Below are positions 1-64,000 of a stretch of 64,000 bases of DNA, piece by piece. Where the stretch lies: assembly GCA_947260005.1 (NCBI GenBank), contig CAMYOL010000077.1, positions 1 to 64,000 of the forward strand, in the 5' to 3' direction. The DNA comes from an uncultured Ectothiorhodospiraceae bacterium. GTDB taxonomy: Bacteria > Pseudomonadota > Gammaproteobacteria > UBA6429 > Thiohalophilaceae. Every line of letters begins with the position of its first letter. Position 1 is the first letter of the stretch. The notes beneath the pieces were generated by a model. That model searched no databases. It had not been told where the DNA came from and saw only the letters and a list, made by a program, of their open reading frames with translations. Both the position numbers and the translations under genes were made by a program.

Positions 1-1128
1 GTAAGCGCCGTGACCGGTAAACATTAATTGAGTACTATCCCAAATCGTCATTGCACTTTGACAACCCGAGGCCGTATCTGGACAATTCGGGCCATCCCAT
101 ACACCATTTGGTCCGTCATACGTGCTGCTTTGATCCGTATCAGTATAGTCTTCACCTGGATCTCTAGCTCCATTAAAATTACTATCTATGTACGGCTCAC
201 CAATGTCATCCGTCCCAGAAAATCCATCACCTGCATCAAAATAACCATTGGCATTATTATCGGTAAAGGTTTCCTGACCAGCAACGGCTGCAGTTACTGT
301 CACCCAGCCACGGCGTTGATTGACCGATCCATCAGTTGCAATGTTAAGACCATATGTCGTATTAATACGATCAATTTCGGCGATTTCTGCTGCTGTTATT
401 TCATTATTGGCAAGTACCGGCCTGGGATTTTGAGTACGGAAAATTACCGTTGTCTCACCGATATCATCGGTAAAGTTGCTCGTGTCAATTGTACCCGACT
501 CTGCTTTGAAGGATACGGGTGTTCCTTGCAAAACATTATAGTTACCAAAACGATCACCAAGTAACACCGTAATGTCTGTTGTCACATTATCCAGCACCAT
601 ACCCGGTAAGTTAATTTGATCTCTTGATAAGGATAAATGAGCGGTATCGGCTACACCGCCACCAATCGAAATTTTAGATGACTCTGCATTAATCGAGGTA
701 GCATTAACCGTTGCATTTACGATAATGACGCCCGCGACCGTCCCGGAGGTCAAACCAATGGCAACTTCACCATCACCGCCGCTGGTTTGGGCAGATGCCT
801 GGGTCGGTGTGGCGTCATCAGGCCCGATGTATTCATTGCCATTCAGTGTATTGATGACAAAATTGACAGTGATGCCATCTCTGACAGCATCTCCATTCGA
901 ATCCGTTACCGTAAAGATCAGGTTCGAATTAGTTGTCTGGCCGCTACCCTGCAAGCCGATGACTTGGGGTGTCGCGTCGGTAAACGCAATCGTATCCGCT
1001 GGGTTTTGATTTTGTGGTGGTGTTGGATTTGGATTATCTGGATCAACAGGGTCTGAATCTCCGCCACCACAGGCTGCAAGCGACATGATCATCAATCCGG
1101 ATATTATTACAAAAATGATTTTTTTCAT
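1..1128 (-). CDS. Ig-like, Ca-binding-motif lipoprotein (3' end beyond window)
   Basis: I see an open frame of 376 codons from ATG at 1128 running off the left edge without a stop. It begins MKKIIFVIISGLMIMSLAAC, a lipoprotein signal peptide with lipobox LAAC and the lipidated Cys at residue 20, followed by a GGG/Pro/Asn-rich linker. Residues about 45-250 read as two beta-rich Ig-like (Big_1/invasin-type) repeats, e.g. VTDSNGDAVRDGITVNFVI and LLGDRFGNYNVLQGTPVSF. Near residues 295-350 are acidic loops (DNNANGYFDAGDG, DSNFNGARDPGED) of the EF-hand/dockerin type, which suggests calcium binding. Inferred role: outer-membrane-anchored surface or adhesion protein. The function is not known, and the C-terminal part is missing. 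Confidence 0.8.
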   Translation of the reverse strand, partial: MKKIIFVIISGLMIMSLAACGGGDSDPVDPDNPNPTPPQNQNPADTIAFTDATPQVIGLQGSGQTTNSNLIFTVTDSNGDAVRDGITVNFVINTLNGNEYIGPDDATPTQASAQTSGGDGEVAIGLTSGTVAGVIIVNATVNATSINAESSKISIGGGVADTAHLSLSRDQINLPGMVLDNVTTDITVLLGDRFGNYNVLQGTPVSFKAESGTIDTSNFTDDIGETTVIFRTQNPRPVLANNEITAAEIAEIDRINTTYGLNIATDGSVNQRRGWVTVTAAVAGQETFTDNNANGYFDAGDGFSGTDDIGEPYIDSNFNGARDPGEDYTDTDQSSTYDGPNGVWDGPNCPDTASGCQSAMTIWDSTQLMFTGHGAY

Positions 1129-1472
1129 CGTGATTTCCCCAGTTACTATAAATGTTTGTTCACACACTGCTTGTATACCTTAACCAGATCGATCATTAAG
1201 GTTTAAGCATTTATTCTCAGGGAATTATGTACAGCTAATTGGCAGTATCTCGTTCCCTGACAAAGTTTAAAATTATTTTTTAAAATTAACGTCTATTTTA
1301 TTGTTAATTACGATACCCCAACTTTTATAGACTGATATTATCAGAATAAAAAATGTATAGGAAGACTTTGATATGATGTGCCGTAACACATTTTTAACAA
1401 TATTTAAAGGAAAATTATGGGGTAAACCCGATCCAAACCAAAAATCCTGAATAGCCTTCTGATATCCGCCCA
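1129..1472. other. Intergenic region without a supported gene
   Basis: This AT-rich gap lies upstream of the lipoprotein gene, which reads away to the left. It presumably holds that gene's promoter and leader, but I cannot place a convincing -35/-10 pair. A 66-codon frame on the minus strand starts exactly at the border of the hairpin array and has no ribosome binding site, so I do not call it. Confidence 0.4.
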
Positions 1473-1787
1473 CCGGAGCGAAGCGTAGGAAATACTGGGC
1501 GAACGGCGTAGCCGTTCAAGCCAGTAGACCGGAGCAAAGCGTAGGAAATACTGCATGAAGCCCGCAGGGATTCAAAGCAGTACGAACCATTATATAATGC
1601 ACGGTGCCGGAGTTAACGGAGCGTAGCGTAGTGTATGCTGCATGAAGCGCGAAGCGGTTCAAAGCAGTGGACCGGAGCGAAGCGTAGGAAATACTGGGCG
1701 AACGGCGTAGCCGTTCAAGCCAGAAGACCGGAGCGAAGCGTAGGAAATACTGCATGAAGCCCGCAGGGATTCAAAGCAGTACGAACC
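1473..1787. repeat. Array of five palindromic hairpin modules
   Basis: Five copies of a module start at 1473, 1529, 1607, 1672 and 1728. Each has a lead-in of the type CCGGAGCGAAGCGTAGG followed by a 30-nt hairpin (1495-1524, 1551-1580, 1638-1667, 1694-1723, 1750-1779). The inner stems differ between copies but stay paired or nearly so: GAACGGC/GCCGTTC, GAAGCCC/GGGATTC, GAAGCGC/GCGGTTC, each around a 3-nt loop. The block 1473-1588 recurs at 1672-1787 with two mismatches, so a 116-bp segment was duplicated 199 bp apart. The array lies just downstream of the tRNA-Leu end of the tRNA operon. The same hairpin occurs near 17983-18046 and 33713-33742. Confidence 0.85.
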
Positions 1788-1856
1788 GGCATTAAATTAA
1801 GTACCGTGCTGTAAGTAATGAGCAGTTTAAAGTTCAGATTTACTTATTACGAAAAA

Positions 1857-1943
1857 TGGTGCCCGGGGCCGGAATCGAACCGGCACGGTGTTGCCACCGA
1901 GGGATTTTAAGTCCCTTGCGTCTACCAATTTCGCCACCCGGGC
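1857..1943 (-). tRNA. tRNA-Leu (anticodon TAA)
   Basis: On the minus strand the sequence folds as a class II tRNA. The acceptor GCCCGGG pairs with CCCGGGC, the D-arm contains AAATTGGTAGAC, and the anticodon loop CTTAAAA gives TAA. A long variable arm and the T-arm GGTTCGATTCC follow, and CCA is encoded at the 3' end (1857-1859). It is the third tRNA of the Gly-Cys-Leu series downstream of pgsA, as in E. coli glyW-cysT-leuZ. Confidence 0.97.
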
Positions 1944-1969
1944 AGGATGACTATTAAACTACTATTTAA

Positions 1970-2043
1970 TGGAGGCTGGGCCCGGAGTCGAACCGAGGTA
2001 CACGGATTTGCAATCCGGTGCATAGCCACTCTGCCACCCAGCC
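1970..2043 (-). tRNA. tRNA-Cys (anticodon GCA)
   Basis: This is a 74-nt class I tRNA read on the minus strand. The acceptor GGCTGGG pairs with CCCAGCC, the anticodon loop TTGCAAA gives GCA, the T-arm is GGTTCGACTCC, and CCA is encoded. It lies 26 nt upstream of tRNA-Leu in the same transcript direction. A 252-nt spacer separates it from tRNA-Gly, long for a tRNA operon; it contains a hairpin at 2101-2121 (AGAG..CCTG-TAA-CAGG..CTCT) that may help processing. Confidence 0.97.
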
Positions 2044-2295
2044 ATTTGTATTTCTAGCCTGGCAAGAGACTATTGTAGTTTAACCTGCCTGGCTTATATC
2101 AGAGCACCTGTAACAGGCTCTGAACCGCTCTTTTCTGCTCGCTAGAAACATAGTTAAGCACCTGATTTCTAACGATTACTGGCCATCAAAAACGGGCGCT
2201 ATTCTACCCTATTTTGCCCCCTGGTTGGCAAGCAATATATAAAGCAAAGCTCAACGATGGTGATTTAAGCCTGGAATGACCGTTTATGAAGAAAT

Positions 2296-2361
<66 letters not shown>

Positions 2362-2371
<10 letters not shown>

Positions 2372-2955
2372 GTGGAAGGCGTATTTTCTTTGCCACTAAT
2401 GCTGGGCCAGGCCGCGAGTAAATACACCACCATCGACCAGAGGGTTAATACCGTGGCGATATACAGTAAAATATAACCGATTATGGTTGGTTCAAATTTT
2501 CCTATGGGCTCATCGTAGAGTAGAAAACCAATCGCCAAGAGCTGGCTTGCTGTTTTAAGCTTACCAATAAATTGCACTTTGACTTTCGCCTGTGCCCCCA
2601 GGTTAGCCATCCATTCACGCAAAGCCGAAATAGCCAACTCGCGGCCAATGATCACCAGCGCAGGGAGTACCATAAACCACTCAGGGTGCTTTGAGACCAG
2701 CAATATTATCGCCACGGTTACCATTAGCTTATCAGCGACCGGATCAAGAAAGGCCCCGAAGGCAGATTCCTGTTTAAGGCGTCTTGCTAAAAAGCCATCT
2801 ACCCAGTCACTCACGCTGGCCAGGAAAAATAATGAAACTAATACAATGTGCTTAGAAGGGTAATTTGGAATGATAAATGCCAGCACGAATATCGGTATCA
2901 ACACGATACGGAATAAAGTCACCATATTTGGGATTGTCAGTGGTAAGCCAATCAT
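2362..2955 (-). CDS. pgsA: CDP-diacylglycerol-glycerol-3-phosphate 3-phosphatidyltransferase
   Basis: This 197-aa integral membrane enzyme makes phosphatidylglycerol phosphate from CDP-diacylglycerol and glycerol 3-phosphate, the committed step to phosphatidylglycerol and cardiolipin. The CDP-alcohol phosphotransferase motif DG-x2-AR-x8-G-x3-D-x3-D is complete (D53, G54, A57, R58, G67, D71, D75). Several hydrophobic helices are evident, and the length matches the family. The start fits the usual N-terminus (IPNMVTLFRIVLIP). The gene follows uvrC by 9 bp and its stop lies inside tRNA-Gly, so it probably shares a transcript with uvrC and the tRNAs. Confidence 0.96.
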
Positions 2956-2964
2956 ATTGTAGTT

Positions 2965-4830
2965 TTAAGAGTCCGAATGAAAACGTTCATATATTTTTTT
3001 AGCCAAATGCTTACTAATGCCCGGCACACGAGCCAAATCTTCGATACCCGCTTTAGCGACTTCTCGTAACCCACCAAACTGGGTCAACAAGGTTTGTCGA
3101 CGTTTAGGCCCCAGGCCTTCAATATCTTCCAACTCAGATCGGGAACGGGCTTTTTTGCGCTGATTCCGGTGTCCACTGATGGCAAACCGGTGTGCTTCAT
3201 CCCGAATTTGCTGAATCAGATGTAATGCAGGCGAATCAGACGGCAGTATAAACTCCGTATCCTCATCGGACAAGCAACCCGCAACGATCAGGTTTTCCAT
3301 ACCGGGCTTACGCGAAGGGCCTTTGGCAACACCGACCAATAAAATGTTTTTTAGTTGCAACTCCTCCACCACAAGTTTTGCACGACTCAATTGACCCTTA
3401 CCGCCATCGATAAACAGGATATCGGGTAATTTTATATCTTCATCCTGTTTTTTTCGGTAACGTCGCATCAAGGCCTGTTCCATTGCGGCATAGTCATCAC
3501 CGGGGGTAACATTTTTAATGTTATATCGCCGATAATCAGATTTGTTGGGTCCCTCATGATTAAAAACAACACACGAGGCGACCGTGGCTTCCCCCATCGA
3601 ATGACTGATATCAAAACATTCCAGACGCGTTGGTATTTCATCCAAGTTAAATGCTTCTTGTAGCTTTTCAAATCGGGACAATAATGATGCATGCGTGGCT
3701 ATTCTTGACGCCACGGCCAATTTTGCATTTTGTGTTGCCATCTTAAGCCATTTTGAGCGTGCTCCTCGCACATTGTATTTAATGGAGATGTTTTTATTGT
3801 TTTGCTCGGAAAGTACTTTTTCAAGTAACTCAATGTCATCGATCTCGCTGGCAATCAATATGGTCGAAGGGAAATCGGTTAACCGACTTGAATTGGCTTC
3901 AAGGTAATATTGCGCAATAAATGCATTAATTAAACTTGATTCATTTTGCCCGGATATTTTCTTGGGATAGTAAGCCTTATTTCCCAGGTTGTGGCCGTTA
4001 CGAATTTTAAACAATTGCACACAGCTCACATCGGCCTTGGTGGCTGCGGCAATCACATCATAATCACCTTCATCACCACTAATGTATTGCTTTTCCTGTA
4101 TAGCTCTCAGAATAGCAATGCGATCACGTAATAACGCGGCTAATTCATAATCCAATGTCTCAGCAGCCGTTTCCATTTGAGTGGCTAATGCTGATATCAA
4201 ATCAGAACTGTGCCCGGATAAAAACATCGAGACTTGACTGACTTCTTTTGCGTAATCGGCTTCAGTAACCAATCCCACGCACGGAGCAGAACATCGCTTT
4301 ATTTGATACTGCAAACAAGGGCGTGATCGATTCTTGTAAAATGAGTCAGTGCATTGACGTATTGGAAATAATTTTTGCAAATAAGCCAAGGTTTCTCTAA
4401 CCGCACCTGCGCTTGGGTAAGGACCAAAATAAGTACCCTTCCCTTTTCTGGCTCCGCGGTGCAGCGTTAGCCTTGGGAATGCTTGTTCAGTGGATAAATA
4501 AATATATGGATAGCTTTTGTCATCGCGGTAAAGAATATTGTAACGAGGTTTATGCGTTTTGATTAGATTATTTTCTAATAATAATGCCTCGCCTTCCGTG
4601 TGCGTTACAATTGTTTCTATATTAGCGACATTTTTAACTAATGAATGTGTTTTGAGATCTTTCGTGTTTTTTTGGAAATAACTCGAGACGCGTTTTTTCA
4701 GGTTTTTTGCCTTACCGACATAAATGATCTCATTACGATCATTGTACATTTGATAAACGCCGGGCAGGCCTGATAAAGATTTTAAAATCTCTTCGATTAA
4801 TTCATTGCATTTTTTTGGATCATTATCCAT
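2965..4830 (-). CDS. uvrC: UvrABC excinuclease subunit C
   Basis: This 621-aa nuclease subunit makes both incisions in nucleotide excision repair, together with UvrA and UvrB. The N-terminal GIY-YIG nuclease (about residues 20-100) contains GVYQMY and IIYVGKAKNLKKRVSSYF. A UVR segment for UvrB contact lies near residues 205-235. The C-terminal RNase H-like nuclease half includes LECFDISHSMGE and FIDGGKGQLS, and tandem helix-hairpin-helix motifs (about 565-617, IEGLGPKRR and VPGISKHLA) bind DNA. Length is normal for the family. It sits between a uracil-DNA glycosylase gene and pgsA, and the uvrY-uvrC-pgsA order is classic for gammaproteobacteria. Confidence 0.97.
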   Translation of the reverse strand: MDNDPKKCNELIEEILKSLSGLPGVYQMYNDRNEIIYVGKAKNLKKRVSSYFQKNTKDLKTHSLVKNVANIETIVTHTEGEALLLENNLIKTHKPRYNILYRDDKSYPYIYLSTEQAFPRLTLHRGARKGKGTYFGPYPSAGAVRETLAYLQKLFPIRQCTDSFYKNRSRPCLQYQIKRCSAPCVGLVTEADYAKEVSQVSMFLSGHSSDLISALATQMETAAETLDYELAALLRDRIAILRAIQEKQYISGDEGDYDVIAAATKADVSCVQLFKIRNGHNLGNKAYYPKKISGQNESSLINAFIAQYYLEANSSRLTDFPSTILIASEIDDIELLEKVLSEQNNKNISIKYNVRGARSKWLKMATQNAKLAVASRIATHASLLSRFEKLQEAFNLDEIPTRLECFDISHSMGEATVASCVVFNHEGPNKSDYRRYNIKNVTPGDDYAAMEQALMRRYRKKQDEDIKLPDILFIDGGKGQLSRAKLVVEELQLKNILLVGVAKGPSRKPGMENLIVAGCLSDEDTEFILPSDSPALHLIQQIRDEAHRFAISGHRNQRKKARSRSELEDIEGLGPKRRQTLLTQFGGLREVAKAGIEDLARVPGISKHLAKKIYERFHSDS

Positions 4831-4852
4831 CGGGAGTAAGGATCTGTAGTGA

Positions 4853-5491
4853 TTAGCTGTCGATATGTTTGCGTATTGTTTTAAATACCTTATGAAACGA
4901 CGCCTCAGTCAATCTCTTGGTCTGTGTATTATAACGACTGCAATGATAGGAGGTAAATAATACAAGTCCGTTAGGTAGCTTGTATTTCTTCCCATGCCCA
5001 AAAGGGTAATCTTTTTTCTTTAAATCTAACGCACTCAGAACTGAGTTGTGCGCAACACCACCCAAAACCAATAGACTTGTATTTTTTTTCAAGCCAGCTA
5101 GTTCGGCTGCCAAAAAGGCATTACAGTTTTTGATTTCACTGCCTATCGGTTTATTCTCAGGAGGTAAACATTTAACGGCATTTGTTATACGACATTGTTT
5201 TAGTTTTAAACCATCACTCCGGGAGACTGATTCAGGTTTATTGCTAAAACCAAACTTATATAAGGTTTCATAAAGAATGATGCCGGCATGGTCTCCGGTA
5301 AATGGGCGCCCAGTTGCATTGGCGCCATGTTTACCCGGCGCCAGACCAACGATTAATAATTTTGGATTGGCAACGCCAAATGGTTCAACCGGACGTGCAT
5401 GATATTTCGGGAAATCTTTTTTAACATCAATTAAAAAACTAGCCAATCTAGGACAGCGAGTACAATCTATATCAAACGTTGGTTGGGTCAT
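4853..5491 (-). CDS. Uracil-DNA glycosylase family protein (family 5/UdgB-like)
   Basis: This 212-aa protein belongs to the uracil-DNA glycosylase superfamily, which excises deaminated bases to start base excision repair. Visible motifs are VGLAPGKHGANATGRPFTGD (motif 1, GLAPG, with the GRPFTG segment typical of family 4/5 enzymes) and SYHCSRYNTQTKRLT near the C-terminus (motif 2 region). Cys residues at the N-terminus (CTRCPRL) and in AVKCLPPENK fit a 4Fe-4S cluster. It is inserted between uvrY and uvrC, 22 bp from uvrC, giving a compact DNA-repair operon. Assignment to family 5 rather than 4 rests on motif resemblance only. Confidence 0.85.
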   Translation of the reverse strand: MTQPTFDIDCTRCPRLASFLIDVKKDFPKYHARPVEPFGVANPKLLIVGLAPGKHGANATGRPFTGDHAGIILYETLYKFGFSNKPESVSRSDGLKLKQCRITNAVKCLPPENKPIGSEIKNCNAFLAAELAGLKKNTSLLVLGGVAHNSVLSALDLKKKDYPFGHGKKYKLPNGLVLFTSYHCSRYNTQTKRLTEASFHKVFKTIRKHIDS

Positions 5492-5521
5492 TAATCTGCT
5501 CGTAAAGAATCGCGATTAAAA

Positions 5522-6166
5522 TTAATCGCTTTGCAGAATAATACCATGACTAATCGCTAAACGGGTTAACTCGACATCCGACTGGATCTCTAGTTTCGTA
5601 AACAGACGGGTACGATAGGTGCTAACGGTTTTCGGGCTGAGACATAAACTATCAGAGATTTCGTTTGTCTTTTTGCCGTCCAGAATCATCATCATCACTT
5701 GTAGTTCCCGTTCAGATAACTCATGAAAGGATGACTGCCCTTCTTCTGTATTGGTGTTTGCCAGCGCCAGCTGCTGCGCAATGTCAGGAGTAATGTAACG
5801 GCGGTTTGCCATAACTTCGCGAATCGCATGCACAATCTCGGTTATTTTACAGCCTTTGGTTACATAACCGGATGCACCTAATTTTAATAACCGCTGGGCG
5901 ACAATTTCATCATCACTCATGGTAACGACAATTATTTTAGTCGAATCATCGCGCTGTAGAATCTTTTTGGATGCTTCCAAACCACCCATACCGGGCATAT
6001 TGATATCCATTAACACGACATGGATATCATGCTCACGACACAGTGTCACCGCCTCTTCACCGGTGGTGGCTTCCGCAGACACACATAATTCGTCAACGTC
6101 CTCCAGTAAGCGCCGCATCCCCATACGCACCAAATCATGGTCATCGGCTAGTAACACATTAATCAT
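5522..6166 (-). CDS. uvrY: Response regulator UvrY/GacA
   Basis: This 214-aa two-component response regulator is of the NarL/FixJ class. The receiver domain (1-120) carries the acidic pair D8-D9, phosphoacceptor D54 (VVLMDINMPGMGG), T82 and K104. A LuxR-type helix-turn-helix lies near 148-205 (LSERELQVMMMILDGKKTNEI). The position directly upstream of uvrC identifies it as the UvrY/GacA orthologue, the partner of a BarA/GacS kinase. In known species it drives CsrB/RsmY-type small RNAs that titrate CsrA; that target is inferred here, not seen. Confidence 0.93.
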   Translation of the reverse strand: MINVLLADDHDLVRMGMRRLLEDVDELCVSAEATTGEEAVTLCREHDIHVVLMDINMPGMGGLEASKKILQRDDSTKIIVVTMSDDEIVAQRLLKLGASGYVTKGCKITEIVHAIREVMANRRYITPDIAQQLALANTNTEEGQSSFHELSERELQVMMMILDGKKTNEISDSLCLSPKTVSTYRTRLFTKLEIQSDVELTRLAISHGIILQSD

Positions 6167-6460
6167 TAAGTCAGGCCCTGTCTGGTTATTTTTTCAGGTT
6201 ATTTTGTTGTTAAAGCTGGAAACGGAGTATATCGGGATCTAATCAATATTGCCTATTAAATATGCAGCCTGGGGTTATTAATTAGTGTTATCTATAAATA
6301 TAGAAAGGGTCGTCGTAAATATCTCACAATCATTATGGCATTCGCTAAACTTTTTTTCTTATTTGAGTGTCAATTTCCTTGTGAATTTAAATACAATAAG
6401 GCAAATCATAAAAATGATCCGCCTTTATATTTTCTCCAAAACGATAAAACTAATTAAACG

Positions 6461-6806
6461 TTATTCCTCACCTGAATTATTCAAATCACTGTTATTATTG
6501 CGACCAAAATAGAAACCGAGAACCAGAGTGACGACGGGTAAAAGCAAAGTTGTCGCCGCATTAAAAATGTCGGTTCCAGCTGGATCTCCTGCCCAAATTC
6601 GAGCGATACTCGCCAGAATCGCCAGCATAAAAAATAGCCAGCAATACACGCTGGGCAAATTTTAATTTATCTTTCGGAATTATGTCCTTCTGATTACCCG
6701 CATTTTGTTCTTCGGCAATCCCACCCAGATCAATCTCTTGAAACTCAACCATACGCTTTATTGTTGCCGTGTCTGCTTGTGGCTGTCCTTTTTCTTCGAC
6801 TGTCAT
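6461..6806 (-). pseudogene. Small two-helix membrane protein, frameshifted
   Basis: The frame starting MTVEEKGQPQADTATIKRM at 6806 encodes a soluble N-terminus and the beginning of a hydrophobic helix (KFAQRVLLAIF). It then turns into non-hydrophobic sequence. The neighbouring frame continues the helix perfectly (FMLAILASIARIW) and adds a second one (TTLLLPVVTLVLGFYFGR) up to a stop at 6461. The switch falls on a run of six A/T at 6629-6634, and removing one base restores a protein of about 114 aa. This could be a real mutation, a sequencing error or slippage. It lies 2 bp downstream of the ribbon-helix-helix gene, presumably in one operon. Function unknown. Confidence 0.65.
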
Positions 6807-6808
6807 TT

Positions 6809-7027
6809 TTAAAGTCCAATAATTTTTGAGACCACCTGCCCTTCAGAATCCACAATTGCCAAATTTTCATTTTTGGCTTTGGCATCTTCCATCACGGATA
6901 TTAGTGCAATTGCCCGACGTAACATATCACTCTTATTGCCATAAGTGAGATTTTTAGCCGCTTTCGTCAGGATTTCATCGGCTTCCGGCGTTAAAGTCAA
7001 AGATAGTCTAACGGGTTTACCAGCCAT
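6809..7027 (-). CDS. Ribbon-helix-helix (Arc/CopG-like) small protein
   Basis: This 72-aa protein begins MAGKPVRLSLTLTPEADEIL. A beta strand (VRLSLTLTPE) followed by two helices (EILTKAAKNLTYGNKSDMLRRAIALIS) is the layout of a ribbon-helix-helix DNA-binding fold. The C-terminus (AIVDSEGQVVSKIIGL) looks like a short beta tail. Inferred role: small dimeric DNA-binding regulator, perhaps of its own operon with the downstream membrane-protein gene 2 bp away. RHH proteins are often antitoxins, but the partner does not resemble any toxin I recognise. Confidence 0.75.
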   Translation of the reverse strand: MAGKPVRLSLTLTPEADEILTKAAKNLTYGNKSDMLRRAIALISVMEDAKAKNENLAIVDSEGQVVSKIIGL

Positions 7028-7185
7028 AATATTGTCCTCAAAATCACATCAATTATGCGTTAATTTTACATCAGATTAACGTTATATCAACGTTAAATAG
7101 ACAGATCTGGTTCAAGAACAGCAGTCAGCAGATATTTTGTCAATTTTGAGTGCCTGGTTTGTTTGTATCAGAAATTTACGAACAA

Positions 7186-7230
7186 AAAAAAGCCCCTTTC
7201 GGGGCTTTTTATATATGGCGGAGAGGGTGG
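7186..7230. repeat. Duplicate of the tRNA-Ser 3' end and terminator (copy 1)
   Basis: This segment repeats 7366-7411 with a one-base indel. It contains an A-run, GCCCC-TTTC-GGGGC, a T-run, and then GGCGGAGAGGGTGG, which is the reverse complement of the tRNA-Ser 3' acceptor and T-arm flank. After that point the two copies diverge: copy 2 continues into the intact tRNA while copy 1 runs into unrelated GC-rich sequence. Direct repeats of a tRNA 3' end are what site-specific insertion at a tRNA gene leaves behind, but here only 180 bp separate them. Confidence 0.8.
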
Positions 7231-7390
7231 CGGCTCCGGGCGTCCTGCCCTCCCGCCGCACCTGTACATGACCCACAGGGATGTGGGGAATGCAAAAGGA
7301 TTGTCGGGAACAATCCTTGCCCAGTACATTGGGATTCTTCGAATCCACTTATTATTAGGCCAAATAAAAAAGCCCCTTTCGGGGCTTTTT
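7230..7390 (+). ncRNA. Candidate structured RNA with CsrA-like GGA hairpin loops
   Basis: On the plus strand four hairpins follow one another. The first is 7230-7259 (GCGGC/GCCGC around GGGC/GCCC). The second is 7272-7287 (CCCACA-GGGA-TGTGGG). The third is 7296-7318 (AAGGATTGT-CGGGA-ACAATCCTT). The fourth is 7332-7346 (GGATTC-TTC-GAATCC). The terminator at 7366-7390 ends the series. The second hairpin shows ACAGGGATGT, which fits the ACARGGAUGU core of the CsrA selection consensus, with GGA in the loop; the third also has GGA in its loop. Against it: a terminator copy lies immediately upstream, so I see no room for a plus-strand promoter. It may instead be a palindromic repeat cassette. Confidence 0.3.
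7366..7390. terminator. Bidirectional intrinsic terminator of tRNA-Ser
   Basis: A run of six A precedes GCCCC-TTTC-GGGGC and five T. The hairpin has a T-run in either direction and sits 6 bp beyond the 3' end of tRNA-Ser on the minus strand. Confidence 0.85.
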
Positions 7391-7396
7391 ATATTA

Positions 7397-7486
7397 TGGC
7401 GGAGAGGGTGGGATTCGAACCCACGGAGGATTGCTCCTCGCCGGTTTTCAAGACCGGTGCATTCGACCGAGCTCTGCCACCTCTCC
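7397..7486 (-). tRNA. tRNA-Ser (anticodon TGA)
   Basis: This is a 90-nt class II tRNA on the minus strand. The acceptor GGAGAGG pairs with CCTCTCC, the anticodon loop CTTGAAA gives TGA, a long variable arm follows (GCGAGGAGCAATCCTC region), the T-arm is GGGTTCGAATCCC, and GCCA closes the 3' end. It is a single-gene unit with its own terminator at 7366-7390. Confidence 0.97.
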
Positions 7487-7639
7487 GTAATTTAGTGCTT
7501 CGTGGTATTGAATTCGTAATATATAGTAACTACATTAGTTTCAGTAGCCAGCATTGGCATACCACTGAAGGCTGCGCAGGATACCCGAGTACGAAGCGAA
7601 AAGCTAGCCTTAACAAGGACTTGTAAATAATCTAAGTGC

Positions 7640-7667
7640 TTGATCTTCGGAACCAGTCAGGTATGCT
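7640..7667 (+). promoter_or_regulatory. Possible sigma-70 promoter of yccA
   Basis: TTGATC (7640-7645) and TATGCT (7662-7667) are separated by 16 bp and lie about 50 bp before the yccA start. The match is moderate and made by eye only. Confidence 0.35.
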
Positions 7668-7715
7668 GTTGTCTACTTAGTTAACGACTATTTTAAGGTT
7701 TTTTGGAGAGTAAAC

Positions 7716-8378
7716 ATGTACAACAATCAGACTATTCAACGTACCCAGGAATCGGTACTTGCCACTAACAAGGTCTTGCGTAACACCTACACCCTGTTAT
7801 CAATGACACTCGTATTTAGCGCCATCATGGCCTATATCGGTGTTGCGACTGGGGCTTCACATGGAGGCGCGTTGGTAGCCAATATCGCAGCGATTGGACT
7901 TTTATGGTTTGTGTTACCCCGTACCGCAAACTCTGGCGCTGGTATTGGTGTTGTTTTCGCATTCACAGGTTTACTTGGTTATGGGCTGGGTCCTATTTTA
8001 AGTTATTACCTTGCTGTGAATCCCAGCATCGTTACAACCGCATTGGGTGGTACTGGTGTTATCTTTTTAGGATTATCTGGATACGCCTTAACAACACGCA
8101 AAGATTTTAGCTTCATGGGTGCATTCTTGATGGTTGGCCTGCTGGTCATACTTGGCGCAGCCTTACTGAACATCTTCATGGGCATACCCGCTTTATCTTT
8201 AGCGATTAGTGCGGGCATCATGATCATCATGAGCGGTTTGATTCTTTATCAGACATCCTCAATTATCCACGGTGGTGAAACCAATTACATCATGGCAACC
8301 GCCAGCTTGTTTTTATCATTATTAAATATGTTCACAGCGTTGCTGCACATTCTTGGTGCCTTCAGCGGTGATGATTAA
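7716..8378 (+). CDS. yccA: Bax inhibitor-1/YccA family membrane protein
   Basis: This 220-aa protein has seven hydrophobic segments after a short polar N-terminus (MYNNQTIQRTQESVLATNKVLRNTYTLLS). It has the Bax inhibitor-1/YccA pattern, with the conserved GYALTTRKDFSFMG loop and a late acidic C-terminus (GAFSGDD). In E. coli YccA is an inner-membrane substrate and modulator of the FtsH protease; by homology this is the likely role. A good ribosome binding site (GGAG) precedes ATG, and a strong terminator follows at 8395-8426. Confidence 0.9.
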   Translation: MYNNQTIQRTQESVLATNKVLRNTYTLLSMTLVFSAIMAYIGVATGASHGGALVANIAAIGLLWFVLPRTANSGAGIGVVFAFTGLLGYGLGPILSYYLAVNPSIVTTALGGTGVIFLGLSGYALTTRKDFSFMGAFLMVGLLVILGAALLNIFMGIPALSLAISAGIMIIMSGLILYQTSSIIHGGETNYIMATASLFLSLLNMFTALLHILGAFSGDD

Positions 8379-8394
8379 TAACTGGTAGTAAACT

Positions 8395-8426
8395 AAAAAA
8401 GCCCCGTTTACGCGGGGCTTTTTTTT
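8395..8426 (+). terminator. Intrinsic terminator after yccA
   Basis: GCCCCG (8401-8406) and CGGGGC (8413-8418) enclose a 6-nt loop, preceded by six A and followed by eight T. The small gene at 8448 begins 21 bp later and therefore needs its own promoter or readthrough. Confidence 0.9.
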
Positions 8427-8447
8427 AAACTTAATTAAGGTATTTAT

Positions 8448-8630
8448 ATGGATTGGGTTAAAATTGGTTCTGCCTTGTTCTTGTTGGCAATGATTATTTT
8501 TCTATTTCCTCGCATGAAGCAGGCAATAAAACATTCCCCAAAAGGCACCATGAAAGACTGGATGGGTTTTATCATCCCGATTGCAGGCGTCTTCTTATTC
8601 GTCGTGTTGTTAATTGCGGCAGTACGATAA
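8448..8630 (+). CDS. Small two-helix membrane protein
   Basis: This 60-aa protein has two hydrophobic helices (IGSALFLLAMIIFLF and WMGFIIPIAGVFLFVVLLIAAV) joined by a basic loop (RMKQAIKHSPKGTMKD). Its stop codon abuts the serS stop codon on the other strand. I do not recognise a named family with certainty. The clear hydrophobic pattern and the tight fit between yccA and serS support a real gene. Confidence 0.7.
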   Translation: MDWVKIGSALFLLAMIIFLFPRMKQAIKHSPKGTMKDWMGFIIPIAGVFLFVVLLIAAVR

Positions 8631-9908
<1,278 letters not shown>

Positions 9909-9936
9909 TTAATAACCTTTTTCATAATTTTTATGG

Positions 9937-10080
9937 ATTCCCCTCGCCAGGGGAATGACGAGGAGATAGGAGCTAAGCATCTATACGTCATATACCCGCA
10001 GGGCACTTTTCCCGCGGAGGCGGGAATCCACCATATAATAGATTCCCGTCTCCGCGGGAAAAGTGCCCTGCGGGTATGAC
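9937..10080. repeat. Family-2 palindromic elements (dRS3-like) before serS
   Basis: ATTCCC-N8-GGGAAT occurs exactly at 9937-9956. A large inverted repeat follows: 9987-10028 pairs with 10041-10080 (about 40 bp per arm, one 2-bp insertion and one mismatch) around a 12-nt loop. Each arm contains the block GTGCCCTGCGGGTATGA and a second ATTCCC-N8-GGGAA unit (10042-10061). Transcripts through this region could form a very stable hairpin. Confidence 0.85.
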
Positions 10081-10122
10081 ATTTATTATTTCCCTGATAG
10101 GAGAATGACATGAACAATAACA

Positions 10123-10443
10123 TTAAATATTAATCTCTGCTTCCCAGCGCACCATATGCCCGGGCTTGATAATATCATTCAGGTGCTGCCATATCGTTTC
10201 AATTTTTTCTTGTTCATCAAAAAACTCGACCACAATCGGAAGGTTTAAGGATAAGTCCATAAAATCTGAACCATGAATCTCACCTGACTCACCGTAACCT
10301 GTGATCCCGCGAAAAATAGTCAGACCTCTTAGTTTCTCCCAGTCGTGTAGTCGTTTAACCAGGGTTTTTAACTGTGCCTCACCTTCAGTTAAATATATAC
10401 GGACCATAGTAATCTTACTATTCTTAGTAACATTGGCGTTCAT
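10123..10443 (-). CDS. DUF190 (UPF0166) family protein
   Basis: This protein of about 106 aa matches the DUF190 family, PII-like ferredoxin-fold proteins often encoded beside crcB. Visible family features are YLTEGEAQLKTLVKRLHDWEK, LTIFRGITGYGESGEIH and LPIVVEFFDEQEKI. I place the start at ATG 10443, where it overlaps the crcB stop as ATGA. An upstream in-frame ATG inside crcB would add 15 residues not expected for the family. Translational coupling with crcB is likely. The exact role is unknown; an accessory function to fluoride export is inferred from the pairing. Confidence 0.88.
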   Translation of the reverse strand: MNANVTKNSKITMVRIYLTEGEAQLKTLVKRLHDWEKLRGLTIFRGITGYGESGEIHGSDFMDLSLNLPIVVEFFDEQEKIETIWQHLNDIIKPGHMVRWEAEINI

Positions 10444-10814
10444 AATTGCCTCGCGATAAAAATTCCAATCCAGGCCGCCAGTAAACAAACGAAGACACTC
10501 AGTGCAACATTTAGAACGGCCTTTACTAGCTCCCCGGTCTCAATCAAATTAAACGTCTCCATCGAAAAAGTCGAGAAGGTAGTAAAAGAACCCAGTACAC
10601 CAATAATAATAAAAGCACGCCATTCTGGCCCCAGACTTAATCGTTCTATCAAGGTGATGTAGAAAAAACCAATTAATAGTGATCCGAGCACATTAACCGT
10701 TAAAGTACCATACGGAAATTCACGCCCCATTAAGGCATGCACGCCGTTGGAAACGCCAAAACGCATAATCGCGCCAATCGCTCCCCCGCCCGCTATGAAT
10801 AGAAGTAGTGACAC
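10440..10814 (-). CDS. crcB: Fluoride channel CrcB/Fluc
   Basis: This 124-aa membrane protein has four hydrophobic helices. Family motifs are GGGAIGAIMRF, GTLTVNVLGSLLIGF and GVLGSFTTFSTFSMET, the last carrying the conserved central Na/phenylalanine segment. It forms a dimeric fluoride channel that protects against cytoplasmic fluoride. The downstream DUF190 gene overlaps by 4 nt. The 66 bp between rarA and crcB show no fluoride riboswitch that I can recognise. Confidence 0.95.
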   Translation of the reverse strand: MSLLLFIAGGGAIGAIMRFGVSNGVHALMGREFPYGTLTVNVLGSLLIGFFYITLIERLSLGPEWRAFIIIGVLGSFTTFSTFSMETFNLIETGELVKAVLNVALSVFVCLLAAWIGIFIARQL

Positions 10815-10880
10815 ATTAACCTTGTTATTGTTGAAAAAGATGATTGTACGAGATTTTGTCTGGCTTATAAATATATTGGC

Positions 10881-12233
10881 TTATGATTGTTTTGTTTTAT
10901 CATCCAGCTCGCGCAAAAAAGCCATTCGCTCACTGATTTTTTGCTCTAATCCATAAGGTAATGGTTGATAATAATTCACCGGGTCTACTCCATCCGGAAA
11001 ATAGTCTTCTCCCGCGGCATAGGCATGAGGTTCATCATGCGCATATCGATAGTGTTTGCCATAACCCAGCTCATCCATTAGTTTTGTCGGGGCATTGCGC
11101 AAATGCATCGGTACCTCGGCACTACCCGATGCTTGCACATCTTTCCTGGCGTGATTGTAGGCCTTGTAGACGGCATTACTTTTAGGGGTGCAACTTAAGT
11201 AAATAATGGCCTGGGCGATAGCCAGTTCACCTTCCGGATGTCCCAGTCTTTGTTGTACATCCCAGGCATTCAATGCCAACTGTAATCCCCTTGGATCGGC
11301 ATTGCCAATATCTTCGCTGGCCATACGAACAACTCGCCGGGCAATGTACAATGGATCACAGCCTCCGTCTAACATGCGCACAAACCAATATAGTGCCCCG
11401 TCCGGAGAAGAACCGCGGACTGATTTGTGTAAAGCGGATATCTGATCATAAAAAGCCTCGCCTTGTTTATCAAAACGTCGGTAACTTTGTTGCAGGACAT
11501 TTTTCAACACCGCATCAGTAATTTTTTTACTACCTTCTATCTCCTCCGCCAAGTCGGCGGCAATCTCCAGTAAATTCAATGCCCGCCGCGCATCGCCATC
11601 GACTATTTCAGCCAGTTTGTCGAGATCCGACTCAGCAATGGTAATATCCTGATTTCCAAGCCCTCGTTCTTTATTTTTTAATGCCCTCTCCAATACCTGT
11701 TTAATGTCTTCGTGTTGCAATGATTTTAAAACGTAGACCCTTGCGCGTGATAACAATGCATTATTGAGTTCAAATGAAGGGTTTTCAGTGGTGGCGCCGA
11801 TAAAAGTAATCGTGCCGTCCTCAACAAACGGTAAAAAAGCATCCTGTTGTGACTTGTTAAAACGATGTACTTCATCAACGAATAGGATGCTGTGTTTTTG
11901 GTTCATTAGATAATGTTCTTTTGCAGAATCCATTGCCGCACGGATATCTTTAACCCCCGACAGAACCGCAGACAACGTTATAAACTGCGCTTCGCAATGT
12001 TTTGCGATCATTTTAGCCAGCGTAGTTTTGCCCGTTCCGGGTGGACCCCACAAAATCATAGAATGCAATTTGTTTTGTTCTATAGCCTGTTGAAGTGGCT
12101 TACCTTCCGCAATTAAATGTTGCTGGCCATAAAACTCAGCAAGTGAAGTTGGACGTAATCGATCGGCAAGGGGTTTGAATTCGTTCGATTGTTGAGTAGC
12201 AAATAAGTCGCCGACAGAATTATTTGATTTCAT
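10881..12233 (-). CDS. rarA: Replication-associated recombination protein A (AAA+ ATPase)
   Basis: This 450-aa clamp-loader-like AAA+ ATPase acts at stalled replication forks. Walker A is GPPGTGKT (63-70), Walker B is [10 protein letters not shown], sensor 1 is [11 protein letters not shown], and a box VII arginine lies in [10 protein letters not shown]. The C-terminal tetramerisation domain includes [20 protein letters not shown]. Length is normal. It lies between lolA and crcB on the same strand, as in the gammaproteobacterial lolA-rarA-serS group. Confidence 0.96.
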
Positions 12234-12317
12234 TTTGCTGTTTGCTGTGTTGTTTACTATTCTGAGATAAAGAAGTCAAAGAAGTCGATTAAAACGGTTT
12301 GCTATTTAAAATAAGCT

Positions 12318-12935
12318 TCATTCTTCTACATCACCAATCACATCGACGCCATCAGGTGTGTTAAACACAAAATGATCTGCGTCGAGATCTGGATTGTATT
12401 CTAGCTCACTGAATTTTAACTGCGTACGTTGCCCGAAAGAATCATAGAGTTCCATAATATATAGATTTTTTCCGGCAAAACCCAAACGGATATGATCAAA
12501 TTGACTGTCAGGATTCTTTGGCGTCATATGAAACCAGTCAACGTATTTAGTCACTCCCTGGGCCTTGATAACATAAGCCTTATCCAGTTGGGCAGGATTA
12601 CCTAAAACGATCGCCGGTGAGTTGGCTAATAAACCCTGCTGTTTTTTTACCGTGACCTGTTCCAGGTCCTCATCATAACTCCATAAGCGCACGCCATCCG
12701 CTACATAGATCTGTTTGTATGGTTTGTTATATTCCAAACGAAACTTATCCGGACTGATAACCGATATAGAGCCTTTACTCTCTTCTGGTTCCTGAGTCGA
12801 TTCGTTAAACACGAACTGTGCGAATTTTGCGGACATCGATTTAACATGACCTAGATAATCATTAATTGTTTTTGCTTGTAGTTGTGCGCTTGTTAAAATA
12901 ATAGAAAGTACCAAACACATTTTAATATATTTCAC
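12318..12935 (-). CDS. lolA: Outer-membrane lipoprotein carrier protein LolA
   Basis: This periplasmic chaperone carries lipoproteins from LolCDE to LolB. I choose GTG at 12935: it is preceded by AGGAT at a 7-nt distance and gives a clean signal peptide (VKYIKMCLVLSIILTSAQLQA) and a total of about 205 aa, normal for LolA. An in-frame ATG at 12977 lies inside a palindromic repeat and is unlikely to be used. The mature protein shows the beta-sheet pattern GSISVISPDKFRLEYNKPYK, ADGVRLWSYDEDLEQVTVKK and PDSQFDHIRLGF. lolD and lolC/E lie far away at 62.9-64.0 kb. Confidence 0.93.
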   Translation of the reverse strand: MKYIKMCLVLSIILTSAQLQAKTINDYLGHVKSMSAKFAQFVFNESTQEPEESKGSISVISPDKFRLEYNKPYKQIYVADGVRLWSYDEDLEQVTVKKQQGLLANSPAIVLGNPAQLDKAYVIKAQGVTKYVDWFHMTPKNPDSQFDHIRLGFAGKNLYIMELYDSFGQRTQLKFSELEYNPDLDADHFVFNTPDGVDVIGDVEE

Positions 12936-12971
12936 TACGAGTATCCTGTTAACTAACATATAAGAAGTAAA

Positions 12972-13060
12972 TGTCATCCTGAGTGATAGCGAAGGATCTT
13001 TAAGCAGGTTATATAACGTTCATTCATAACACAAGATCCTTCACTCCGTTCAGGATGACA
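12972..13060. repeat. Family-1 palindromic element between ftsK and lolA
   Basis: The arm at 12972-13000 (TGTCATCCTGAGTGATAGCG, ending GGATCTT) is complementary to 13033-13060 apart from a few bases. A second partial right arm (AAGATCCTTCACTCCATTC) follows at 13082. The element sits just upstream of the lolA start and after the ftsK stop. Confidence 0.8.
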
Positions 13061-13124
13061 AAAAGAAATTCATCGTTATACAAGATCCTTCACTCCATTC
13101 TAGATTACAGATAGGAATTCATCA

Positions 13125-15452
13125 TTAATCCTTCGGTGGCGGTGGAGCCAATACTTCACGGTTACCATTTGACTCTAACGGACTCACAATCCCGGCTGCT
13201 TCCATGGCTTCCACCATTCTTGCCGCACGGTTATAGCCTATTTTTAAGCGCCTTTGTACGCCGGAGATAGAGGCACGACGCGTCTCGGTAACAATTGCAA
13301 CGGCCTCATCGTACAAGGGATCCGATTCATCGTCTTTTTTCTCAGTATCAATGCCCGTCAGGCTTAATACCTGAGAAGCATTGCTCGGTCCTGTTAAGAC
13401 CTCATCTTCGTATTGAGGTTCACCGCTTTGTTTTAAATAATCAACAACACGATGAACTTCTTCATCTGAGACAAAGGCACCGTGGATTCGAGTTGGCACA
13501 CTGGTTCCGACCGGCATGTACAACATATCACCGTGGCCTAATAATTGTTCAGCACCCATCTGATCGAGGATGGTTCTGGAATCGACTCGCGATGAAACCT
13601 GAAAGGCGATTCGACAAGGCACATTGGCTTTTATCAACCCGGTCAACACATCTACGGACGGGCGTTGTGTCGCTAATATCAAATGAATACCCGCCGCACG
13701 TGCTTTTTGTGCCAGGCGTGCAATCAACTGCTCTACTTTTTTGCCGACCAGCATCATCATGTCAGCAAGTTCGTCCACGACCACGACAATATAGGGCAGG
13801 CTTTCTAATTCACCGGGCGGTTTAATCGCATCTTCAGGATGAATCGGATCCAGTATCGGTTCACCTTTGTCTTTCGCTTCAGTGACTTTGCGATTAAAAC
13901 CGGCAATGTTTCTAACTTTAAGCGCCGCCATTAATTGATAACGTCGATCCATTTCGGCCACACACCAACGTAAGGCGTTCGCGGCATCCTTCATATCTGT
14001 TACAACCGGGGCTAACAAATGCGGAATGTTTTCATAAATCGATAATTCAAGCATCTTTGGATCGATCATGATCATACGAACATCTTGTGGCTTAGAGTTG
14101 TACAAGATGCTTAAAATCATTGCATTCAATGCAACTGATTTACCCGAGCCCGTGGTACCAGCCACTAACAGGTGCGGCATCTTGGCTAGATCGGCGACAA
14201 TCGGCACACCACTAATATCTTTCCCTAATGCCAGGGATAAAGGCGATTTTGCACGCTCGAAATTCTCAGACTTAATCGTTTCAAGCAACTGCACCGTTTC
14301 ACGGTTTTCATTTGGAATTTCTAAACCAACCGTCGACTTACCGGGGATGACTTCAACGATGCGAACACTTATGGCCGACAACGCCCGCGCTAAATCTTTT
14401 GCCAGGTTACTTATTTGACTAACTTTAACGCCAGCAGCCGGTTGCAATTCATAACGGGTAATGACCGGGCCTGGATGCACCGCCACGACCTGAACCTGAA
14501 TTCCAAAGTCAGCAAATTTTAATTCGACCTGACGTGATACGGCTTCGAGCGATTCTTTTGAAACGGGGTTAACCATTTCAGCTTGCTCATCTAATAACGC
14601 GAGCGGTGGCAGCTCAGTTTCGCCATCGGTTCTAAACAATGGTACCTGACGTTCTTTTTGTTCCCTTACACTCGGCTTAGGCTCTTTGATAACAGGCTCA
14701 ATGCGCGGCGGTGTACGTTCAACCGGTTGTTTGACTTCTTTTTCAATTTTAATCTTGGTCTTCGCGACTCGTTCCTGACGTTTTTCATGTTGTTCTTTTT
14801 TATCACGCAGTTTGTCAAAAAATGTCAGTGCCTTATCCTGAATCCAGTAAAGAGAATTTAACGTGATGGCTCCGGTGATATCCATTAACCGCAACCAGGA
14901 CAAATTAGTAAATAATGTAAAGCCACTAAAGAACAATGCTAATAATAGTAACGTCGCTCCCAGCTCATTAAACGCATAAGTCATGCCTTTCATGATCAAA
15001 TCACCAAAGATACCCCCAGCAGTGACATGTTGGGGAAGCTGACTGACCGTGTGTTGATCATAAAGGCTGGCCAGACCGCACGAAGCACCCAACGTGAAAA
15101 TAAAGCCCAGCCCACGAATCGATAAATGACGCCATTCCACCGTCGTCACTGGCATTTGACGATAAATCAACCAGCCGGCGTAACCCACCATGAGGGGAAT
15201 TAAATAGGCAAGATAACCAAAAAGCGCGAGTACGATATCGGCAAACCAGGCACCGGCCAGCCCCCCCAGATTCTCGACTGTTTGAGGTTGAACACTTTTA
15301 GACCAACCCGGATCCTGCGGAGCATAACTACTGATCGCGAGTAAAAAATAGACGGCAATAAACGCAAACACAAATAGTGCGCCTTCTCGTAATCCTCGCT
15401 GCAGATGTTCCGCTAAAGGGACTTTCTCATTCTTTTGTTTTGCTTGTGCCAT
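13125..15452 (-). CDS. ftsK: DNA translocase FtsK
   Basis: This 775-aa septal DNA pump coordinates chromosome dimer resolution with cell division. The N-terminal membrane domain (about residues 22-190) has four hydrophobic segments. A short charged, Lys/Glu/Pro-rich linker (about 210-280) replaces the much longer linker of E. coli FtsK. The motor has Walker A GTTGSGKS (432-439) and Walker B in [12 protein letters not shown]. The C-terminal gamma winged helix (about 705-765, [20 protein letters not shown]) recognises KOPS sites and XerD. It lies upstream of lolA on the same strand, as in E. coli. Confidence 0.97.
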
Positions 15453-15528
15453 ACCAAATATATTAATTAAACTAATTCATTAATAAACCAACATAACCTA
15501 CTATTATATATGGTAATTATCAATCTTT

Positions 15529-16587
15529 TTATAGGGTTTTTAGGGCAGGATGTACTAGCTGTCCTGCTGAAATATTAACCGCTTGTGCCAGGGTTTGATC
15601 GTCTTGCCAATCAGCGCTGGCTAGGCGCAGGATATAGGGTACCAGGCTCGCCGACAATGCCTGAGATGCCGTTCTGGGGACTGCGCCAGGCATATTTGTT
15701 ACCCCAAAATGGACGACCTCATCGACCATGTAAGTCGGTTCAGCGTAGTTGGTGGGATGAATGGTTTCGATACAACCACCCTGGTCTACTGATATATCAA
15801 TGACCACACTGCCCTTTCTCATTGCCTTCACAAGTGTTTTAGAGACCAGAATCGGCGTTTTTGCACCGGGAATCAGGATGGCCCCAATGACCAGATCGGC
15901 CTCACGTACGTGTTCCTCGATAGCGTGCTGATAAGCATGTAATCCGGTGACATTTTCACCCAGCTGGCGCATGGCCTCGAGTTTATCTCGGTTCAGATCA
16001 AATACCGTCACATTGGCGCCCATACCTTGCGCCATGACCGCCGCATTGCCACCAGCGACACCCGCACCAAGGATAACCACATTACCCCGCTCAGTCCCGG
16101 CCAGACCACCAAGCAAAACGCCTCGACCCTGGTGATGATGCTGTAAAAGATTGCTGCCAATTTGCACAGAAATTCGCCCGGCAATGTCACTCATCGGCGC
16201 GAGTACAGGCAATTCATGATTTTCCTGCAGGGTTTCAAAACCAATTGCCGTCGTGCCTGACGCCTTAAGCTGGGTGGTTAACTCAGGCGCAGCGGCCAGA
16301 TGTAAAAAAGAGAAAATCGTTTGCTCAGGGCCTAACAGTTCAACCTCCTGCGGCTGGGGTTCCTTCACTTTCACGAGGATCTCAGCTTTCTGGAAGGTTT
16401 GATGCGCGTCAGTGGATATCTGGCATCCAGCGCGAAGATAATCCTCATCGCTATAACCCGCAGATACTCCGGCTGAGCTCTGTACCCACACATCATGGCC
16501 ATGATTAATTAATTCAGCGCAGGCGGCCGGAATTAATGCCACCCTGGCCTCATGTATCTTGATCTCTTTTGGTATTCCTATGCGCAT
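15529..16587 (-). CDS. ald: Alanine dehydrogenase
   Basis: This 352-aa NAD-dependent enzyme interconverts L-alanine and pyruvate plus ammonia. The N-terminus MRIGIPKEIKIHEARVALIP is the family signature with the substrate-binding Arg. A Rossmann motif GAGVAGGNAA and the catalytic-domain segment SVDQGGCIETIHPTNYAEPT are visible. It is slightly shorter at the C-terminus than typical (about 370 aa) but not obviously broken. The gene is divergent from trxB across a 328-bp gap. Confidence 0.94.
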   Translation of the reverse strand: MRIGIPKEIKIHEARVALIPAACAELINHGHDVWVQSSAGVSAGYSDEDYLRAGCQISTDAHQTFQKAEILVKVKEPQPQEVELLGPEQTIFSFLHLAAAPELTTQLKASGTTAIGFETLQENHELPVLAPMSDIAGRISVQIGSNLLQHHHQGRGVLLGGLAGTERGNVVILGAGVAGGNAAVMAQGMGANVTVFDLNRDKLEAMRQLGENVTGLHAYQHAIEEHVREADLVIGAILIPGAKTPILVSKTLVKAMRKGSVVIDISVDQGGCIETIHPTNYAEPTYMVDEVVHFGVTNMPGAVPRTASQALSASLVPYILRLASADWQDDQTLAQAVNISAGQLVHPALKTL

Positions 16588-17881
<1,294 letters not shown>

Positions 17882-18187
17882 CAACTTGTTCATTACCAAA
17901 ATGTTCCACAAAAGCCGAGTGGAAGTTGTCATCCTGACCGTAGTCAAGCGTAGGAAATGACCGGAGCGTAGCGTAGGAAATACTGCACGAAGCGTGCAAC
18001 GATTCAACGGCAGTGCCTGCATGAAACGCGAAGCGGTTCAAAGCATGGGGAGCGGAGCGAAAGATCCTTGTTTTCATCAGATTAAGTCGTAAAAGATCCT
18101 TCCCTCCGCTGCGCTCCGGTCAGGATGACAACTTCGACTCGCTACACTCCAGTCAAGATGACAAACTAAGGTGGGTTAGAAAAAGTA
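17882..18187. repeat. Family-1 element with two nested hairpin modules
   Basis: The gap is almost filled by repeats. A left arm begins TTGTCATCCTGACCG (from about 17926). Two hairpin modules follow at 17983-18013 (stem GAAGCGT/ACGATTC) and 18017-18046 (GAAACGC/GCGGTTC). A GATCCTT stretch then leads to a right arm ending GGTCAGGATGACA near 18132, and a further degraded arm (CTCCAGTCAAGATGACA) ends near 18161. No gene fits here. Confidence 0.8.
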
Positions 18188-19321
18188 ATGCGCGCGAAGA
18201 TTATAGAAAGATTATCAAGCATCGATGCAAAAGATTGGAATCGAATCGCCGGACCAGACAATCCCTTCATTCAATATGAGTTTCTCATTGCGCTGGAACG
18301 CAACCACTGTTTAGACGAATACGGCTGGCATTCACAACATATCGTACTGTATGACGATAACAATAAACTGGTTGCCGCCATGCCGATGTATTTAAAAGAT
18401 AACTCCTATGGTGAACTGGTTTTTGACTGGGCCTGGGCCGATGCCTATCACCGTGCCGGCATACCTTATTATCCAAAACTGGTCACTGCCATCCCCTACA
18501 CTCCCGCAACGGGACCACGTATCCTGGTCGAAGAGGCGCATCTGTACGAAGATTATGCCAGGCAACTGACAGACTTCGCCATCCAGTATGCCGAATCCAT
18601 CAATGCATCCAGCCTGCATTGGTTGTTTACCAATAAGCGCGATACCGAATTTTTACAATCCCAGGGCCATTCCATGCGTCTGGGTTGTCAGTTTCACTGG
18701 TTAAACTTGCCGTATGATAGTTTTGATGATTTTTTATCTCACCTGTCCTCATCGAAACGAAAAAAAATTAAACGTGAGCGCCGACAGGTCAAAGAACAAG
18801 GCATCGAGATTGAGATTCGACATGGCAACGAAATGAATGACGCCCTTTGGAAAATCTACCACGATTTTTACACCAGCACCTTTGCCAAAAAAAGCGGCAT
18901 GGCCACCTTAAGCCGCGACTTTTTCAAGGAAATCGGGGAAACCATGGCGAGAAATGTGGTGGTGGTATTTGCAAAATATCAGCAACAATACATTGCCAGC
19001 GCGTTTAATCTGCGAGATCAGACTACACTTTATGGCAGGCATTGGGGATGTAGTGAGGAGTTTCACAGTCTGCATTTCGAGGCCTGTTATTATCAAGGAC
19101 TGGATTATTGTATCGAGCATGGGCTAAAAAGCTTTGAGCCTGGTGCCCAGGGAGAACACAAGATCAGTCGCGGTTTTTTACCAACCGATACCTGGTCAGC
19201 ACATTGGATCTCACACCCTGAATTTAACCAGGTAATAAAAAATTATACTCAACATGAACAAGAAGGCATGCAACATTATATAGATGGTTTATGTGATCAT
19301 TCTCCATATAAACTAAGTTAA
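18188..19321 (+). CDS. GNAT/FemAB-like acyltransferase (COG3146 family)
   Basis: This 377-aa protein matches the COG3146 group of GNAT/FemAB-like proteins. Typical segments are NPFIQYEFLIALERNHC near the N-terminus, VFDWAWADAYHRAGIPYYPKL, SSSKRKKIKRERRQV, and GARHWG-like YGRHWGCSEEFHSLHFEACYYQ with EPGAQGEHKISRGFLPT in the C-terminal half. The family's substrate is unproven; resemblance to peptidyl-aminoacyl transferases suggests aminoacyl or acyl transfer. It precedes aat by 18 bp, so it may share an operon with the two aminoacyl-tRNA-protein transferases. Confidence 0.82.
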   Translation: MRAKIIERLSSIDAKDWNRIAGPDNPFIQYEFLIALERNHCLDEYGWHSQHIVLYDDNNKLVAAMPMYLKDNSYGELVFDWAWADAYHRAGIPYYPKLVTAIPYTPATGPRILVEEAHLYEDYARQLTDFAIQYAESINASSLHWLFTNKRDTEFLQSQGHSMRLGCQFHWLNLPYDSFDDFLSHLSSSKRKKIKRERRQVKEQGIEIEIRHGNEMNDALWKIYHDFYTSTFAKKSGMATLSRDFFKEIGETMARNVVVVFAKYQQQYIASAFNLRDQTTLYGRHWGCSEEFHSLHFEACYYQGLDYCIEHGLKSFEPGAQGEHKISRGFLPTDTWSAHWISHPEFNQVIKNYTQHEQEGMQHYIDGLCDHSPYKLS

Positions 19322-19339
19322 AACTGGTATAGCTAAGAT

Positions 19340-20092
19340 ATGACAAAAGGACTTAACACCGCGCCTTATTGGCTGGACATCGATGAGCCGACGCTTTTCC
19401 CCGATGTGGAACTGGCATTAACAGAGCCAGACGGCCTGCTCGCCATTGGTGGTGATCTGAGTATCAAACGACTTTGCGCCGCCTATCAACAAGGCATTTT
19501 CCCCTGGTACAGTGACGGTCAACCAATCTTGTGGTGGTCACCTAACCCGCGCGCCGTTTTATTCCTCGATGACTTCATTATCTCACGCAGTCTACGAAAA
19601 GTTTTACGTAATCGGGACTATCGTGTCACATTCGATACCGCATTTGATAAAGTGATTCAGTATTGTGCGCAAAGTCGTAAAGACAGCAACGGCACCTGGA
19701 TCGTGGATGATATGCTGCAAGCCTACATCAACATGCATGCCGCTGGTTTTGCTCACAGCGTTGAGGTTTGGCAAGGTAATGAATTAATTGGCGGACTATA
19801 TGGTGTCAGCCTTGGTGGCGCTTTTTTCGGCGAATCGATGTTTAGTCGTCAAAGTAACGGCTCTAAAATCGCACTGACCTATTTGGTGGCACAATTAAAA
19901 GAATGGGACTTTGGTTTTATCGATTCACAAGTGTATTCTGATCACCTGGGGAGTCTCGGTGCGACCAATATTCCGCGCAAAGAATTTATTAGACGTCTCG
20001 ATATTGAAATGAATAAACCCACACGAATGGGACCATGGCAGTTAACGATTGAATCGATGAATAACCATAAGCAAGCGCCGACATCACCATGA
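19340..20092 (+). CDS. aat: Leucyl/phenylalanyl-tRNA-protein transferase
   Basis: This 250-aa enzyme attaches Leu or Phe from tRNA to proteins with N-terminal Arg or Lys, creating N-degrons for ClpS/ClpAP. The family core GLLAIGGDLSIKRL, then QGIFPWYSDGQPILWWSPNP, is fully conserved, as is GGLYGVSLGGAFFGESMFS. Length is normal. Its last four bases overlap the start of bpt (ATGA), indicating translational coupling. clpS and clpA lie 3 to 4 kb downstream on the other strand. Confidence 0.96.
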   Translation: MTKGLNTAPYWLDIDEPTLFPDVELALTEPDGLLAIGGDLSIKRLCAAYQQGIFPWYSDGQPILWWSPNPRAVLFLDDFIISRSLRKVLRNRDYRVTFDTAFDKVIQYCAQSRKDSNGTWIVDDMLQAYINMHAAGFAHSVEVWQGNELIGGLYGVSLGGAFFGESMFSRQSNGSKIALTYLVAQLKEWDFGFIDSQVYSDHLGSLGATNIPRKEFIRRLDIEMNKPTRMGPWQLTIESMNNHKQAPTSP

Positions 20093-20820
20093 ATGATGAA
20101 ACCTCAAAATATCATCGACTACATGACTACCGGTTCTTTGTGACCCCGGAACACGAGTGCAGTTACTTGCCCAATCGTCAGGCCACGACATTATTCATTG
20201 ACCCACAAGCTGAATTAACCACCGAAACATACAGTTTGTTTTCTGAGTTAGGCTTTCGTCGTGGCGGTGATCATGTCTATCGTCCACATTGTACATTGTG
20301 TCATGAATGCAAATCGGTACGCATTAACGTAAATAAATTCTCCCCATCACGCTCACAACGCCGAATCACTAAACGCAATCAAGATGTCAGCGTCAGCTGG
20401 ATCGACGCAAAGTATAAAGACGAACATTTTGAATTATATCAGCGCTACATGAATCACCGTCATGGCGACAGTTCCATGGTCAGTGATGACTCGGAACAAT
20501 ACCAACGCATGATGAATACCGAATGGTGTAAAACCAAATTGGCCGAGTTTCATCACAACAATAATCTGATCGCCGTCGCGATTACAGACTGGTTAGAAAA
20601 TGGCTTGTCCGCTGTCTATACTTTTTTTGATCCCGTCTACTCCGATTACAGTCTCGGGACTTTCTCTATACTGCAACAAGTAGCTGCGGCAAAACAATCG
20701 GATCGAGATTACGTTTATCTCGGTTACTGGATTAAAGATTGTGAAAAAATGTCCTATAAAAATAAATTTTCTGCACTGGAGTTGTTTAATGGGCATAGTT
20801 GGCAAGTGTATCAAGCATAA
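20089..20820 (+). CDS. bpt: Aspartate/glutamate leucyltransferase (arginyltransferase family)
   Basis: This 243-aa protein of the ATE family transfers leucine to N-terminal Asp or Glu, extending the N-degron pathway. The N-terminal Cys-rich region is conserved (HECSYLPNRQATTLFI, then YRPHCTLCHECKSVRINV). The C-terminal half contains YTFFDPVYSDYSLGTFSIL and YLGYWIKDCEKMSYK. It overlaps aat by 4 nt. E. coli lacks bpt, but many other gammaproteobacteria carry aat-bpt-infA in this order. Confidence 0.95.
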   Translation: MNDETSKYHRLHDYRFFVTPEHECSYLPNRQATTLFIDPQAELTTETYSLFSELGFRRGGDHVYRPHCTLCHECKSVRINVNKFSPSRSQRRITKRNQDVSVSWIDAKYKDEHFELYQRYMNHRHGDSSMVSDDSEQYQRMMNTEWCKTKLAEFHHNNNLIAVAITDWLENGLSAVYTFFDPVYSDYSLGTFSILQQVAAAKQSDRDYVYLGYWIKDCEKMSYKNKFSALELFNGHSWQVYQA

Positions 20821-20986
20821 ACACTTTTCTTATATTTAAACTGTAATAACTTCAAGTTCCCCCCTTCGAGACCGATAAATAAAGACATAAGATGTAACAT
20901 TTTTGCAACCTTAGGCTGTTAAAAAGGTCTTAAATTTAAGCTGGTAATTTTTAACAGTAACGCTAATATTTAGATAGGAGGTGAAT

Positions 20987-21223
20987 ATGATAAGTTTCCT
21001 CTTCAGACTGACCAATAGCTATGAGTCAGAGCACGGATTCCGTCCAAATATGCTCTATATAAGCCCTTCCCATTTCGATAAATTGCGCGTAGACCTGGCT
21101 AATATCAATGGTTTAGACAATCTGGTGCAATTTTTGGGTATGGAAATCGTGATTGATGACGAAATCGCTCACCCACAAGTCGCGTTTAGTGACGTAAATT
21201 GGCGCCATTCTCAAGCCGTCTAG
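20987..21223 (+). CDS. Small conserved-looking protein of unknown function
   Basis: This protein of 78 aa starts at ATG 20987, preceded by AGGAGG at a 5-nt distance, a near-perfect ribosome binding site. GTG at 20981 lies inside that site and is less likely. The sequence (ISFLFRLTNSYESEHGFRPN, then LYISPSHFDKLRVDLANI) has mixed polar and hydrophobic composition and no signal peptide or membrane helix. A terminator follows its stop. I do not recognise a family. It sits between bpt and infA in the N-degron cluster. Confidence 0.7.
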   Translation: MISFLFRLTNSYESEHGFRPNMLYISPSHFDKLRVDLANINGLDNLVQFLGMEIVIDDEIAHPQVAFSDVNWRHSQAV

Positions 21224-21583
<360 letters not shown>

Positions 21584-21603
21584 GTTCCAGCCCAACGTCC
21601 CTT

Positions 21604-23865
21604 TTATTTAGAAGTTGCCAACTCTTGCTTGCTCTCCAGATCGAGTGAGAGCTTATCATCCTTAACGGTAATCCTGACATGGCCGCCATGCGCCAGCTTT
21701 CCAAACAGCAGTTCTTCGGCGAGTGGCTTTTTGATGTGTTCCTGAATGACGCGTCCCATTGGTCGTGCCCCCATCTTGGGATCGTAGCCGTGCATCGCTA
21801 ACCAGGTACGGGCTTCATCATCGACACTTAGCTGTACACTCTTCTCTTCTAACTGGGCTTCAAATTCAAATAAGAACTTGTCCACTACACGGGTGATAAT
21901 TTGAGTGGATAACTGTTTGAACTGAATGACCGAATCAAGACGATTTCTAAATTCAGGCGAGAAGAATTTTTTGATTGTCTCCATTCCATCGGTAGCATGA
22001 TCTTGTTGAGTGAAACCTATTGAAGAACGATTCAATTGATCAGCACCGGCATTGGTGGTCATGACGATGATCACGTTTCTAAAATCAGCCTTGCGTCCGT
22101 TGTTATCCGTTAAGGTTCCGTGATCCATCACTTGCAGTAACAAGTTAAACACATCAGGGTGAGCCTTTTCGATTTCATCCAGCAACAACACCGCATGCGG
22201 TTGTTTGCTGATGGCTTCGGTTAATAAACCACCTTGATCATAACCGACATAACCTGGAGGTGCGCCGATCAAACGTGACACGGTGTGACGTTCCATGTAT
22301 TCAGACATATCAAATCGTATTAACTCAATACCCAGAATATTGGCAAGTTGACGAGTGACTTCTGTTTTACCTACGCCAGTTGGTCCTGCAAACAAGAACG
22401 AGCCAATCGGCTTTTGTTCGTTCCCTAAACCAGCTCGCGATAACTTAATCGCAGTTGATAAGGTATCAACGGCATCATCCTGTCCAAAGATAACCAGCTT
22501 AAGATCACGCTCAAGGTTTTTAAGCGCGGTCTTGTCATCAGTGGAAACGGTTTTCGGAGGAATCCGGGCAATTTTGGCAACAATGGATTCAATCTCTTTG
22601 ACACCAATCGTTTTCTTACGTTTTGAAGGTGCTAATAAACGCTGGTTTGCACCTGCTTCGTCAATCACATCAATCGCCTTATCGGGTAAATGACGATCAT
22701 TGATATATCGATCTGCTAATTCGGCCGCGGTACGCAGTGACTGTTTGGTATACCGCACACTATGATGTTCTTCAAAGCGAGATTTTAAGCCTTCTAAAAT
22801 CTGTACACTTTCTTCAACCGTTGGTTCAGTTACATCGACTTTTTGGAAACGTCGTGCCAGTGCACGATCTTTTTCAAAGATGCCACGATATTCCTGATAG
22901 GTTGTCGAACCGATGCATTTTAAATCACCCGAGGCGAGCACTGGTTTGATTAAGTTAGAGGCATCCATTGCACCACCGGATGCTGCACCGGCACCGATGA
23001 TAGTATGGATTTCATCGATGAAAAGAATTGAACCCTCTTCATCTTTTAATTGATTGATCACGGCCTTTAAGCGTTTTTCAAAATCACCACGATATTTTGT
23101 ACCGGCGAGTAACGCTCCTAAATCCAGAGAATAAATCGTACAGCCATCCAATACTTCAGGAACTTCTTTATCGACGATTTTTTTCGCCAGCCCTTCGGCT
23201 AACGCGGTTTTACCGACACCTGCTTCACCAACAAACAAAGGATTATTTTTTCGACGTCGACATAATACCTGAATGGTTCGTTCAAGTTCATGCTTACGGC
23301 CAATAAGTGGATCAATCTTGCCGATTTCGGCCTGTTGATTCAGGTTTGTGGCAAACTGACTTAATGGATCCTGGGATTTTTCACCGGTCTCTTCATCAGT
23401 TGCCGTTTCATTGCCCATTGGATCTTCATTTCCGATCTTCGGAATCCCGTGAGAGATATAATTAACCACTTCAAGGCGGGTGATTTCCTGTTTCTTTAAA
23501 AAATACACCGCTTGCGATTCTTGCTCACTGAATATGGCAACCAGGACATTGGCACCACTAACCTCATTCTTACCGGAAGACTGCACATGAAATACAGCAC
23601 GTTGTAGTACTCGCTGAAAACCTAAAGTCGGTTGAGTCTCGCGTTCATCGTTGGGTGGCAACAATGGCGTCGTTTCATCAAGAAATTCACTAATATCTTT
23701 GCGTAAGGCCTCAATGTTGGCGCCGCAGGCTCGCAGCACATCAACCGAAGATGGGTTATCACATAAGGCCAGCAATAAATGCTCGACCGTCATGAATTCA
23801 TGGTTTCGTTCACGCGCCTTTTTAAACGCCGTATTAAGTGAACCCTCTAATTCCTTGCTTAACAT
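21604..23865 (-). CDS. clpA: ATP-dependent Clp protease ATPase subunit ClpA
   Basis: This 753-aa AAA+ unfoldase feeds substrates to ClpP. The N-domain (1-145) binds ClpS. The D1 Walker A GEAGVGKT is at 213-220 with Walker [15 protein letters not shown]. The D2 Walker A GPTGVGKT is at 494-501 with [14 protein letters not shown]. The ClpP-docking loop region near 610-625 reads [11 protein letters not shown] and contains the IGF signature of the IGL/F tripeptide. It is 9 bp downstream of clpS. No clpP lies in this window. Confidence 0.97.
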
Positions 23866-23874
23866 AACTTACCC

Positions 23875-24201
23875 CTAATCATCTGCTTCCATAGTGCATA
23901 ACAGCGGGTGTTCATTTTGCTTGGCATAGTCATTAACAAAAACAACTTTGGTCTCAGCAATCTCACGAGTGAACACGCCACAGACACCTATTCCTTTTGT
24001 GTGCACGTTTAACATGATATGGGTAGCCTTTTCACGATTCATGCCAAAAAACTTTTCCAGCACATGCACAACAAACTCCATAGGAGTGTAATCGTCATTT
24101 AACAGAATTACTTTATACATTGGTGGACGTTTTAATTTCGGTTTTGCTTCTTCTACCGCAAGACCGTCGTCATAGCGCCCTGGAACAATCTCATCACTCA
24201 T
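23875..24201 (-). CDS. clpS: ClpA adaptor protein ClpS
   Basis: This 108-aa N-recognin delivers proteins with N-terminal Leu, Phe, Trp or Tyr to ClpAP. The core [20 protein letters not shown] contains the N-degron pocket residues (NDD, T-P-M-E-F). It continues with [18 protein letters not shown], then [20 protein letters not shown]. It forms an operon with clpA. Together with aat and bpt this region encodes the whole bacterial leucine N-degron pathway except ClpP. Confidence 0.97.
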
Positions 24202-24414
24202 AGTCAGTATTTAGTGCTTCTCTTCAATTTATCAATATCGGGAGTGCTATTTTATCAATTCACAGCAGGAATAATGTAAATTTTTGACTATAGTTAAAAA
24301 TGTCAGTTTCGTGACCAGCATATCGGCTAAGTCGTTGTTTTGCTGTGATTACCCGTGATATGGAACACGAAATTACTTTGTAGATGTTGCATCAATGAAG
24401 GAGGCTAGGAAGGC

Positions 24415-24642
24415 ATGACTATCGGTATCGTAAAATGGTTTAGTAATACCAAGGGTTATGGGTTTATTTCACCGGAACAAGGCGGGGATGATATATTTGC
24501 TCACTTTTCATCCATCACGATGGATGGTTATAAGACATTGAAAAAGGGGCAAAAGGTAGAATTCGAATGCACACAGGGCCCGAAGGGGTTACATGCGACC
24601 TGCATTCAACCGTCTTCTTTTGAATCGACGGTAACACACTGA
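24415..24642 (+). CDS. cspD: Cold-shock domain protein CspD-like
   Basis: This 75-aa single cold-shock domain protein carries RNP1-like KGYGFISP and RNP2-like DIFAHFS, with MTIGIVKWFSNTKGYGF at the start. The divergent position next to clpS is that of cspD in E. coli, where CspD inhibits replication in stationary phase. By position and length I call it CspD. A strong ribosome site (AAGGAGG) lies upstream. Confidence 0.9.
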   Translation: MTIGIVKWFSNTKGYGFISPEQGGDDIFAHFSSITMDGYKTLKKGQKVEFECTQGPKGLHATCIQPSSFESTVTH

Positions 24643-24951
24643 TTTTCACCCGACTAATCGTTAAACACTGAGTTTCTGTAGCGTTGTATTGACCAAACGT
24701 CCCATACCTCCGTTCTGGAGGTATGGGCGCCGGTTTCTTTACGTATTCTATGGAGACTGCGTTGTCATATTCATAGTTGAAATTGCTTAATTCGCCGTCT
24801 TTTTAGCCACTTCAGTTCCGGCCTGTCGTTTTATTGGCAACATTTTTGTTATCGAGCTTTGTCGGTTGAACCATCACAATACAGCCAAGATGATGACGAA
24901 TGGTCATTAGTGTCAATTTTTCAGCGAGAATTTATTCTAAAATTAATGTAA
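24643..24951. other. Intergenic region with an 11-bp hairpin
   Basis: The gap lies between cspD and the convergent GGDEF/EAL gene. It contains a perfect inverted repeat at 24701-24727, CCCATACCTCC-GTTCT-GGAGGTATGGG, without a following T-run. It may be a terminator or processing signal for one or both genes. I see no further gene or repeat. Confidence 0.6.
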
Positions 24952-27855
24952 TTAGCGTCTGGCGAGACGAAATTGAATGGTTTGCTGATCATAATCAGAA
25001 GCAACGGCAATATTATAACCCTGCGCATAATCGACGCCGATATCACGTAATAACTTCATCGACTCTTCATTTTGTACATATTCAGCAATGGTTTTTTTGC
25101 CCAGGATATGACAAACATCGTTAATAGCTTTAACCAGTGCAAAATTTAATTCATCATTGTTCATGGAATCAATAAAAGAGCCATCAATTTTGACATAATC
25201 GACATCCAGTTCACGCAAGTAAGAAAATGAACTATAACCTACACCAAAATCATCGAGTGCAGTTTTAAAACCCATACGCCTCAGCTCAGCCAAAAAGTTT
25301 TTTGCTTTATCGAGATCAGCAATGGCGACATCCTCAGTGATCTCAAACACCACCCGTTCGGCCTCAACCTTCAACATAGCTAAGGATGAGCGAACGACTT
25401 CTAATACTTGTGGATCACCAATTGATTTACCTGACAAATTAATAAAATAATTCAAGTCTTCTTGTCGCGGCTGCATGTTTAACCATTCGAATGCATGTTC
25501 GATCACCCAGCGATCAATATCAGGCATCAAACCAAATCGTTCCGCTGAATCAAAAAAACCACTTGGCAATATATATTCGCCCGTCTCAACATCGAGCATG
25601 CGCAATAACAATTCATGACTGAATAAACTTGCATCTCCGACATTTAAAATCGGCTGGCATGAGAAAACAAAATGATCCTGCTCGAGGGCATCACGTATAC
25701 GACGCGTCCAGCCCATTTCATTGTAGAAAGAATCAATGCGATCTTTATCTTTGCTTTCGAATAAATGCACGCGGTTCCGCCCTGCCCGTTTTGCCATATG
25801 GCAGGCTACGTCGGCGCGTGCTAAAAAGGCATCCTTAGTATCGATTCCGGGTTCATATAAAGCCACGCCAATGGAGCATCCGGTATCAATATGTTTGCCT
25901 GAGGAAACAAAGTTGTAACTTGAAATGGCTTTACGGTAATTATTTGCAACTTTTTTAACCTGCTCTGGTTCAACATCGATTAGAATCAATGCAAACTCAT
26001 CGCCCCCAAGTCGAGCGAGAATATCGCTTTTACGCGTGCGGGATGCCAATGTGTTTGCGATACCAACCAGTAACTTGTCACCTTGAAGGTGGCCTAAAGT
26101 ATCGTTTATGTATTTAAAGTTGTCTAAATCTATATAAATACACGCACATAAAGAGTCGGTGTTGCGTTTAGCACGCTCAAACTCCCGTTCAAGCTCGACG
26201 TTAAAATACTGACGGTTATATAAGCTGGTTAATGAATCATGTTCTGCCAGATGTCTTAAATGATCCATCATCGCGCGGCGCTCAGTAACATCGTCAACAA
26301 TCGCTGTAAACAAACACTGCTCACCAATATTCAATTCACTAATCTTGAGTGACATAATAAATTCACGACCACTTTTATGTTTAGCCTGTAACTCCTGCCC
26401 ACCCGCAAAATGGCTTAACTTTCCGTGACGCAAATCTTCTTTAAGTTCATTCTCCTGTGATTCCGGTGTTTCCGCCTTTAATAAAATATCAAAATATTGC
26501 CCTACTACATCGTCGCCGTCATAACCAAACAACTGTTGAGCTGCGGTATTAAAGGTTTCGATCCTGCCTTGTTTATCAATCGTTATAATCCCTTCTGCAG
26601 CATTATCGAGTATCGATTCCAGACGACGCTGACGATTATAGACCTGATGGCGCATATCATTGTAAGAAGTGATTAAGCGGTTAATCTCATCAACACTACC
26701 TTGCTCATGAACATCAAATGCTGATCCCAAAGGATCAACTTGCATTTGATTGGCGAGCCTTAGCACGGGGTTGCGAATATTACGTTGAAATAAGATAAAA
26801 ACGACATACATCATCAAAAACACGATGGCGGTGAAAATAAAAATAAACCATGACAGAGTGCTTGCTGTTTTATGCGAATCTGAAATAGCTTTCTGATTTG
26901 AGGTGTAAATAGTTTTTTCTATCGCCTCAGCCTTGTTTAACAAAGAGTCTAATGAAGGTTGTAATGAGTTTTGAATTAAAGCCGTGTCTGCACGCCAGTT
27001 ATCGGAAAAATAAATTTCGGCCGCCCTTTCCAAAGTCTTGTTATAACTACTAACTGATGCCCTCATTTGTGCTAACGATTCTTCCTGTTGAATTCCCAAC
27101 AACCCTTTTTTGTTCTGCTCCTCTAATTTTTTCAACACCTCTACCACGTTATCAATAAACATCTGGCGATTTTCCAGATTATTCTGCATTGCAACCTCTG
27201 GATCACCAAAGGCGCCCATGCGGTTTGCAACAAAAACCCTGAACCAACTCACCTGCATCGCCCATGCATAACGTGCTTCCTGAAATAACTGCATCACCGT
27301 GTAGTGATCACTTTGTATGACGTTCGGACGAAAGTCAGTCAATACACCTTCCTGTAATGCCAGCTCCACCGCCTCAGAAAACATTCGGTTTATCGGTTCC
27401 ATTTCATTAATCAAAATCGGCATGCCGGGATAGCGGCTCTCTACATTTTGCATAATATGCTGGTACTGAGTGACTGCATTTCCAAGCTTTTCAACATCAC
27501 CGGCCAGTTCGTATGCTTGTGGATTTAAAATGTTATCTGCTTTTACCTCCGGCAAGTAGACAAACTCCCAGGCCAGCTTCTTCGACTCATCCAGGTGTAA
27601 ATTAAGTTGATCTAACTTTTCGGTGGAAAGGACGCTTGAATATTGATGTAAATGACTCTCAAACAGTCGAACTTCTTCAATCAATTTATCTATGCTGTTA
27701 CTCAGGACGTTATTAATCTGGATTTGTTGATAGTTTTGATTCGCAGTTAATTTGACTAAACCAAATGAATAAGCGGCAAGTGACAACAGCGTAAATAAAA
27801 ATATTAACGCGACAATCGCAAATCGACCGTTTAAGGTTCGCAGGGTGAATGTCAT
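24952..27855 (-). CDS. Membrane-bound PAS-GGDEF-EAL cyclic-di-GMP protein
   Basis: This 967-aa sensor has a first membrane helix at about 12-33, a large periplasmic helical domain (35-330) and a second helix at about 334-356. A HAMP-like linker follows, then a PAS domain (about 410-525), GGDEF (about 530-695) and EAL (about 710-960). GGDEF is intact (617-621) with an inhibitory RxxD site at 608-611. The EAL domain keeps E748 (ELLLR), N806, E838, D868-D869, K889, E925 and Q945. Both synthase and phosphodiesterase activity look possible. The input signal and the controlled process are unknown, and the gene stands alone. Confidence 0.93.
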   Translation of the reverse strand: MTFTLRTLNGRFAIVALIFLFTLLSLAAYSFGLVKLTANQNYQQIQINNVLSNSIDKLIEEVRLFESHLHQYSSVLSTEKLDQLNLHLDESKKLAWEFVYLPEVKADNILNPQAYELAGDVEKLGNAVTQYQHIMQNVESRYPGMPILINEMEPINRMFSEAVELALQEGVLTDFRPNVIQSDHYTVMQLFQEARYAWAMQVSWFRVFVANRMGAFGDPEVAMQNNLENRQMFIDNVVEVLKKLEEQNKKGLLGIQQEESLAQMRASVSSYNKTLERAAEIYFSDNWRADTALIQNSLQPSLDSLLNKAEAIEKTIYTSNQKAISDSHKTASTLSWFIFIFTAIVFLMMYVVFILFQRNIRNPVLRLANQMQVDPLGSAFDVHEQGSVDEINRLITSYNDMRHQVYNRQRRLESILDNAAEGIITIDKQGRIETFNTAAQQLFGYDGDDVVGQYFDILLKAETPESQENELKEDLRHGKLSHFAGGQELQAKHKSGREFIMSLKISELNIGEQCLFTAIVDDVTERRAMMDHLRHLAEHDSLTSLYNRQYFNVELEREFERAKRNTDSLCACIYIDLDNFKYINDTLGHLQGDKLLVGIANTLASRTRKSDILARLGGDEFALILIDVEPEQVKKVANNYRKAISSYNFVSSGKHIDTGCSIGVALYEPGIDTKDAFLARADVACHMAKRAGRNRVHLFESKDKDRIDSFYNEMGWTRRIRDALEQDHFVFSCQPILNVGDASLFSHELLLRMLDVETGEYILPSGFFDSAERFGLMPDIDRWVIEHAFEWLNMQPRQEDLNYFINLSGKSIGDPQVLEVVRSSLAMLKVEAERVVFEITEDVAIADLDKAKNFLAELRRMGFKTALDDFGVGYSSFSYLRELDVDYVKIDGSFIDSMNNDELNFALVKAINDVCHILGKKTIAEYVQNEESMKLLRDIGVDYAQGYNIAVASDYDQQTIQFRLARR

Positions 27856-27988
27856 AATAGTTTTGCCAAATCAAAAACCTAGTATATATAAGGCATATTG
27901 GTTTTGGGTACCCTGTTTTTTTGCTATGGACATTTATACTTAGCTTTTTTGTACTTAATGTACAATATTATATATTGGTGTTTATCTA

Positions 27989-28570
27989 TTGATTTTATTA
28001 GCATTTAATAAGCCTTATGATGTTGTATGCCAGTTTCGTCCTCATCCATCAAAAGCCAGCCTGGGCCAATATATACAAACGCCCGATATTTACCCCTGTG
28101 GGCGCCTGGATCGAGATAGCGAAGGTCTGCTGCTGTTAACCGATGATGGTCTATTACAACATCGGATCACGGCGCCAAAACTTAAAATGAAGAAAGGCTA
28201 TTGGGTTCAGGTTGAAGGGAATCCTGATGAAAATGCGCTCAAGCAATTACGCGACGGCGTAGAACTAAAAGATGGGTTGACCCGCCCGGCTATTGTAAAG
28301 ACCATCTCTGAGCCCCAAATCTGGGAGCGTGATCCGCCTATCCGTACCCGCAAGTCTATCCCCACACAATGGCTGGATATCAGTATTAAAGAGGGCCGAA
28401 ACAGGCAGATCCGCAGAATGACAGCCAATATTGGCTACCCTACTTTGCGATTGATACGGTATCGTATCGGCCCGTGGTATTTGAATGAACTGGCAAGTGG
28501 GGAATCCGAAATACGTGAGATTCCCAGGTCAATCGAAAACGAACTTAAACAACTCAAAGGCGATAAATAA
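27989..28570 (+). CDS. rluE: 23S rRNA pseudouridine synthase RluE
   Basis: This 193-aa RsuA-family pseudouridine synthase modifies 23S rRNA (U2457 in E. coli). The catalytic motif GRLDRDSEGLLLLTDDG contains the nucleophilic Asp. LKITL-like WLDISIKEGRNRQIRRM and GYPTLRLIRYRIG are also conserved. Homology begins at once (LLAFNKPYDVVCQF) and an upstream stop limits the frame, so the start is probably TTG at 27989, with only a weak ribosome site. rluE-nudJ-mnmA-hflD is the E. coli order. Confidence 0.93.
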   Translation: MILLAFNKPYDVVCQFRPHPSKASLGQYIQTPDIYPCGRLDRDSEGLLLLTDDGLLQHRITAPKLKMKKGYWVQVEGNPDENALKQLRDGVELKDGLTRPAIVKTISEPQIWERDPPIRTRKSIPTQWLDISIKEGRNRQIRRMTANIGYPTLRLIRYRIGPWYLNELASGESEIREIPRSIENELKQLKGDK

Positions 28571-28572
28571 GT

Positions 28573-29016
28573 ATGCAATGGACTCCACATGTCACTGTGG
28601 CGAGTATTTTAAAGCAGGATAATAAATATCTTTTCGTGCAAGAGCGAAAAAATAAACGTCTTGTCATTAATCAGCCTGCTGGTCATTGGGAGCCCGGTGA
28701 AACCTTGATCGATGCGGCCATTAGAGAAACGCTGGAAGAAACCGCCTGGCATTTTGAACCACATGCGATCACCGGCATATATCAATGGCACCATGAGCGA
28801 AGCAATGAAACCTTTTTACGGTTTTGTTTTTCCGGTACGTTGTTAGAACACGACTCAACAAGAACACTGGACCCCGATATTGAATCCACCATATGGCTGA
28901 CAGCAGAAGAACTAATCGAACAACAAGATGTGCATCGCAGTCCGTTAGTCCAACGCTGCATGGATGACTATCTGTCTGGCATTCAACACGACCTGCGAAT
29001 TGTTTCGGCTTTATAA
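28573..29016 (+). CDS. nudJ: Nudix phosphatase NudJ
   Basis: This 147-aa Nudix hydrolase begins with the NudJ-like segment MQWTPHVTVASILKQ. Its Nudix box GHWEPGETLIDAAIRETLEE fits G-x5-E-x7-RE-x2-EE. In E. coli NudJ hydrolyses HMP pyrophosphate and nucleoside di/triphosphates. It starts 2 bp after rluE and abuts mnmA, so the three genes form one operon. Confidence 0.92.
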   Translation: MQWTPHVTVASILKQDNKYLFVQERKNKRLVINQPAGHWEPGETLIDAAIRETLEETAWHFEPHAITGIYQWHHERSNETFLRFCFSGTLLEHDSTRTLDPDIESTIWLTAEELIEQQDVHRSPLVQRCMDDYLSGIQHDLRIVSAL

Positions 29017-30117
29017 ATGTCTGAACAAAACAAAATTATTGTCGGCATTTCAGGCGGGGTGGATTCTTCTGTCAGCGCTCTACTGTTGCAACAACAAGGT
29101 TATGATGTCTCTGCCGTTTTTATGAAGAACTGGGAAGCAGATGATGAAGACGATTATTGTCCTGCCGAACAAGACCTCAGCGATGCACAACAAGTGTGCG
29201 ATACCCTGGGAATAGAATTAGAGGGCGTCAATTTTTCTGATCAGTACTGGGATCGGGTGTTTGCCTATTTTTTACAGGAATATTCAGCAGGCCGCACCCC
29301 TAACCCGGATATTTTATGTAACAAAGAAATAAAATTTCGTGCTTTTTTAGATTATGCCTTGTCGCGCGGTGCAGAAAAAATTGCCACCGGCCATTATGTT
29401 CGCTGTGAACAACGTAATGGTAAATATTTTTTACTTCGCGGTCTGGATCAGGATAAAGATCAAAGTTATTTTTTATACACATTACAACAGCAACAACTCG
29501 CCAAGTGCCTGTTTCCCGTCGGTGAACTCTCCAAACCAGAAGTGCGTAAACTGGCTGAACAACATAAACTCATTACGCACAACAAAAAAGACAGTACCGG
29601 AATCTGTTTTATTGGTGAACGGGACTTTAAAAGTTTTTTACAACGTTTTATACCGGCGCAACCGGGCGACATTGTGACCCCGCAAGGTGATGTATTGGGG
29701 CGTCATGACGGTTTAATGTATTACACGCGAGGTCAACGCCAGGGCCTGGGACTAGGCGGCTCGGCCAAATACGGACCGGAACCCTGGTATGTTGCTGATA
29801 AAGATCTATCCAAAAATCAACTCATCGTTGTACAAGGTCACGATCATACGTTATTGCAAAGTCGCTGGTTGACCGCAATTGATTTAGACTGGGTATCAGG
29901 AAGATCATTGCAATCTCCTTTACACTGCACGGCCAAAACTCGTTATCGACAATTAGATGCAGCGTGCTATTTAAAACCACAAGAAAACAACACTCTGCAT
30001 GTTGAGTTTGATGAGCCACAATGGGCTGTCACCATTGGACAGTCAGTCGTGTTTTATCAAGACGACATTTGTCTGGGTGGCGGAATAATTAACGCAACGG
30101 AAAAATTGATTAAGTAA
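29017..30117 (+). CDS. mnmA: tRNA-specific 2-thiouridylase MnmA
   Basis: This 366-aa ATP-pyrophosphatase places sulfur at position 2 of the wobble uridine in tRNA-Lys, -Glu and -Gln. The PP-loop GISGGVDSS, the D-Y-C segment [12 protein letters not shown] with the first catalytic Cys, and [12 protein letters not shown] with the second Cys are all present. Length is normal. It directly follows nudJ and overlaps hflD by one base (TAATG). Confidence 0.97.
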
Positions 30118-30755
30118 TGACAAACCTAACTGATAAAACAATTGCCTTAGCAGGTGTCTTTCAATGTGCAAACATGGTGTCACAAATTGCGAACAAAGGT
30201 CTCGTCGATAGCCACGATCTTGAAACCATTGTTCGTAGCACACTAAACCTCAATCCAAGCTCAACCATTGCCGTATACGAACATTTTGCTAATCTCCACA
30301 GTGGTTTACATGCAATGACACAACATCTTGGTAGCAGCGGCAGTCAGCGTGATATGAATACGGCCCGTTACGTGATTAGCTTATTGCATTTAGCTCGTAA
30401 GGTCGCCAAACGTAATGATGTGCTGGCGACGATTTCCTCCAGACTGGAGCGAGTACAGGAACAAGTCGATCTGTTTGGGGTGATTCATGAAAATGTATTA
30501 GCCAACCTGGCGGCCATCTACAGTGATACCATCAGTAACATCTCACCCAAAATCATGGTCACCGGTGAGAATCATCATCTGTCTAACCCACAAAATGCCG
30601 ATAAAATTCGCGCCATCCTGATGGGCGGGATACGTGCGGCTATTTTATGGCAGCAAACAGGGGGCAGTCGTTGGCAAATCCTGTTACAACGCAAACGGTT
30701 TGTTGAAGAAGCACAGCGTATCCTCGAACAAGAGATGTCGAGCCGCCTGCATTAA
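30117..30755 (+). CDS. hflD: High-frequency lysogenization protein HflD homologue
   Basis: This 212-aa peripheral membrane protein is of the HflD (YcfC) family. It begins LTDKTIALAGVFQCANMVSQ and contains YVISLLHLARKVAKR and NKIRAILMGGIRAAILW. In E. coli HflD affects lambda lysogeny by binding CII; its native role is unclear. It overlaps the mnmA stop by 1 nt. In E. coli it is followed by purB; here acnA and a repeat block lie between. Confidence 0.94.
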   Translation: MTNLTDKTIALAGVFQCANMVSQIANKGLVDSHDLETIVRSTLNLNPSSTIAVYEHFANLHSGLHAMTQHLGSSGSQRDMNTARYVISLLHLARKVAKRNDVLATISSRLERVQEQVDLFGVIHENVLANLAAIYSDTISNISPKIMVTGENHHLSNPQNADKIRAILMGGIRAAILWQQTGGSRWQILLQRKRFVEEAQRILEQEMSSRLH

Positions 30756-30784
30756 ATAGCCACACGGCTTGCCCAGCATTAGAA

Positions 30785-30815
30785 TTCGGTACAAATCGCT
30801 ACAATTCGCTATAAT
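30785..30815 (+). promoter_or_regulatory. Likely acnA promoter within a tandem decamer
   Basis: A perfect TATAAT lies at 30810-30815. The upstream TTCGGT (30785-30790) is a poor -35 at a 19-bp distance. The -10 is the third unit of a degenerate tandem decamer, TACAAATCGC, TACAATTCGC, TATAATGGGC (30790-30819). The transcript would start near 30822, 36 nt before ATG. Confidence 0.45.
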
Positions 30816-30857
30816 GGGCGATTGAACTCGCAATTGGTTAAATTTTAAGGAGCTTTC

Positions 30858-33524
30858 ATGGCTGACAGTTTTAAATCCCGTAGTACTCTTAAGGTCAACG
30901 GGGCTGATTATACGTATTATCGTTTAGATAAAGTCAAAGGCAGCGAAAAGCTCCCTTTCTCGTTGAAGATACTGCTTGAGAATCTGTTGCGTCATGAAGA
31001 TGGAATCAATGTGACCCGCTCCGACATCCAGTCATTAGCAAACTGGAATCCAAAAGCCCAACCCAATACTGAAATTGCCTTTACCCCGGCGCGCGTGTTA
31101 ATGCAGGACTTTACCGGTGTCCCCGCGATCGTTGATTTAGCCGCGATGCGTGATGCCATGCGTGAATTGGGCGGTGATCCTGAAAAGATCAATCCATTAC
31201 AACCTGCCGAGCTGGTTATCGATCACTCCGTACAAGTTGATAAGTTTGGTAGCAATGATGCCTTCTCATTAAACGAAGCGCTCGAATATCAGCGTAATAA
31301 AGAACGATATAGTTTCCTGAAATGGGGACAAAATGCCTTTTCAAACTTTAAAGTCGTCCCACCTGAAACCGGCATCGTGCACCAGGTGAATCTTGAATAT
31401 TTAGCCCGCACGGTGTTTGTCAAACAAGAAGGTAATCAGCGCATTGCCTACCCGGATACCCTGGTCGGTACCGACTCTCATACCACCATGATCAATGGCC
31501 TGGGCGTACTTGGCTGGGGCGTGGGTGGGATTGAAGCCGAAGCCGCCATGCTCGGCCAGGCTATATCGATGTTGATCCCACAAGTCGTCGGCTTTGAGCT
31601 CAAAGGTCAATTACCAGAAGGTGCCACGGCGACCGACCTGGTGTTAACCGTGGTTGAAGTGCTTCGCCAACATGGTGTGGTTGGAAAATTTGTTGAATTC
31701 TATGGCAGTGGCCTCGATCACTTACCCCTGGCTGACCGGGCCACGCTGGCCAATATGGCGCCGGAATACGGCGCGACCTGTGGTATTTTCCCTATTGATG
31801 ATGAAACACTGACCTATTTGCGTCTGTCCGGCCGCGACGAAGATCAGGTACAACTCGTAGAAGCCTATGCCAAGGCACAAGGTATGTTCCGCACCGAGAA
31901 TCAAACGCCAGCAAAATATAGCTCAGTAATCAGCCTGGACATCAGCCAAATTGAGCCCAGTATTGCCGGGCCCAAACGACCCCAAGATCGTGTCCCGCTT
32001 AGCCAATCTAAACCCATGTTTGTTGAAGCCAAGGCCGCGCTGCATAAAGAACGCAACCTGAGCTCGAGTGGCTCTGTGAATACCAGCATCAATGGTGAAT
32101 CCGTTGAATTAAAAGACGGTGCGGTCGTCATTGCCGCCATTACTTCTTGTACTAACACCTCCAACCCCAGCGTGATGATCGGCGCGGGTATGGTGGCGAA
32201 AAAAGCCGCCAAATTAGGGGTGACCGTAAAACCCTGGGTTAAAACCTCGCTGGGGCCTGGTTCGCGAGTGGTAACAGAATATTTAGAAGCGGCCGGTCTG
32301 TTGGATGATCTGGAGAAGCTGGGCTTCAATGTTGTCGGATATGGTTGTACAACTTGTATTGGTAACTCAGGCCCCCTACCCGCCGAAGTCAGCGCAGCGA
32401 TTCACGAGGGTGACTTAACCGTTTGCTCCGTGTTGTCGGGTAATCGTAACTTCGAAGGCCGCGTGCATGCCGAGGTTCGCATGAACTATCTGGCTTCACC
32501 TCCCCTGGTCGTGGCCTATGCCATCGCCGGCACCATGGATATTGATTTATATAACGACCCCATTGCCCAGGATTCAAATGGGAATGACGTTTACCTAAAA
32601 GATATCTGGCCCAGTTCCAGTGAATTACAGACGGTCGTCAGCGATAACGTTAACCGCGAACAATTTAGTGGCAGCTATGCCAATGCCTTCAAAGGCACCG
32701 AACGCTGGCAAACACTCAATGCTGGCAGTGGCAAGCAATTTGGCTGGGAAGCGGATTCGACCTATATCCAGAATCCACCCTATTTTACCGGCATGACGGC
32801 CAAACCAGGTGCGGTTAAGCCAATCTATGCCGCTCGCGTACTCGCCATGCTCGGTGATTCTGTAACAACGGATCATATTTCACCCGCCGGCGCGATTAAG
32901 GCGGACAGTCCAGCCGGTAAATACCTTGTTGATAATGGGGTCGATACTCAAGACTTTAACTCATATGGCTCGCGTCGTGGTAACCATGAAGTGATGATGC
33001 GCGGCACGTTTGCCAATATCCGTCTACGCAATTTATTGGCACCTGGGACCGAGGGCGGCGTCACCTTACATTTGCCTTCACAACAACCGATGTCTATTTA
33101 CGATGCAGCTATGAAGTACCGCGACGAAGGTTTCCCCCTGGTCGTGCTGGCGGGTAAGGAATACGGCTCGGGATCTTCGCGTGATTGGGCCGCCAAGGGA
33201 CCTAACCTGTTGGGTGTCCGTGCGGTTATTGCGGAAAGCTATGAGCGAATCCATCGCACCAACCTGGTCTGCATGGGCATACTACCGTTGCAATTCAAAG
33301 AGGGTGACAGTGCTAAAAAATTGGGGTTAACTGGACACGAATTGCTCACTGTGGGTGATTTACAAGATGCCACGGCCAAAAAGGTTCAAATAACCGCGGT
33401 TGCACCGGATGGTAAGAAAAAGACCTTTACGGTTAACGTGCGCATTGACACCCCACAAGAGGTTGAATACTACAAACATGGTGGGATTTTGCACTATGTT
33501 CTCCGGCAGTTATCCTCTTCTTAA
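30858..33524 (+). CDS. acnA: Aconitate hydratase A (aconitase A)
   Basis: This 888-aa monomeric aconitase converts citrate to isocitrate in the TCA cycle. The three 4Fe-4S cysteines lie in [12 protein letters not shown] and in [13 protein letters not shown]. Active-site segments [19 protein letters not shown] and [17 protein letters not shown] are intact. Length matches the AcnA/IRP group. A good ribosome site (AAGGAG) precedes ATG. A large palindromic repeat block follows the stop codon. Confidence 0.97.
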
Positions 33525-33951
33525 ATATTTAGAATATTGAAAGCTTCAAAGCACGGGAGCTGGAGAGCTGCGAAGTGGAGGTTGTCATCCTGACCGGAGC
33601 GCAGCTCAATTCTGTCATCCTGACCGGAGCGCAGCGGAGTGGAAGGATCCTGATTCTTGCATGATAAGGTACATAAGATCCTTCCACTCCGCTGCGCTCC
33701 GGTCAGGATGACATGCTTTGAACCGCTTCGCGTTTCATGCAGGATTTCCTACGCTTTACTACGGTCAGGATGACAAAATACTCAACGATGGGTGTTGAAT
33801 TACTAAAAGTGTGACGGGTTTTTCGCTTTCAATCTTAATTTAATCAATTTGATACCTTGATCACATCCTTGCTAAAGCCCATATATTGTATTGCCGATAG
33901 AGAATTTGTCAGCAAAGCAATATTAAATACCAAATAGCGAGGTAAGAAGCA
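33525..33951. repeat. Family-1 element with a perfect 37-bp inverted repeat and nested hairpin
   Basis: The arm 33613-33649 (starting TGTCATCCTGACCGGAGCGC) is the exact reverse complement of 33677-33713, around a 27-nt loop. Upstream, 33589-33611 holds a partial extra left arm. Directly after the right arm, a hairpin module at 33713-33742 is the inverted, identical copy of 18017-18046, followed by another right-arm end (GGTCAGGATGACA, about 33763-33775). The remaining 33780-33951 is AT-rich and may contain the promoter of the next small gene; I see nothing else in it. Confidence 0.85.
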
Positions 33952-34143
33952 GTGAGAACTCCGATTTACGGTCCAGCAATTGGCACTCATCTTGGCAAAC
34001 CCATCTTCTCGACCATCGAGTCTGAAGAAGGAAAGTTTGTATTCGACCGTTTGGCCGAATGCGACAGAGATGGTTGCCCACTCCAGCAGTTGGGTAAAGC
34101 AGAATTAATGTTTAATCCAGGATTGATATACCGTCCAGCATAG
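33952..34143 (+). CDS. Small protein of unknown function
   Basis: This 63-aa frame starts at GTG 33952, preceded by GAGGTAAG. It encodes a soluble protein (RTPIYGPAIGTHLGKPIFST, then FDRLAECDRDGCPLQQLGKA) with two cysteines and no signal or membrane segment. A 9-bp hairpin follows its stop. Composition and the ribosome site look like a real gene, but I recognise no family. Confidence 0.5.
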   Translation: MRTPIYGPAIGTHLGKPIFSTIESEEGKFVFDRLAECDRDGCPLQQLGKAELMFNPGLIYRPA

Positions 34144-34167
34144 AAACTGGCTTTGCCAGAAATATGG

Positions 34168-34191
34168 CAGGTGTGAGCTCTTTCACACCTG
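34168..34191 (+). terminator. Possible terminator hairpin after the small gene
   Basis: CAGGTGTGA (34168-34176) and TCACACCTG (34183-34191) form a perfect 9-bp stem with a 6-nt loop. There is no T-run, so it could also be a protein-binding palindrome. Confidence 0.4.
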
Positions 34192-34265
34192 AGCAACAGG
34201 GTGACTTTTGCCTAATAAAAAGATTACCCTCATCACTCACCTCAACACTCCCACTAATTTATTAG

Positions 34266-35696
<1,431 letters not shown>

Positions 35697-35712
35697 ACAT
35701 GAGATATCTTCT

Positions 35713-35805
35713 ATTAGACATGGCTCCCCTTCTCCAAGGGGAATGTGCCCTGCGGGTATGACAATAAGAGGCACTGCAAGGGAAATGTGCCCTGCGGGTA
35801 TGACA
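35713..35805. repeat. Family-2 repeat pair after purB
   Basis: A degenerate ATTCCC-N8-GGGAAT-like palindrome (CTCCCC-TTCTCCAA-GGGGAAT) is followed by two direct copies, 42 bp apart, of the block GTGCCCTGCGGGTATGACA (beginning near 35745 and 35787). Confidence 0.75.
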
Positions 35806-35896
35806 GCAAGATCAGACTAATAGCAAATAACACTGGCAACCCGGATTTATTCGATTATAATTTTTAATGTAGCAGCAAACACATGAGTAATAGCTA

Positions 35897-36427
35897 ATGG
35901 ATGACGAGAGTGAAGTAGCTGAAATAATCGAACACCGCCTGGGCGTCTCGGGAGATGACATCCAGGTTGACACAAGCGAAGAAAATCATCGCCTGATTTT
36001 AGAACTGGTCTCTCAGGTATCTCAAACCATCGATATATTTACTCGTGATATGGCTTCACGAATTTATGATAATTCTGAATTTATTAGTGCACTGCGAGAT
36101 CTGGTCGTACGTAATGACAAATCTAAAGTTAGGATTTTAGTGATAGACCCAGATAAATCTATTAAACATGGCCATCGCATCGTCGAGTTGGCCCGTCGTT
36201 TAACCAGTTCGATAGAAATTCGGCACGTACATGTTGACTACCGCGCAGACTCGCAATCGTATCTCATTGCGGATGGGCGCGGAATTTTACATAGAAAACT
36301 GGCAACACGTTATGAAGCCATTATCAACTTCAATAATCCGCTACTAGGACGCGAACTCTTGAATCATTTTAATGAGGTCTGGGAACACAGCCAACCGGTT
36401 TTAGATTTCAAGCGCCTTCACATATAA
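35897..36427 (+). CDS. DUF7931-like (phospholipase-D-fold resembling) protein
   Basis: This 176-aa soluble protein has an acidic N-terminus (MDDESEVAEIIEHRLGVSGD) and then a domain with SQTIDIFTRDMASRIYDN, KVRILVIDPDKSIKHGHRIV and DSQSYLIADGRGILHRK. This pattern resembles the DUF7931 domain found alone or fused to GNAT proteins, with a layout like half of a phospholipase D fold but without the HKD motif. Function unknown. It is followed after 13 bp by a secretin-like gene and then an M61 peptidase. Confidence 0.65.
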   Translation: MDDESEVAEIIEHRLGVSGDDIQVDTSEENHRLILELVSQVSQTIDIFTRDMASRIYDNSEFISALRDLVVRNDKSKVRILVIDPDKSIKHGHRIVELARRLTSSIEIRHVHVDYRADSQSYLIADGRGILHRKLATRYEAIINFNNPLLGRELLNHFNEVWEHSQPVLDFKRLHI

Positions 36428-36440
36428 CAACTTTATTGAC

Positions 36441-37283
36441 ATGAAAACCCTAACCGCAATTCTTTTATTTTTTGTTTCAATGAATGCATGGTCTGAGATG
36501 ATCATAGAGACCATACAACTACTGCATCGTAGCTCGGAAGAAGTCATTCCAATAGTCAGACCTATGCTGGATCCAGAAGGCAGTCTTAGCGGGACAGGTT
36601 ATAAGCTAATCATTAAAAGCACGCCTACTAATATCAGCCAGATTCAAGCGATGCTTGAAGAGATTGACGTTAACCCAAACCAGCTTAAGATATCGGTCTC
36701 TTACCAGGACCAGTCAAATCAAAATGATCGGGGTGGCTCGGTGTCGATTAAAGCAAAAGGTGACATTGCTAGTGTCGAGATCGGTGATCCTAATAATCGT
36801 CAAGAAGGCGATCTGACCGTCACCAATTCAAATGATAAAGTAAAATTTGATGCGCGAATTTATGAAACAAAATCGAAAGACAAAAATGCAGAAGTGCAAA
36901 CCATGTCAGTCACTGAAGGTTATTGGGGCACTATATCCATGGGACAGTCCATCCCTTATGCTCGACGTTTTCGTAACCCCGACGGAACCGTAACTGAATC
37001 AGTACAATATAGAAAAGTGATGTCCGGCTTTCGTGTTAAACCACAAACTAAAGGCGACAATGTTACTCTCACCATTCAGCAACAGAAACAATCAAGGAGC
37101 GACAATCGTCTCGCCATTGATTCCAGCCAGATAGAAACCGTTGTTACCGGTAAACTTGGACAATGGATCTATATCGGCGGCACGGATCATGATAAGAATC
37201 TATCCGAATCGGGTATCAATTATAGTACCCGTATTCGCTCAACCGATGTAAACCAGGTCTGGATCAAGGTCGAGCGTCCCTAA
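36441..37283 (+). CDS. Secretin N-domain-like periplasmic protein
   Basis: This 280-aa protein begins with a signal peptide (MKTLTAILLFFVSMNAWS). A short NolW/secretin N-type domain follows (EEVIPIVRPMLDPEGSLSGT, then YKLIIKSTPTNISQIQAML). The C-terminal part contains a secretin-like stretch (EGYWGTISMGQSIPYARRF, then VMSGFRVKPQTKGDNVTLTI). It is too short for a complete outer-membrane secretin (usually over 450 aa), so it may be a periplasmic relative. No type II, type III or pilus genes surround it. The M61 peptidase gene starts 8 bp after it. Confidence 0.75.
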   Translation: MKTLTAILLFFVSMNAWSEMIIETIQLLHRSSEEVIPIVRPMLDPEGSLSGTGYKLIIKSTPTNISQIQAMLEEIDVNPNQLKISVSYQDQSNQNDRGGSVSIKAKGDIASVEIGDPNNRQEGDLTVTNSNDKVKFDARIYETKSKDKNAEVQTMSVTEGYWGTISMGQSIPYARRFRNPDGTVTESVQYRKVMSGFRVKPQTKGDNVTLTIQQQKQSRSDNRLAIDSSQIETVVTGKLGQWIYIGGTDHDKNLSESGINYSTRIRSTDVNQVWIKVERP

Positions 37284-37291
37284 GATAATCT

Positions 37292-39112
37292 ATGACAGAT
37301 AAAATAGACTTTAATATTCAATACACCATTACCCCCTCCTCACCTGAAGCACACCTGTATGAGGTGGTATGTTCTATTCAAAAACCTGACCCAGGTGGCC
37401 AGATCGTTTATTTGCCTGCGTGGATACCTGGCAGTTACATGATCCGTGACTTTGCTAAAAACATAACCGAAATTAGCGCCACCAGTAATAACCAGCCGAT
37501 TAGCTTAAGCAAACAAGACAAGCAAACCTGGCTTTGTGATAAAACATCTTCGCCAATCGAGATTACTTATAAAGTATATGCATGGGATTTATCGGTACGC
37601 ACCGCGCACCTGGACACAACTCATGCTTTCTTTAATGGCAGCAGTGTTTTTTTGGCCGTAAAAGATCAGGAAAACGATCCTGTGCAGGTCACTATCAACT
37701 TACCAAATGATAAAAACTACAAAGATTGGCAAGTAGCGACAACACTGACGCGAGAACAAACCAAACTCTTTTCTGCCGGGAATTATTCAGCCGAGAACTA
37801 TGAGGCACTGATAGACCATCCGGTTGAAATGGGCTGCTTCGACAACATTGACTTCAAGGTTAATGGTATTCCTCATCATATTATCATCACCGGTGTACAC
37901 ACTAGCGATTTAACACGCCTGGCAACCGATGTCGAAAAAATATGTCAAACTCACGTTAATATGTTTGGTGAGCTACCTGAAATGGAACGTTATATATTTC
38001 TACTAACCATTGTAGGAAGTGGTTATGGTGGATTGGAACATCGCAGCTCAACCGCATTAATTTGTAACCGCAAAGATCTACCAATAAAAGGCGTACAGAA
38101 GTTAAATGATGACTACGTTAATTTATTAGGTTTATTTAGTCATGAATATTTCCATACCTGGAATATCAAAAGAATTAAACCCGAGGAATTTATACCTTAC
38201 CAGTTACAAAACGAGACCTATACCGAGTTGCTTTGGGCCTTTGAAGGTATTACCTCATATTACGATGAATTGGGACTGGTACGAAGTAAGACAATCGATG
38301 AAAAAACCTATCTTGAGTTATTAGGTAAAAATATAACTCGCGTGATGCGTGGCAGTGGTCGTCACAAACAAACTTTATTAGAATCAAGTTATGATGCCTG
38401 GACTAAATTCTACCAGCAAGATGAAAACGCACCTAATGCCATTGTAAGTTACTACGTAAAAGGCGCCCTGTTCGCAATGTGTCTGGATTTGAAAATTCGC
38501 GCGGTCAGTAAACATAAAAACTCTCTTGATGACGTGATGCGCGAACTATGGCTTTCGTATGGTAACAAAGGGATAGGCATCAATAGCTCAACCATTCCCG
38601 ACATCATACAATCACTAACTAAACAATCTTTCTCGGACTTTTTCGCTGACTATCTTGATAGCCTGGATGACCTGCCCCTCGGTTCATTGCTTGAAGTTGT
38701 TGGTTTAAAATTAGAAAAACGTGCGACCGATAATATGGATGACACAGGAGGCAAACCCAGTGATAAGGAGAACAACACTTTCAATTTGGGCGTTAAATTA
38801 CTAAGCAACCCTCTCGGCGCCAAAGTTCAGGTGGTCTATGATGGCGGCGCCATTCAACAATCCGGTATTGCCTGTGGAGACATCATTATCGCTATAAACA
38901 AATTAAAGGCCAGCAAAGATAACCTTCTCTCGTTACTATCAACTTATTTTTCTGAAGACACAATTCTATTCGATGTGTTTAGGCGAGATGAATTAAAGAC
39001 ATTTTCTGTTAAACTACAAGCACCTGTCAACAATACATATTTTATAACGTTGCCAGAACAAACGCCTGAAAACAAGACTCGCCATTCCTGGCTTGGACGT
39101 TCAACAAACTAA
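37292..39112 (+). CDS. M61 family metallopeptidase with PDZ domain
   Basis: This 606-aa protein has an N-terminal beta-domain (PAWIPGSYMIRDFAKNI), then a gluzincin domain with zinc motif HEYFH (284-288) and third ligand E318 (WAFEGITSYYDEL). A C-terminal PDZ-like domain (about 490-585, LLSNPLGAKVQVVYDGGAI) follows. These features define the M61 glycyl aminopeptidase family. There is no signal peptide, so it is probably cytoplasmic. Its substrate is unknown. It is closely spaced with the secretin-like gene upstream. Confidence 0.92.
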   Translation: MTDKIDFNIQYTITPSSPEAHLYEVVCSIQKPDPGGQIVYLPAWIPGSYMIRDFAKNITEISATSNNQPISLSKQDKQTWLCDKTSSPIEITYKVYAWDLSVRTAHLDTTHAFFNGSSVFLAVKDQENDPVQVTINLPNDKNYKDWQVATTLTREQTKLFSAGNYSAENYEALIDHPVEMGCFDNIDFKVNGIPHHIIITGVHTSDLTRLATDVEKICQTHVNMFGELPEMERYIFLLTIVGSGYGGLEHRSSTALICNRKDLPIKGVQKLNDDYVNLLGLFSHEYFHTWNIKRIKPEEFIPYQLQNETYTELLWAFEGITSYYDELGLVRSKTIDEKTYLELLGKNITRVMRGSGRHKQTLLESSYDAWTKFYQQDENAPNAIVSYYVKGALFAMCLDLKIRAVSKHKNSLDDVMRELWLSYGNKGIGINSSTIPDIIQSLTKQSFSDFFADYLDSLDDLPLGSLLEVVGLKLEKRATDNMDDTGGKPSDKENNTFNLGVKLLSNPLGAKVQVVYDGGAIQQSGIACGDIIIAINKLKASKDNLLSLLSTYFSEDTILFDVFRRDELKTFSVKLQAPVNNTYFITLPEQTPENKTRHSWLGRSTN

Positions 39113-39240
39113 AGAGTCACAAAATATGAATAACTCTATATATAATTTATTTAAATTGATCGCTTTTATTGCACCTTACTTCGATCTTTACAATTTTTGA
39201 TTCCTCTAATTAATTTTCTTCTTACCAATAGCTTATATTA

Positions 39241-40866
39241 ATGAGCACTTTACTCCATCAATTAATTCTAGAATCTTCTGTACGCGCCCCTGATTCGCCG
39301 GCAGTTGGTTTTAAGGGCTCTGAATTGAGCTATCATGAACTAAAGGATAATATTCTTTCTATTGCGGAAGGCTTAATAAATGTTGGGCTGAATAAAAATG
39401 ATCGTGTTGCGATTTACCTGCCAAAACAATTTGAAACCGTTATTTCTTTTTTTTCGACATCGCAAGCCGGAGGAGTCTTTGTCCCGCTAAACCCGCTGCT
39501 AAAAAATCAACAAGTCGAATACATTCTACAGGATTCTGGCGCACGTATCTTAATTACAAACAACCAGCGGCTGAAAGCCTTACTCCCTAATCTGAAAAAA
39601 TGTCCTGAATTGGAAACAATAATAAGCGTCGACTCTGTAGAAAGTAATGAAATCAATTTTCTGCCATCACATATTAGATTTTATAACTGGGGACAATTAA
39701 TCAGCATCTACGATAACAATAAAACATTCCATGCAACAACAGAAACCGATATGGCATCCATTCTTTATACCTCGGGGAGTACTGGAAAACCAAAGGGTGT
39801 TGTGCTTTCTCATCTGAATATGGTTTCTGGAGCTAAGAGCGTAACACTATATTTAAAAAACACGAACCAGGATAGATTGCTGGCAATTTTACCGTTTAGT
39901 TTTGATTATGGTTTAAGCCAATTAACGACCGCCTTTTATTGCGGAGCTAGTGTGGTATTACTGGATTATATGTTCCCTGTGGACATAACCCGAACTATTG
40001 AGCAAGAAGCGATCACCGGGCTGGCTGCAGTACCTACCCTATGGATGCAATTAAAAGAGCTTTCGTGGTCAGATGATGTAAAAAATAGATTACGCTACAT
40101 TACAAACTCAGGCGGTGTATTACCAGTAAATATTATTGAAAATATTCGTGCTCAACTTCCAGCAACAGAAGTATTCCTGATGTATGGCTTTACCGAAGCC
40201 TTTCGTTCTACTTATTTACCACCTGCCCAAATTGACCATCGCCCTGAATCTATTGGCAAAGCCATACCAAATGCAGAAATTATAGTAGTAAATGAACATG
40301 GACAGCCTTGTAAACCTGGCGAACCAGGTGAATTAGTGCACATTGGACCTCATGTCGCAATCGAGTACTGGAAAGACCCAAAAAACTCGGCAAAATGTTT
40401 CCGACCAGCACCAGAACACTTAAATGAACAATCACCGAAATCTAAGGCCGCCTGGTCCGGCGATACCGTGCGTATGGATAAAGAAGGTTATATGTATTTT
40501 ATCGGACGCAAAGACGACATGATTAAAACTTCTGGATACCGAGTCAGCCCAACCGAGATTGAAGAAGTAATACATACAACTGGACTTGCAAACGAGGTGG
40601 TTGTTCTAGGCGTACCTCATGCAACGCTGGGGCAAGCGATACTGGTGTTGATAACAGTCGACGAAGGCAACCCATACTGTATCGAGCAAATCAAATATGC
40701 ATGTAAAAAAATCCTACCTAATTACATGCTCCCACAACATATTGAAATAGTTAAACAAATACCGCAAAATGAAAATGGAAAATTTGATCGCCAGATTCTG
40801 TCAAAGAAATATTTAAGCCACTTTCGGCAAAAAATTAATCGTCAGCAGTTGGGGACTTCAAAATAA
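39241..40866 (+). CDS. AMP-forming acyl-CoA ligase (resembles exosortase A-associated type)
   Basis: This 541-aa ANL-superfamily enzyme activates a carboxylic acid as its adenylate and then a thioester. P-loop core SILYTSGSTGKPKGVVLSH, A5-like YGFTEAFRSTYL, A7/A8 WSGDTVRMDKEGYMYFIGRK and A10 Lys in NENGKFDRQIL are intact. The N-terminus (VAIYLPKQFETVISFF, then GGVFVPLNPLLKNQQVEYIL) resembles ligases found with exosortase A clusters, but no such genes are in view. Its last 25 bases overlap the 3' end of egtD on the other strand. The upstream 128 bp are AT-rich with no clear ribosome site. Confidence 0.85.
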   Translation: MSTLLHQLILESSVRAPDSPAVGFKGSELSYHELKDNILSIAEGLINVGLNKNDRVAIYLPKQFETVISFFSTSQAGGVFVPLNPLLKNQQVEYILQDSGARILITNNQRLKALLPNLKKCPELETIISVDSVESNEINFLPSHIRFYNWGQLISIYDNNKTFHATTETDMASILYTSGSTGKPKGVVLSHLNMVSGAKSVTLYLKNTNQDRLLAILPFSFDYGLSQLTTAFYCGASVVLLDYMFPVDITRTIEQEAITGLAAVPTLWMQLKELSWSDDVKNRLRYITNSGGVLPVNIIENIRAQLPATEVFLMYGFTEAFRSTYLPPAQIDHRPESIGKAIPNAEIIVVNEHGQPCKPGEPGELVHIGPHVAIEYWKDPKNSAKCFRPAPEHLNEQSPKSKAAWSGDTVRMDKEGYMYFIGRKDDMIKTSGYRVSPTEIEEVIHTTGLANEVVVLGVPHATLGQAILVLITVDEGNPYCIEQIKYACKKILPNYMLPQHIEIVKQIPQNENGKFDRQILSKKYLSHFRQKINRQQLGTSK

Positions 40867-41819
40867 TGAACACTAAATAGTTTCTCATCATCCGTCCATA
40901 CATCGACCGGCATAAAACCAGCATCACCAGCGAGCTGCTGAAATTCTTTAATCGTGTATTTGTATGAGTTTTCAGTGTGTATGCTTTCACCAGCAGTGAA
41001 ATTAATTAAATGCTCGCCTACTTTTATTTCTTGTGACTTCTGGCTAACCAAATGCATCTCAATCCGACCGATGTCTGAATTATAAAATGCATGATGATCG
41101 AAATGTTCTAAATTAAAATTCGCATCCAGTTCGTCATTAATCCGAGAAAGCAAGTTTAGATTAAATTCAGCGGTAACGCCTGCATCATCGTTATAGGCGT
41201 CACATAATAATTGTTCTTCTTTTTTCAAATCCACACCAATTAACATCCCACCACCTTTGCCTACCATATCAACAACCTGGCGTAAAAATTGTTTAGCATG
41301 TTTGGGTTCAAAATTACCAACACTGGATCCCGGGAAAAATGCCAGTTTATGTTCATTTTCAGGGCAAAAAGGTAATTCAATTGGAGCCGTGAAGTCGACA
41401 CAGGCGGCATGCACGTCTAACCAGGGAAATTCATCAGAGATAGCTTGTGCGGATTTTTGTAGAAAGTCTTTCGAGATATCCATAGGCACATAGGCCTTGG
41501 GTCTTAATGTATCGAGTAATATTTTAATTTTTTCACAACTACCACAGCCTGGTTCGAGTATGTAACTATGGGTACCAATAATGTTCGCGATCTCTCTGGC
41601 ATTTTTTGAAAGTATTTCTTGTTCGGTACGGGTTGGGTAATATTCAGGTAGTTGGCAGATCTGCTCAAATAAATTCGACCCAACTTCATCATAAAAAAAT
41701 TTGGGCGGAATTACTTTAGGAGTCGCCTTTAATCCAACGACAACTTCATTATAAAAATCTGATTGCTCAGGATGATAATCATAAAATTGAATATCGAGGT
41801 TAGCTGAAGTTTGTGACAT
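40842..41819 (-). CDS. egtD: L-histidine N-alpha-methyltransferase EgtD
   Basis: This protein of about 325 aa methylates histidine three times to hercynine, the first step to ergothioneine. Family segments are KFFYDEVGSNLFEQICQLPE, YYPTRTEQEIL, the SAM-binding EPGCGSCEKIKILLD, and FFPGSSVGNFEP. I start at ATG 41819, which overlaps the egtB stop (TAATG); an upstream in-frame ATG inside egtB would add 13 residues. It is translationally coupled to egtB. Confidence 0.94.
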   Translation of the reverse strand: MSQTSANLDIQFYDYHPEQSDFYNEVVVGLKATPKVIPPKFFYDEVGSNLFEQICQLPEYYPTRTEQEILSKNAREIANIIGTHSYILEPGCGSCEKIKILLDTLRPKAYVPMDISKDFLQKSAQAISDEFPWLDVHAACVDFTAPIELPFCPENEHKLAFFPGSSVGNFEPKHAKQFLRQVVDMVGKGGGMLIGVDLKKEEQLLCDAYNDDAGVTAEFNLNLLSRINDELDANFNLEHFDHHAFYNSDIGRIEMHLVSQKSQEIKVGEHLINFTAGESIHTENSYKYTIKEFQQLAGDAGFMPVDVWTDDEKLFSVHYFEVPNC

Positions 41820-43117
41820 TAGCTTGTCTCCGCGAGTCTGATTCCAGAATATTGCCAACGATCACCTGGATAAAAGAAGTTACGATAACTGTTCCGGATA
41901 TGATTTTGTGGTGTGATACATGAGCCGCCACGTAAAACGAACTGACTACTCATGAATTTACCATTATATTCTCCTAATGCACCTGCTGCAGCCTGGTAAC
42001 CCGGATAAGGAGAATAGCTTGATTGAGTCCACTCCCAAACATCACCATAGAATTGATGATGGTCTGTCCCATTATTTGCAATGGGTTGTAAATAGCCCTG
42101 TTCTCTGAAATTACCTTTGATTGTATATTGACTGGCCGCTACTTCCCATTCTTGCTCGGTCGGTAGACGTTTTTCTTTCCAGTTCGCATAGGCATTGGCT
42201 TCGTAAAAGCTAACATGTGATACCGGTGCATGCAGATCAAGCCGGCGCATACCACCCAGGGTCATCTCATACCAGGTTTCGTTTTCTTTATACCAATAAA
42301 ATGGTTGTTGCCATTGTTCAGTTTGCACCTTCTTCCAACCATCCGATAACCAATGAGCCGGATTCTGATAGCCACCGGCCTCAATGAAACTTAAAAACTC
42401 TTGGTTAGTGGTTAATCGAGAAGCAATTCGAAATGCCTGCAGATAAACTTTATGTGCAGGCCCTTCATTGTCGAAGGCATAATCGTCACCCGTATATCCG
42501 ATTTTATAAATACCAGCAGGATGTGCATGCCATTCTATCGCTGTGCTGTTAATTGGTGGGGTGGACTTGAGCTGCAAATAAGTCGGTTTTAATGGATTGT
42601 TCGCAAAAATATGCTTGATATCCGTTAACATTAATTCCTGGTGTTGTTGCTCATGATTCAGGCCAATCTCGGTACGTCTTAATATTTCATTTTGATCTTG
42701 TTGGCTAAGTTTACAATTGTTTAAGTTAAGCAACAAAAAAGTCATTTGTTCGTTTATATATTGTCGATATTCATAAACTTCTGCGACCGTCGGTCGCGAA
42801 AGTAAACCGCGCTCGGGTCGGGGATGAAAGGTCCCTACCTGTTCATAGTAAGAATTGAAAAGATGCTCATATTTTGGATGAAATACGGAATAATCCGGGA
42901 CGAAGGGTTTTAAAATAAAGGTTTCAAAAAACCAGCTGGTATGAGCCAGGTGCCATTTAGGCGGACTGACATCCGGCATGGTTTGAATCCCATAATCTTC
43001 GATTTCCAACGGTTTGCAAATCGATTCAGACTCTGCGCGCACATCATTAAAGGTTTGATAGATTGCGCCTATATCAAGGTCTTGGAATGCCTGATTCGTA
43101 TTTTTAGTTTGAGGCAT
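41819..43117 (-). CDS. egtB: Ergothioneine-type sulfoxide synthase EgtB
   Basis: This 432-aa non-heme iron enzyme joins hercynine with a thiol (cysteine or gamma-glutamylcysteine). The N-terminal DinB-like domain contains WHLAHTSWFFETF and the iron motif HEQQHQE (H155, H159). The C-terminal formylglycine-generating-enzyme-like domain includes WEWTQSSYSPYPGYQ, RGGSCITPQNHIRNSYRNFF and PGDRWQYSGIRLA. It forms an operon with egtD. Genes for egtA, egtC and egtE are not present here. The third OvoA domain is absent, so ovothiol synthase is unlikely. Confidence 0.92.
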   Translation of the reverse strand: MPQTKNTNQAFQDLDIGAIYQTFNDVRAESESICKPLEIEDYGIQTMPDVSPPKWHLAHTSWFFETFILKPFVPDYSVFHPKYEHLFNSYYEQVGTFHPRPERGLLSRPTVAEVYEYRQYINEQMTFLLLNLNNCKLSQQDQNEILRRTEIGLNHEQQHQELMLTDIKHIFANNPLKPTYLQLKSTPPINSTAIEWHAHPAGIYKIGYTGDDYAFDNEGPAHKVYLQAFRIASRLTTNQEFLSFIEAGGYQNPAHWLSDGWKKVQTEQWQQPFYWYKENETWYEMTLGGMRRLDLHAPVSHVSFYEANAYANWKEKRLPTEQEWEVAASQYTIKGNFREQGYLQPIANNGTDHHQFYGDVWEWTQSSYSPYPGYQAAAGALGEYNGKFMSSQFVLRGGSCITPQNHIRNSYRNFFYPGDRWQYSGIRLAETS

Positions 43118-43256
43118 GAGCTTAATACATCCTGTAGTGTCTCAAATTATTTATTAGTGTATCTTATCTTTAAAACCTAACACAAACTAATTCACAAGTT
43201 ACTGACAAAACGATAAAAATATTATAGACCATATAAATATACAGTTTTTATCCAAA

Positions 43257-43796
43257 TTATCCGATCACTGCCGAGCTGGTTATTTTGACATCTGCAAATG
43301 AATCTTTCAGCCAACGGTATGCCAGATTTTTGGCAAAAGACTGTGCCGCCGGCTTATCCACCACTTTTTGAATCAGAGTTGCAATTAAGTTCAATTTGAC
43401 CGTCGACAGACTGAAATGTTCAGAAAGTTTTTCGAGAGAATGCATATCGGTCGGACGCACGGTCGGCATGGTATAAGCGAGCGGTTGAATCGTCTCGAAT
43501 TTAATGTTTGAGAAGGCGGGACGTAATTTTATTTTGACCTCATTCTGAACCATGCTGGTAACCACCCAGGATATATTTTGCACAGCATCGATGAGATCGG
43601 TCTCGACCGCTTTATTTTGAATGAAAAAATCAAGCGCCGGATAATAGCCCAGCTGGTATTGCTGTTCATATTTGATTATTTGTTCAACCAATTCATCGGT
43701 AACCACGTGTGGCGAGGCAGCGAGTTGTTGCTCTAAGGATTGATCGGGAACGATGACGACCAGTGACAGCGCGATTGAGGTAAAGTTTAAACTCAT
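43257..43796 (-). CDS. Unknown protein encoded beside dsrS
   Basis: This 179-aa protein begins MSLNFTSIALSLVVIVPDQS and has a mixed composition without a clear membrane helix. Segments include YQLGYYPALDFFIQNKAVE, and the C-terminal half reads HFSLSTVKLNLIATLIQKVV. I recognise no family. The gene starts 9 bp after dsrS on the same strand, so the two are probably cotranscribed. A role related to DsrS is a guess from position only. Confidence 0.7.
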   Translation of the reverse strand: MSLNFTSIALSLVVIVPDQSLEQQLAASPHVVTDELVEQIIKYEQQYQLGYYPALDFFIQNKAVETDLIDAVQNISWVVTSMVQNEVKIKLRPAFSNIKFETIQPLAYTMPTVRPTDMHSLEKLSEHFSLSTVKLNLIATLIQKVVDKPAAQSFAKNLAYRWLKDSFADVKITSSAVIG

Positions 43797-43805
43797 CTGT
43801 CTAAA

Positions 43806-44933
43806 CTAATTCATAAGAACATTCAGACAACTGGTTAAAGGTTTAGTCACGGGTTCTATTTTTCTACGCATAACACTGCCAACCGCATCCGTCGTTGCAA
43901 ATATAGGTGCAACCAGTTGTTCGCCAACAAAAGACAGTATCATCAAATTCTCTAGCATGGACAATAATTCGGGGCATAAGATGTTGATTTGCTCCAGCGC
44001 AATTTTATCTTCATCGTTTGAACATTCCGAACAATATTTTTTTGCTTCATTAACAATCTGCTCTATGTCACGACGTTTTTCATCGTGTGGACGAATCAAA
44101 TTAAACCGTCCTTCAATCGCCTCAAACAGGGCCACCACAACATCCTGGTTGGCCGGTTTTTTCAAGACCGCTTCGATGGTTTTAAAATATGCCTGCCCTT
44201 CTGGTTTTAATATCTCTAATAATAGACCCGCATATTTATTCTCTTTTGCGGCCAGATCGCTTAATTTTGCTTGCCATTGCGATAACAGCGCATGTTCATC
44301 TGCTTGCTCGGGAATGGTATGTTCGTCGGTTTTTAAGAATCCAACCAAAAAGGCATTCTTGCGCTGACCTTTTTTCCATAACTCTTTGCACACATCCTCT
44401 GAAACCAGCCCTGGCTGTAAAACCAGACGCACCGACTCAATAATATTGCGAGGCTCCTCTTCAAACGGTAAAAATTCGAGCAGGAATTCCGCTAACACTT
44501 TACCCATGTCGCCGTTAACCACCGCTTCATTGGCGAGCATACTCCTGGCATTTTCACTATTAGGCATGACCCACCAGGCGCGACGTGCAATTTCATTGGT
44601 AATGCCCTGCGCGCCGACGACGGCGACCACCGCTTCGGGCTCGCCAAGCTTTAACAGGTTTTCAAGACTGTCAGCGCGTGCTTGACCCATACGAGTCCAG
44701 CGTTTTAAAAATACCGGGTAGCCACCGGGTGACCCTAAGACGTGGCTGGAGATAACTTCTTTTACCCGTTTGATGTAAACCTCATCCTTACAATTTGGAT
44801 TTAATTCAATCTTTGCCTCGCCTTTTTTTGTCAATCCATAGACGATCATTTTGCCGTCATCAATGCGAACCGCATCAAGCGGTTGGTGAAGTAAAACATT
44901 AATTCGGAGACTATCTTGTTGGGAGAGTTGCAT
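43806..44933 (-). CDS. dsrS: DsrS-like protein of sulfur-oxidising bacteria
   Basis: This 375-aa soluble protein resembles DsrS, encoded at the end of the reverse dissimilatory sulfite reductase locus in purple sulfur bacteria. The segments supporting this are LGSPGGYPVFLKRWTRMGQA, LGEPEAVVAVVGAQGITNEI, ARRAWWVMPNSENARSML, and LPFEEEPRNIIESVRLVLQP. In Allochromatium DsrS is reported to affect dsr expression post-transcriptionally; I rely on memory for this. No dsrAB or other dsr genes are in view. If right, it points to a sulfur-oxidising relative. Confidence 0.65.
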   Translation of the reverse strand: MQLSQQDSLRINVLLHQPLDAVRIDDGKMIVYGLTKKGEAKIELNPNCKDEVYIKRVKEVISSHVLGSPGGYPVFLKRWTRMGQARADSLENLLKLGEPEAVVAVVGAQGITNEIARRAWWVMPNSENARSMLANEAVVNGDMGKVLAEFLLEFLPFEEEPRNIIESVRLVLQPGLVSEDVCKELWKKGQRKNAFLVGFLKTDEHTIPEQADEHALLSQWQAKLSDLAAKENKYAGLLLEILKPEGQAYFKTIEAVLKKPANQDVVVALFEAIEGRFNLIRPHDEKRRDIEQIVNEAKKYCSECSNDEDKIALEQINILCPELLSMLENLMILSFVGEQLVAPIFATTDAVGSVMRRKIEPVTKPLTSCLNVLMN

Positions 44934-45206
44934 ATGACTTTCGTGTTTCGTGCTATTGATATCGTCGATTATATCGAATTTAGAAGAAAAATTGGGGGCT
45001 ATTTATAGATATAACTGCCATGTTTTTAGACAGACCTTTGAGCGTAGGTGCAGAATTTTGATTACGTCATACCCGCGGGGTACTTTTGCTTGTAGGTACT
45101 GTATTTTGTTTACGTCATTCCCTGGAGAGGGGGAATCCAGAACCATGGATTCCCACCTCTGCGGGATAAAAATTCTGCAGATAATGTGCCCTGCGGGTAT
45201 AGTCAT
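44934..45206. repeat. Family-2 palindromic elements between dsrS and sppA
   Basis: ATTCCC-N8-GGGAAT is exact at 45117-45136. A second unit, ATTCCC-N8-GGGATA, lies at 45149-45168. An inverted block GTCATACCCGCGGGGTAC lies near 45066, and a direct block GTGCCCTGCGGGTATAG begins at 45186, ending just before the sppA stop. The rest (44934-45060) shows nothing clear apart from the upstream region of dsrS. Confidence 0.8.
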
Positions 45207-46175
45207 TTAATTTAACGAAAAAGTACTATTGGTCATTGTTTCGAACATCTTACCTGCAACGGCAACCCCAAAACGTTCCGCAAGTTGTTCAAAATAAGTT
45301 GGTTTTAAAGTGTAATCCACCAATTTTTCAGCTTTTACCACTTCGCGAGCAACTAAACTGCTGCTACCAAACTTATCGACCAGGCCTAACTCTTGCGCTT
45401 CCACGCCCGTCCAGACCAGACCACTAAATAATTTTTTCTCGTCCTTTAGCTTGTCGCCACGACCGGCTTTAACGGTATCGATAAATTGTTGATGTATCTG
45501 ACCTAGCAAACCTTGTACATGTTGAATCTCATCGGCTTTTTGAGGTGAAAACGGATCTAAAAAGCCTTTATTTTCACCTGCGGTATACAGGCGACGTTCA
45601 ACCCCCAATTTTTTCATCGAATCAACAAAGCCAAAGCCATTCATCACCACACCAATGGAACCCACTACACTGGCCTTGTCGGCATAAATTTCATCAGCAG
45701 CGGCCGCTATGTAATATCCACCAGATGCACACAAGTCGGTTATAACCGCATATAACTTTTTATCCGGGTGCTTTTCACGTAGGCGTATGATCTCATCATT
45801 AATATAACCGGCCTGTACAGGGCTACCACCGGGACTATTGATGCGAAGCACAACCGCTTTAGCGTCATCATTTTTAAAGGCGCGACGTAGACCGGTCACT
45901 ATATTATCGGCACTCGCTTCAGCATCGGCAGAAATAACGCCCTTCACTTCTATCAGTGCAGTATGCTCACCTCTTGGCAAAGCATCCTTGGTCACGCTGG
46001 AGACAACCATGCCGAATAAAACCAGCAATAAATACCCTGCGATAAAACCTTTAAAAACAATCCCCCAGCGACGCGTCTTCTTCTGCTCCTCGAGCGTCGC
46101 AAACAAAAGTTTGGTTAATACCTCTTTTTCCCATTTAGGATCATTTTGTTCCGAATTTACCTGTTGATCAGACAT
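45207..46175 (-). CDS. sppA: Signal peptide peptidase SppA-type S49 protease
   Basis: This 322-aa inner-membrane serine protease degrades signal peptides and membrane fragments. One membrane helix (about 38-60) anchors the protein. The catalytic Ser lies in LCASGGYYIAAAADEI (S151), and the general-base Lys in TAGENKGFLDPFSP (K203). It is the short, single-domain form rather than the 67-kDa E. coli form. It starts 4 bp after the HAD phosphatase gene. Confidence 0.93.
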   Translation of the reverse strand: MSDQQVNSEQNDPKWEKEVLTKLLFATLEEQKKTRRWGIVFKGFIAGYLLLVLFGMVVSSVTKDALPRGEHTALIEVKGVISADAEASADNIVTGLRRAFKNDDAKAVVLRINSPGGSPVQAGYINDEIIRLREKHPDKKLYAVITDLCASGGYYIAAAADEIYADKASVVGSIGVVMNGFGFVDSMKKLGVERRLYTAGENKGFLDPFSPQKADEIQHVQGLLGQIHQQFIDTVKAGRGDKLKDEKKLFSGLVWTGVEAQELGLVDKFGSSSLVAREVVKAEKLVDYTLKPTYFEQLAERFGVAVAGKMFETMTNSTFSLN

Positions 46176-46179
46176 AATT

Positions 46180-46893
46180 TTATCCGTTTCCTTTAATTAA
46201 ATGATCACTTAGCCACGAATCGAGTTCAGTTATGTTCGCGACACAAGTGACGGGGTTAAATTTTTCTAAACGCGCCTGGTCATGTACACCATGACTCACC
46301 GCGAGACACTGCACCTTTGCATTGTTTGCCATTTCTAAATCATATTCCGTATCACCTATCATGATGGTGTCTTCAGGTTCAACGGCAAAAAAATCCATTA
46401 ACTCTTCGAGCATTTGTGGATGTGGTTTTGATCGTGTTTCATCCGCACAACGACTGGCATGAATGTGTTGCCCTATTTCGTTTTCTTTTAAAGCATGATC
46501 CAGGCCGATTCGCCCTTTACCCGTCGCAATGGCAAGAAAATAATCCTGCTCATTGAGATCCATCAACAACTCACGTGCCCCTGCAAACATTACACTCGGT
46601 GTTTTGTCTTCATGCATAAAATATTGTCGGTACCGAGCAACAAATTCAGTGTGATAGTGATCGCCATCCTGCGGATACAATGAAAACAAGGCTTCTCTAA
46701 ATCCTAAACCGATGACATCGCTTAGTTGTTCATCATGACGTTCCGTCAGAGCCATATCCGCAATCGTGATGCGCAAGCAGTTTACAATCCGCGCCTGGGA
46801 GTCCATCAACGTCCCGTCCCAATCAAATACAATGAGTTCTTTTCTATGTTTCATATTTACTTTACTACTTTCTTGATATCCAGGCGCAGCCAT
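46180..46893 (-). CDS. HAD-family hydrolase (phosphoglycolate phosphatase-like)
   Basis: This 237-aa protein has HAD motif I FDWDGTLMDS, motif II around ATGKGR, motif III K in RSKPHPQML, and motif IV IGDTEYDLEMA. A phosphatase of small metabolites is expected; the substrate is not certain. ATG at 46893 has an AAGGA ribosome site; ATG at 46854 (MKHRKELIVFDWDG) is an alternative start closer to the family. It lies between rluC and sppA, a common gammaproteobacterial arrangement. Confidence 0.9.
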   Translation of the reverse strand: MAAPGYQESSKVNMKHRKELIVFDWDGTLMDSQARIVNCLRITIADMALTERHDEQLSDVIGLGFREALFSLYPQDGDHYHTEFVARYRQYFMHEDKTPSVMFAGARELLMDLNEQDYFLAIATGKGRIGLDHALKENEIGQHIHASRCADETRSKPHPQMLEELMDFFAVEPEDTIMIGDTEYDLEMANNAKVQCLAVSHGVHDQARLEKFNPVTCVANITELDSWLSDHLIKGNG

Positions 46894-46921
46894 TATTACT
46901 ATTCCTTAATTCCAACATTAT

Positions 46922-47089
46922 CATCCAGACAGGAGCGAAGTGGAATGGATTGTCATCCTGACTGGAGCGAAGCGTAGTGGAAGGATCTTAAATTATTTCG
47001 TATTACAAAGAGCAAGATCCTTCCATTCCGCTTCGCTCCAGTCAGGATGACAACACGTTTGCGCTACGCTTTGCTACGGTTTGAATGAC
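46922..47089. repeat. Family-1 palindromic element between rluC and the HAD gene
   Basis: The arm starting at 46951 (TGTCATCCTGACTGGAGCGA) is complementary with a few mismatches to 47015-47052 (ending AGTCAGGATGACA). A partial left arm precedes at about 46922 and a degraded right arm (GCTACGGTTTGAATGACA) ends near 47089. Confidence 0.8.
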
Positions 47090-47116
47090 AACTCAAAAAA
47101 ACTTATTCAATATTAC

Positions 47117-48085
47117 TTACCAACTTAGTTCTAATTTTGCCAGTAAATCTTCGAATGATTTATCCAGTGGTGCATTTACTGTGACTTCTACCGTCGGTTC
47201 CTGCAAGGTAAACGACACCCCTCGTGCATGTAAAAATAACCTTTTAAATCCGAGGCCTGCAATATAGCGATTATAACGGTCGTTGCCATACTTTTCGTCC
47301 CCTGCAATCGGGTGGCCCATGTGAGCCGTATGAACCCTGATTTGATGGGTACGACCGGTGTGAAGTTCAACATCCAGCAAACTGGCTTTTTTGTTAGCCG
47401 CCAGTAGTCGAAAGCTGGTTGAAGCCGCTTTTCCTTGCTCACTCACCCGCACAATGCGTTCACCAGAGCGTAATACCTGTTTTTGTAATGGCGCATTCAC
47501 GGTTTTATTACCATAGGGCCAGTTTCCTTCGACCAACGCCAGATATCGCTTATGAACATCACCCTCTCGCAATTGCTCATGCAACTGACGTAAAGCACTG
47601 CGTTTTTTGGCCAGCACCAGACAGCCGGATGTATCTCTGTCCAGGCGATGAACCAATTCAAGATAATGTAAATCGTCTCGCCATTTCCGCATGGCTTCGA
47701 TGACACCAAATTGGACGCCACTCCCCCCATGGACAGCCAGCCCCGTCGGTTTGTTCAAAACAATAATGCGCTTATCTTCATACAGGATTCGTGAGGCGAG
47801 CCAGTCGGGCTTTTTGCCATCCACGACCGAACTGGTCTGGCTGACCCTGACAGGCGGGATACGCAGCTCATCATCGGCTTGTAAGCGGTAGGTCGGCTTG
47901 ATACGCCCCTTATTCACGCGCACTTCACCACGCCGCAATATTCGATAAATATAACTCTTGGGTACCCCTTTCAGTATCCGGATCAGGTAATTATCAATGC
48001 GTTGGCCGACATATTCTGACTCAACTGTGCGCCACTGGACTTTATTATATGCAGGGTTATGTGCTTGATTTTTATTCGAATTCAT
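47117..48085 (-). CDS. rluC: 23S rRNA pseudouridine synthase RluC
   Basis: This 322-aa enzyme forms pseudouridines at positions 955, 2504 and 2580 of 23S rRNA in E. coli. An N-terminal S4 domain (VGQRIDNYLIRILKGVPKSY) is followed by the catalytic domain with HRLDRDTSGCLVLAKK (nucleophilic Asp), then LHTGRTHQIRVHTAHMGHPI. Length is normal. It is divergent from rne, exactly as in E. coli. Confidence 0.96.
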   Translation of the reverse strand: MNSNKNQAHNPAYNKVQWRTVESEYVGQRIDNYLIRILKGVPKSYIYRILRRGEVRVNKGRIKPTYRLQADDELRIPPVRVSQTSSVVDGKKPDWLASRILYEDKRIIVLNKPTGLAVHGGSGVQFGVIEAMRKWRDDLHYLELVHRLDRDTSGCLVLAKKRSALRQLHEQLREGDVHKRYLALVEGNWPYGNKTVNAPLQKQVLRSGERIVRVSEQGKAASTSFRLLAANKKASLLDVELHTGRTHQIRVHTAHMGHPIAGDEKYGNDRYNRYIAGLGFKRLFLHARGVSFTLQEPTVEVTVNAPLDKSFEDLLAKLELSW

Positions 48086-48116
48086 AGCCTGCTATTGTAA
48101 CCCGAACCTAACAACA

Positions 48117-48145
48117 TTGCTGGATCCGGGTAGGGCTGTTATATT
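48117..48145 (+). promoter_or_regulatory. Predicted rne promoter
   Basis: TTGCTG (48117-48122) and TATATT (48140-48145) are separated by exactly 17 bp. Transcription would begin near 48152 and give a leader of about 300 nt before the rne start. Confidence 0.6.
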
Positions 48146-48151
48146 AACAGT

Positions 48152-48455
48152 ATCTAGCTTTGCTAGCGGGTCTGAATAGACCCACAAATCTCAGGTTTAT
48201 AACCATTTGCAGGTAGCAGATGGTCTGTAGAAAAAGGTGTGTCTCGCGTTCGAACTGTAACTAGAAATAACGCTCGAGATGTTATGACACAATTATGAAA
48301 CTGCGCTCCCATGGTCACAGATTTAATCATGGTAGACGGACCGATTTAAACAAGACATAACTGACTTCAACAAAGGGTTATGTAAATAAGAACTGGTCTG
48401 GCGACCCTACTGCTCTTTTGCCGTGGTCGAGCGCCGTAATGAAAAGGTTTTAAAA
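48152..48455 (+). promoter_or_regulatory. Long structured 5' leader of rne
   Basis: The leader contains hairpins at 48154-48166 (CTAGC/GCTAG), 48168-48183 (GGGTCT-GAAT-AGACCC) and 48202-48224 (ACCATTTGC-AGGTA-GCAGATGGT, one wobble pair), plus weaker pairings further down. In E. coli a long rne 5' leader mediates feedback control by RNase E cleavage; the same is plausible here but is inferred from length and position. No gene is visible in it. Confidence 0.55.
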
Positions 48456-51101
48456 ATGAAACGTATGTTGTTTAACGCAACTCAACCCGAAGAGTTGCGT
48501 GTTGCTCTGGTTGATGGTCAGAGATTATATGATCTCGATATCGAAACGACCGCCCGCTTATCCAAAAAAGCTAATATTTACAAAGGTAAGATCACACGCA
48601 TTGAGCCCTCACTCGAGGCCGCCTTTGTCGACTATGGTGCCGAGCGTCATGGCTTCTTGCCACTCAAGGAAATCTCCCGCGAATACTTTAAAGAAGGCGT
48701 CGACCTGTCTAAAGGCAAAGTCAGCATCAAAGATGCGCTGTCTGAAGACATCGAGGTGGTGGTCCAGGTTGGAAAAGAAGAACGAGGCAATAAAGGCGCT
48801 GCCCTAACTACGTTTATCTCGTTGGCCGGTCGTTATTTAGTGTTAATGCCAAATAACCCTCGTGCCGGTGGCGTTTCACGCCGAATCGAAGGCGATGACC
48901 GTTCTGAGGCCCGCGATGCACTCAGCCTGGTCGAAATCCCGACCGACATGGGCTTGATTCTACGCACTGCCGGCGTCGGCAAAAGTGCCGAGGAACTGCA
49001 ATGGGATCTGGATTATCTGGTTAATCTCTGGCGTTCAATATCCGAGGCCTCCGAGAAACGTGAATCGCCTTTTTTGATTTATCAGGAAAGCAATCTCGTC
49101 GTTCGTGCCATCCGCGATTATTTCCGCAGCGATATTAATGAAGTCATTATCGACGAACCTGAAATTTACAAACAGGCCAAAGAGTTTATGGCTCAGGTGA
49201 TGCCGCATAACTCCCACCGGATTAAAGAATACTCCGATGGGGTTCCGCTCTTTACCCGCTACCAAATCGAAACCCAGATCGAATCGGCCTTTAACCGTGA
49301 AGTACGATTACCTTCCGGTGGTGCCCTGGTGATCGACCCGACAGAAGCCTTAATTTCTATCGACATCAACTCATCAAGAGCGACCAAGGGCAGTGACATC
49401 GAAGAAACGGCTTTGAACACCAACCTTGAAGCGGCCGATGAAATAGCCCGGCAAATGCGTCTGCGTGATATTGGCGGTCTCATCGTGATCGACTTCATTG
49501 ATATGACCCCTTCTCGAAACCAACGTGAAGTTGAAAATCGTCTTCGCGAGGCATTAAAGCTGGATCGGGCCCGCGTCCAGGTCGGTCGTATATCGCGTTT
49601 CGGTTTACTGGAAATGTCTCGCCAACGTCTACGTCCTTCACTCGGCGAATCGAGCCAGATTGTCTGCCCGCGTTGCGAAGGCCAGGGCACGATTCGTGGC
49701 GTAGAGTCACTCGCCTTATCGATCTTGCGCATTGTTGAAGAAGAAGCCATGAAAGAAAATACTTCTCGCGTGGTGGCCCAGGTTCCGGTTGATACGGCTA
49801 CGTTTTTACTGAATGAAAAACGCACGGTCATTGAAGAGATTCAACAGCGACATAAAGCTGAGATCATTCTGGTGCCGAACCTCCAGCTTGAAACGCCACA
49901 TTTTGAAGTGGCTCGTATACGTGAAAATGACATGACACCGGAGTTATCAAAAGCGAACAGTTTTGAAATGGCGACGACCATTGAAGCAGAAGCCGAACCC
50001 ACTTCAGCAGAAGTACAACAAAAAGCCGAACAACCTGCGATTAAATCAGTGATGCCGGCCACACCTCGCCCGGCTCCCGCCGTCGTACAAGGGCCTGGTT
50101 TTTTTGTGCGTTTGTGGCGAGCGCTATTTGGTACCGGCGAACCCAAGAAACCGAAATCAACACAACGTCGCCAACATACTCGCAATCAAAATCAACGTAA
50201 CCGTCGCCCACAACAACGTCGTCAAGGTCAAAACCAAAACCGTCGTCAAGGCGGCCAAAAAGCTCAGGGTGCGGACAATAAGTCAGAACAAACTCAGAGC
50301 ACTGAGCAAGGTGCCAAGCGGAACCAGAATCAGAATCGGAATCGAAACCAAAATCGTAACCGCAACCGGAACCGCAACCAAAATAAGAATCAGTCGGCCA
50401 ATCAAGGCCAGGGCCAAAATCAGAATCCCAAACAGAATCAAGGGCAAAATCAGGGACAAAGCCAGCCTTCCACTCAGGGACAGAACCAGGCCCCCGCCCA
50501 GGGACAGAACCAGGCTCCCGCCCAGGGACAGAATAAGCCTAATACCCAAGGCCAAAATCAAGAGCCAGCCCAGAGTCAGGCTCCAAAGCCGAGTCAGGCA
50601 GAAGCACAAAACCAGGGCCAGAGCACTACCCAAGGTCAGCAAGGCCAGCAAAATCAGGGTCAGGGTCAGGGTCAAGGCAATCAGAATGCCTCAGGCCAGG
50701 GTAATCGTCGTGGTCGCCGCGGTGGTCGTCGTCGTCGTAGCAATAGCAACAACCAAAATAGCAATGCACAAAATGCGACCCCGAATACCGATGCTAACCC
50801 GCAAAAAAGTCCAACGTCACAAACTGGACAAACAAGCGGTCAGGGAAACCAAGCAACTGGTTCAGCTCCATCGACCAACCAGAACAAGCCCCCTGCCACT
50901 CAAGCTATTAATTCGGCTCCAGTAGGAAATCAATCTAGCCCCGCCCAGGCCCCTGCAGCTTCATCCACTCAAAGCACCGCCGCTCAGGCACCCACAGCTG
51001 CGGCAAAACCAGTGGATAACAAGCCAGCCCAGACATCGGCACCGGCATCAGCGCCGGCTGCCGTAAAGCCCGAAGTGAAAGAGCCTCCGGCTAGCAATTA
51101 A
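48456..51101 (+). CDS. rne: Ribonuclease E
   Basis: This endoribonuclease of about 881 aa organises RNA decay and rRNA/tRNA processing. The start is ATG 48456 ([20 protein letters not shown]), as in the family; the frame extends 11 codons upstream. An S1 domain (about 35-120), DNase I-like catalytic core with Asp in [10 protein letters not shown] and IVIDFIDM, and Zn-link CPRCEGQG (tetramerisation) are intact. Near residues 545-560 an amphipathic [12 protein letters not shown] resembles the membrane-binding segment A. The rest is disordered: Arg/Gln/Asn-rich, then QGQN repeats and an Ala/Pro/Ser tail. It is shorter than E. coli RNase E. Confidence 0.96.
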
Positions 51102-51171
51102 CAAAAGAAGCCAATAAAGAAATACGTTTTACGTCCGATAGTTAACTTGAGTCGCTCTCAGGTTAACTATC

Positions 51172-51564
51172 ATGCGCACCCCAATTTTTATATTACTTTT
51201 ACTCTTTGTTTCACCCAATCTGGTCCTCGCGGGTGGTGGTGGCGGATCCACACCCTATTTTGAAATACAAACGCCCTTCGTCGTGAATCTTGCCGATAAA
51301 GGTAGCCTGTCGTTTTTACAGGTCAATGCACAACTCAAAGTCAAAAAAGATGAAATAAAAGACCATTTGTATGCACATCTTCCCGCCATCCAGCACACAA
51401 TGATGCTGCTGTTAAGCGAACAAACCTCGGGTGACATTAAAACCGTTGCCGGTAAGCAGAAGTTGAGGGAAAAAGCCTTAAAAGAAGTTCAGGATTTACT
51501 CACCGTACAAATTGGTGATCCCGCTATTGATGATATTTATTTTACCGCTTTTATTGTCCAGTAA
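51172..51564 (+). CDS. FliL-like protein with signal peptide
   Basis: This 130-aa protein begins with a cleavable-looking signal (MRTPIFILLLLFVSPNLVLA) and a Gly run. A FliL-type domain follows: YFEIQTPFVVNLADKGSLSF, then QVNAQLKVKKDEIKDHLYAH and LREKALKEVQDLL. Classical FliL has an uncleaved helix and sits in flagellar operons. Here no flagellar gene is in view and it follows rne by 70 bp. A periplasmic FliL relative of unknown role is likely. Confidence 0.8.
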   Translation: MRTPIFILLLLFVSPNLVLAGGGGGSTPYFEIQTPFVVNLADKGSLSFLQVNAQLKVKKDEIKDHLYAHLPAIQHTMMLLLSEQTSGDIKTVAGKQKLREKALKEVQDLLTVQIGDPAIDDIYFTAFIVQ

Positions 51565-51579
51565 ATAAATAGAATAGAA

Positions 51580-52059
51580 TCAGCCTTGACGCTTTTTGAT
51601 GTCCGCAATCAAGCCCAGTGAAGCGGCCTCGACCATATCAAACACATTTTCAAAACCTTTAGCCCCACCATAATAGGGATCGGGTACTTCCGTTATCGGT
51701 AGCTCAGGCGCATAGCTCAAAAATAAATCGACTTTATCCTGGTGTTCAGCCGGACAACGCTGCAACAGATTGGCATGATTATCCGCATCCATGGCAATAA
51801 TATAGTCATAGTGATCAAAATCATCGTCCGCAACACTTCGTGCGCGTATATCACTAAGATCAAATCCACGATTTTGTGCGGTAGCTTGAGCACGCCGATC
51901 GGGTGGCTCGCCAACGTGGTAGGCATGTGTTCCGGCAGAATCGGTGATAACCGAATCGGCTAACCCATGCTGTTCGAGTAATTGCCGAAACACGCCTTCC
52001 GCGGTCGGAGAACGACAAATATTGCCCATACAAACAAAAAGGACTTTAATTATTTTCAT
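51580..52059 (-). CDS. Low-molecular-weight protein tyrosine phosphatase
   Basis: This 159-aa phosphatase has the P-loop CMGNICRS (C10 to R16, C-x5-R) at the N-terminus and the catalytic Asp in VPDPYYGGAKGF. Such enzymes dephosphorylate tyrosine kinases of polysaccharide export or other proteins. No kinase gene is adjacent, so the substrate is open. It is convergent with the FliL-like gene, 15 bp apart. Confidence 0.94.
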   Translation of the reverse strand: MKIIKVLFVCMGNICRSPTAEGVFRQLLEQHGLADSVITDSAGTHAYHVGEPPDRRAQATAQNRGFDLSDIRARSVADDDFDHYDYIIAMDADNHANLLQRCPAEHQDKVDLFLSYAPELPITEVPDPYYGGAKGFENVFDMVEAASLGLIADIKKRQG

Positions 52060-52212
52060 AATTTACAACAAGTTACAGTCTATATTCAGTTTCCCAATAG
52101 GGGTATATACAGCACTTTAGAGCCTAATAGAATCATATAGTTGCATAGCTATTTTGGGAATTTAATTCGGAGCGAATAGTACCTATTTTATACTCAGTCG
52201 TCGATGATGAAC

Positions 52213-52647
52213 CTACGATTGCGCCACAACGTTCTGGACCATGATATCATTCATCTGGCACCATTTCCTCAACGCAATTTCCTGCGCCTGGTTTTCATAA
52301 GCATGCCACTTATCAATCAAGCCTTTTCCAATTAGAAAATCTTTAAATCTTGAATAAGCACCTTTTCTTTGAAACATCGACTCGATTGAGTGAATATCAT
52401 CATCGGATAAATGCGCATACGCAAAATCTAAGACCATTCTTTTTCCCAAACCGAGTTCATTCTTATTAGGTATTTCGATGTATTTTGGATCATCGATGTC
52501 GGCTGGTAATTCATCAGGACTATCACCAAATTCAGAATACCAATAAATCCTGCCGGTCTCTTTGCAAAGAAAAGCCTGATGATCATAGTGCTGACCAAAG
52601 CAAACAAAGTTGAAGGCGTCCTCTATATCGGCATAGTTGATATGCAT
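52213..52647 (-). CDS. UPF0158 family protein
   Basis: This 144-aa acidic soluble protein matches UPF0158: YADIEDAFNFVCFGQHYDHQ, then ETGRIYWYS, KYIEIPNKNELGLGKRMVLD, and a C-terminal RFKDFLIGKGLIDKWHAYEN. Its biochemical role is unknown. It lies 78 bp downstream of the UPF0149-like gene on the same strand, so cotranscription is possible. Confidence 0.8.
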   Translation of the reverse strand: MHINYADIEDAFNFVCFGQHYDHQAFLCKETGRIYWYSEFGDSPDELPADIDDPKYIEIPNKNELGLGKRMVLDFAYAHLSDDDIHSIESMFQRKGAYSRFKDFLIGKGLIDKWHAYENQAQEIALRKWCQMNDIMVQNVVAQS

Positions 52648-52725
52648 AATATTACTAGAAATATCTCTCGCTATATTAATCTGGCAACAGAAAGAATCAA
52701 TATGGCTATTTTAGCCCGAATGAGT

Positions 52726-53424
52726 TTAGTGCAAGCAACATTTTTTGTATTTCTTACCACTACCACAGGGACAGGGATCATTTCGACCCACACACTGTTC
52801 TCGACTTCGTACCGGTTCAGGTGACAGTGAAACATCTTCCCGTCGTGCAAGCCAATAGTTATGTATTGTACGAACATTCTGGATAATGGCAGCATGGGCA
52901 GATTTAAATTCATCTTCACTCAAATCATGTGCTGGCCATTGCATGGTGCTGGTGAACGCGAACACGGGTGCCAGCAACTCATCCATCTCCTGACCACCTT
53001 CTTTCCACTGATCAGCTGTAAGTGCCACGCCGCGTGAGTATCCTTCACACCATTCATCAACAATCGTATAGGTCTTACCTTCAATTTCTCGTTCCAAAAA
53101 GATGGGGATGAAATTGTCAGACTGTTCCATCAAGGTGGACGCAATACCGTTCATGTGCCGTATCAATAAAGAAAAAATCGTTTCAATCTCTTTTTCATTA
53201 TTCCATGCGGGTTCAAAATTCCCCCAGAGTTCAGGCAGCCATTGCGAAGGGGACATCATTACCGGTCCACTCACCAGTGCAGTGAAAAAGCCATCCAGTT
53301 CGGAAATATCCAACACACCTTCGTCCAGAAGTTCGGTATCGGCGTCTTCAGAAATTCGATAGAGCATAAATTGATCAAGCTGTTCAATTTCGTGTTCACT
53401 CAAAGGGATAAACAGGTCGTTCAT
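52726..53424 (-). CDS. UPF0149/YecA-like protein with SEC-C zinc motif
   Basis: This 232-aa protein has a YecA/UPF0149 N-terminal domain ([14 protein letters not shown], then [20 protein letters not shown] and [19 protein letters not shown]). It ends with a SEC-C motif, [20 protein letters not shown], which binds zinc. YecA in E. coli associates with SecA and ribosomes; a similar role is possible. The start ATG at 53424 is well placed. Confidence 0.88.
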
Positions 53425-53520
53425 ATGTAGTGTTTGCTTGTTATCAAAATTAAATTTAACTGAAATATATTATCAGTTCGTTATCTGATCAAGCTTCATG
53501 AATTTTATATGACCGTTATT

Positions 53521-53817
53521 TTAAAGTCGTTTTTTCCAGTTGGCAGGATCACGTCTTGCATGCAGGACCGCAAGGATGACCACCGTCTCATTCACAACAA
53601 TATAGAATATTCCGAAAGGAAAACGTTTAATAAATGCTCTTCTGACGTGTTTATGGACTGAAGGAAATAGGTTTGGATGCTTACTTAACATAGACATCAC
53701 TTCATCAACACAGAGCTTAAAATCATGACCGAGACCGGTTCTTTGCTCCTCATACCAATGAAAGGCATCCAATAAATCCGCCCTTGCTTCAGGACGAATT
53801 ATAAGTTTATAAACCAT
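53521..53817 (-). CDS. ParE/RelE-superfamily toxin
   Basis: This 98-aa protein of the RelE/ParE fold begins VYKLIIRPEARADLLDAFHW. It continues GLGHDFKLCVDEVMSMLSKHP and FIKRFPFGIFYIVVNETVVI, and ends AVLHARRDPANWKKRL. The Arg-rich end HARRDP is typical of ParE-type toxins, which inhibit gyrase. It follows its antitoxin gene by 2 bp. Confidence 0.88.
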   Translation of the reverse strand: MVYKLIIRPEARADLLDAFHWYEEQRTGLGHDFKLCVDEVMSMLSKHPNLFPSVHKHVRRAFIKRFPFGIFYIVVNETVVILAVLHARRDPANWKKRL

Positions 53818-53819
53818 CC

Positions 53820-54032
53820 CTATTTCATTTCGTCCTTAATGGAATCCCAGTTCGTGCCCGCTTCCGGGTCAGCCTGATAGTTGGCAAGACGTGCATCGAG
53901 AATTTGTTTTTGCTCTGCCGTTACTTTTAGCGTATCGCTCTGTGTCACAATACTATCCCATAGTTCTTCAGCTAAGAGGATACGCTCAGCCTGGCTAAGT
54001 TCTTGTATATCAATATTTTTCTCTGTACTCAT
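53820..54032 (-). CDS. Addiction-module antitoxin (unstable antitoxin family)
   Basis: This 70-aa protein matches the short antitoxin family paired with ParE-like toxins: IQELSQAERILLAEELWDSI, then VTAEQKQILDARLANYQADP and a closing NWDSIKDEMK. It neutralises the toxin encoded 2 bp downstream. The family usually lacks a clear DNA-binding domain. Confidence 0.88.
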   Translation of the reverse strand: MSTEKNIDIQELSQAERILLAEELWDSIVTQSDTLKVTAEQKQILDARLANYQADPEAGTNWDSIKDEMK

Positions 54033-54438
54033 TGGAATATTCTAGCTGAAGGGTCACTCTGCGTCGACAGTGATATGTGAAGTCGATTAAAGAAAATTTT
54101 AATCTCTCGTTTTGTTAACTTTTTTGGCTGATACCCAGATGTGATATACGAATATTGGAAACATTTTGGGAATAAATGTTTTTCACTAATAATACAAAGG
54201 GTTGTCTTATATCTGTTTAATGCCCATACAGAAAAATAAGACTTTGATTTTTTTCATCTTAACTAGCGACTACGTATAAATGATTTAAATATAATGGAAT
54301 GCTAATTTTACGGCCTGTGGTGAGCGAATACCACTTAATAATAAATGTAATTTTCCCTGTATAATCAACATCCTGGCGTTAATCAGAATTAGTTTAAACG
54401 GCTTATCTTGAAAGTTTGTTCATTTCAATCTAATTTCT
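54033..54438. other. AT-rich intergenic region without a supported gene
   Basis: This gap of about 400 bp lies between the antitoxin gene and the divergent small gene at 54439. It contains a TATAAT at 54360-54365, about 75 bp before the small gene, but no good -35. A short inverted repeat GTGGT/ACCAC lies near 54317-54334. I see no other structure. Confidence 0.4.
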
Positions 54439-54747
54439 ATGGAAGTACAGCATTTTCCTATTTCGATGGGGCTTATCTATATGGGTGAACTGGACATAAC
54501 CCTCGTACAACTTCGCGGCATGATTGGCAAGCAGGTGTTACACAATACCCGTGCTTATCTAATCATTGAGGTTTTAGAATATAGCCAGGAACTAGTATTG
54601 CAGCAACCGTTGGATGAAACCGACATTCAACCGAATCAACATGGCGATGCACATCGTCGTGTCCCCGCCACAACGACGGTTCCGGTATTAACCGCTGACC
54701 GGAATGAGTTGCACCCTACTTTTCTGGCGCTTGATTTAACAAACTGA
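54439..54747 (+). CDS. Small protein of unknown function
   Basis: This 102-aa frame starts at ATG 54439; starts at 54466 or 54481 (MGELDITLVQLRGMIGKQVL) are possible. The sequence has a short beta-type pattern (YLIIEVLEYSQELVLQQPLD) followed by a polar stretch (TDIQPNQHGDAHRRVPATTT). There is no signal peptide or membrane helix. I do not recognise the family with certainty. Composition suggests a real cytoplasmic protein. Confidence 0.55.
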   Translation: MEVQHFPISMGLIYMGELDITLVQLRGMIGKQVLHNTRAYLIIEVLEYSQELVLQQPLDETDIQPNQHGDAHRRVPATTTVPVLTADRNELHPTFLALDLTN

Positions 54748-54779
54748 GAAAGTAGAAATTATTTAATTTTTTGAATATT

Positions 54780-55025
54780 GTCATCCTGAACAAAGCGATT
54801 GTTATCTTGTACGCAGCTATTGTCATCCTGAGCGAAGCGAAGGATCTTGGTTTTTTCCAGGTAGGTTCCTTTACGCGTAAGATCCTTCGTCGTTGCACTC
54901 ATCAGGATGACAAGGGAAAGACGTATGTTGAAGATATTGGTTCCTAATTTTATGGATTCCCATCTCCAAGGGAATGACGGATCATGGATTCCCTTCTCCA
55001 AGGGAAAAGTGCCCTGCGGGTATGA
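54780..55025. repeat. Family-1 element followed by family-2 elements before kdsB end
   Basis: A left arm TTGTCATCCTGAGCGAAGCG (from about 54822, with a degenerate copy near 54778) and a right arm ending CATCAGGATGACA (about 54912) form a family-1 palindrome. Then ATTCCC-N8-GGGAAT is exact at 54956-54975, ATTCCC-N8-GGGAAA lies at 54988-55007, and the block GTGCCCTGCGGGTATGA at 55009-55025 ends 9 bp before the kdsB stop. This is the only place in the window where both families lie side by side. Confidence 0.85.
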
Positions 55026-55034
55026 TGTCCCTTA

Positions 55035-55796
55035 CTACTGACGGGCGACGAATTCTCTTGCCGCCGTTAGATCCGCTTCACTATCAATCCCAGGTCCCGG
55101 GACTTCAACGGCTTGTGCGGTTTGGATGACGTGTCCATTCCATAGCGCTCTGAGTTGTTCGAGTTTTTCGATTTGTTCTAATCGGCATGCGGGGTATTCA
55201 ATCAGGTTTTGGACAAAACCGGCGCGATAGGCGTAGATGCCAATGTGTCTGAAGGTGTTTTGTAAATGCGTTGCTGCATAGATTTCTTTTTCATATTCGT
55301 CACGAAACCAGGGGATCGGTGCGCGGCTGAAATACATGGCCTCATGGTTGTTGTTGACCACGACTTTAACCACGTTGCTGTCGGTGATCTCAGTTGTTTC
55401 TAACAGGTGGGTATATAAGGTAGCCATCTCGGCGTGTGGGTTTTGCATTAATAAGTTGGCAACTTGTTCGATGCAGGCGGCTGGCATAAACGGTTCGTCG
55501 CCCTGCACGTTTACGATAATAGTATCCGTGGGTATTTTTCGTTTTGTCACGACTTCGGCAATTCGTTCGGTACCGGACTGGTGGGCTTCATCGGTTAAAC
55601 ACACCTCGACGCCTATATTATTTGCCTCGACAACTATTCGCGGGTCATCCGTTGCGACGATGATCGAGTCGGCTTTAGAGGCTTGTACACATTCCACAAC
55701 ACGGTGTAATAAGCTTTTACCGCCGATGTCTTTTAATATTTTACCGGGCAGTCGGGTCGAGGCGTATCGCGCGGGAATGACGACCGTGAACGGCAC
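55035..55796 (-). CDS. kdsB: 3-deoxy-manno-octulosonate cytidylyltransferase
   Basis: This 253-aa enzyme makes CMP-Kdo for LPS inner core synthesis. The N-terminal nucleotide-binding segment VVIPARYASTRLPGK is diagnostic; NVQGDEPFM and MYFSRAPIPWFRDEYE are also family-typical. The start is GTG at 55796, overlapping the trm112 stop by one base (TAGTG). It ends the exbB-exbD-msbA-lpxK-trm112-kdsB series. Confidence 0.96.
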   Translation of the reverse strand: MPFTVVIPARYASTRLPGKILKDIGGKSLLHRVVECVQASKADSIIVATDDPRIVVEANNIGVEVCLTDEAHQSGTERIAEVVTKRKIPTDTIIVNVQGDEPFMPAACIEQVANLLMQNPHAEMATLYTHLLETTEITDSNVVKVVVNNNHEAMYFSRAPIPWFRDEYEKEIYAATHLQNTFRHIGIYAYRAGFVQNLIEYPACRLEQIEKLEQLRALWNGHVIQTAQAVEVPGPGIDSEADLTAAREFVARQ

Positions 55797-55978
55797 TAGC
55801 TAATTTCCTCATCCGCTTCTAATTCTCTAGCCTCATCTTCAAACAAGACGTGGATTCCGTCTCGTATCGGATAGGCCAGGCGATCCGCCGGACAAATTAA
55901 TTCATTGCTATCGGATTTAAATTTTAACGGGCCCTTGCAGATTGGGCAGGCAAATATATCTAATAATTTTTTATCCAT
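55796..55978 (-). CDS. ycaR: Trm112/YcaR family zinc-ribbon protein
   Basis: This 60-aa protein has CPIC (C11, C14), then a Cys in [17 protein letters not shown], the pattern of the UPF0434/Trm112 family. Its function in bacteria is not settled. Position between lpxK and kdsB is conserved in gammaproteobacteria. Confidence 0.93.
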
Positions 55979-55987
55979 GACTATTCT

Positions 55988-56989
55988 CTAGTGACTTTTC
56001 TCTAGTAAGCTAATTATTTGCAGACCAAACTCTTTTGGCAACTCGACGTTTACCGGCACATACCACCAGTTTGGTTTTGCGAATCGCTGACACTTCACCG
56101 CATCTTTTTCGGTCATTAATACCACCATGTCTTCATCCGCTTCGATTGAATCATCCTGATATAAATAGTGATCCGGAAATGATTGGGTCTCCAACCGCAA
56201 ACCCTGGGCACGTAAAAAATTAAAAAAGCGATCCGGGTTGCCAATACCGGCAACGGCCTTAATGGGATGTTCACCGACATCAGCCAGTGGTTTCGTTTCG
56301 CCGCTTACTAAATTAACAATGTCTTTTCCAGAATAAGACATCGCATATTCACCCTGCGCCGCCACACCATTGGTGACCTTACAATCCACTTCATCTTTAC
56401 GTGAGATACATTCTCTCAATGGCCCTGCAGGTAAACAAAAGCCATTCCCAAAACGCCGAATCCCATCGATCACGAGGACTTCGATATTTCTTTTTAAACG
56501 ATAATGCTGCAAGCCGTCATCGCTAATCACGATATCACAATCCGAATATTTCAGCAGGGCCTGGCCGGCGGCAATTCGATCTGGCCCAACCGCCATCGGA
56601 CATCCGGTGCGACGCGAGATCACAACCGCCTCATCGCCCACGATATAAGGATCGGCATCGGGCCGAACTTGTTGTGGCCAACTATGTGCCATGCCACCGT
56701 AACCGCGGCTTAATATACCGGGTTTATATCCCAGCTCTTTTAGATATTTCGCCAGCCATATTACCAGTGGCGTTTTACCGGTTCCGCCCACGGTTAGATT
56801 ACCAATAATTATAGTTGGCACGCTTAAGCTGGTGGATTTTAGAATGCCGACACGATAAAAATAACGGCGAATAAGGTAGATTAAGACAAACAACCAGGAC
56901 AGCGGCCGCAACACTAAGGTTAATCCGGATTTGTCGTACCAGGATTGCTGTAACGCATGACTGATTATTTGTTTGATCCCGAATCTCAT
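55988..56989 (-). CDS. lpxK: Tetraacyldisaccharide 4'-kinase
   Basis: This 333-aa inner-membrane kinase phosphorylates the lipid A disaccharide. After an N-terminal hydrophobic helix (about 28-45), the P-loop NLTVGGTGKTPLV appears at about 64-76, and then GYGGMAHSWPQQVRPD, ISDDGLQHYRL and VLMTEKDAVKC. Length is normal. It follows msbA by 25 bp, as usual. Confidence 0.96.
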   Translation of the reverse strand: MRFGIKQIISHALQQSWYDKSGLTLVLRPLSWLFVLIYLIRRYFYRVGILKSTSLSVPTIIIGNLTVGGTGKTPLVIWLAKYLKELGYKPGILSRGYGGMAHSWPQQVRPDADPYIVGDEAVVISRRTGCPMAVGPDRIAAGQALLKYSDCDIVISDDGLQHYRLKRNIEVLVIDGIRRFGNGFCLPAGPLRECISRKDEVDCKVTNGVAAQGEYAMSYSGKDIVNLVSGETKPLADVGEHPIKAVAGIGNPDRFFNFLRAQGLRLETQSFPDHYLYQDDSIEADEDMVVLMTEKDAVKCQRFAKPNWWYVPVNVELPKEFGLQIISLLEKSH

Positions 56990-57014
56990 TTAAATACTAC
57001 TCACCTGGACTCAG

Positions 57015-58778
57015 TTATTTTGATTCGGATGTTTCAGAAAACTGGAGTTTATAAAGTTTTTCATAAGTCCCGCTTTTTGCTAACAACTCGTTGTGTTTGC
57101 CCGTCTCAATTATTCGTCCATTGTCTAACACCACTATTTTATCCACTCGCTCAATAGTAGACAGACGGTGTGCTATCACCAGGGTCGTTCTGTCTTTCAT
57201 CACTTCATTGAGTGCGGACTGGATGTGGCGCTCCGATTCGGTATCCAGGGCCGAGGTCGCTTCGTCTAAAATCAATATCGGCGCATCTTTTAGTATGGCA
57301 CGTGCGATGGCGATGCGTTGGCGCTGACCACCGGAAAAACGAACGCCATTTTCACCCACCAGGGTGTCAAACCCATTGGGCAGTTGTTCGATAAACTCTA
57401 ATGCATGCGCGGCTTTTGCGGCGGCTCTTATATCCTCTGTGGTCGCTGAATCCAAATCACCATAGGCAATATTGTGGGCCACCGTGTCATTAAACAAGGT
57501 GACATTCTGGCTGACTAAAGCGATGTGTGAACGTAAGCTATCTAATCGAACATCCGCAATATTATGTCCATCAATCTCGATTGACCCTTGTTGAATATCA
57601 TAAAATCTTGGTAATAGATTAACTAGCGTGGTTTTTCCAGATCCGGAATGCCCGACAAACGCCACACTCTCGCCGGCATTTATTTCAAGGTTTAAATCAT
57701 GAATCACCGGCCGGTCTTTTTCATAACTAAAGGTCAGGTTTTTGAATTCGATACGACCTTTGACACGTTCAAGATTGTGACTGCCCACGTTTATTTCTTC
57801 ATTCTCATCGAGTAAAGAAAAAACACTTTGCGCCGCCGCAATACCCCGCTGCAATTGCGCATTAATCCCGGCCAGTGGCCGCGCGGATTGCATCAACAAC
57901 AACATCGCCGTTAGAAAAGACGCGAACTTACCCGGTGTAATATTTTCGATCATGCCCGGTTGGGTCACGTAATACAGCACACCCGCGAATCCAGTGGCCA
58001 CCACAAATTCAATCACCGGCGAGCTCAATGCATTGGTAGCATGATATTTTAAAAACTGACGCCAGTTATTTTTATTGATGACCTCAAAACGTTTATTCTC
58101 ATATGACTGACCACCGAAGATCTTGACTTCACGGTTGGCTTCAATGATCTCTTCGGTAATGGTCGACACATCGCCCATTGAGCTTTGAATGCGCTGACTG
58201 ACGCGTCGAAAACGTTTACTGATATACAAAACAAAAACCAACAGGATGGGAATGCTCACCAATAACACCATGGTGAGCCTTGCGTTTTCAAGAAACATAA
58301 ATATTAGCAGCGCGATGATCGTTAAAGAATCTTTGAACAACACGGTAATACACCTGGCAGCGGCATCCGCAAGTTGCTCAACGTCATAGACCATTTTCGA
58401 GACCAGCGCCCCGGAAGACTGAGAATCAAAAAAAGATATGGGTAGGGTTAGATAATGAGCAAACACTTTGGTGCGCATCTTTCTAACCACACCACGAGCA
58501 ATGTAGGCCATAAAATAGCTCGACAAAAATGCACCTAACATCCGAATGGCATAAATCGCCATTAAGGCAAAGGGCACCCATTTGATGGTTTCCAGATCGC
58601 GTTCAATAAAGGTCTTATCCAGCATTGGCTCGACGAACTTGGCAAATAACAAAGCAGATAGCGCAACGATTAACATTCCAGTAATCGCAACAAGAAAAGT
58701 TTTCCAATATTGAACGGAGTACCGTAACAATCGTTTGTAAACAGCCCAGCCACTAACCGGTGTTTGTTTTTCGATCAT
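57015..58778 (-). CDS. msbA: Lipid A export ABC transporter MsbA
   Basis: This 587-aa half-transporter flips core-lipid A across the inner membrane. A six-helix membrane domain (about 25-320) precedes the ATPase with Walker A GHSGSGKT (376-383), signature FSGGQRQR (about 481-488), Walker B ILILDEATSALD and the H-loop VIAHRLST. Its ATG lies 1 bp after the exbD stop, so expression is coupled to exbB-exbD. Confidence 0.96.
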   Translation of the reverse strand: MIEKQTPVSGWAVYKRLLRYSVQYWKTFLVAITGMLIVALSALLFAKFVEPMLDKTFIERDLETIKWVPFALMAIYAIRMLGAFLSSYFMAYIARGVVRKMRTKVFAHYLTLPISFFDSQSSGALVSKMVYDVEQLADAAARCITVLFKDSLTIIALLIFMFLENARLTMVLLVSIPILLVFVLYISKRFRRVSQRIQSSMGDVSTITEEIIEANREVKIFGGQSYENKRFEVINKNNWRQFLKYHATNALSSPVIEFVVATGFAGVLYYVTQPGMIENITPGKFASFLTAMLLLMQSARPLAGINAQLQRGIAAAQSVFSLLDENEEINVGSHNLERVKGRIEFKNLTFSYEKDRPVIHDLNLEINAGESVAFVGHSGSGKTTLVNLLPRFYDIQQGSIEIDGHNIADVRLDSLRSHIALVSQNVTLFNDTVAHNIAYGDLDSATTEDIRAAAKAAHALEFIEQLPNGFDTLVGENGVRFSGGQRQRIAIARAILKDAPILILDEATSALDTESERHIQSALNEVMKDRTTLVIAHRLSTIERVDKIVVLDNGRIIETGKHNELLAKSGTYEKLYKLQFSETSESK

Positions 58779-58779
58779 G

Positions 58780-59208
58780 TTAGTTGTCTTGGCTACTCTG
58801 TTTTGTGGTTAGACTGAATTTATTGAGTCCCAACTGGTTGACCGCATCCATTGCAGTGACAACGGATTGATAAGAAGCATCTTTATCGGAGCTAATGATG
58901 ATGTGTGGTTGCTTTTTATTAGCGTCACTCAGGGTTTGTGAGATCGCCAATTTAAGTGTCGTTAATTTTTTATCGACTAACACGCGGTTGTTCACAAAGT
59001 ATCGACCTAAACTATCAATGCCGATTTCCAGTACAAACTCTTTTGTTTCAGGTGGCATGCCACTGGCTTCGGGTAAATCGATTTGAATTTCCGCGCTTTT
59101 TTGAAACGTCGTGGAGACCATAAAAAAGATTAGCAATAAAAATACCACATCGATCAATGGCGTCAGGTTGATATCAACCTCTTCTTTTCGTTCTGTGCGA
59201 AAGTTCAT
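58780..59208 (-). CDS. exbD: ExbD/TolR family proton-channel protein
   Basis: This 142-aa protein has one membrane helix with the conserved Asp (NLTPLIDVVFLLLIFFMVST, D20) and a periplasmic C-terminal domain (GRYFVNNRVLVDKKLTTLKL). It works with ExbB to couple proton flow to an outer-membrane task, either TonB energisation or another role. No tonB gene is in view. It is 2 bp from exbB. Confidence 0.93.
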   Translation of the reverse strand: MNFRTERKEEVDINLTPLIDVVFLLLIFFMVSTTFQKSAEIQIDLPEASGMPPETKEFVLEIGIDSLGRYFVNNRVLVDKKLTTLKLAISQTLSDANKKQPHIIISSDKDASYQSVVTAMDAVNQLGLNKFSLTTKQSSQDN

Positions 59209-59210
59209 GC

Positions 59211-59834
59211 TTAGCCTTTTGCGACCACTTCACGATCACCGTGCATGACATCCACCATTTTCAGGGCCTCTTCTTCCATCTTGAGTACCAGTGCATCGAC
59301 CTTACCACGTAAATAGCGATACAGAATCAGCGATGGAATGGCCACGATCAGTCCGGCGGCCGTGGTAATCAAGGCCTCGGATATGCCCCCGGCCAACACA
59401 CTCGGGTTACCAACACCGTGCTTCATGATTTCACTGAAGACTTTAATCATGCCGACCACCGTACCTAATAACCCTAATAAGGGGGTCACCGCAGCGATGG
59501 TGCCCAACGAATTAAGGAAGCGCTCAAGCTCATGCACAACCTGGCGTCCCGTATCTTCAATGGTTTCTTTCATGATTTCACGCGGATGATTCAAATTGGC
59601 CAGTCCAGCCGCCAACACCCTACCAAGCGGTGAATTTTTAGCCAATGCATCGATATGCTCATCATCCAGGGTGCCGGCTTTATGCCATTGCCAAACCTGG
59701 GCCACCAGCGTCGGCGGGACGATTTTTTTACTCTGCAGCGACCAAATGCGTTCAGCGACAATCGCTGCCGCCGCCACGGAGAATAGAAGAATGGGGAACA
59801 TTAAATATCCGCCAGCTTGAACATATACATCCAC
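59211..59834 (-). CDS. exbB: ExbB/TolQ/MotA family proton-channel protein
   Basis: This 207-aa inner-membrane protein has three hydrophobic segments, with the conserved region LNSLGTIAAVTPLLGLLGTV and GGISEALITTAAGLIVAIPS. It pairs with the adjacent exbD. The pair upstream of msbA-lpxK is a common arrangement in gammaproteobacteria, suggesting an envelope function. Confidence 0.93.
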   Translation of the reverse strand: MDVYVQAGGYLMFPILLFSVAAAAIVAERIWSLQSKKIVPPTLVAQVWQWHKAGTLDDEHIDALAKNSPLGRVLAAGLANLNHPREIMKETIEDTGRQVVHELERFLNSLGTIAAVTPLLGLLGTVVGMIKVFSEIMKHGVGNPSVLAGGISEALITTAAGLIVAIPSLILYRYLRGKVDALVLKMEEEALKMVDVMHGDREVVAKG

Positions 59835-59943
59835 TCGTAGGTACTCCCTTAAAAATTAAGCAAATTAACAACTTAGTATCGGATTGGCAGGCACACTTTA
59901 ACAAAGACACAGCATAGCGGAAAGGGGCTTTTTTAACTCGACT

Positions 59944-62271
59944 TTAATCCCAATATGAGCGGTTTTGATGACGGAATTGCACCATTTCCTGAGTCTCTGA
60001 ATCAAAGCTGATCGCACCGGATTCGCTGGTCAAATAAATTTCCGCGGGCAGCGATAGATAACGGGATAAAACGGTTTGGTGCGGGAAATGAAATCGATTT
60101 CGCCAGCCTACCGGAAAAATGACCCGTTGCGGATTGAGCTGTTGAATAAACTCGTTTGATGAAGACGTTTTGCTGCCGTGATGCGGTGCAATGATCAGAT
60201 CAAGATTGTTTAAGTTCTGATAGCGTTGCAATATCAATTTTTCAGCGGCCGATTCGATATCGCCTGTTAACAAGACACGCTGTGTATTTGATGAAATCAA
60301 TAAAACACAGGACAAATTGTTTTCACTTAATCCAGATTGATAATCTTCCAGGTCGGGATGAATAATTTCGAATTCAACCTCATTCCATTGCCACGACATT
60401 CCTCGAACACAACGCTTGACGTTTTTTTGTTTGTTATCTGAAAAATCATCCGGCACACTGGTTAAAATCGCCTGGGTAGAAATACCCGATAAAATCGAAG
60501 CCGCCCCACCGATGTGATCGTTATCAGCATGACTCACCAGTAATGTATTTAAATTATTAATGCCCTGCTCCCTTAGAAAAGGGATCACCACGGCACGACC
60601 CGTATTAAAATGCTGACTATACTTAGGTCCGGTATCGAAGACCAGGCTGTGTTCATCTGTCCGGATCACAGCAGACAAACCCTGCCCCACATCCAACACC
60701 GTTAATTTGAACTCATTGCCTTGAATCGTTGCATGCAAAGGAAACAGTATCGGCACACAACAAACCAGACCTAACCATCTTATCCGCAATACTGCTGGCA
60801 TAAAGACCATCACCACACCTAACATTGCCAGAATAAACGCAAGCATCGAAGGTGTCGCAAACGCATAGGTACTAAACGACAATTCAGAAAACCAAAGCAA
60901 AAACGACCACAACATTGAAAAAATCGAACTAATCACATCAAACACCAGCATCGCCAGTGTTTCATTAATAAATAAAAAAATGCAGGCGACAAAACAAAGT
61001 GGAACAATAATGAAACCAATAACAGGCACGGCAATCACATTTGCAATCGGTGACAGGATCGGCGCCTGTTGAAAGAACTGAATGGTTAATGGCAACAAGC
61101 CGATACTAATAAATACCTGTAAATTAAACCACAGCTTGAACCTTGATCGTCTGCTTGCCTTATCGACCTGCGTTGATATAAAAATAAAATAATAAATTAA
61201 TGCCACCGCGCCAAACGAAAGCCAAAAACTGACCGATAACACCGAAAAGCTATCGAAGATCAAAACCACCATTAACGCCAGACTAAAAACCACGGTAGGC
61301 TGGATGCGTTTTTTTATCAGCAATGCCAGCAAAATAATACTGAGCATGATCATGGCGCGTTGGGTCGGTAAGGCAAAACCGGCTAATGCGGAATAGAAAA
61401 AGGCCGCAAACCAGGCAGCAACGGCAGCGGCTCGCGGGGCAGCAAGATAAAGCGCCGCAGCGGGAATCCATGACCAGATAAAACGGCTGATAAAAAACAC
61501 AAACGCGGCTACCAGTCCAACATGCAAACCGGAAATAGCCATCAGGTGAATTGTCCCGGTCTTTTGTAACACCGCCCAATCTTCTGTCGTTAAACCTGAA
61601 CGATCCCCAATCACTAACGCTCGCACGAAGGGTAAGACCTGCGCATCCAGTTTGCTTTGGTTAAGTCGAAACTGTAATGATTGCCTGAGTCGTTGCACAG
61701 GATAGGACCATGCATCGCTGGCCATGAGTTTGTTTGGTTCTTTGCTGCGAATATAACCGGTTGCCAGTATCCCTTTTTGCAACAACCATTTGTTGTAATC
61801 AAAAGCTCCTGGATTAGCAAACGTTCGCGGAGGTTTCACCCGCACCGTCAACCGCCATTTATCCCCCACGTTAAACGTTTGCTTGGTTGGCCTATACCAA
61901 CTCAATACGAGTTTTTTAGGAAACGAAGACGGCGTCGGAGCCAACACCTTTTCAACATCAAACTCGAAACGAGTTTTGCGCGTATCGACCGTTGGTAAAG
62001 AGGCGATATAACCTTCAATTTGAATATTCTTGCCAATATACTCGTCCGTTAATTGATGCTGTAGTAATTGGTTTGCCTGGAAATGAGCCCAGCTAAAACC
62101 GATCACACCGATAAGCAAAAGTCTTGTATAGTGTGATTTAAAAATAAAAAGTAAAACGATGGCCGCTGGCCCGAACAAAATAAAGCCACTTGGCGGGAGC
62201 TGAGGTAAATAGTGTAAGATCAGGATGCCCGTTAGCAGGGCAAATGCGGTACGACGTATCATGACTAACAT
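59944..62271 (-). CDS. comEC: DNA internalization competence protein ComEC/Rec2
   Basis: This 775-aa inner-membrane channel imports single-stranded DNA in natural transformation. An N-terminal DUF4131/OB-like domain (about 60-160) precedes the multi-helix competence domain (about 215-490, with MAISGLHVGLVAAFV). The C-terminal metallo-beta-lactamase-like domain contains VSHADNDHIGGA and IAPHHGSKTSSSNEF. All three domains are complete, so uptake may work if the pilus genes are present elsewhere. It is divergent from the DUF2062 gene. Confidence 0.95.
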   Translation of the reverse strand: MLVMIRRTAFALLTGILILHYLPQLPPSGFILFGPAAIVLLFIFKSHYTRLLLIGVIGFSWAHFQANQLLQHQLTDEYIGKNIQIEGYIASLPTVDTRKTRFEFDVEKVLAPTPSSFPKKLVLSWYRPTKQTFNVGDKWRLTVRVKPPRTFANPGAFDYNKWLLQKGILATGYIRSKEPNKLMASDAWSYPVQRLRQSLQFRLNQSKLDAQVLPFVRALVIGDRSGLTTEDWAVLQKTGTIHLMAISGLHVGLVAAFVFFISRFIWSWIPAAALYLAAPRAAAVAAWFAAFFYSALAGFALPTQRAMIMLSIILLALLIKKRIQPTVVFSLALMVVLIFDSFSVLSVSFWLSFGAVALIYYFIFISTQVDKASRRSRFKLWFNLQVFISIGLLPLTIQFFQQAPILSPIANVIAVPVIGFIIVPLCFVACIFLFINETLAMLVFDVISSIFSMLWSFLLWFSELSFSTYAFATPSMLAFILAMLGVVMVFMPAVLRIRWLGLVCCVPILFPLHATIQGNEFKLTVLDVGQGLSAVIRTDEHSLVFDTGPKYSQHFNTGRAVVIPFLREQGINNLNTLLVSHADNDHIGGAASILSGISTQAILTSVPDDFSDNKQKNVKRCVRGMSWQWNEVEFEIIHPDLEDYQSGLSENNLSCVLLISSNTQRVLLTGDIESAAEKLILQRYQNLNNLDLIIAPHHGSKTSSSNEFIQQLNPQRVIFPVGWRNRFHFPHQTVLSRYLSLPAEIYLTSESGAISFDSETQEMVQFRHQNRSYWD

Positions 62272-62339
62272 CCGTGTTAGTAAACTGAAATAATATTTGG
62301 ATAGTATCAGTCTTTTTGATTCAGGTTAATTAATATCTT

Positions 62340-62876
62340 ATGGCAAAGAAGATCATTCAGCGTTGGTTGCCCGATCCAGATAAAATTCGTAATCACCCTC
62401 ACCTGCAAAAAGTCTTCGGCAAGTTGCTGCATGACCCGAATCTGCTGCACATAAACCGCAAATCCGTATCGGGGGCATTTTTTGTCGGATTTTTCATGGC
62501 ATTTGTACCGTTACCCATACAAATGTTGTTGGCGGCAGCGGTGGCGATTTGGCGAAGAGTTAATTTACCCATCTCGGTGGCGCTGGTCTGGATCACCAAC
62601 CCGCTCACCATTCCACCCATGTTTTACTTTGCCTATATCGTTGGCTGCTGGGCGCTCAATATCCAGCCTGGCGAATGGGATTTTGAACTGTCAATGGATT
62701 GGATTTATCACGAATTGGCAGAGAGTTGGCAGCCCTTTCTGCTGGGCTGTTTAATCTGTGCGACGGTCGCCGGGAGCTTAGCTTATGCTCTCATCCGCAT
62801 ACTGTGGCGAATTAATATCGTGAGTCAGTGGTCTGCACGTAAGAAACGAATCTGCAATAAAAATAAACAACCGTAA
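62340..62876 (+). CDS. DUF2062 domain membrane protein
   Basis: This 178-aa protein has a polar N-terminus (IIQRWLPDPDKIRNHPHLQK), then hydrophobic helices with GAFFVGFFMAFVPLPIQMLL and SVALVWITNPLTIPPMFYFA, the DUF2062 hallmark. The C-terminus is basic. Function unknown. It often neighbours comEC or the lol genes in gammaproteobacteria. Confidence 0.9.
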   Translation: MAKKIIQRWLPDPDKIRNHPHLQKVFGKLLHDPNLLHINRKSVSGAFFVGFFMAFVPLPIQMLLAAAVAIWRRVNLPISVALVWITNPLTIPPMFYFAYIVGCWALNIQPGEWDFELSMDWIYHELAESWQPFLLGCLICATVAGSLAYALIRILWRINIVSQWSARKKRICNKNKQP

Positions 62877-62927
62877 ACCTAAGAAAATACTTTAACTGCA
62901 CATTAGGTATATAATGTAACTAATTGA

Positions 62928-63629
62928 TTAATTAGTTAAAAAACCGTCTTGAAGCTGTAAGGTTCGTTCCATCCGTTGGGCAAATTGTAAGTCGTGGGTC
63001 ACAACTAAAAAGCTGGTCTTAAACTCATCGTTCAACTCTAACATAAGCTCATAAACACTCATCGCCGTCTTGTGGTCAAGATTGCCGGTAGGCTCATCCG
63101 CCAGAACACATTTCGGATTACTCACCAACGCCCGGGCAATGGCGGCACGCTGACGCTCTCCACCACTGAGTTCTGCCGGCTTATGTTCGATTCGGTGTTT
63201 CAAGCCCACTTTATCCAGGATCTCATAGGACATTTGTTTGGCTTTTGCCACACTGTCACCACGAACCAGTAAAGGCATCGCCACATTTTCCAATGCGGTG
63301 AATTCCATTAACAGGTGATGAAACTGATAGACAAATCCCAGGGTACGATTACGTAAACTGCCACGCGCATTATCGTCCAGGCTGCCCATATTCTGGCCGT
63401 CTACATAGACATCGCCCGCGGTAGGTACATCAAGTCCCCCTAACAAATGCAATAGTGTACTTTTGCCTGAACCCGATGCCCCAACGATGGCCACCTGTTC
63501 ACCTTCAGAGACGGACAATGAGATCCCCTTTAACACTTCGACAGGAACCGGGCCTTCCTTATACGTCTTGGTCAGGTTTTGGCACTCGATAATTCGATGG
63601 CTGGACATATTATTGGTCGCTGGCTTCAT
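62928..63629 (-). CDS. lolD: Lipoprotein-releasing ABC transporter ATPase LolD
   Basis: This 233-aa ATPase powers release of outer-membrane lipoproteins to LolA. Walker A is GASGSGKST (50-58), signature [16 protein letters not shown], Walker [14 protein letters not shown], and H-loop [12 protein letters not shown]. The Lol-specific segment [20 protein letters not shown] is present. It lies 24 bp downstream of the lolC/E gene. Confidence 0.95.
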
Positions 63630-63653
63630 TGATACATACCGTTAGTCAAGTCC

Positions 63654-64000
63654 CTATTCGTATCTAAGCGCATCGGCAGGATTGATATGGCTTGCCGTAA
63701 TGGCCGGTATAATCGTGGCAATGATCGACATGACCAATGATGAAATGCCGATGACTAACACTTGTTCAAGCTGAACGTCGGTCGGAAGATCACTAATCAA
63801 ATAGACACTCGGATCAATCACCTGTTTACCCGTGAGTTTAACTAATTGTGTGTATAAAGAATCCAGGTTAAGTGATAACAGCACACCAAACAGGACGCCG
63901 ACTAAGGTTCCAACCACGCCAATAACACTGCCTTGCACCAGGAAGATTCTCATAATCGTACTGGTCTTGGCCCCAAAGGTTCGCATGATCGCGATATCAC
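63654..64000 (-). CDS. Lipoprotein-releasing permease LolC/LolE, C-terminal part
   Basis: The frame runs in from the right edge without a start. It encodes DIAIMRTFGAKTSTIMRIFL, a membrane helix (GSVIGVVGTLVGVLFGVLLS), a short loop, a second helix (VLVIGISSLVMSIIATIIPA) and the ending SHINPADALRYE, which is the classic LolC/LolE C-terminus. Whether it is LolC, LolE or a fused LolF-type protein cannot be seen from this fragment. It is cotranscribed with lolD. Confidence 0.93.
   Translation of the reverse strand, partial: DIAIMRTFGAKTSTIMRIFLVQGSVIGVVGTLVGVLFGVLLSLNLDSLYTQLVKLTGKQVIDPSVYLISDLPTDVQLEQVLVIGISSLVMSIIATIIPAITASHINPADALRYE

Follow-up and report, generated by a model that had tools for sequence, protein, structure and literature searches.

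Background

REPINs, each made of two inverted REPs, are miniature two-hairpin mobile units. IS200/IS605 elements insert next to a fixed tetra- or pentanucleotide, and PATEs are non-autonomous derivatives of these elements that carry hairpins near both ends and cause no target duplication. The GTAG REPs, which are associated with RAYTs (REP-associated Y1 transposases), are described as short, dispersed, clustered and imperfect hairpins, non-coding, with paired changes in their stems (PMC2817692, PMC3733652). CGTC-tagged palindromic repeats lack a dedicated transposase, and some members lie inside other palindromes (PMC3733652); the occurrence of palindromic repeats inside other palindromes is already on record (section 7 of the same paper). 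Two further lines of work bear on the DNA considered here. Partial tRNA fragments are described as commonly left by integrating elements (PMC9897764), and GNA loops closed by at least two G-C pairs give rise to very stable DNA mini-hairpins (PMC4686876).

The hairpin element described below shares with the GTAG REPs all of the features just listed. Unlike them, it has no terminal GTAG in the copies examined, its ends being mostly GACC...GTG (the motif G(G/T)AG does occur inside hairpin 1), it carries two unlike hairpins on one strand, and no RAYT carrying the element was found in the sources examined. It resembles the CGTC repeats in lacking a dedicated transposase and in lying inside other palindromes, but CGTC is absent from its ends (143 copies tallied), and self-insertion and tRNA-copy sites do not feature in the portion of the CGTC description that was compared (PMC3733652). 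Like a REPIN it has two hairpins, which here differ in sequence; unlike for a PATE, no parent was found in the Y1_Tnp sources, and there is no fixed target tetranucleotide. Partial tRNA copies stand beside intact tRNAs, as they do around integrative elements, but the account given for such elements, in the excerpt compared, explains the tRNA fragments and not a hairpin inserted in them (PMC9897764). No description of the element was found in those parts of the literature on REPs, RAYTs, partial tRNAs, PATEs and Ectothiorhodospiraceae palindromes that were consulted. We regard it as REP-like miniature mobile DNA and place it outside the GTAG-REP family.

Results and discussion

Architecture of the repeat unit

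The window, that is the whole stretch of 64,000 nucleotides that was analysed, holds an array of five units plus three more copies, one nested inside another. The repeat unit is about 56 nt long and consists of hairpin 1 (GACC..GCGNAGC..GG), a linker and hairpin 2, following on one strand the plan 5'-GACC(hairpin 1)GG-AAATA-CT(hairpin 2)AGTG-3'. Hairpin 1, ACCGGAGCGAAGCGTAGG, is the smaller of the two and also covaries. A first-pass annotation of this DNA had pointed to five 30-nt hairpins with particular inner stems; all five are present as described, and they are the hairpins 2, or 3' halves, of the five array units. Further hairpins occur at 17983-18011 and 18017-18045 (plus strand) and at about 33713-33742 (minus strand). 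Scores below refer to model R1, a covariance model built from 31 copies of the window's own genome, whose E-values are rough owing to a short calibration.

1471-1526, plus strand: element copy 1 (model R1 66.1 bits, E 7.4e-14; hairpin 2 at 1495-1524)
1527-1582, plus strand: element copy 2, then CGAACC (model R1 match 1527-1584, 76.5 bits; hairpin 2 at 1551-1580)
1583-1613, unstranded: probable partial tRNA-Leu remnant between the sub-arrays (CGAACC ... TGCACGGTGCCGGAGT), from sequence identity to tRNA-Leu
1614-1669, plus strand: element copy 3 (model R1 62.4 bits; hairpin 2 at 1638-1667)
1670-1725, plus strand: element copy 4, head-to-tail with copy 3 (model R1 66.6 bits; hairpin 2 at 1694-1723)
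1726-1781, plus strand: element copy 5 (model R1 match 1726-1783, 78 bits; hairpin 2 at 1750-1779)
1782-1791, unstranded: CGAACCGGCA, tRNA-Leu T-arm positions 20-29, directly 3' of the array (100% over 10 nt, E 0.17)
1857-1943, minus strand: intact tRNA-Leu (TAA) gene (ARAGORN; Rfam tRNA 60.2 bits)
17936-17958, plus strand: left half of an interrupted element (from sequence; intact counterpart 98% over 60 nt)
17959-18015, plus strand: element inserted inside another copy, at GGAAAT^CCTGC (model R1 match 17959-18017; junction test)
18016-18047, plus strand: right half of the interrupted element, hairpin 2 (from sequence)
33711-33766, minus strand: single element copy (model R1 match 33709-33766, 74.5 bits)

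In the single copy at 33711-33766, the linker is intact at the very point where the element at 17936-18047 is interrupted.

Both hairpins were recovered by RNAalifold from the 31 copies. Folded singly as DNA, three window hairpins reached z-scores of -3.6, -3.4 and -4.5 against dinucleotide shuffles, and four of five other stretches gave -2.4 to -3.4; one of the eight stretches, a 58-nt copy of the own genome with a CATGTAG end, folded no better than its shuffles (z -0.05). The loop C-GNA-G, in which G and A are conserved and N is variable, is found among own copies of exactly 58 nt in 41/51 for hairpin 2 and 37/51 for hairpin 1, with corresponding values in relatives of 18/24 and 19/24. Across 70 copies, hairpin 2 is more stable on the element strand than on its complement under DNA parameters (-7.32 versus -6.31 kcal/mol), and the two strands hardly differ under RNA parameters (-10.72 versus -10.57). 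Hairpin 1 alone is barely stable on either strand (-0.16 kcal/mol, DNA parameters).

Other repeats share the window. A second palindromic repeat, TGTCATCCTGA...GGAGCGNAGCG..GGAAGGATC, lies at 33583-33713, 46950-47053 and 54776-54857; its inverted arms are long (at 33613-33713 they measure 37 nt and are 100% complementary), and it often hosts copies of the hairpin element. A third family, of ATTCCC..GGGAAT hairpins with GTGCCCTGCGGGTAT tails, occupies 9929-10077, 35717-35803 and 54948-55023, and we take it to resemble repeats of other proteobacteria.

Copy number and distribution in relatives

The genome-wide covariance search that had been suggested along with the five hairpins yielded 82 R1 matches at E<=0.01 in the window's own genome (3.71 Mb, listed as 99.5% complete), grouped into 40 clusters that each hold between 1 and 5; a plain DNA search of the same genome found 48 places. 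Scanning 84,980 named genomes, a collection that may omit the window's own, with a degenerate pattern returned five stretches from two gammaproteobacterial MAGs, ES_Gamma_063 (labelled Ectothiorhodospiraceae) and SZUA-24. Model R1 matched 20/58 genomes, all belonging to the window's family (20/37), and none of the 21 genomes of other families. With R2, a broader model made from relatives' copies, the element was detected in 29/40 genomes of the family and, across the class, in 25/369 genomes, 22 of them outside the family and in 13 other families by our own count, the weakest of these class-wide matches lying near the cut-off. The GACC-hairpin-linker-hairpin-AGTG plan is kept by most of the distant copies shown, and some of the distant copies lie within other repeats. 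At L218 and L220 (around 1501-1551), from two other families, distant relatives of the element sit inside a GTCATTGCGAGGA...GACGCGGCAATC-like repeat, which is presumably a widespread one.

Paired change in both hairpins

Covariation was counted over the 16 pairs of a structure given by hand. The 31 copies showed 90.1% of cells paired and 39 two-sided changes, against 9.8 +/- 2.3 in shuffles. In two larger alignments, which had been fitted to the model and are biased in its favour, 75 distinct rows from the own genome contained 79 two-sided cells (shuffles 18.1 +/- 3.4, 0/500 as high) and 80 distinct rows from relatives contained 114 (shuffles 30.2 +/- 4.1); the MAFFT alignment was made without structure. 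Five covariation measures, computed on the own and the relatives' alignments, were reached by none of 500 shuffles. Kinship alone can push sequences above such shuffles in the absence of any structure, hence the weight placed also on controls in which the structure was slid along the alignment, and these gave at most 20 two-sided cells (own) and 22 (relatives). The suggestion that the stem halves change in step thus holds against shuffled and slid controls alike, and for both hairpins; in hairpin 1, for example, one C-G pair is replaced by T-A in 19/72 own cells. Paired change alone is no proof of selection, since one arm may also be copied onto the other through template switching.

Ends, target sites and empty sites

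After copies outside 50-66 nt and duplicates had been dropped, 146 copies were kept for the flank tally, 143 of them unique, the distant copies of A5 not being among them. The first four bases of the 143 are GACC in 82, GACT in 24 and AACC in 16 (122/143 together). The right end varies: AGTG accounts for 64/143, and ATGT, AGGG, AGTA and GGTG also occur. Immediately outside the element, T precedes it in 107/142, a count inflated by many self-insertions, and C follows it in 67/143, with no longer motif. The insertion site is mostly T^C.

A junction test was then applied to 179 copies (those outside 50-66 nt, short-flanked or duplicate having been dropped), in which the two flanks were joined and compared with other sequences. 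For 43/179, an uninterrupted counterpart runs across the exact junction, two of these, both in L103, being tandem-repeat artefacts. Sorting of the junctions into kinds was done by hand from the alignments, and the list is biased in that empty sites can be detected only for repeated targets. Thirty counterparts lie inside another copy of the element, the insertion being in the orientation of the host copy in 30/30; 20 of these self-insertions fall in the linker (GGAAAT^ACTGC) and 10 in the hairpin-2 stem (GGTT^CAAAGC). Seven counterparts lie in tRNA sequence, with junctions at TTTGTAAT^CAGTAGG and GTGTGT^CGGCACC in tRNA-Thr, GGGGTGT^CGCCAAGC in tRNA-Gln and GGCGCGC^CCGACAGG in tRNA-Arg, and four lie in another repeat, for example at GAGCCTGT^CGAAGG. 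These precise filled and empty sites bear out the idea, raised in the first-pass annotation, of a mobile DNA hairpin.

A non-tRNA example is provided by a local duplication in the own genome (L025, C7:299.9-301.0 kb), whose two copies are identical for 69 nt to the left and 81 nt to the right of the junction and differ only by a 57-nt element at CATTCT^GAGCAAAG. Two genomes of the same genus, G002 and G003, have the adjoining gene end and the DNA downstream but lack the entire repeat compound, which is about 370 nt long. The duplicated part of L025 (1429-1813) comprises, by eye, the 3' end of a chemoreceptor-like gene and a palindromic repeat, with the element in one copy. Filled and empty pairs are silent on order: either insertion or precise excision could have come last.

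No target duplication was seen at the junctions tested. A tRNA-Thr site in G019, GTAGTGC-element-CAACTG (intact sequence GTAGTGCAACTG), has one extra C; this could be a 1-nt duplication or could belong to the element. Terminal inverted repeats are likewise absent, the GACC and GTG ends not being inverted repeats, and on these two grounds the element does not fit a classical MITE. A general preference for hairpin or palindromic targets was also dropped: among the 145 blocks left after filters, 14 had flank self-complementarity at score >=16, no excess over 42/580 random positions. Nor was a replication-strand bias apparent from GC skew, the G-rich strand carrying 19 elements and the opposite strand 22, or 18 and 21 when L226 and L258 (each with a weak copy in opposite orientation) are set aside; two of the 43 stretches, the mixed L227 and the near-zero-skew L248, were left out of this count.

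Two individual copies have unusual surroundings. At L085 876-933 (G029), the element seems, by eye from the flanking frame, to interrupt an IS66-type accessory gene, and at L037 1-200 (own genome C36:12100-12300) tandem units of about 30 nt, TTTGTCATCCTGACCGGAGCTAACGTTGAA, lie upstream of an element copy.

Association with tRNA genes

The array lies about 75 nt from the tRNA-Leu (TAA) gene. It had been described as following that gene directly in the direction of transcription, and this is right, although the strand on which the hairpins are written is the one opposite to the gene. Pieces of tRNA-Leu span the three-copy block, positions 4-17 (19 by eye) before it and 20-29 after it, a match that is weak alone (E 0.17). 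Within the stretch between the sub-arrays, tRNA-Leu positions 4-17 are matched at 86% identity by 1598-1611, and positions 27-34 exactly by 1599-1606; the call of a remnant at 1583-1613, weak alone, is backed by loci L141 and L203. In G001, the intact gene is followed downstream by a partial tRNA-Leu copy whose T-loop is split by three copies of the element; in G074, which belongs to another family, a single copy is placed in the same way. Judged from these sequence matches, the window array appears to be inserted in partial tRNA-Leu sequence at the T-loop, and it would stand beside tRNA-Leu because its units went into that sequence. We read the array as insertions in spare partial tRNA-Leu sequence, with no demonstrated function for the tRNA.

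Other tRNA species are occupied as well. Pieces of tRNA-Thr carry the element in G000, G001, G002, G003 and G019, pieces of tRNA-Gln in G001, G003 and G019, and pieces of tRNA-Ser, or adjoining places, in G000 and G002, the tRNA-Ser locus having a 13-nt tRNA piece 3' of the element. Within the own genome, 3/40 clusters lie no more than 200 bp from a listed tRNA, where 0.14 (for the 22 listed tRNAs, a list that is probably incomplete) to 0.31 (for an assumed 50) would be expected.

The tRNA genes of the window, tRNA-Gly (2296-2371), tRNA-Cys (1970-2043) and tRNA-Leu (1857-1943), occur in the same order in G074 (L203), and there, too, tRNA-Leu is followed by this element. Rfam covariance models matched only tRNAs in the window at gathering score. 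It had been proposed that the array ends the tRNA transcript. Between 1100 and 2500, however, there are two weak terminator-like sites against 2.0 +/- 1.3 in shuffles, a GC-rich stem with a T-run on the tRNA strand being no commoner than by chance rearrangement; a role as intrinsic terminator of the tRNA operon is not supported.

Explanations of the element's spread

The element has defined ends, precise presence and absence, self-insertion in one orientation, and paired change. We consider it probable, with some reserve, that it is a miniature, non-autonomous and strand-asymmetric mobile element that moves as folded single-stranded DNA through an enzyme acting in trans. Near-constant ends, exact presence or absence, nesting in one orientation, and paired change accompanied by loops that are stable as DNA together fit a folded single strand as the substrate. 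The two hairpins would be recognized by a transposase, or by some nicking enzyme of another kind, provided in trans; cleavage of the strand would take place at N^GACC and GTG^N, and religation at a T^C site. Since the enzyme would act upon the folded strand, pairing would be retained. The lack of strand bias counts against a lagging-strand mechanism, which might show such a bias. Also weighing against the reading as a whole are the flanks, no more self-complementary than random positions, the barely stable hairpin 1, the single stretch of eight that folded no better than its shuffles, the variable right end, and the failure to find an enzyme in the Y1_Tnp sources described next.

A related and overlapping possibility, to which we give perhaps a one-in-several chance, is that the element is a minimal IS200/IS605-type derivative in which left-end and right-end hairpins have been fused, a remnant comparable to a PATE. 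Two different subterminal hairpins on one strand, the lack of target duplication and the one-orientation self-insertion all suit such an origin. Y1_Tnp matches number 136 in all by our own sum, in 38/58 genomes, with three genes in the own genome. The DNA around 32/136 of them was searched (34 sources, 100,195 bases, mostly about 1.5 kb on either side), including three strong matches at E <= 6e-38; model R1 found no element copy there at E<=1, and R2 a single chance-level match (E 0.74). In these Y1_Tnp sources, no full-length, autonomous parent with the same ends was found. The mainly T^C target in place of a fixed tetranucleotide, and the even distribution between replication strands, also speak against this origin.

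It is unlikely, in our judgement, that arm-to-arm template switching explains the paired stems and that the element spread passively by duplication and recombination with no dedicated enzyme. Template switching can create and maintain compensatory changes, as reported (PMC8794818), and the flanks are often locally duplicated, a nearby direct repeat at score >=22 occurring in 23 of the 131 blocks left after similar filters, against 4/160 random positions, though these controls were unmatched for intergenic sequence and the excess is only a hint. Arm copying, however, would mend mismatches, and the hairpin-2 pair at columns 34/44 (40/65 in A3) is unpaired in 47/68 own cells, the most frequent letters among 72 copies of 58 nt being A.G (24), G.C (17) and G.A (12). 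The conserved G and A of the loop, around a variable N, and the recurrence of the same ends at unrelated sites argue further against it.

About equally improbable is a mover outside the RAYT/IS200 group for which insertion is coupled with duplication of the target on the spot, leaving an intact copy next to the filled one. The tRNA-Thr, -Gln, -Leu and -Arg loci and the non-tRNA locus L025 do each show a partial or whole duplicate with one copy filled and one intact, and the 13-nt piece at tRNA-Ser and the direct repeats near the flanks of 23/131 blocks are further hints. On a simpler reading, only insertions in already duplicated tRNA sequence survive. If insertion were indeed coupled to duplication, the element could colonize essential tRNA genes.

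Still less likely is a GTAG-type REP family mobilized by a RAYT. The hairpins are small, dispersed and clustered, three Y1_Tnp genes are at hand in the own genome, and the copy numbers of element and Y1_Tnp show a weak positive rank correlation (0.34, p 0.04, 37 genomes). Against this, the GACC, GACT and AACC ends that dominate the tally include no GTAG, and the link with an IS200-like transposase anticipated in the first-pass annotation was not borne out, no significant element copy being found near the 32/136 Y1_Tnp matches searched. Y1_Tnp matches are absent from six family genomes that do carry the element; two of the six are only 66-71% complete, and G001 (10 copies, 95% complete) and G020 (11 copies, 93% complete) are element-bearing genomes of this kind. 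Another five family genomes have Y1_Tnp and no element. On contig C24 of the own genome, the first of two Y1_Tnp genes is followed by an inverted repeat unrelated to the element, CAATGGAGTCAGACCCCATTG. Near each of these two genes lies a small ORF (L048, C24:1-7000), which we assume to resemble a RelE/ParE-type toxin. A further stretch of the same contig, GGGGTCAGAG, agrees with GGGGWSAS, a TIR motif reported for transposases of this sort (PMC3733652).

A role for the array at the RNA level within the tRNA operon, whether as terminator, processing site or 3' stabiliser, is very improbable. Its place some 75 nt downstream of tRNA-Leu speaks for such a role, as do the partial tRNA-Leu copies with an occupied T-loop that lie downstream in G001 and in a genome of another family as well (L141, L203), and the 3/40 clusters near tRNAs. 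Against it, terminator-like sites are not in excess in 1100-2500, the orientation with respect to the tRNA is not the same for all tRNA species, and 37/40 clusters have no listed tRNA within 200 bp, the list being probably incomplete.

Conclusions

Many small palindromic repeats of bacteria have no known mover; the families tied to a RAYT have a candidate. For the miniature mobile element described here, data that are usually missing have become available: near-constant ends, exact empty sites, strand polarity and a target rule, mostly T^C. To these are added paired change in both hairpins and a set of genomes that permits candidate enzymes to be screened by presence and absence. Copies of tRNA genes emerge as places where this element of about 56 nt has landed repeatedly, and its GNA loops are a natural instance of the DNA mini-hairpin GCGNAGC, which may here act as a recognition structure.
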